Below, piece after piece: positions 1-23,628 of a stretch of 23,628 nt of DNA. Source of the stretch: a virus; IMG/VR virus record IMGVR_UViG_3300031841_001434, positions 1 to 23,628 of that record. The stretch is one strand, 5' to 3'. The notes beneath the pieces were generated by a model. The model worked only from the letters and a program-made list of their open reading frames with translations. It was not told the DNA's origin and made no database searches. Both the position numbers and the translations under genes were made by a program. How positions within the stretch are numbered: the stretch's first letter is position 1; every line of letters begins with the position of its first letter.

Positions 1-15
1 TTTACTGCTTTCTTT

Positions 16-222
16 TTAGTTGCCATATACTCTACTTCTCATTTCTTTTGCATTTTGATCAATGCTTTGCGTAGAAAGCTCTACATCTGTACGCTTACCC
101 ATAGTAGACATCATATACATATTTGTAGTAAATATACTTTTTGAAGCTTTCTTACCGCACTTCTTACAATAAAACCACCCTTCTTTATTAGGATGGTTAC
201 AATGTATACATTTCTTTTTCAT
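16..222 (-). CDS. small zinc-ribbon protein
   Basis: This is a 68-residue protein whose first 25 residues form a short zinc ribbon: CIHC at residues 5-8 and CKKC at 19-22. The rest is polar with no recognisable domain. The ATG is preceded by AAAAGGAT at good spacing. It is the most distal gene seen of the minus-strand structural operon, 83 nt downstream of the probable decoration gene. Small zinc-ribbon proteins are common in phages and may bind nucleic acid or protein; its role here is unknown. I am confident it is a gene but not of its function. Confidence 0.7.
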   Translation of the reverse strand: MKKKCIHCNHPNKEGWFYCKKCGKKASKSIFTTNMYMMSTMGKRTDVELSTQSIDQNAKEMRSRVYGN

Positions 223-243
223 AATTAATCCTTTTATAGTTTT

Positions 244-270
244 GGGGAGGAACTTTTATTGAACCTCCCC
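244..270 (-). other. GC-rich hairpin between late genes
   Basis: Perfect 7-bp arms (GGGGAGG / CCTCCCC) enclose a 13-nt loop. Neither strand has a U-tract after it, so a classical terminator is not supported. In a minus-strand transcript it would lie 22 nt before the start codon of the zinc-ribbon gene. It could stabilise or process the late mRNA, or lower readthrough. Confidence 0.4.
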
Positions 271-305
271 ACAGTACTATAAACTGTTATCCTTATGTAT
301 TCGGA

Positions 306-773
306 TTAATTGTTAGCACTAGCAGTTCCATTTGCCACACCACTAACGTCAACAGCTTGACCACTTACTTGCCAACTTGTACCATCAGACATTATTCTAA
401 TGTATGTTTGACCAGCACCGGAATCAGCGTTAACAGTTAATTGATCGTGACTTGAACCATTAAATGTTACTGCTGACTGAGCATCAACTTCTGCATCAGA
501 TACAAAACCAATGAAGTACTCATGGTCATCACTAGTATCTTTTGCATCAAAATCAACATCGCCAGTAGCAACTGTCTTCACAGCTATGTCGTAATAAACA
601 CCATCGTTTCCATTAGCAAGTGGCAACTTTACGCTACAAGCCGCAGGGGCATCTATTAACAAACAAGAACCTGATTGATCAGCATTTAATGTCATTCCAC
701 CCTTGATAGAAATAAGTTTAATTCTATCTTCACCGTATGAACTGCTATTTTTATTTAGGCTATCTGCTCTCAT
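306..773 (-). CDS. probable head decoration or small virion protein
   Basis: This 155-residue protein is rich in Ser, Ala, Asp, Gly and Val, with alternating hydrophobic positions that suggest an all-beta fold. A central stretch (KLPLANGNDGVYYDIAV, near residues 50-66) resembles the beta-rich repeats of phage surface or decoration proteins. Its gene directly follows the capsid gene. The start ATG is preceded by AAGGAG, which is embedded in the last codons of the capsid gene, so the two are translationally linked. Position immediately after the major capsid gene is typical of decoration or stabilisation proteins; this role is inference. A tail or fibre accessory protein is the main alternative. 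Confidence 0.6.
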   Translation of the reverse strand: MRADSLNKNSSSYGEDRIKLISIKGGMTLNADQSGSCLLIDAPAACSVKLPLANGNDGVYYDIAVKTVATGDVDFDAKDTSDDHEYFIGFVSDAEVDAQSAVTFNGSSHDQLTVNADSGAGQTYIRIMSDGTSWQVSGQAVDVSGVANGTASANN

Positions 774-774
774 C

Positions 775-2142
775 TTATACTCCTTCTAGGTTGTATAATG
801 CGTGAGACTCAGGTAGTGTAACCTCAAGACCAGCTTCAGTTAAGATCATGTCTTTTCTTAGATCTTCATCAGCCGCTTGCACGTTAGTCATTACTTGTGT
901 ATCACGATTAATACCGTTACCAATTAAAGGTCTGTAAGCAACTTGACTCATATCAGCCATTAGCATAAATCCAGAAGCAATACCTCTAAATAGAGGTTCT
1001 TTAACTAGATTTAACCTTCCATGAATAGTATCAATAACCATCACACTATGACCGAAAGCACCTTGCCTTGAATCGAAATTCATACGATAAGGCATATTTC
1101 CAGATGAACCAATAGATGCATCTAAGAAATTACCATCACCTAACTTGTTAAAGTATGTGATAACTGGTAGCGAGCAAAGCACTAGCTTATCAGAAGCACC
1201 ACCACGAGCTGGATCAAAAATAACTTCAAGATCCTTTAGTAAGCTATCATAAGTTAGCTCGCCTTCGTCAATGGTTTTATGATAAGCACTTCCTGATGTG
1301 TAACTGAAACTAGCACTGGTTGCATCAACAGGTGATACATTTTTTAAAATGTGACCCACTAAACCTTCAGTGTATTGTATTCCATTTACACGAGCTTTTT
1401 GACCGAAGAGCATAGCTCTTTCAATGTCAATCTTATGCTCACGAAGCTTGTTTGACCAAATACGACTCCACTCATCGGGATAACCACGATAGCGTGTAGC
1501 GTATGCTGTGTTTGTCATTTCAGCCGCTGTTTTAAAGATCTGAGTATACCCATAACCATCTTCAAGTTCACTTGACCAGACGTCTGGAGAACCAGAACCT
1601 TCTTCAAATGAAGTTCCAATAATTTGAGCTGGATCTTCAGCAGTTATTGTTCCACTTCCGGTAGCCGCTGATACATCAATTACTCTTCCTGTAAATGAAG
1701 AATCACTAGCTCCATGAGTTATTGCTGAATCTACTCTTACTAATGCTTGACCGTAACCGTTAGTATCGTCTACTGTTTTTACAGCGAAAACCATACCTTT
1801 AACTAAATATTCAACAGCCGCATCGCCAGCCGTATCAACAGTGAAAGAATATGAAGATCCTGCAGAAACTGCACCGGGTGCAGTCTTAATAACAAAAGAA
1901 CGATCTGAAAAACTAATTTTATTTCTGTTTTCCAAGTAACGGAATACTGGGTCATCAGTAGGAGCTTTAGCCACTTTATTTAAGTAGACGAAAAATGGTG
2001 ACTCTTCAGGAGTCAATTCGGCAACTCTGTCACCGAAATTAAAAATTCGTCTTCTATCAGGGGCTTGCCCTACACCAGCACTAGAAGTAGAAGCTGTTAT
2101 ATCGCTGGACTTTAATGATCCAGTATTATATGATATTGCCAT
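775..2142 (-). CDS. major capsid protein (HK97-fold, SU10-like)
   Basis: This 455-residue protein follows the scaffold gene and forms the phage head shell. The N-terminal part contains a TPEESPFFVYL motif near residues 43-53, which resembles the TPF motif of the SU10/DUF5309 group of capsid proteins. The C-terminal 110 residues match the layout of that group: a short beta segment (GHSVMVIDTIHGR), a hydrophobic strand leading to MADMSQVAYRPL, then an acidic segment and a final GLEVTLPESHALYNLEGV-like tail. Length is normal for the family. The start is supported by AAGAGGT upstream. Assignment rests on remembered family patterns plus gene order (portal, scaffold, capsid). Confidence 0.82.
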   Translation of the reverse strand: MAISYNTGSLKSSDITASTSSAGVGQAPDRRRIFNFGDRVAELTPEESPFFVYLNKVAKAPTDDPVFRYLENRNKISFSDRSFVIKTAPGAVSAGSSYSFTVDTAGDAAVEYLVKGMVFAVKTVDDTNGYGQALVRVDSAITHGASDSSFTGRVIDVSAATGSGTITAEDPAQIIGTSFEEGSGSPDVWSSELEDGYGYTQIFKTAAEMTNTAYATRYRGYPDEWSRIWSNKLREHKIDIERAMLFGQKARVNGIQYTEGLVGHILKNVSPVDATSASFSYTSGSAYHKTIDEGELTYDSLLKDLEVIFDPARGGASDKLVLCSLPVITYFNKLGDGNFLDASIGSSGNMPYRMNFDSRQGAFGHSVMVIDTIHGRLNLVKEPLFRGIASGFMLMADMSQVAYRPLIGNGINRDTQVMTNVQAADEDLRKDMILTEAGLEVTLPESHALYNLEGV

Positions 2143-2169
2143 TTATATACCTCTTAGTACGTGTTATTA

Positions 2170-2961
2170 TTATGGTAAAGCCGCTCCACCACCTGTGCTC
2201 ATAATACTATCAAATACTTTATCTGCATCAGTCTTTGGAGACTGAGGAGCTTGTCCTTGAAGTACACCAGCAGTTCTGGGTGCTTGTTTAGCCGCATTTA
2301 CCGCTTCCATTGTATCGTTATTCGCAACAGAAGTACCGCTTTGCATCTGCCAGAGCTTTACTAAGTTATTCAAACCTACTCGCTCCTTTGGTTGGGTAGT
2401 AAACTGCAAGAAGTCTTGGATGTCATTATCTGACAACTTATATGTTCCTCGTAATTCATTTACCGTATTTTGCATTTGCATCTCAGCCTGCATCTGTTGC
2501 TGTTGCTGGGCTAACCTTTCAGATACCAATTGATCAACTTTGCTATTAATCTTTTGATTAACATACTTACCTGATTCAGAGTTATCATTTGTAAAGGCAT
2601 CCCAAGGATTAAAGTCATCAACAGCGGGAGCTACTTCTTGAGTGCTCTGGTTTTGACCTTGTGGGTTAGCTATACCGTCTTCAAGAGTTTTTACAAGATC
2701 AGGTCTTTGCTCTAGTAATTGAAGTAGTTGAGCACCTTGTTGCAACTTTGCATTCTCGGCTTGAGCACGATCATACATAGATTGAAACTTCTTTGCTTCT
2801 GCTTCGTAATCTACAGCAGGGGCTTGTTCTTGAAACTCCTGTTGGGTTGTATCCACCTCTTCTTGGATGGACTGTTCATTGACGATATCTTCCACGAAGG
2901 CTTCATTACCGCCTTGTATTCCGCTTTCGATACTTGTTTCCTGTTGTTCTAATGTAGACAT
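2170..2961 (-). CDS. capsid scaffolding protein
   Basis: This 263-residue protein is acidic and very Gln-rich. A probable coiled coil spans about residues 52-90 and another Gln/Met-rich helix spans about 150-175. It has no enzymatic motif. It lies between portal and major capsid genes, which is the standard position for an internal scaffold that guides procapsid assembly and then leaves. The low-complexity helical composition and the Pro/Ala-rich C-terminus fit that role. The start ATG has AAGGAG at good spacing. A fused protease is not visible. Confidence 0.75.
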   Translation of the reverse strand: MSTLEQQETSIESGIQGGNEAFVEDIVNEQSIQEEVDTTQQEFQEQAPAVDYEAEAKKFQSMYDRAQAENAKLQQGAQLLQLLEQRPDLVKTLEDGIANPQGQNQSTQEVAPAVDDFNPWDAFTNDNSESGKYVNQKINSKVDQLVSERLAQQQQQMQAEMQMQNTVNELRGTYKLSDNDIQDFLQFTTQPKERVGLNNLVKLWQMQSGTSVANNDTMEAVNAAKQAPRTAGVLQGQAPQSPKTDADKVFDSIMSTGGGAALP

Positions 2962-2982
2962 ATATTCTCCTTAGATGTCTCG

Positions 2983-5013
2983 TTAGGCTTTTGGAGTGGA
3001 ACTAACTTCTCTCTGAACATCTTTCAGATTACCAGCTAATTTCTCCACCTCGAGCTTCACCTCGTTTTCTAGTTTGCTACGTTGTACCCTTCTATCAGCT
3101 TTAGATTCAGAATTGATCTCGTTAAGTCTAGATTTAAACTTCTCGACCTCAACTCTTTTTCTATCACTGACAGACTCTCTTTGGGCTGTCTGCAAGTCAC
3201 CTTGCAAATTCTTTATTTGTTCTTGCATAGCCTGCATTTGTTGTTGCATTAATTGCTTTTCTTCAGTTCTACGCATAATACCTTCCTTATCAAATATTTC
3301 TGGATTCTTCTTGAGAACCTCATAACGATCCACGATACCCATTTGAAATGCCTCAAGATATACAGAAAGTTCTGCATATTTATTAGAAGGCATAGTAGAA
3401 CCGGGTTCAATTCTGATATCATGTTGATCTAAAATGTGTCTATCTTTCTTTAAATCTAAGACTGCACCACTAACATCTGTATAGAAGTTAGCCATTACTT
3501 CCGTAATGTTATTGTTAGGCTGTGCCAACCTAAAAATCTTTTTATAGGTGTAATGTCCTTTGGATAAATTATAAATAACCTTACCAAGTTTGTTAATACT
3601 AAATTCAATGTCTCTTAGCTTAGATTTAGGTCTTTCACTACCCAATGCGATCATTCTTTCTGTCGCCCTGACTGTCTCAGGAGCTTTATCAGCAAAGCCA
3701 TGCATCATTTCTGGCAGACCAAAAATAAAATCTATATAGAACTCTGATTGTTGTATTAACCTATAGAACTCACCAGCTAATGGTTGTGGTGCTGGATAGT
3801 GTGGCTCACCTTGTGATGAATCAACTTCTATCACTGCATTTGGATTTGCCCAGTCTTTTTCTAACTGATCAATATCATCTACACTACCTAATGGTACTAG
3901 AAGTTTTAGTCCCGCAGATGCTTGGGCATGTGAAAGGGCTAAAGACCAAAGCTTGTTTAATAATCTCTGCATTGGTCTAGCTCTGGATACATCGCTCTTG
4001 GGATAGGGGGTAGATGTCCAGATATTCGGTAGCGGGACTATTGGATACTCGTCAGTATTTAAAATCTGTTCATATAGTACTACTTCACCTAAACTAGCAC
4101 AAACCTTTACTCTAGTCTGTAGTACTTCAATTGCTGTGAATGCACCTATTTCAAATGCTTCAGCGTTTTCTGATGCAAACTTTAGGTATTCTTCTTGCGA
4201 TAAGATATCCTCTTCCTGAGACTGCATATCTATAATACGATAGTATGGAACTTTTATTTTGTAGAAACGTTCCAGTATCTGATACTTCTTAACTTCAAAA
4301 TAATCTTTGTCCTTTACTTCTGCTGGAGTAAATACATTCATTGAGTTTCTATTTTGAGAAGATGGATAATCTTCTTCATCGTATGTAAATCCAGATATCT
4401 CTCGTATTAGTCCGGGTATCTCTTCTCCAGTCTCTGGATCAATACTATCATTTAATTCAGGGTAGAGGTTAACGACCTGCTCACCAGTAAGGATGGTAGA
4501 AAGGATAAGACCATCCGAGTCACTAAACCAACGATCTCTTGAGCTGGGAGATGCGTAAACCCTAAAAGGATCTAGATAGGTGAACTTGACATCACCTCTA
4601 CCGAAATCTGATTCGCCATCAATATAAGCATACAAATAACCCATACCAGTAACAGCATAGTCTTGTATTGCTTGCTTCATCTGCCAGTCACCATCTGACT
4701 TTTCCCATACATATCCCATGATAGATCTCCACAAGTTAGCGACTTGTACATCAGAATCTTCTCTAGGAGTAATTGTAAATGCTGGAGGTCTAGATGTTAA
4801 TACTGCTTTAAATTTTTCTATTGCTGAAGATACCCTGTCCATAGGTATATCAGCTTGATTACGTTGTGCTAGTTCATCAGATTCATCATTGGTAAAGTGG
4901 TTACCAAGATAGAAGTCTATATCTTTCCTAGCTTCTGTATCCCATTCAGAACGAGCATCTCGCCACTGGCGATACAACTCTTCATTTTGTAAAGCTCTTG
5001 GATCTTGATCCAT
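2983..5013 (-). CDS. portal protein (P22-type)
   Basis: This 676-residue protein forms the dodecameric portal through which DNA is packaged and ejected. The N-terminal half has the pattern of podovirus P22-like portals: a YRQWRDARSEWDTEARKDIDFYLG-type opening helix, then DRVSSAIEKFKAVLTSRPP, QAIQDYAVTGMGYLYAYID and FTYLDPFRVYASPSSRD. Residues from about 584 to the end are a long charged and Gln-rich coiled coil, consistent with a portal barrel or tunnel extension. Its start overlaps the stop of the upstream gene (TAATG), and GAAGGT in that gene acts as ribosome binding site. Gene order and length both fit. Confidence 0.88.
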   Translation of the reverse strand: MDQDPRALQNEELYRQWRDARSEWDTEARKDIDFYLGNHFTNDESDELAQRNQADIPMDRVSSAIEKFKAVLTSRPPAFTITPREDSDVQVANLWRSIMGYVWEKSDGDWQMKQAIQDYAVTGMGYLYAYIDGESDFGRGDVKFTYLDPFRVYASPSSRDRWFSDSDGLILSTILTGEQVVNLYPELNDSIDPETGEEIPGLIREISGFTYDEEDYPSSQNRNSMNVFTPAEVKDKDYFEVKKYQILERFYKIKVPYYRIIDMQSQEEDILSQEEYLKFASENAEAFEIGAFTAIEVLQTRVKVCASLGEVVLYEQILNTDEYPIVPLPNIWTSTPYPKSDVSRARPMQRLLNKLWSLALSHAQASAGLKLLVPLGSVDDIDQLEKDWANPNAVIEVDSSQGEPHYPAPQPLAGEFYRLIQQSEFYIDFIFGLPEMMHGFADKAPETVRATERMIALGSERPKSKLRDIEFSINKLGKVIYNLSKGHYTYKKIFRLAQPNNNITEVMANFYTDVSGAVLDLKKDRHILDQHDIRIEPGSTMPSNKYAELSVYLEAFQMGIVDRYEVLKKNPEIFDKEGIMRRTEEKQLMQQQMQAMQEQIKNLQGDLQTAQRESVSDRKRVEVEKFKSRLNEINSESKADRRVQRSKLENEVKLEVEKLAGNLKDVQREVSSTPKA

Positions 5014-6650
5014 TAATTACCTTCTGGAAAATATGTAGGGTCTATCATTTCTTCTTTATACTTTTGCATAAAGTTTTCTTGTACTGGAGTATTTGGAAAA
5101 AAGAAAAGCTCATTTGGTGATCTTTCTATTCTCATAGCGTCTCCTGACATTTGTTTTATCAAAGAATCTAACTTTAAAGAGTCTAAGGAATTTCTAGCAG
5201 TATCCGCTACCAACTCTTCTCTCTCTGCTTGTAGATTATTTTTTAAAGCATTATAGTATGCACCAAACTCACCCCAGTTACCAGATGCTGGATTTTGATT
5301 AGGTCTTTGATCGAAAGGTACAAAAGCATTTCCAACATTTCCTAATGCACCTGCTTCAGCTCCTGCTTGTAAAGACTGTAAGTACTGCAACATCATAGCA
5401 TCATCTTGAACTGCACCACCTTCTTGATAACCATACTTATTTTTCTTTTCAGCCATGCCACCTTTCATAAAACCTAATAGATTTAATAGACCTGTTCTTG
5501 GTTTTTGATATTGACTATAAAAGTTTTTTCTATTTCTTTCTAGTAAATCATACATATTTGGAGCTTCCCCTTCATACTCTCTTGGATCTTCTCCCAAATC
5601 TGTGCGATCTCTATTAGGATCAAAACCAAATAAAGATTTATATTCTTCTTTTGGTTCTAAGCCTAATTCTTTTTGCATTTCCCTGCGTTGTCTATTACCA
5701 TATAATCTGCTTTGATCATCTTCCATTGCTTGATAAGATTTACTATTTTGTATTTGTTCTCTTATTTCAAATAATTTTTTTCTTTCTTCTTCACTTAATA
5801 AATTCCTAGGATATTTATCTAATTGAGATGGTATCTTACTTGCTGAATCAACTCTAATTCTTTTCTCTAAATCATTTCTTCTTTCATCAATTTTTTCTTC
5901 AAACCTTATAAGTTTTCTAGCTAATCTTTTTTCGTTTTCAGGTACTTTAAAATTAGGATTATTTTTAAATACACTTTCTTCTCCCGGAGCATCATACACA
6001 CCAGACCTATTTAAGAACTCAAACATTAATTCTCTATCTTCAGGAAGAAAACCAATTAAATTAGTTTTTGCTCTTATAGATTCAGAGTTATAATGATCTA
6101 AATATTTTTGCTCGTGAGGTCTTAATATATCCCTACCGTATGTTTGACCTTCTTCAATCTCTCCAAAAAAATTTCTTTTAGGCTGACTACCCATTTCACC
6201 TGCCATTGGAGGTTCATAATATGACAGTTGTTCTAAAAAATTAACAGGCTCTGCTCTTCTTAATTGCATATCTAATACAGAACCACCATCCTGCATGTAA
6301 CCCATTTTATTTCTAACTTTTTCAGGGAGTTTAGCAAGTCCGGGGTTGTCATCTGGTACTGGTTTTAGATTACCATGAGCCTCACCACCATGTTCGTAAC
6401 CCATTATCATTTGATCCCTTACCTTACCACCATGTTTATAAGCCATTACTTTACCGCCACCATACATGCCAGTCATGTTCTTTAGTGTAGCCATAGCTAT
6501 CAATCTATCTATTTCAGAATGACCACCAGCTTCAGGCATATCATTTAATTTTTCCAAAATGGGTACTCCTATCATGTCCACAGCTTCTTTGCGAATAACA
6601 AATTCACCGGGAGTTAACATTGCTTTAACTGTGTCTGTCGTACCCGGCAT
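5013..6650 (-). CDS. virion-associated protein with GG-motif repeats
   Basis: This 545-residue protein has no recognised enzymatic domain. Residues 1-36 contain DTVKAMLTPGEFVIRKEAV, a motif that often occurs in tail-tape or injection-type proteins of marine phages. Short repeats with an aromatic residue followed by GG are scattered through it: YKHGG at 71-75, GYEHGG at 84-89, then MQDGG, FMKGG and YQEGG further on. A Lys/Glu/Arg-rich helical stretch lies in between. It is sandwiched between the M15 peptidase and portal genes, with TAATG overlaps at both ends, so the three are co-translated. A structural or internal virion role is inferred from context. Confidence 0.65.
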   Translation of the reverse strand: MPGTTDTVKAMLTPGEFVIRKEAVDMIGVPILEKLNDMPEAGGHSEIDRLIAMATLKNMTGMYGGGKVMAYKHGGKVRDQMIMGYEHGGEAHGNLKPVPDDNPGLAKLPEKVRNKMGYMQDGGSVLDMQLRRAEPVNFLEQLSYYEPPMAGEMGSQPKRNFFGEIEEGQTYGRDILRPHEQKYLDHYNSESIRAKTNLIGFLPEDRELMFEFLNRSGVYDAPGEESVFKNNPNFKVPENEKRLARKLIRFEEKIDERRNDLEKRIRVDSASKIPSQLDKYPRNLLSEEERKKLFEIREQIQNSKSYQAMEDDQSRLYGNRQRREMQKELGLEPKEEYKSLFGFDPNRDRTDLGEDPREYEGEAPNMYDLLERNRKNFYSQYQKPRTGLLNLLGFMKGGMAEKKNKYGYQEGGAVQDDAMMLQYLQSLQAGAEAGALGNVGNAFVPFDQRPNQNPASGNWGEFGAYYNALKNNLQAEREELVADTARNSLDSLKLDSLIKQMSGDAMRIERSPNELFFFPNTPVQENFMQKYKEEMIDPTYFPEGN

Positions 6651-7042
6651 TAGTCTCTAATCTCAAAGTGAGGAAAATCATCGAAACGATTGTCCATTAC
6701 GTTAAAATCCATATCCCAGTCACCGCCCCATCTTAGATTATAACCCATGCTCCTAGCAATGCCGATAACAAACCCAGCGAAAAGAGTCTGCCTTTCTCTA
6801 TCTTCCCAGTCCACAGGATAAGGGGTAACGTCAACGGCTTTAGAAGGACTAGAGTTGTGCCTACCATTAGGATACTTGACTTTAGTACGACCTTCATCAT
6901 ATAATTTATTTTGCCTTTCTTTGCTTCTATGTCCTTCTAAAATAGAACAGTCCACATGTTTGATTACTTCATTGAATACTTCCTGTAAACGCTCATCACA
7001 GGTAGCTAATCTAGATTTTGATCTTTTAGAATATCTCGGCAT
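6650..7042 (-). CDS. M15-family peptidoglycan peptidase
   Basis: This 130-residue protein matches the minimal M15/VanY-type zinc peptidase fold that cleaves peptide stems of peptidoglycan. Visible metal ligands are H62 and D71 in GRHNSSPSKAVDV, and H125 in FPHFEI. D122, three residues before H125, is in the place of the catalytic acid. The preceding SILEGHRSKERQNKLYDEG segment is typical of CwlK/T5-endolysin-like enzymes. There is no signal peptide, so export would need a holin or the enzyme acts from the virion. Its place between terL and portal, rather than in a lysis cassette, leaves both options open. No good ribosome binding site precedes the ATG. Confidence 0.8.
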   Translation of the reverse strand: MPRYSKRSKSRLATCDERLQEVFNEVIKHVDCSILEGHRSKERQNKLYDEGRTKVKYPNGRHNSSPSKAVDVTPYPVDWEDRERQTLFAGFVIGIARSMGYNLRWGGDWDMDFNVMDNRFDDFPHFEIRD

Positions 7043-7095
7043 GTGGATTTGAATTTAAATATAAGTCACGCATAAACAAAAGACAAATAATATTT

Positions 7096-8688
7096 TTATG
7101 CACGAGATCCAGTCATCCAATTATAGGCTTTCTTTTTGATCCTTCTAACAGGACTAGCCTCTTCATTTAGTAATGATTCTCGTTTAGTTCTAGTACTCTT
7201 AGGAGCTTTAGCAAAATAGTCTGCATAATACAACGCATCCATTACATCATCGTTTCTCGGCTTAGGATGTTCAAAGAACTCATCTACCAGCTCTGTCATT
7301 TCTCTTCTAATGTAAAGCTTTTTAGAGTTAACAATAACTCCTAAGCTTGTTTCAAGCCTATCTTGCTTTTTTATTCTAGCGGGTGGCTTAACCCCTTTGA
7401 AGATTCCGGGCATCAATCTTTTCTCACTAGCAGACATTCTGGTTACCATGTCTCTGACCATTTCCTGTGCCGCTACTGTTTCTATCGTTACTCTTCTTAC
7501 AGGGTTATACTTGTTTGCCAGCTTGATAATTTCTTGTGGTACATCAAATGTAGGTATTCTTTCTCTAAAGTACTCTAAGACATAACGGTTATTATTAGAA
7601 TCTATTGCCATGACCAGTATCACTTGAAAGTCAGATGTCTCTGATGCTGTAGCCGCTAGGTCAACCCCAATGTAAATGTTCACTGGTATAGCATCTTCAC
7701 CATCTATCAGATAATTAAACTTGTTACGACATTCTACCTGCCCATTAAAATATTGTATTCTATCTATTTTAAATGCGGCATTGGATATATCCCTAGCATC
7801 ATTCATGTACTCCTGTGCAAACTTGTTTACCAGACCAGCTTCAATAAACTCCCTTTTCTTTGCTTCTAGCTTTTTTAAGGAGAATTGTTCTTTCCAGATA
7901 GATTTGCCATCTTCTATTGCCCTTTTGAATGTTACGTTCCAAGGATACTCCCTGCCTTCTTCTCTTGCTTTGTTGTTACCATCTAGTACAGTTTGTAAGA
8001 AACTATCAAAGTGAACTATTGTACCTGCTAACCATATCCACCCTTCTCTACCGGGTGTTTCCTCTAATGCAGGATATACTGTAGATACGATCCATTTCTT
8101 AATATCTGCTCTACGCTCTGGTGTTTTCGTATTTAACTCTGATTCAAAGTCATCTAAGATGATACCAGTATAACGAACATCTACCTCTGCACGACCCCTA
8201 AGTCTTTGAGAAGTACCTTTTGCTATCAACCTATCTCCTTTGGGTGTTACGATATCCTTTTCAGTCCAACGTTTTCCAGCCGCTCCTCCATCTAGATTCC
8301 CAAAGTAGTAACGAAGTCTTTTGTTCATTTCAAAATGATTACGCAAATACTTTAAATGATCAATAGACTGACTTTGTTCTTCCGATACCCAAGCAATAAA
8401 GTGTTGTTCGTCTTCTCTGGCAAATACCAGCTTATGCATGATAGCGGCTTTAGATAGTATAGATTTACCAAACCCCCTAGGCATGATAATACAACTACGA
8501 CTACCGGGCTTGGATGATATTAGCTTATCTGCTACGTCAAAATGAAATGGTGGGGATGCAGACTTTTTAAGAAAGTCATTTGGTAAGAAAGCCCTACCAA
8601 AGTAAATAAGATTTTTATAGGATTTGGCTAGTACCTCATCCCGCTCTTTCATTTCAGATGGGGATGGATTAATATTAAAATTGTCCAT
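7096..8688 (-). CDS. terL: terminase large subunit (packaging ATPase-nuclease)
   Basis: This 530-residue protein drives DNA translocation into the procapsid and cuts the concatemer. Its ATPase half has a Walker A at residues 70-76 (PRGFGKS), Walker B at 175-182 (GIILDDFE) and the coupling motif around AGT at 221-223. Its nuclease half has the RNase H-like acidic residues D343 in IGVDLAAT, E403 in TIETVAA and D484 in DDVMDALYYAD. Length and order are normal for the family. It follows terS and a short ORF whose stop lies 8 nt before this ATG; the ribosome binding site is weak, so translational coupling is likely. Confidence 0.95.
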   Translation of the reverse strand: MDNFNINPSPSEMKERDEVLAKSYKNLIYFGRAFLPNDFLKKSASPPFHFDVADKLISSKPGSRSCIIMPRGFGKSILSKAAIMHKLVFAREDEQHFIAWVSEEQSQSIDHLKYLRNHFEMNKRLRYYFGNLDGGAAGKRWTEKDIVTPKGDRLIAKGTSQRLRGRAEVDVRYTGIILDDFESELNTKTPERRADIKKWIVSTVYPALEETPGREGWIWLAGTIVHFDSFLQTVLDGNNKAREEGREYPWNVTFKRAIEDGKSIWKEQFSLKKLEAKKREFIEAGLVNKFAQEYMNDARDISNAAFKIDRIQYFNGQVECRNKFNYLIDGEDAIPVNIYIGVDLAATASETSDFQVILVMAIDSNNNRYVLEYFRERIPTFDVPQEIIKLANKYNPVRRVTIETVAAQEMVRDMVTRMSASEKRLMPGIFKGVKPPARIKKQDRLETSLGVIVNSKKLYIRREMTELVDEFFEHPKPRNDDVMDALYYADYFAKAPKSTRTKRESLLNEEASPVRRIKKKAYNWMTGSRA

Positions 8689-8696
8689 TATTTGCG

Positions 8697-8837
8697 TTAT
8701 TTAGCGTTTTTATTGGAAAATGATATATTGTATCTAGTATTACCTACTTGTAGCGTTTTAGGGCTAGTATAGCTCCAAATAGAGCTAGTCTGTGTATTCC
8801 AATAAGTATCGTTTACCAATACTGATTTAACTACCAC
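8697..8837 (-). CDS. possible 46-residue protein between terS and terL
   Basis: A GTG at 8837 opens a 46-codon frame that overlaps the end of terS by 11 nt and ends just before terL. The frame is open back to 8879, but that longer version would start with TTG inside terS and has no support. The peptide is rich in Ser, Thr, Asn, Trp and Tyr with alternating hydrophobics, like a small beta protein. The 120-nt gap it fills and the poor start site of terL make coupling through this ORF plausible. Its function is unknown and it may not be translated. Confidence 0.4.
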   Translation of the reverse strand: MVVKSVLVNDTYWNTQTSSIWSYTSPKTLQVGNTRYNISFSNKNAK

Positions 8838-9585
8838 TGGTAAGTTCTTTCTTTTTTTCAGATAACATACCCTGTTCAAATGCTTTTAGTTTCTCTTTAC
8901 TAAAGCCAGTAAACTCTTGTATCAGTGCAATAGACTCTGATTTCTTTTCTGTATTTAGCATACCTGATATTTTCATTAATGTTTCTAATGCTCTAAGCTT
9001 ATCGTTGTCTTTGGCATCTACTTTATCTACGACATCCTTTGTACTTTCTAATAGATATCTTTTGGTAATACCAACTTCTGACATTAGTTCTTCTATTTCT
9101 TTATCCACTTGCTCCCTCACTGTTTTACTTTTTAATAATAGTTTTGATTTACGTCTAGCATCATCAGAGTTTGATGTTTTAGGATATGCTTTGATATACG
9201 CACTCTCTGGATCTAGACCCATTGCAATGTATTTAGAGAATATCTTTTTTTGTTTGGTCATACCGCCATGTAATCTAGAATCATAGTTATCTCTTTTTAC
9301 AAAACGATAAATACTATCAGTTATTTCTCCTTTTAAGGTGCTTGTATCTCTTATCGTGACCATTCCAATAACAGTTCGCACATAATCTACTTTTATTCTA
9401 TTTCCTTTCATTGCATCTTTTTTTAGTATCTGCACTATCTTACCATCATCTGCAATACACCACTGACCTTCCTTGGCTTCTTTCCAGTTCTTAATTAGTT
9501 TTTCAGTAGGATGTGCCGTACGAAACTCCAGCTCGCTTTCGTAAGCATAGTGCGTGACCCCCTTTATCTTTCTTGATAGTGCCAC
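8827..9585 (-). CDS. terS: terminase small subunit with N-terminal extension
   Basis: This 252-residue protein recognises phage DNA for packaging and regulates the large subunit. Residues about 108-210 match the Terminase_2 pattern: TKQKKIFSKYIAMGLDPESA, a helix-turn-helix, then ARRKSKLLLKSKTVREQV, a long oligomerisation helix and a C-terminal segment. Residues 1-105 form an extra domain (around KEGQWCIADDGKIVQIL) not usual in short terS proteins. The start is GTG, overlapping the upstream stop as TAGTG. Position directly before terL supports the call. Confidence 0.85.
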   Translation of the reverse strand: MALSRKIKGVTHYAYESELEFRTAHPTEKLIKNWKEAKEGQWCIADDGKIVQILKKDAMKGNRIKVDYVRTVIGMVTIRDTSTLKGEITDSIYRFVKRDNYDSRLHGGMTKQKKIFSKYIAMGLDPESAYIKAYPKTSNSDDARRKSKLLLKSKTVREQVDKEIEELMSEVGITKRYLLESTKDVVDKVDAKDNDKLRALETLMKISGMLNTEKKSESIALIQEFTGFSKEKLKAFEQGMLSEKKKELTSGS

Positions 9586-9821
9586 TAGTTAGGGTTGTTT
9601 AAGCTATACTCGTCTATTTCTATTAATTCTAACTCAGGCATGTTGTTTACCCGATATACTAACTCTGCTATTAAACTAATATCTCTAGACTTTGGTTCAA
9701 TAAGATCTAGGATCTTTAACTGATTGGATATCTGCTTACATCTTTCAATGTTAGTGAAGACATCCTTGATCTCATAGTCACCTGTTATAGCTCTTTCAAA
9801 CATTGTTTTTTCTCTTTCCAT
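9585..9821 (-). CDS. hypothetical protein, first gene of late operon
   Basis: This is a 78-residue protein of unknown function, acidic and Leu/Ile-rich, probably helical. It is the promoter-proximal gene of the minus-strand packaging operon, and its stop overlaps the GTG of terS. The frame is open to a TTG at 9854, but that would place the palindromic control site inside the coding region. The first ATG is at 9821. A second ATG at 9803 has GAAAGAG eight bases upstream and may be the true start. A role in packaging or in control of the operon is only a guess. Confidence 0.55.
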   Translation of the reverse strand: MEREKTMFERAITGDYEIKDVFTNIERCKQISNQLKILDLIEPKSRDISLIAELVYRVNNMPELELIEIDEYSLNNPN

Positions 9822-9837
9822 ATTTAAATTTAATAAT

Positions 9838-9870
9838 AACTTGACAAGTTGCAACTATATATAATAATAT
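9838..9870 (+). promoter_or_regulatory. putative operator with sigma70-like promoter
   Basis: Two palindromes overlap: AACTTG-A-CAAGTT (9838-9850) and the perfect 10-mer AGTTGCAACT (9847-9856). They share CAAGTT half-sites. A plus-strand TTGACA at 9841 with TAATAT at 9865 (18-bp spacer) runs through them, so a bound repressor would block it. The site lies just upstream of the first ATG of the minus-strand operon, so it could also control that operon. Confidence 0.4.
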
Positions 9871-9894
9871 TATCTATCCCCCCTATTTAGCCCG

Positions 9895-10075
9895 GTTGAA
9901 TTTTATAATAGTACTATAGTATATATAGTATAGTAGTATATATAGTATTTATAGTATTAATAGTATTTATATATATTATATATATTATTATATATTATAT
10001 ATATTATATATTATATATATATTATATATATAGTAATTATAGTATATAGTATATATAGTATCCCGAGCTCTATAT
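9895..10075. repeat. very AT-rich tract with repeated TAGTAT units
   Basis: This tract is almost purely A and T, built from repeated TAGTAT, TATATA and ATTATATAT units on both strands. No ORF or hairpin terminator is seen. It lies in the divergent gap between late and early genes. Easy melting would suit an origin or a transcription control region. Such tracts are also sequencing-error prone. Confidence 0.6.
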
Positions 10076-10244
10076 TATAGTATCCGCCCTAGTAAGCGAT
10101 CCAAAAAACTTTAAAAAATTTCAGAAAAAAATATTAGTATGTGTTTCTTTCTTTTATTACACACACTACCCCCCGCATTTGCTTTTCTCGTTACAAAAAT
10201 CGTGTTGACTTTTTTGTTTTGACTTCGTGCCTATTAAAATAATG

Positions 10245-10273
10245 TTGGAACTTTTTCTCTATATAGTCATATA
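10245..10273 (+). promoter_or_regulatory. phage promoter P1 (GGAAC-N16-CATATA)
   Basis: TTGGAAC at 10245-10251 is followed by CTTT-type bases and, after exactly 16 nt, CATATA at 10268-10273. Spacing is identical to five other sites in the window; the downstream hexamer is the second most divergent copy. It would transcribe the DUF932 gene with a leader of about 130 nt. Confidence 0.6.
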
Positions 10274-10307
10274 TAAGTCAGTACATTTTTTGAAAATTTG
10301 GATGCCC

Positions 10308-10369
10308 GTAGCGGTGGCTACTGAACGTAGAAAGAAGGTAGCATTATATATATCTATAATATTATAGAT
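10308..10369 (+). promoter_or_regulatory. structured leader of the DUF932 gene
   Basis: The stretch contains a hairpin GTAGC-GGTG-GCTAC (10308-10321) and a perfect 18-bp palindrome ATCTATAATATTATAGAT (10352-10369). Both lie between promoter P1 and the DUF932 start. The palindrome could be an operator for a dimeric regulator. No U-tract follows either element, so they are not obvious terminators. Confidence 0.45.
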
Positions 10370-10413
10370 GCGGTTGTCTATAATAACTTAACCTTAAATA
10401 AAGGAAAATAATC

Positions 10414-11349
10414 ATGCATATACATGACAATGAAATAGTACCTAATTGGAATAACCAACAAGACATTACTGATTTGGTAATGGCTGAATCTTCTGTAACT
10501 GAATCAGTTCCTGAGATTCGTAACCTTGGTGGTAATTATGACCCATTTATAGAAATTCATAAACAACCTACATTCTTACCTAGTGGTAAGCAATCAGGTG
10601 CTTATGCAATTACTTTGGGAGATAATGAAAAAGAGGTTGGTATCGTAAAGGACAATTACTTGTTAATTGAAAATCAAAAAATATCTGAAATAGGTCAAAG
10701 CATTATGGCTGATTCAGGTATAGACTTTCAACCTGATAAAATGTTCTTTAATGGTAAGCAATTTAGAGAAATCTATGTAGCTAAGGATGCTGGTCTAGAG
10801 GTACAAGTTCCTAGAGTAGGTGACTTAATTGGATTAGTTTGTGAAATACAGAATAGTTACGATAGTAGTATCAAAGCTGGTATCAATATCTATTTTCAAA
10901 GACTAGTATGTGAGAATGGTATGTTATCAAAAGCATTTGGTTTTGGACATACCTTTTGGCACACAAAGAACAACGTAAATTGGGCTAATGAAATTTCAAG
11001 AGCTACACAAGTTCTTAGAAATCAATCAGGGTCTAGATTACAATCGTTTGCTGAGGCTTGTGGTAGATTACAAAAACCTATCGAATTACAGGATGTAGCT
11101 AATATTAGGGAAAATTACTTACCTAAGCTACCTACCCAGCAATTTGGACAAATGATTGATAAGTACCTAACTGATAAGGATTACTCCGCTTGGGGTCTTC
11201 TTAATGCTGGTACAAACGTCTTATGGCATTCTAATAAGCTAACTACTGCTAATTTCAACAATAATAGTTTAGTAGTAGATGGTATGCTAGAATATGGTAA
11301 GACATTGACACCTGATACAACAGACCCTAATCAGTTAAGCTTCGCTTAA
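10414..11349 (+). CDS. DUF932 family protein
   Basis: This 311-residue protein matches the DUF932 (phage/plasmid-like TIGR03299) family. The diagnostic part is IQNSYDSSIKAGINIYFQRLVCENGM around residues 146-171, followed by an HTFWHTKN-type segment and a helical C-terminal half. The family is frequent in phages and plasmids; its biochemical role is unsettled, with DNA metabolism often assumed. The ATG follows AAAGGAAAA. It stands alone between promoter P1 and its own terminator, and its codon use looks less extreme in A than the small genes downstream. A solo transcript suggests high or early expression. Confidence 0.8.
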   Translation: MHIHDNEIVPNWNNQQDITDLVMAESSVTESVPEIRNLGGNYDPFIEIHKQPTFLPSGKQSGAYAITLGDNEKEVGIVKDNYLLIENQKISEIGQSIMADSGIDFQPDKMFFNGKQFREIYVAKDAGLEVQVPRVGDLIGLVCEIQNSYDSSIKAGINIYFQRLVCENGMLSKAFGFGHTFWHTKNNVNWANEISRATQVLRNQSGSRLQSFAEACGRLQKPIELQDVANIRENYLPKLPTQQFGQMIDKYLTDKDYSAWGLLNAGTNVLWHSNKLTTANFNNNSLVVDGMLEYGKTLTPDTTDPNQLSFA

Positions 11350-11373
11350 TTTTCTAGGACACCGCAAAACACC

Positions 11374-11402
11374 TGAGCAAGTGTATAAACTGCTCATTTT
11401 TT
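11374..11402 (+). terminator. rho-independent terminator after DUF932 gene
   Basis: TGAGCA and TGCTCA form a 6-bp stem with an 11-nt loop, followed at once by six T. It lies 25 nt after the stop codon and would isolate the DUF932 transcript from the operon downstream. Confidence 0.7.
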
Positions 11403-11457
11403 ATTTTCTGTAATTTAGATCTGATTCTGTAATTTTTTTAAATTATGTAATTATATA

Positions 11458-11600
11458 AACTTTACGGAGGAAATAACTTTTTTTGTAATACAACTCAACG
11501 AAGAAAATAATTTTTTTATCTAAATAACAACGAGACGGAGGAAATATTTATTTTTTAAAATATACAACTTGACGGAGGAAGTAATTATTTTTTATAAATC
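11458..11600 (+). repeat. four iteron-like direct repeats
   Basis: Four imperfect copies start at 11458, 11492, 11529 and 11566, a spacing of 34, 37 and 37 bp. The shared core is AACnnnACGGAGGAAATAA followed by a T-rich run; copy 2 is the most diverged (ACGAAGAAAATAA). No start codon follows the GGAGG in any copy, so they are not ordinary ribosome binding sites. They sit in a roughly 490-bp noncoding gap and look like initiator-binding iterons or protein-binding operators. Confidence 0.6.
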
Positions 11601-11654
11601 AATAGATATTATAGAATATGCCGTATATTACACAATATTAGGCAGATTGTACGA

Positions 11655-11698
11655 TTTATAAAGGCTTATATAATTGTAATAAATCCTACCTTTATAAA
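11655..11698. repeat. perfect 10-bp inverted repeat
   Basis: TTTATAAAGG (11655-11664) and CCTTTATAAA (11689-11698) are exact reverse complements separated by 24 nt. They lie between the direct repeats and promoter P2. With the iterons and the AT-rich surroundings this could be part of an origin; a protein-binding site or an RNA hairpin is equally possible. Confidence 0.45.
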
Positions 11699-11779
11699 CA
11701 TATTATATAATAGATTTAAAATAACTACACTCTAGGCATACACCCCTAGCCAAATTAATTACATATTTTTTTATATTTT

Positions 11780-11808
11780 TTGGAACTTTTTTAATACTAT
11801 ATCGTATA
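11780..11808 (+). promoter_or_regulatory. phage promoter P2 (GGAAC-N16-CGTATA)
   Basis: TTGGAACTTTTTT at 11780 is followed by CGTATA at 11803-11808, 16 nt after GGAAC. It lies 34 nt before the next ATG and would start the long operon of small genes. Confidence 0.75.
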
Positions 11809-11841
11809 GTATATATAACAAAAACAAAAGGAGTTTTTAAC

Positions 11842-12063
11842 ATGAAAGTAAATGAAAAATATATCGGTGAGTATCAATGCGAGTTTGGAGAGGAAGCAGT
11901 TTTTACAATAATTAAAAGAGATAGTAAATTAATTGCTGGTACTATTTGTAACGCTGGATTAATTGAAGAATACGATTGGAATCTAGATAAATCATTTAGT
12001 ACAGATGAAAATTTAAATGATTTTATAGAGTACATAAACGAAGAAGAAGAAAGAAGAATATAA
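11842..12063 (+). CDS. hypothetical small acidic protein
   Basis: This 73-residue acidic protein is the first gene after promoter P2. The ATG has a strong AAAGGAG. The sequence alternates strand-like and charged segments (YIGEYQCEFGEEAVFTIIK) and ends in a Glu/Arg-rich helix. I do not recognise a family. Confidence 0.75.
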   Translation: MKVNEKYIGEYQCEFGEEAVFTIIKRDSKLIAGTICNAGLIEEYDWNLDKSFSTDENLNDFIEYINEEEERRI

Positions 12064-12069
12064 AATAAA

Positions 12070-12098
12070 TTGGAACTTTATTTAATTAACGTAGTATA
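12070..12098 (+). promoter_or_regulatory. phage promoter P3 (GGAAC-N16-AGTATA)
   Basis: TTGGAACTTTAT at 12070 is followed by AGTATAAA from 12093 with the same 16-nt spacing. It begins 6 nt after the preceding stop codon and lies 26 nt before the next ATG. Confidence 0.72.
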
Positions 12099-12124
12099 AA
12101 CAATAAACAAAGGACATAAAACAA

Positions 12125-12442
12125 ATGGAACAAAAAAAATCAGTAACAATAAAAAAAGACTTTGGAAAAGACAGAGAGCCAATTAGAGCAAGATGTTTTT
12201 CTGATAGTGGATTTGATTGGCAGATGATAGTAGTTAATCAAAATTGGGATGAGGGAAAAAACATTGTATCAATAGGAACTAAAACAGACCCCTCTAGCGT
12301 AGGAGCAAATAAAATAGAATTGTTTTTTAATATTGAAGATGTACCCGCAGTAATAGCAACATTACAAAAAGTAGCACAAGACACACAAAAAGAGCAATTC
12401 AACAGAGAAATAAATTGGAACTTAAACGAACTAAACAGATAA
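12125..12442 (+). CDS. hypothetical protein
   Basis: This 105-residue protein is directly behind promoter P3, with AAAGGAC as ribosome binding site. The sequence suggests a small alpha/beta protein: a beta-rich middle (DWQMIVVNQNWDEGKNIVSIG) followed by a helix (VPAVIATLQKVAQDTQKE). No family recognised. A second GGAAC motif lies near its 3' end (12418) but lacks the CGTATA partner. Confidence 0.75.
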   Translation: MEQKKSVTIKKDFGKDREPIRARCFSDSGFDWQMIVVNQNWDEGKNIVSIGTKTDPSSVGANKIELFFNIEDVPAVIATLQKVAQDTQKEQFNREINWNLNELNR

Positions 12443-12465
12443 TAAAAATAAAGGAGAAAAAACAA

Positions 12466-12660
12466 ATGAGACAATTCGATAAATACAAACAGAATCTAAG
12501 AGCAACAGACAATCATGTTTATAGTTATGAAACTAAGGTGGCGGAGATTAACCACGAAACTAGAACAATTAAGCCCCTTGGGTGGTGGTCTATGACAACA
12601 TCAAAGCACATAAATTATGTGGGTTCTGAGTACGGCTACGAAGTACAGAAAGTAAAGTAA
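12466..12660 (+). CDS. small conserved-looking phage protein
   Basis: This 64-residue protein starts at ATG 12466, which has AAAGGAG upstream; the frame extends back to a TTG at 12415 without support. The sequence TKVAEINHETRTI followed by WWSMTTSKHINYVGSEYGYEV resembles a recurrent family of small phage proteins in which a short beta unit is followed by W-S-x-T-T-S-x-H. Function unknown. Confidence 0.75.
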   Translation: MRQFDKYKQNLRATDNHVYSYETKVAEINHETRTIKPLGWWSMTTSKHINYVGSEYGYEVQKVK

Positions 12661-12689
12661 ATTACACAATAAATAAAGGAGTACAGAAA

Positions 12690-12869
12690 ATGAAAATAGT
12701 AATTGAAGATTATAACGGAAATGATATATGTAGTTTTAGGATTCCCTTACTTACTAACAATTCCAAATTTTATTTAGATATGCTTGAAGGGTGTAGCCTT
12801 GCAGATATTGAAGAAGATGAAGAATTAAATAAATGTATGAGAATACAATTAGATAGGAAAAATAAATAG
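12690..12869 (+). CDS. hypothetical 59-residue protein
   Basis: This short ORF has a strong AAAGGAG nine bases before its ATG and fills an otherwise empty gap between two genes. The peptide begins MKIVIEDYNGND, is strand-rich, and ends acidic then basic. No family recognised. Start, spacing and codon use agree with neighbours. Confidence 0.7.
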   Translation: MKIVIEDYNGNDICSFRIPLLTNNSKFYLDMLEGCSLADIEEDEELNKCMRIQLDRKNK

Positions 12870-12874
12870 ATTAC

Positions 12875-13075
12875 ATGAATAAAATTAAATACAAAAAGAT
12901 CGGAGTAAAAATATCTGAGAAAGTATTTAGAGATGTAAAAAATACTCTAATAACTAAAGGAATGGCAGATAATATAGGAGGGATTACAGACCAAGTTTTA
13001 GTAAAAATAATAAAGAGTATGACAGACAAAGAAAAAGAAGTACAAATAGAATATAAAACAGAAAGAGAAAAATAA
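12875..13075 (+). CDS. hypothetical small basic protein
   Basis: This is a 66-residue, Lys-rich protein. Residues 5-20 (KYKKIGVKISEKVFRD) form a strand followed by helices, which vaguely recalls ribbon-helix-helix proteins, so DNA binding is possible but unproven. It begins 5 nt after the preceding stop, with only a weak ribosome binding site (AGGAAAAA), so coupling is likely. Confidence 0.6.
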   Translation: MNKIKYKKIGVKISEKVFRDVKNTLITKGMADNIGGITDQVLVKIIKSMTDKEKEVQIEYKTEREK

Positions 13076-13076
13076 T

Positions 13077-13105
13077 ACGGAACTTTATTTGATTAGTTGC
13101 GTATA
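13077..13105 (+). promoter_or_regulatory. phage promoter P4 (GGAAC-N16-CGTATA)
   Basis: ACGGAACTTTAT is followed by CGTATAAT from 13100 with the standard 16-nt spacing. It lacks the TT before GGAAC that the other copies have, which suggests that the core is GGAAC. It starts 2 nt after a stop codon and lies 27 nt before the next ATG. Confidence 0.72.
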
Positions 13106-13132
13106 ATAAGAAACAAACAGAAAGGACATAAC

Positions 13133-13351
13133 ATGAGAAAGTATTTATTCAGAGTAGTTAAGTACGAATTATACGAAGTAGATGCTGATAATATAGACGA
13201 GGCTATGGATATATTATTAGAGGACTCTGGCGAACCTATAGACAATTTTTATCATTGTGATTCATTTAACGATACAACATATACAGAAGTAAAAAACAAT
13301 GATATAGAAAAAGCAAAAGCAGAACTAAAAGAAGGAATAGAGGAGTATTAA
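13133..13351 (+). CDS. hypothetical acidic protein
   Basis: This 72-residue protein starts at ATG 13133 with AAAGGAC upstream; the frame is open to TTG 13097, but that lies within promoter P4. The pattern MRKYLFRVVKYELYEVDADNIDEAMDIL, strand then 'DADNIDEAMD' helix, is common among small phage proteins in which a residue-binding beta strand precedes an A-helix. Function unknown. Confidence 0.75.
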   Translation: MRKYLFRVVKYELYEVDADNIDEAMDILLEDSGEPIDNFYHCDSFNDTTYTEVKNNDIEKAKAELKEGIEEY

Positions 13352-13353
13352 AA

Positions 13354-13593
13354 ATGACAGAAAAAGAATTTGAGAAAGCGACAGAAGGAATTACCTATAA
13401 AATGGTAGAATCTATGCAAAGTACAGAAATCGTTAATCATACAGAAGGCTACCACTTATACAGATATTCAAACGATGACACAAACGAAGGAGATTTAGGA
13501 ATTGTAGTACTTATAGAAAATGAAACAGATGAAGAACTAGCAGTTGTATTATTAGATAAAGATGAAGAATTATTATTCGATATGTTAATTTAA
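13354..13593 (+). CDS. hypothetical acidic protein
   Basis: This 79-residue, strongly acidic protein follows the previous gene by 2 nt, with GGAG upstream of its ATG. The middle (GYHLYRYSNDDTNEGDLGIVVLIENETDEE) looks beta-rich. No family recognised; very acidic small phage proteins sometimes act as inhibitors or DNA mimics, but nothing here proves that. Confidence 0.72.
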   Translation: MTEKEFEKATEGITYKMVESMQSTEIVNHTEGYHLYRYSNDDTNEGDLGIVVLIENETDEELAVVLLDKDEELLFDMLI

Positions 13594-13594
13594 T

Positions 13595-13623
13595 TTGGAA
13601 CTTTTAATAAATACAGACGTATA
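13595..13623 (+). promoter_or_regulatory. phage promoter P5 (GGAAC-N16-CGTATA)
   Basis: TTGGAACTTTTAA at 13595 is followed by CGTATAAA from 13618, 16 nt after GGAAC. It follows a stop codon by one base and lies 21 nt before the next ATG. Confidence 0.75.
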
Positions 13624-13644
13624 AAAAGAAAACAAGGAGATAAA

Positions 13645-13818
13645 ATGTTAAACCCTGAAACAACAGAAGAAAAACCAAACAAGTGTTGCACAGATTTAGA
13701 TTATGAGTATGGCGATGCAGTTGAATGGGAAGTGTGGAGTTGTGATAAATGTAATAATTCATATCTTGTAGATATTGAAATAGTTAGAGACTTTAAAAAT
13801 ATGAAACAAGTAAAATGA
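13645..13818 (+). CDS. small protein with paired cysteines
   Basis: This 57-residue ORF has a strong AAGGAG seven bases before ATG. It contains CC at residues 14-15 and C33-x-x-C36 (SCDKCNNSY), which together suggest a zinc-ribbon. The middle is acidic with several Trp/Tyr residues. It is the first gene after promoter P5 and overlaps the next by ATGA. Confidence 0.7.
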   Translation: MLNPETTEEKPNKCCTDLDYEYGDAVEWEVWSCDKCNNSYLVDIEIVRDFKNMKQVK

Positions 13819-13982
13819 TAAAAACATTTGACGAAATAGTACAATGGCTGAGAGATAGGAACGCAGATGAGAACAACGAATGTTCCGATACTTGGCTAGT
13901 TGCAGAGGCTTACTCTCTAGGAGAAATAGACCTAGATGAAAAGAGTAGAGGATATATAATAAACAAGGAGATAAAACAATGA
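13815..13982 (+). CDS. hypothetical 55-residue protein
   Basis: This short ORF overlaps both neighbours through ATGA sequences, so it is translationally coupled on each side. The peptide is helical and acidic (FDEIVQWLRDRNADEN, then EAYSLGEIDLDEKSRGY). No family recognised. The perfect double overlap is strong evidence that it is translated. Confidence 0.7.
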   Translation: MIKTFDEIVQWLRDRNADENNECSDTWLVAEAYSLGEIDLDEKSRGYIINKEIKQ

Positions 13983-14299
13983 AGAGAACAATAACAGAAC
14001 ATGAATTTATAGACGGCTTTAAAGGTAGCTACGCAGATAGTTTTACTTATGAAGGAAAGAAAGCACTCTATGAATACTTTACACAACTAGAAGAAGATAC
14101 TAGTTTTGAGATAGAATTTGATCCGATTGCAATACATTGCGAATATACAGAATACGATGACTTTACAGAATTTTTAGAGGATTATGAGGACTACGCAAAA
14201 GAGCACAATATAAAAGAGATAGACGATATTGCAGAGCATACACAATTAATAAGGTACGATGGTGGACTAGACCATAAATTTATAATACAACAATTTTAG
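13979..14299 (+). CDS. conserved-type acidic phage protein
   Basis: This 106-residue acidic protein has AAGGAG upstream. Its core, FEIEFDPIAIHCEYTEYDDFTEFLEDYEDY, is a pattern I recall from many phage genomes, where it is annotated as hypothetical. The N-terminal half has a helix around YEGKKALYEYFTQLEED. Function unknown; it is coupled to the previous ORF by ATGA. Confidence 0.8.
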   Translation: MKRTITEHEFIDGFKGSYADSFTYEGKKALYEYFTQLEEDTSFEIEFDPIAIHCEYTEYDDFTEFLEDYEDYAKEHNIKEIDDIAEHTQLIRYDGGLDHKFIIQQF

Positions 14300-14311
14300 A
14301 AAGGATATAAA

Positions 14312-14440
14312 ATGACAGAGGGACATAGAAAGACATTAAAATTATATATTAGATTTGTAATAAGAGATATATTAACGACTAAGGAATTACAAAAATTACA
14401 GAGAATCATTCAAGAAGAAATACAAGAAAGGGAATACTAA
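14312..14440 (+). CDS. hypothetical 42-residue protein
   Basis: A 42-codon ORF with AAAGGAT upstream, ending in a TAATG overlap with the next gene. The peptide is basic and helical (GHRKTLKLYIRFVIRDI, then KELQKLQRIIQEEIQE). Function unknown. Ribosome binding site and overlap make translation likely. Confidence 0.6.
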   Translation: MTEGHRKTLKLYIRFVIRDILTTKELQKLQRIIQEEIQEREY

Positions 14441-14760
14441 TGGACATAATACAATTATCATATCATAGGAACGGAGTTTGTGGAGATGGGTTCTATACGG
14501 GAATCATTAAAACAGAGGATAATGAGAGGAAAGTATTTACTCACTTTCCAGATTGTAACGAAGAAGGCGAAATAATACATGGGGATAATTGCAGAACCGC
14601 AATACTAGACCTAGATATATTAAAAGAGAAAGAGGATACTAGATTCTTCCATAACTCATGGAGAGGCGACCACTACCACGATTTTATTGTAGATGCAATT
14701 ATAGACTACAACAAAGAAATTGTAAAAAAGTGGGAACAAAACAATAAAGAACTAGTATAA
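14440..14760 (+). CDS. conserved-type phage protein
   Basis: This 106-residue protein begins within the previous stop (TAATG) and has AAAGGG upstream. The opening LSYHRNGVCGDGFYTGII is a pattern recalled from other phage hypothetical proteins. Several His and Asp residues are present (FHNSWRGDHYHDFIVD), but no known catalytic arrangement. Function unknown. Confidence 0.75.
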   Translation: MDIIQLSYHRNGVCGDGFYTGIIKTEDNERKVFTHFPDCNEEGEIIHGDNCRTAILDLDILKEKEDTRFFHNSWRGDHYHDFIVDAIIDYNKEIVKKWEQNNKELV

Positions 14761-14781
14761 AGGGTAAAGAAAGGAAATAAT

Positions 14782-15072
14782 ATGTATAAATATAAAGTAA
14801 ATCTAAGGCATGAACCTAACCCCGATATAGAGTATGCAAATGGTAGTGGGTATTGGGGATTACCTACGGATAAAAAAGAGATTACCATTAAGGCTAATAC
14901 ATTACGAGAAGTACAAGATAAGTTTGATGATTGGAAGAATAGAAATGATTTAGGTGGTGGCAATGTACCCTACATTTACATACGAGATACAGAAAACAAT
15001 AAGATTGCACATATAAGTTATAATTGTAGGATATGGGATATGAACGACAATGAAATAACAGAGGAATTGTAA
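14782..15072 (+). CDS. conserved-type phage protein
   Basis: This 96-residue protein has AAAGGAAA upstream. It contains GSGYWGLPTDKKEITIKA followed by NTLREVQDKFDDW and RNDLGGGNVPYIYI, a pattern that I recall from aquatic phage genomes as a conserved hypothetical. It is probably alpha/beta. The stop overlaps the next start as TAATG. Confidence 0.78.
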   Translation: MYKYKVNLRHEPNPDIEYANGSGYWGLPTDKKEITIKANTLREVQDKFDDWKNRNDLGGGNVPYIYIRDTENNKIAHISYNCRIWDMNDNEITEEL

Positions 15073-15275
15073 TGAAAGTGAGTGAATTAATAAGTAGAAT
15101 GTTAGTTATTTGTGAAAGAGGAGATGTTTCACCTGATGAAGTTGAAGTGTTATTTAGACCACATTATGATTCAGATGATTATAATGTAAACTACGCACAC
15201 GAAGACCTATTCTATGAAAAAACAAATAATATATCAACTAGTATAATGTTACTAGAAGATGATATGGAGATATAA
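15072..15275 (+). CDS. small acidic protein
   Basis: This 67-residue acidic protein starts inside the preceding stop codon with GAGG upstream. The opening MKVSELISRMLVI, then SPDEVEVLFRPHYDSDDY, resembles a widespread small phage protein in which an SELI helix is followed by a strand. Function unknown. Confidence 0.72.
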   Translation: MKVSELISRMLVICERGDVSPDEVEVLFRPHYDSDDYNVNYAHEDLFYEKTNNISTSIMLLEDDMEI

Positions 15276-15276
15276 T

Positions 15277-15567
15277 ATGAATAGTGAAATAATATCAATG
15301 ATACAAAAGAGATTGGAAAAAGGTAAAAGGCAATACGGAGATGTAATAGATGTATATGATGGTAGGGATTGGATACAAGAAACATTAGAAGAACTATTAG
15401 ATGCACAAGTTTATTTGACGGCAGAGCTATTAAAGCTTAGAGACTCTAGGAAGCGAAAAAAGATTGAAGTGCCAGTATACTACCATGAAGATGAGAACGG
15501 AGCATTTACCTATGATTTTGAGGCTATGGTAGAGTTTTTTAACAATAGATTGGATGAACTAAGATGA
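15277..15567 (+). CDS. MazG-like / nucleotide-pyrophosphohydrolase-like protein
   Basis: This 96-residue protein starts at ATG 15277, which has GGAG; an upstream in-frame ATG at 15259 overlaps the previous gene and is less likely. Residues 11-55 (RLEKGKRQYGDV, then ETLEELLDAQVYL with E35, E38, E39 and D42) match the helical MazG-like/all-alpha NTP pyrophosphohydrolase pattern common in phages. If active it would hydrolyse nucleoside triphosphates or alarmones. A C-terminal piece, IEVPVYYHEDENGAFTY, is extra. With only one half of the usual helical pair visible, activity is uncertain. Confidence 0.6.
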   Translation: MNSEIISMIQKRLEKGKRQYGDVIDVYDGRDWIQETLEELLDAQVYLTAELLKLRDSRKRKKIEVPVYYHEDENGAFTYDFEAMVEFFNNRLDELR

Positions 15568-15746
15568 TTACAGAAAAAGATCTAATATTTGATGAATTGT
15601 ACGATGAGTTTAAACGTACTATGGATAACGATAGTGTGAACCTACTTGCCTATGCAGAAGAACATGATATTGATGACGATACAATGATGTTAATGTGGGA
15701 GACATACATAATAGAAGTAGGAAAAAGAAACGGAGTACAGAAATGA
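15564..15746 (+). CDS. hypothetical acidic protein
   Basis: A 60-residue acidic helical protein coupled by ATGA overlaps to the genes on both sides. It contains ELYDEFKRTMDNDSVNLLAY and a following acidic helix. No family recognised. Confidence 0.68.
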   Translation: MITEKDLIFDELYDEFKRTMDNDSVNLLAYAEEHDIDDDTMMLMWETYIIEVGKRNGVQK

Positions 15747-16057
15747 GCAGAATTAAGAAAGAAGTAACAGAAAGTCCATTTAAAGACCTAATACAGAGGA
15801 AAGATATATTCTCTGATATAATGTTGGGCAATTTAATGAGACAACACGAAATAAAAAGAAGTCTAAATAGAAAGAAGAAATACATACACGATACAGATAA
15901 AACAATTAAGGCTTGTCCCAAATGTAATAGATGTTGGGAGCGAACTAGATTAACGGGTAACCATAGAGATAAGAAAACAATCTATTATGATAACTTTCCT
16001 AAGTTTGGTAAAGAGATTAAATCGTGTAATAAATGTAAGGCACAAAAGGAGTTATAA
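15743..16057 (+). CDS. basic zinc-ribbon protein
   Basis: This 104-residue protein starts at ATG 15743 (GGAG upstream, ATGA overlap); a GTG further upstream is unsupported. The N-terminal 55 residues are basic and helical. The C-terminal half holds CPKCNRCW and, about 45 residues later, SCNKCK, which together form a four-cysteine zinc ribbon. Nucleic acid binding is a reasonable inference. Confidence 0.72.
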   Translation: MSRIKKEVTESPFKDLIQRKDIFSDIMLGNLMRQHEIKRSLNRKKKYIHDTDKTIKACPKCNRCWERTRLTGNHRDKKTIYYDNFPKFGKEIKSCNKCKAQKEL

Positions 16058-16291
16058 TTGTACAATAATGATAAAGATAGCATTTTTTTAGTGCACAAAA
16101 CTGGAGAAGCGGTAAAGGTTAAATTAAATTTAGCTAAAAATTATATTAAAAGTTTGCAAAGAGGAGGTATACCCTTTCTAAGAAAGATTGGATGGGATAT
16201 ATCAAAGCAAGATAAAAGAAAGTATAGGAATTGGAAAGACTTAAAAAGAGAAAGGATATTTGGGAGTGGAAAAGAAAAAAGCAATATGTAA
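16058..16291 (+). CDS. hypothetical basic protein with TTG start
   Basis: This 77-residue protein starts with TTG directly after the TAA of the previous gene. AAGGAG ends 4 nt before that junction, ideally placed for TTG, and no ATG is available near. The sequence is basic (VKVKLNLAKNYIKSLQRGG, then SKQDKRKYRNWKDLKRERI), as in a nucleic-acid-binding protein. No family recognised. Confidence 0.65.
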   Translation: MYNNDKDSIFLVHKTGEAVKVKLNLAKNYIKSLQRGGIPFLRKIGWDISKQDKRKYRNWKDLKRERIFGSGKEKSNM

Positions 16292-16571
16292 GATATCATT
16301 TAGTGGGAATTTCCCTGATAAAAAAAATATAGATATAGAATTTTATAAGCATAAAGGATTACTGAAATTCAATGACTTTGATAAATGCACTATATTACAG
16401 AATATGATCAATGTACTGACAGAAGTACAAGAATCTTACGCTAATAAATATTATGATGAGTTAGTTGAAAGGGGGGAAGCTTTAGGTAGTGGAATGTTTG
16501 AGGCAGATGAAAAATATTTAAAAAATTCTAAGAGGTGGCAAGGTGAAGTTTTTGTTGATACTAAAAATTAA
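16266..16571 (+). CDS. hypothetical protein
   Basis: This is about 101 residues from a GTG at 16266, with AAAGGA nine bases upstream; a TTG at 16260 is a possible alternative. It overlaps the previous gene by 26 nt. It has a strand-rich start (ICKISFSGNF) followed by a long helix (CTILQNMINVLTEVQESYANKYYDELVERGE). No family recognised. Confidence 0.6.
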   Translation: MEKKKAICKISFSGNFPDKKNIDIEFYKHKGLLKFNDFDKCTILQNMINVLTEVQESYANKYYDELVERGEALGSGMFEADEKYLKNSKRWQGEVFVDTKN

Positions 16572-16572
16572 T

Positions 16573-16601
16573 TTGGAACTTTTTGAAACTTGGTGCGTAT
16601 A
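16573..16601 (+). promoter_or_regulatory. phage promoter P6 (GGAAC-N16-CGTATA)
   Basis: TTGGAACTTTTTG at 16573 is followed by CGTATAAG from 16596 with the standard 16-nt spacing. It follows the previous stop by one base and lies 47 nt before the next ATG. Confidence 0.75.
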
Positions 16602-16648
16602 AGAAGTAAGCACGAAGCTTAAAATAAAACAAAAAACAAGGAGTTAAT

Positions 16649-16930
16649 ATGAATACATTATTAAAAAATGCACCTACTTGTTCGGTCATTGAAAATAATG
16701 AGAACATTAGGTTTGATTCATTATCTAATCTAATTGATGATGTCAGACACGAGATTTATGTCATTGAAGAGGAGGAGTTAATTGAGGATGCTAAAGATAC
16801 TTTAGATTTAGTTAAGCACTCTAACGTCAGACCACATACTTTAAAACAATATAAAGATGCTTATGATAACATCAAGAGAGAGTACAAAGAACTCAAAGAT
16901 TATCTCAAGTACTTAAAAGGGGGTAAGTAG
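16649..16930 (+). CDS. hypothetical helical protein
   Basis: This 93-residue protein is the first gene after promoter P6, with AAGGAG upstream. Most of it is charged helix or coiled coil (HEIYVIEEEELIEDAKDTLDLV, then YKDAYDNIKREYKELKDYL). No family recognised; an oligomeric accessory role is possible. Confidence 0.72.
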   Translation: MNTLLKNAPTCSVIENNENIRFDSLSNLIDDVRHEIYVIEEEELIEDAKDTLDLVKHSNVRPHTLKQYKDAYDNIKREYKELKDYLKYLKGGK

Positions 16931-16931
16931 G

Positions 16932-17075
16932 ATGAAAGAATTTTATTACACAATAAAAGTAACTGGCTACATAGAAGCCAAGAGCAAAAAGAAAGCACTC
17001 AAAGAAGTGAAGGAATACAAAGAGCATTTTATGTGCGATGATCCGTATCCCATAATAAAAGTAAAGGAGTTGTAA
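16932..17075 (+). CDS. hypothetical 47-residue protein
   Basis: This ORF starts one base after the preceding stop, with GGGGGTAAGTAGG upstream. The peptide MKEFYYTIKVTGYIEAKSKKKAL has the strand-then-'A-helix' pattern seen in several small phage proteins, including the one at 13133. It is followed one base later by the next ATG. Function unknown. Confidence 0.62.
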   Translation: MKEFYYTIKVTGYIEAKSKKKALKEVKEYKEHFMCDDPYPIIKVKEL

Positions 17076-17076
17076 G

Positions 17077-17241
17077 ATGCCATATAGATATAAAGGCTAT
17101 GGATTTAGTAGAAAAGAAAAAGAATATTTTAAAAAAAGAGCAAATAAAGTAAGGTTAGATAATAATAAATCATTATGTTGTAATGAGGAATTACTAGGAG
17201 ATGGACATTGTAGTAGTTGCCAACACTGGGGGATGGATTAA
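17077..17241 (+). CDS. 54-residue protein with cysteine pairs
   Basis: This small basic protein has AAAGGAG within the end of the preceding gene. C34-C35 and C46-x-x-C49, followed by H50, could bind one zinc. The basic N-terminal half (GFSRKEKEYFKKRANKVR) suggests nucleic acid contact. Stop and next start overlap as TAATG. Confidence 0.6.
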   Translation: MPYRYKGYGFSRKEKEYFKKRANKVRLDNNKSLCCNEELLGDGHCSSCQHWGMD

Positions 17242-17483
17242 TGAAGAAAGTAAATATAAAAACAATGGTAGTTGGTAAGGATAGTACCCGAGGTCTACAA
17301 ACCCCAAGGTTTAGATTGCATAGTGGGGAAACCAATCCAAGTGAGCTAATGGTAACACATTATGGAATAACACCTAGATTTGTGAATGAACAACCTGATG
17401 TAGAAGTAACCAATATATACAATGTAGTAGATATACTTAATGAATGTATTGATGACTACCACGAGAAGCACAAAGACGATTAA
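17241..17483 (+). CDS. hypothetical protein
   Basis: This 80-residue protein starts at ATG 17241, coupled to the previous stop; the frame is open to TTG 17217 without support. Sequence: basic N-terminus, then VTHYGITPRFVNEQPDVEV and an acidic helix with YHEKHKDD at the end. No family recognised. Confidence 0.68.
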   Translation: MKKVNIKTMVVGKDSTRGLQTPRFRLHSGETNPSELMVTHYGITPRFVNEQPDVEVTNIYNVVDILNECIDDYHEKHKDD

Positions 17484-17539
17484 GTTGGATTTGAACCACC
17501 TTTAGTATTATATTAAACTAAGGATATAATTAAAACAAG

Positions 17540-17797
17540 ATGGGAATCAGAGAAGAACTAGTAGAAAGAAGTGGTAATGACGAGATGTTATTTGCAGATG
17601 GTTACGATGATGCCTTGATAGGATATACTGATGGTGGTATTGCCGTCTACTCTATTGAAAGTATCATACGAATAATGATTACACAAGAAGAGATGACAGA
17701 AGAAGATGCTTTAGATCATTTTTATTATAATGTATCAGGAGCGTATGTCGGAGAGTATACACCAATCTATGTACATGATATAGAATGGGGTGTGTAA
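17540..17797 (+). CDS. conserved-type phage protein
   Basis: This 85-residue acidic protein contains FADGYDDALIGYTDGGIAVY, then EEDALDHFYYNVSGAYVGEY followed by TPIYVHD. This layout is one that I recall from many phage genomes, annotated as conserved hypothetical. A weak AAGGAT lies about 14 bases upstream. It follows a 56-bp gap holding GGATTTGAACCACC, which only loosely resembles the promoter family. Confidence 0.75.
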   Translation: MGIREELVERSGNDEMLFADGYDDALIGYTDGGIAVYSIESIIRIMITQEEMTEEDALDHFYYNVSGAYVGEYTPIYVHDIEWGV

Positions 17798-18301
17798 TTG
17801 ATAAAGAGATGTAGTAAGTGTAAAAAGTATAAATTTAAATGGAAGTACAATAAAAATAGAAGAAAGAAAGACGGACTACAACACCAATGCAGACCTTGCC
17901 AACATGAATACCACAATAATAAATGGTATCCAAAGAACAAAGACAAGAGAGTAAAGTCTGTAAAGGATTACAAGTGGAGAAAAAGAGAAGAGAATTATAG
18001 GAGAGTAGTAAAAGAATATTTTGTTAATGGTTGTGTTGATTGTGGCGAAAAGAATGTAAGAGTATTAGAGTTTGACCATGTTCGAGGGACAAAAAGAAAG
18101 GTAGGAAAGAAGGGATTAGAAGGAGTTTCTTACATGATTAGGCATGGATATAAATGGAAGACGATAAAAGAAGAAATAGACAAATGCGAGGTCAGATGTC
18201 GTAACTGCCACAAGGAAAGAACATGGAAAGAAAACAATTATTGGAAAGGTTTTGAAGATATTACAAAAAATAATGGAACAAATAGAAAGGATAATAGTTA
18301 G
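17798..18301 (+). CDS. HNH homing-type endonuclease
   Basis: This 167-residue protein carries an N-terminal zinc ribbon (C5, C8, C31, C34) and a C-terminal HNH nuclease: C79/C82, D93-H94 in EFDHVRG, then C134, N136, C137, H138 in VRCRNCHKER. Such enzymes nick or cut DNA using one metal ion. The start is TTG immediately after the preceding TAA; a beginning of MIKRCSKC agrees with how this family usually starts. It sits inside the small-gene operon as free-standing homing endonucleases often do, and it may help packaging or mobility. Confidence 0.82.
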   Translation: MIKRCSKCKKYKFKWKYNKNRRKKDGLQHQCRPCQHEYHNNKWYPKNKDKRVKSVKDYKWRKREENYRRVVKEYFVNGCVDCGEKNVRVLEFDHVRGTKRKVGKKGLEGVSYMIRHGYKWKTIKEEIDKCEVRCRNCHKERTWKENNYWKGFEDITKNNGTNRKDNS

Positions 18302-18308
18302 AAAGGAT

Positions 18309-18455
18309 ATGAAGTTAATAACAATAAAAGAAAATCAAGGTCATAATGGAGAGCGTGAGGTAGTAACATACATCACTTATGATCCAAATACTGGTAAAGA
18401 ATATGACGTAGCTGATATGCATGAAATGGAGCATGGCAAATGTTTTCGGTATTAA
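18309..18455 (+). CDS. hypothetical 48-residue protein
   Basis: A short ORF after the HNH gene. AAAGG lies very close to ATG 18309; ATG 18273, overlapping the HNH gene, is the alternative and would add 12 residues. The peptide (ITIKENQGHNGEREVVTYITYDPNTGKEYDVADMHE read in two parts) looks beta-rich. No family recognised. Confidence 0.5.
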   Translation: MKLITIKENQGHNGEREVVTYITYDPNTGKEYDVADMHEMEHGKCFRY

Positions 18456-18667
18456 ATAATATTAAAAGTGATATTCGCAAAGATATTAAGTCTGTAGAAA
18501 AAGCATGGAAAGATAATCCTAGTAACGACTACTACTTTGCAGAGATATCAGGATTAAGAAGAGCACTTAATTATGTAACTAGAGCAGAATCTAGAGAGTA
18601 TACTGCCTTAGATAGATGGGCACAATCAATGAATGAAAGGGAATTAAATGAATCTAATATTGGGTAA
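18440..18667 (+). CDS. hypothetical helical protein
   Basis: This 75-residue protein overlaps the previous gene by 16 nt and has GGAG upstream of ATG. It is charged and helical (NNIKSDIRKDIKSVEKAW, then AEISGLRRALNYVTRAES). No family recognised. Confidence 0.68.
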   Translation: MFSVLNNIKSDIRKDIKSVEKAWKDNPSNDYYFAEISGLRRALNYVTRAESREYTALDRWAQSMNERELNESNIG

Positions 18668-18824
18668 CGGACAAGAGATTAGTATCCACGATATTAAATC
18701 TATTGAAGTTGAACAAACGGAAAAAGCTTTTAAACAATATTATAAGACTTTGGTGATTACCACTCAGGATGATCAGGAAGTACAGATAAATCTTTTTTCT
18801 AAGGACAAAGAAGTATTATTATAA
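18648..18824 (+). CDS. hypothetical 58-residue protein
   Basis: A short ORF overlapping the previous gene by 20 nt, with AAAGGG six bases before ATG. The sequence (NLILGNGQEISIHDIKSIEV, later YYKTLVITTQDDQEVQINLF) is strand-rich and resembles a small beta barrel or hairpin protein. Its stop overlaps the next start (TAATG). Function unknown. Confidence 0.62.
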   Translation: MNLILGNGQEISIHDIKSIEVEQTEKAFKQYYKTLVITTQDDQEVQINLFSKDKEVLL

Positions 18825-18943
18825 TGATAACGAAGGGGATAGTTTTGGTTGGTTTTATTGTCCTTCTTGTTTACCAACCTCTCTTAAATAACGTCATGTA
18901 TAGGCTATCCCCTTCTCCTCACATACCAAAGGATATAATATAA
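18824..18943 (+). CDS. 39-residue predicted single-pass membrane protein
   Basis: A tiny ORF with TAATG overlaps at both ends. Residues 5-21 (GIVLVGFIVLLVYQPLL) form one hydrophobic segment after a lone lysine, followed by a polar, Pro-rich tail. It may insert in the inner membrane; it could be a holin-like or superinfection-related peptide, but there is no direct evidence. Being coupled directly to the Cas4-like gene argues it is translated. Confidence 0.55.
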   Translation: MITKGIVLVGFIVLLVYQPLLNNVMYRLSPSPHIPKDII

Positions 18944-19668
18944 TGGATATACAAAAAGTTTATGACGAATGGTTGCGTTCTGAAAATGAATTGCATTACA
19001 GAAAAAGATATGAGGGTAAGGAAGATTGGTTTCATGCATCAGCATCAGGGATGTGTATGCGTAAACATTACTTTCAGCATGTTGCAGGACTAGAACCTAA
19101 GCCAGTCAACGACGATACTATGAGATTATTTAGACTAGGAGACTTAGTGCATGAAGATATACAAGAAGCCGTAAGAAACTATGCAGATAAGAATGGTGCT
19201 CAGGTTATGATTGAAAGAGAGATACGAATACCTGAAGTAAATGTAAGAGGTTTCTTTGATTTACTTTTAGTAGAAGATGGGGCAATGATTGATATAAAGA
19301 CTTGTAATGCTTGGAAATGGAAGAATCTATTTGGTAGAAACCCTGATCCAAACCCAGCTATAAACTACTATTTACAGCTTGGAACATACGGATGGTGGTA
19401 TGAAGAAGATTCGGGGAACAAATTGAAAAAGCTTGCGTTACTATACTATAATAAAGATAATAGTAGAATGAGAGAAAAAGTCATACCGATATCATATATA
19501 GATAAAGCTAAAGAATATTGGTATGATGTAAAGAAACGTTTTAAAAAAGGAAACCCACCTATAGAACTTGGGATTGCACCAGTATATAATTGGGAATGCA
19601 ATATCAAATACTGCAACTTCTATGAAGTGTGTGGGGGTGGATTAAAAGGAAAGGGAACAGACCTATGA
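18943..19668 (+). CDS. Cas4/RecB-like PD-(D/E)XK nuclease with Fe-S cysteines
   Basis: This 241-residue protein matches the Cas4-like branch of RecB nucleases. Visible in order: C38 in SGMCMRKHYF, H70 in GDLVHEDIQ, D106 in GFFDLLL, D117-I-K119 in MIDIKTC, Q145/Y149 in QLGTYGWW, and C219, C224, C230 near the end. Four cysteines in this arrangement are the signature of a 4Fe-4S cluster. Such enzymes degrade or trim DNA ends, giving single strands for recombination. No CRISPR genes are near, so a phage recombination or replication role is inferred. It starts a run of recombination-type genes. Confidence 0.8.
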   Translation: MDIQKVYDEWLRSENELHYRKRYEGKEDWFHASASGMCMRKHYFQHVAGLEPKPVNDDTMRLFRLGDLVHEDIQEAVRNYADKNGAQVMIEREIRIPEVNVRGFFDLLLVEDGAMIDIKTCNAWKWKNLFGRNPDPNPAINYYLQLGTYGWWYEEDSGNKLKKLALLYYNKDNSRMREKVIPISYIDKAKEYWYDVKKRFKKGNPPIELGIAPVYNWECNIKYCNFYEVCGGGLKGKGTDL

Positions 19669-20069
19669 GTGAAAAGAAACCCGATTGGGATAAAATAACT
19701 GAAGGTAAGATAAGGCATGGTATAGCCGTAGAAGCTTTCAGCAAGGGCATGGAACTCAATGCTGATAACATGAGGACTATGGAAAGATGGGTGCAATTTG
19801 TGATACATGGTTACGATGGTATCAAAGAGAAGTTAGATGCACATCAACAAACAATGTCAGAGCAAGAGACTATAGATAAGGTTAAAGATACCTTTGATGG
19901 TGAAGAAGTAGACACTGATAAGTACATTAAAGATGCGATAGAAAAAGCGGCTGTTGGTCTTGACAGAAAGAATAAGAACATCGTTATGGCTAGACTCAGG
20001 GATGGTAAAATTAATACAGATAACCTACAAGCGTGCCTAGACAGAATAGAAGTACTGAAGAAAGGATAG
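19665..20069 (+). CDS. conserved-type protein of the recombination cassette
   Basis: This 134-residue protein starts at ATG 19665, overlapping the nuclease stop by ATGA, with AAAGG upstream. It opens with KPDWDKITEGKIRHGIAVEA, a pattern I recall near phage recombination and single-strand-binding genes. The rest is charged helix (IKEKLDAHQQTMSEQETIDKV and beyond). A helper for the nuclease or the SSB-like protein on either side is inferred. No catalytic motif is visible. Confidence 0.7.
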   Translation: MSEKKPDWDKITEGKIRHGIAVEAFSKGMELNADNMRTMERWVQFVIHGYDGIKEKLDAHQQTMSEQETIDKVKDTFDGEEVDTDKYIKDAIEKAAVGLDRKNKNIVMARLRDGKINTDNLQACLDRIEVLKKG

Positions 20070-20070
20070 T

Positions 20071-20547
20071 ATGGTTGACATTGGGGATGCTTACTATCCA
20101 AGTGATTTGGATGATAATAGACTTTCTGTACCAAAAGGCAGATATACTGCTGTGATAACAGATCTTTCTATATCTGAGAATGTCAGGTTTGGCAAACATA
20201 TTGCTGATGTATTTAAACCAGTGTATGCTATTGACAAAGAAAGTCATCCCCAATATGATGGTTGCTCTGTGATAGATAATGGCATTTTCAGATATAAGAA
20301 GGTAGGGGATTCACCATACGACCATAGTAAAAACTGGGGCTTTGCAAAATTCTTGTCCGTAATGGGACTTCGCAAAAAGGATAGGGAAGGTGGGCAACTG
20401 CCTTTCCTATACCTAAATGATATAAAAGGTGCTGTTGTATTGATAGATGTATTTATGAAACGTTTTATAAATGATTTGGATTCTGAAATAGCTTACCCAG
20501 TATGTAGAACAATTCAATTACAAAAACCTGCGGAAGTACCATTCTAA
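20071..20547 (+). CDS. probable single-stranded-DNA-binding (OB-fold-like) protein
   Basis: This 158-residue protein has AAAGGAT upstream. The layout suggests a beta-barrel: PKGRYTAVITDLSISENVRFG, then VFKPVYAID, VIDNGIFRYKKVG and later KGAVVLIDVFMKR. The C-terminus ends in KPAEVPF, reminiscent of the acidic ...PF tips by which SSB proteins recruit partners. It lies between a Cas4-like and a PD-(D/E)XK nuclease gene, a usual place for phage SSB. The assignment rests on this pattern and context, not on a clear family match. Confidence 0.5.
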   Translation: MVDIGDAYYPSDLDDNRLSVPKGRYTAVITDLSISENVRFGKHIADVFKPVYAIDKESHPQYDGCSVIDNGIFRYKKVGDSPYDHSKNWGFAKFLSVMGLRKKDREGGQLPFLYLNDIKGAVVLIDVFMKRFINDLDSEIAYPVCRTIQLQKPAEVPF

Positions 20548-20999
20548 TGAAGTTCAATGAGTCCTTATCAAGTGGTAAACAATCTGAAAACATTATATTA
20601 AAAATGGTACAGAATAAATATCCTAAAGCATATATCAAAGAAGGGTATCATAAAGAATATGATATAATGATACCTGAGATAAATAAAACAATAGAGGTAA
20701 AGAAAGATTTTAAATCACAATATACTGGTAATGTAGTTATAGAAATGGAAATGAATAATAGACCATCAGGCTTACAAACTACCACTGCTGATTGGTGGGT
20801 ATTTCATTTAGATGAAACAGAAATAGTGTGGATCACATTAGAAAGATTAAAAGAAATGGTAGAGCTTGAGGGTTATAAACTAGTAGAGTTTATTGGTGAT
20901 GGCGATGAGATAAGTAAACAAGCTTACTTAGTACCTAAGAAAGATTTATATATGTATAGCAATAAAATAAAAGAAATAAATAAGGATGATACATTATGA
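20547..20999 (+). CDS. PD-(D/E)XK nuclease-like protein
   Basis: This 150-residue protein shows the core of a PD-(D/E)XK nuclease: E15 in the first helix, D39 in KEYDIMI, then E50-V-K52 in TIEVKKDF, followed by TGNVVIEMEM and PSGLQTTTADWWVF. This order matches a recurrent phage family with a resolvase-like fold. Such enzymes cut DNA with two metal ions. The start overlaps the SSB-like stop as TAATG. A Holliday-junction or flap specificity cannot be read from the sequence. Confidence 0.72.
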   Translation: MKFNESLSSGKQSENIILKMVQNKYPKAYIKEGYHKEYDIMIPEINKTIEVKKDFKSQYTGNVVIEMEMNNRPSGLQTTTADWWVFHLDETEIVWITLERLKEMVELEGYKLVEFIGDGDEISKQAYLVPKKDLYMYSNKIKEINKDDTL

Positions 21000-21256
21000 A
21001 GAAACAAAAGTGTGTAGCAAATATTAAGTTCTCACTACAAGAAGTAGAGCTTATGATAAACTCACTAGAGAATTTAATCAGGATAGAGATACCATTTCAG
21101 GATAGTGCTGACTGGAGAAAGCCTTATGAGATGTTATTAAAAGATCTAAAAAAGATTAAGTCTGATATGAAAAACAAGATAGAAGAAGCAATGTTAAATA
21201 GAGAACATCAAAAGACTTCTACAATATATGGTGAAGTATGTGAGGTATGCGAATGA
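20996..21256 (+). CDS. hypothetical helical protein
   Basis: This 86-residue protein is coupled by ATGA to the nuclease upstream and to the resolvase-like gene downstream; AAGGAT precedes it. Long charged helices dominate (VELMINSLENLIRIEI, then LLKDLKKIKSDMKNKIEEAM). The end has CEVC. Function unknown, probably tied to the recombination genes. Confidence 0.68.
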   Translation: MKKQKCVANIKFSLQEVELMINSLENLIRIEIPFQDSADWRKPYEMLLKDLKKIKSDMKNKIEEAMLNREHQKTSTIYGEVCEVCE

Positions 21257-21579
21257 AGAACAAAGAAAATGTAAGAAGAGGTAGAAGAGCGAGACAGCGT
21301 GGAGCAGAACTGCAAAGGCAAGCTGTACGCATGGCAAAAGATTTAGGACTAGAGGCATTTAATCGTGATAGGGGTGGTGCACAACATGAACAAGGCGACA
21401 TAGAAATTGAAGGTCATTGGTATGGGTGCAAAAGAAGAACTCGTATTGCTCAATGGCTCAAGCCTGAAAAAGAAGAAGAAGGAGTTGTAGTTAGAGAAGA
21501 TAGGGGTAAGCCTTATATTGTATTAGACTATGAATACTTTTTAAATATGCTATCTATAATGAAAGAGATGGCAGACTAA
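21253..21579 (+). CDS. resolvase-like PD-(D/E)XK endonuclease
   Basis: This 108-residue protein starts at ATG 21253 (GAGG upstream, ATGA overlap); ATG 21247 is an alternative. The basic opening RRGRRARQRGAELQRQAVRMAKDLG is followed by RDRGGAQHEQGDIEI and YGCKRRTRIAQWLKPEKEEEGV, matching a phage family of small Holliday-junction-resolvase-like nucleases. The core D49 and K59 are present; the usual acidic residue two before the Lys is G (GCK), which is how I recall this family, so another acidic residue may serve. Inferred role: resolving branched DNA before packaging. Confidence 0.65.
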   Translation: MKNKENVRRGRRARQRGAELQRQAVRMAKDLGLEAFNRDRGGAQHEQGDIEIEGHWYGCKRRTRIAQWLKPEKEEEGVVVREDRGKPYIVLDYEYFLNMLSIMKEMAD

Positions 21580-21591
21580 TTGTTAACAAAC

Positions 21592-21673
21592 GAGGTGGTC
21601 TACTTTATAAATTTAAAATGAGAGACTTTTAAATGAAATTGGTTGGCGAACTAAAGATAAGGTAGACCATCTC
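21592..21673 (+). ncRNA. three-way-junction leader RNA before SSB-like gene
   Basis: Helix P1 pairs 21592-21608 (GAGGTGGTCTACTTTAT) with 21657-21673 (ATAAGGTAGACCATCTC): 17 pairs, of which 15 are Watson-Crick and 2 are G-U. Helix P2 is 21611-21618 with 21627-21634 (8 bp, 8-nt loop). Helix P3 is 21640-21644 with 21649-21653 (5 pairs, GGCG loop). Junction strands are AA, GAAAT and AAG. The AAGGAG of the next gene starts 5 nt after P1. I know no RNA family that it matches. Confidence 0.65.
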
Positions 21674-21692
21674 ATAATAAGGAGAAAACAGC

Positions 21693-21905
21693 ATGGCTGA
21701 ATACAAACAAAAAGATCAGTCTTTCAAGCTTTGGAAGAATGATTACAAAAAGGAAGGCGATAAGAAGCCTGATTACACTGGTACTGGATTAATCAATGGA
21801 GAAGAAAAACAAGTCTCTATGTGGATTAATGAAGATAAGAATGGAAAAAGATACTTATCTGGGTCTATCAGTGAGCCTTACAAGAAAAAAGACAGCCCTT
21901 TCTAG
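21693..21905 (+). CDS. small SSB-like protein
   Basis: This 70-residue protein has a strong AAGGAG. Its layout, SFKLWKNDYKKEGDKKPDYTGTG, then INGEEKQVSMWINEDKNGKRYLSGSI, matches a recurrent small phage protein with an OB-like beta unit that begins with an aromatic Phe/Trp and ends in a short polar tail. The C-terminus KKKDSPF resembles the ...PF tip of SSB proteins. It is preceded by the structured leader and followed by a strong terminator, so it has its own regulated end of the operon. Function is inferred. Confidence 0.6.
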   Translation: MAEYKQKDQSFKLWKNDYKKEGDKKPDYTGTGLINGEEKQVSMWINEDKNGKRYLSGSISEPYKKKDSPF

Positions 21906-21929
21906 GGTTTTCAGTCTTGTTTAATAATG

Positions 21930-21951
21930 AGGGGGCTAGTGCCCCCTTTTT
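21930..21951 (+). terminator. strong rho-independent terminator
   Basis: AGGGGGC-TAGT-GCCCCCT forms a 7-bp, nearly all-GC stem with a 4-nt loop, followed by TTTT then ATT. It lies about 25 nt after the SSB-like stop and closes the recombination operon. It is one of the few GC-rich patches in the window. Confidence 0.9.
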
Positions 21952-22036
21952 ATTGATAAAATAATTAAGCGATACTTATATCAAAAAACTTTTTTTATGG
22001 CTAAATACGGCATCCTAGGGGCACTTTTTTTCTTCA

Positions 22037-22276
22037 ATGTTTGAATTTTGTACAATGTTAAACAAAGTATGTGCTTTTTGTACTAAATCTAAATGGAATC
22101 CATATATTGAGGATTATGACGATGAAGATAGATTGTTTTGTGGTGTGTCATCAGGGTTTGATACTAGGGTAGAAGCATTAGATGAGTGCTGGATGAATAT
22201 GTCTAAAGGTAAAAGAAATAATTTTACCAAAGCTAAAAGAGAAGAATATCAAATATTAAAAACAAATAGGAGTTAG
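22037..22276 (+). CDS. hypothetical cysteine-containing protein
   Basis: This 79-residue protein has C12-x-x-C15 early (VCAFCTKSKW) and further Cys at about 35 and 50, so a zinc site is possible. It ends basic (KGKRNNFTKAKREEYQ). No ribosome binding site precedes the ATG at 22037, nor the next ATG at 22052, so the start is uncertain. It is transcribed beyond the terminator, perhaps from a weak promoter around 21953 (TTGATA-N18-TATATC) or by readthrough. Confidence 0.58.
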   Translation: MFEFCTMLNKVCAFCTKSKWNPYIEDYDDEDRLFCGVSSGFDTRVEALDECWMNMSKGKRNNFTKAKREEYQILKTNRS

Positions 22277-22277
22277 A

Positions 22278-22526
22278 ATGGATATATTAGATGATTACCC
22301 ACAAGAAAGAAAAAGTATAAAGTGGAATTACTTTAGTGATGATACGATCATACCTGATAGTGAACAACTTACAGATGAAGAAAGAAAGAAATTAACTAAC
22401 CTAATAGGTCTGTGCGTGAATCGAGTTATAGATTTTAATGAGTATTACACAAAACTAGCTGAATTTTGGAATGAGGTAGGAGAACCTGAGTACGCTAAAG
22501 AAGCTTTACTTAGAGTAGAAGATTAG
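22278..22526 (+). CDS. hypothetical acidic protein, last plus-strand gene
   Basis: This 82-residue protein has AGGAG upstream of ATG, one base after the preceding stop. It is acidic and helical in its second half (EERKKLTNLIGLCVNRVIDF, then YYTKLAEFWNEVGEPEYAKEAL). It ends at the convergent junction, where its TAG overlaps the stop of the minus-strand gene. No family recognised. Confidence 0.7.
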   Translation: MDILDDYPQERKSIKWNYFSDDTIIPDSEQLTDEERKKLTNLIGLCVNRVIDFNEYYTKLAEFWNEVGEPEYAKEALLRVED

Positions 22527-23628
22527 AATGTAAACAACTCTGCATACATATCAATAAGTTCATCATGTCTTAATAATCTATTGTATGCTTTATCACCGAT
22601 TCTTTTGCGGAGATCGTTAAGTCTCTCTGTATATACTAAATCATTTTTTCCGGGTGCTATCTTAGATTTTAATAAAAGTCTTTTACCTAGTAATGATTGA
22701 GAAATACTAGATGGGTCTTTACCACCTTCAGAAACTGCATCTACTATAAATTTATTGATTGTAGCTGGATCATCACCCTTCATAATACCTTCATAAGCTT
22801 TTTTCATATTAGTTCTAAATGCTTTTATCTCTTTATCAGGGTTAGATTTAAACGTACCACCATATTTATTTTCAAACTTCCATCTGTAGTAAGCCTTAAT
22901 AGCATTATTATCTTTTTGAGCTTCAGGATTTCCTAATCCAAAACCAACTAATGTTTGTTTAAACACTCTATTTGCAGGAAAAAATCTTTCTCCAAACTTT
23001 ATTGCTCTATCCATAGCTTCATCATAAGTGTATTTACCTTTACCACTTACAGCTTCTGTTAGTTCTTTTGCAAGTACCCAAGGATAAAATATATCAAGCA
23101 CACTTTCTTTACCACCAGCAGTAGATTGTAATATTTGACCATATAATCCAGCAAATGTTGTGTAACCCCAAGATTTAATTAAAAATTCTAATGGCTTTTC
23201 TTTAACTTCATTCCACTTTATCTCAACATTGTCTGAACCACCATACATATAAGCTAGTAAAAATTGTGCAGTAGCTCCTGATACAGCACCTCCAAATAAA
23301 TCACTAAGACTTGACTTGGTAACATCTACTAATTTTTTATAGTCTTTTTCAGCTATGGATTCATTTATAGCCTTTGAGTTAGTTCTTACTATTCTATTTA
23401 AAGACCTTATTTTCATTTGAGCGTATGTTTCAAATGCAGTAGCCGCTCTAAATATTCTATTTTGCTCTAACCTTGATTGCTCACCAGCTCTCTGTGCACC
23501 CCCAGTTAATGCAGATGGAGCTCTTCTTATTAATGCATCGTATAATTGTTGTGGTGCTTTACCTGATACCATTAACTCTGCTTCCGATCTAGAAAATCCC
23601 ATTTCTCTTAAAAATAAAACATCAGTAC
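22523..23628 (-). CDS. C-terminal part of a large virion protein (partial)
   Basis: The reading frame is open to the right edge of the window; the ATG at 23602 is preceded in frame by more coding sequence (about eight residues, TDVLFLRE), so the true start is outside. At least 368 residues are seen. They are alpha-helical, with Gly-rich hydrophobic segments (FGGAVSGATAQFLLAYMYGG, TFAGLYGQILQSTAGG), then FFPANRVFKQTLVG and a charged C-terminal helical part. This resembles the end of very long internal virion or polyvalent proteins of marine phages. Membrane-active or ejection roles are inferred. Its stop overlaps the convergent plus gene. Confidence 0.62.
   Translation of the reverse strand, partial: TDVLFLREMGFSRSEAELMVSGKAPQQLYDALIRRAPSALTGGAQRAGEQSRLEQNRIFRAATAFETYAQMKIRSLNRIVRTNSKAINESIAEKDYKKLVDVTKSSLSDLFGGAVSGATAQFLLAYMYGGSDNVEIKWNEVKEKPLEFLIKSWGYTTFAGLYGQILQSTAGGKESVLDIFYPWVLAKELTEAVSGKGKYTYDEAMDRAIKFGERFFPANRVFKQTLVGFGLGNPEAQKDNNAIKAYYRWKFENKYGGTFKSNPDKEIKAFRTNMKKAYEGIMKGDDPATINKFIVDAVSEGGKDPSSISQSLLGKRLLLKSKIAPGKNDLVYTERLNDLRKRIGDKAYNRLLRHDELIDMYAELFTF

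Follow-up and report, generated by a model that had tools for sequence, protein, structure and literature searches.

A conserved structured RNA leader with a UUGGC-capped hairpin precedes ssb in uncultured phages and may act as a translational operator

Production of single-stranded DNA-binding protein (SSB) by a phage must keep step with single-stranded DNA. To our knowledge, the one well-studied circuit of SSB control is gene 32 of phage T4, and the specificity of its pseudoknot is still not understood. In the T4 gp32 operator, a folded element precedes a region with less structure, which contains the ribosome site (PMC535899, PMC3014915). The pseudoknot overlaps segG in T4, while segG is absent in RB69 (PMC535899). 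Another T4 operator, that of gene 43, is a hairpin with a conserved loop that lies 5' of the ribosome site and is bound by the gene's own product (PMC3014915). The products of DUF2815 genes are phage SSBs of the Enc34/T7 gp2.5 type (PMC5686142), and the DUF2815 RNA motif (RF03084) is a candidate leader of such genes, as judged from its name and from a model that reaches the AUG. A further structured RNA, STAXI, is often found near ssb genes (PMC2864571).

The locus described here belongs to a stretch of viral DNA of 23,628 nucleotides (IMG/VR record IMGVR_UViG_3300031841_001434), hereafter called the window. As the original prediction had it, the gene run at 18943-21905 contains a sole sizeable gap, which measures 113 nt (21580-21692) and lies immediately 5' of ssb. 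The features of the region are the following:

21247..21579, plus strand: upstream gene, RusA-like Holliday-junction resolvase family (phrog_244, E 1.7e-11)
21592..21608, plus strand: 5' arm of the outer helix P1 (GAGGUGGUCUACUUUAU), from the fold and from compensatory changes
21611..21634, plus strand: P2 hairpin, stem 21611-21618 / 21627-21634 (8 pairs) with an 8-nt loop
21639..21654, plus strand: P3 hairpin, stem 21639-21644 / 21649-21654 (6 pairs), from the fold and from covariation
21643..21647, plus strand: conserved UUGGC apical motif, kept in relatives
21657..21673, plus strand: 3' arm of P1 (AUAAGGUAGACCAUCUC), from the fold and from arm-swap pairing
21679..21684, plus strand: Shine-Dalgarno sequence AAGGAG, outside P1
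21693..21905, plus strand: ssb, gene for a 70-aa ssDNA-binding protein (phrog_18154, E 5.5e-6)
21929..21948, plus strand: intrinsic-terminator-like hairpin 3' of ssb

The downstream gene had been described as SSB-like, and phrog_18154, a family of phage ssDNA-binding proteins, is matched both by the protein of the window and by all 21 aligned members of the SSB alignment (A6). The C-terminus of the protein reads ...SPF, and SPF-like C-termini are common among SSBs. Its AlphaFold2 model is all-beta (pLDDT 76.9). Comparison of the predicted fold with the PDB yielded no significant match; the top rows were PC4/MoSub1 ssDNA-binding domains at E about 1, and this resemblance of the model is only a hint. 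Among viral models, small uncharacterised phage proteins were matched with E values down to 9e-5, and one Vibrio phage SSB at E 0.16. The hairpin at 21929-21948 would terminate the ssb transcript; two overlapping terminator matches are found in the region, where 0.3 are expected.

When positions 21592-21673 were folded, both the minimum free energy and the centroid structure were the closed three-way junction that had been proposed, with a stability of -28.6 kcal/mol (z -5.96). Comparison with shuffled sequence had been set beforehand as a test capable of refuting the fold; the native sequence proved better, and its stability was reached by none of 200 dinucleotide shuffles. The computed outer helix is identical to that originally drawn, with 17 pairs of which two, 21595/21670 and 21604/21661, are G-U; as DNA, the arms are 88% complementary. 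The distance of 5 nt between the end of the helix and AAGGAG also agrees. The inner hairpins had been given 8 and 5 pairs: the former figure stands for P2, and P3 folds with 6 pairs instead of 5. Inspection of the window by eye revealed no pseudoknot partner for the loop, and the nested P1, P2 and P3 helices account for the covariation described below.

The view that the leader belongs to no named family and lacks a hammerhead core is upheld by Rfam 15, in which no family, hammerhead, other ribozyme and riboswitch models included, is matched above any curated cut-off. At relaxed thresholds, the leader gives only low-scoring, sub-threshold hairpins (mir-299, 22.5 bits vs 67). The motif list of Weinberg 2017 (224 RNAs) was compared through Rfam only. 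In the open-access literature we found no description of the element. Membership of the DUF2815 RNA was rejected, with 19.0 bits against a gathering threshold of 41.2; the match consists only of a flanking GGUAGAC and the letters of the ribosome site, and skips the structured part of the model. Membership of STAXI was likewise rejected, as its Rfam model has no match in the window or the 14 relatives; unlike the element described here, STAXI is built of pseudoknots in tandem and occurs near DNA-handling genes of several kinds. The gene 43 operator also differs, being a single hairpin of 16-18 nt with a UAAC loop that precedes a polymerase gene. By role, the nearest systems are the gene 32 operator, the DUF2815 RNA and STAXI, none of which has the same defining structure.

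Protein searches retrieved 80 viral loci with the SSB as query and 61 with the product of the upstream gene. A leader of the same kind lies immediately 5' of ssb in about 60 of the 80 SSB loci, and searches with distant SSBs added about nine more contigs. Altogether, about 70 uncultured phage contigs carry the leader directly 5' of a homologous ssb. DNA similarity to annotated phages was not detected, and we found no annotated phage record with the element. The SSB relatives in annotated phages show 33-49% identity; four such phages leave no room for a leader, and the 205-nt gap that precedes ssb in MW202481 (MW202481.1; L350:996-1200) harbors no clear counterpart. That gap holds an ORF without annotation, about 69 aa long (MSFLTTEQRERIK...).

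Detailed work was done on 54 copies, which comprise 36 distinct outer helices and form nine clusters with mutually dissimilar P1 arms. Examples of such arms are GAGRUGGYYY, GGGCARGCU, GAUGGGUUAG, GUGGGCUAGG, UAUGAUGAUU, GGAAYGYUGU, GGGGCAUUGU and AGGGUGUUGG. A covariance model built from the other large group, with the window's group excluded, recovered the window at E 3.5e-5. When model R1 was run over 25 whole records, at most one strong place per record was detected. In one leader, L007:2873-2982, P2 is greatly enlarged, giving a 110-nt element in which P1 and the UUGGC hairpin are retained. Separately, a near-perfect long inverted repeat beside a contig end (L335:2100-2208), with spurious miRNA matches in Rfam, is probably an assembly hairpin.

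An inverted repeat that adjoins a RusA-like gene might be a DNA-level element: a cruciform or a site of recombination or replication, on which the neighbouring Holliday-junction resolvase might even act. The original prediction had favored RNA on account of the G-U pairs, and the relatives agree. All 54 copies are more stable than their shuffles (mean z -4.9, weakest -2.2), and the mRNA strand folds more stably than the opposite strand in 54 of 54. Of 360 outer positions of P1, 349 are paired. Non-Watson-Crick cells are 40 G-U, 2 A-C and 9 others, a G-U/A-C ratio somewhat inflated by the preference of the helix finder for G-U, although most arms are still anchored by at least 10 pairs. In a DNA palindrome G-T and A-C would be equally expected; hence the figures of 40 and 2 indicate RNA. 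A DNA cruciform was rejected on account of the strand asymmetry, and DNA-level elements are strongly disfavored, to the point of being hardly credible; besides, the element stays with ssb in loci where the resolvase is not a neighbour.

The arms are conserved and covary in homologues, as had been anticipated: compensatory changes are present in all three helices, and in each of four separate alignments the count of covarying changes is above both controls. Across representatives of the nine clusters, cognate arms pair at 83 of 90 positions, while 20000 arm swaps reached a maximum of 79. In one alignable group, seven pairs have double changes, a number found in none of 500 shuffles, and sliding by one position halves the pairing. 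The double-change pairs of the window's own group are distributed as three in P2, one in P1 and one in P3. Among 12 distinct relatives, all six pairs of P3 have changed on both sides, with a covariation score of 0.725 (vs 0.217), which 0 of 500 shuffles reached. The recurrence of the fold in relatives, with compensatory changes, places it beyond chance. The element is thus a selected RNA structure in which P1 closes P2 and a UUGGC-capped P3, and it is almost certainly a conserved cis-acting leader of the ssb mRNA.

In about 30 copies, a small ORF of about 70 aa (...TRW...GWLKKDLN) crosses the element and has its stop codon within the 3' arm of P1. Such an arrangement raises the possibility that coding constraint in this ORF produced the helix as a side effect. 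The structure is, however, kept in more than 20 copies, the window included, that have an interrupted frame or none. In six copies, a small ORF reaches 15-36 nt into the element before its stop; in another four it is the resolvase gene that extends 4 nt into it; and no ORF lies over the element in the window's group or in the L127/L129/L336-L340 group (L040 was too short for a judgement). Furthermore, within the ORF group replacements of TRWL by TRWF in the 5' arm have their counterparts past the stop codon, in the remainder of the 3' arm. For the window's group the coding explanation was rejected, the frame being broken in the window itself, and for the element in general it is extremely improbable. 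Retention of the RNA where the ORF is short or gone suggests that the ORF either grew over, or withdrew from, a preserved RNA. A small ORF of 55-74 aa (..GAAHQRMKELE..) and unknown function, represented by L012:2757-2975 and homologues, lies between the resolvase gene and ssb in most relatives, whereas the window's group lacks it; the RNA element codes for the C-terminus of its product.

Besides UUGGC, nearly no nucleotide of the element is invariant, the junction included. The automatic match detects UUGGC and one further, variable base in the P3 loop of 48 of the 54 copies, and most others have UUGGU. The stems that carry the loop vary (UACG/CGUA, GCG/CGC, GGU/ACC, AUAUGG/CUAUGU), and in some ORF-overlapping leaders the P3 stem is short, with two contiguous pairs beside the loop. 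Nearly all close relatives possess P2, which is missing in the most distant leaders (L072/L074, L127 and L129), so that the deep core consists of P1 and the UUGGC hairpin. Ligand sensing, one of the roles initially contemplated, is less likely because nearly no sequence is conserved besides the UUGGC loop. A riboswitch or small self-cleaving ribozyme of a new class might account for a three-way-junction leader without an Rfam match; it is a very unlikely explanation, given that, besides UUGGC, hardly any junction nucleotide is invariant, that P2 is dispensable, and that the corresponding Rfam models are silent.

An invariant loop on drifting stems suggests that the loop serves recognition, most simply by a protein, and with ssb as the neighbour gene the first candidate ligand is SSB. 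From these sequence features, SSB may well be the ligand. Instead, another protein, of phage or host origin, or a base-pairing RNA could bind an operator of the same anatomy through its UUGGC loop. Near-invariance of the loop while the helices drift is typical of recognition loops in general, and a host or other phage protein suits the anatomy equally as ligand. We nevertheless regard this alternative as rather less probable: the element accompanies ssb in particular, and autoregulation of a phage SSB has precedent (PMC535899). No GCCAA-type complement was seen by eye in the leader of the window or in the first codons.

The element keeps a nearly fixed distance from the ssb ribosome-binding site. 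From the end of P1 to the core of the GGAG-type Shine-Dalgarno sequence there are 6-7 nt in 50 of the 54 copies and 17 nt in the other four, and the start codon lies 16-20 nt, or 28-29 nt, from P1. We infer that the leader is likely to act on the initiation of ssb translation. It had been suggested that the helix could block the ribosome site; this is not supported for P1, as the Shine-Dalgarno sequence lies outside it and is predicted to be mostly unpaired in most copies. With the ribosome site mostly open, repression would require a bound protein, as it does in T4. The 3' arm of P1 can make 3-5 pairs with the Shine-Dalgarno sequence in most leaders, and a competing-helix switch is therefore conceivable: if heat, SSB or a ribosome that translates the upstream ORF melted P1, the pyrimidine-rich 3' arm would hide GGAG. 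In the copies with an upstream ORF that stops in the 3' arm, about 30, its ribosomes must open P1. Yet the pairing is no stronger than that of shuffled arms (mean rank 0.44, with 1 of 36 below 0.05), and no ORF is found there in the window's group. Such a switch is improbable.

The reading that we prefer, drawn by analogy with T4, is that the leader may well control ssb translation in cis, as an operator that is probably autoregulatory like that of gene 32 and has another fold. When free SSB exceeds single-stranded DNA, SSB (as first candidate) would recognise the UUGGC hairpin on the P1/P2/P3 scaffold. The bound protein would then cover the A-rich unpaired stretch and the Shine-Dalgarno sequence (AUAAUAAGGAGAAAACAGC), and further translation of ssb would be shut off, following the logic of T4 gp32 on gene 32 mRNA. 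The likeness to the T4/RB69 gene 32 operator has several sides: both are leaders of phage ssDNA-binding genes, with a fold 5' of an unpaired stretch (here predicted to be mostly unpaired in most copies) that holds the ribosome site; in both, leader sequence has diverged while structure is kept; and in both, the structure overlaps an upstream frame in some phages and not in others. There are also differences. T4 gene 32 has an H-type pseudoknot about 67 nt upstream and UUAAA repeats; here, a three-way junction (or P1 and P3) with a UUGGC loop ends 5-7 nt before the Shine-Dalgarno sequence. The platform is A-rich, mostly unpaired by prediction, about 18 nt long and without UUAAA repeats, compared with more than 40 nt in T4, and the SSB family (phrog_18154) differs from gp32. 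A tentative extension is that the UUGGC hairpin on its three-way-junction scaffold might be a new RNA-recognition module, used by an SSB family that is not known for binding specific RNA.

The association with ssb persists where the upstream gene differs. In L127, L129, L336, L337 and L339, a different gene lies 5' of the element and ssb is still directly behind. This observation bears on another explanation, namely that the element is an RNase III-type processing site or an mRNA stabiliser, with P1 being cut or shielding the 5' end of the ssb message. The T7 intercistronic sites are a precedent for RNase III processing, and a long, near-perfect helix between co-directional genes, with a terminator after ssb, would fit. 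The explanation is unlikely, however: it leaves unaccounted for both the UUGGC loop, far from P1, and the nearly fixed spacing of 6-7 nt, and the element remains with ssb though the preceding gene changes. Close homologues of ssb that are devoid of the element were also detected, in L028, L030, L046 and L227 (a contig from a Marinimicrobia bin).

Two other SSB groups, L061/L258 and L341-L343, have a long P1 that closes hairpins before ssb and is devoid of UUGGC. The P1 arms of these leaders (L341-L343, L061/L258) are CAGGUGGUGUU/AACACUACCUG and GGGAUACAG/CUGUAUCCC; the loop region of L061 reads GGUGGCUU, and the leader of L341-L343 lies about 115 nt before position 1501. The leaders of L061 and L341-L343 are either variants or independent inventions.

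The element would be a new RNA family of uncultured phages, absent from Rfam. An unrelated SSB family with a covarying leader and a near-invariant loop offers a second, sequence-rich system for SSB-RNA recognition. If the leader is indeed a module recognised by SSB, structured autoregulatory ssb leaders would have arisen independently in several phage lineages, represented by the T4 pseudoknot, the DUF2815 RNA, the UUGGC leader and the variants in L061 and L341-L343.

An element with a similar P1 and UUGGC may also be present within the 3' end of a MazG-like gene in three related phages (L128:5840-5913, L136:5753-5823 and L132:5495-5560). This gene closes the operon, and the element is some 1.7 kb 3' of ssb, which in these phages is itself leaderless. 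The fold is absent from about 40 wider homologues of the MazG-like gene, outside the three close ones. This element may be a displaced copy or may have arisen by chance; three compensatory changes are observed among L128, L136 and L132.
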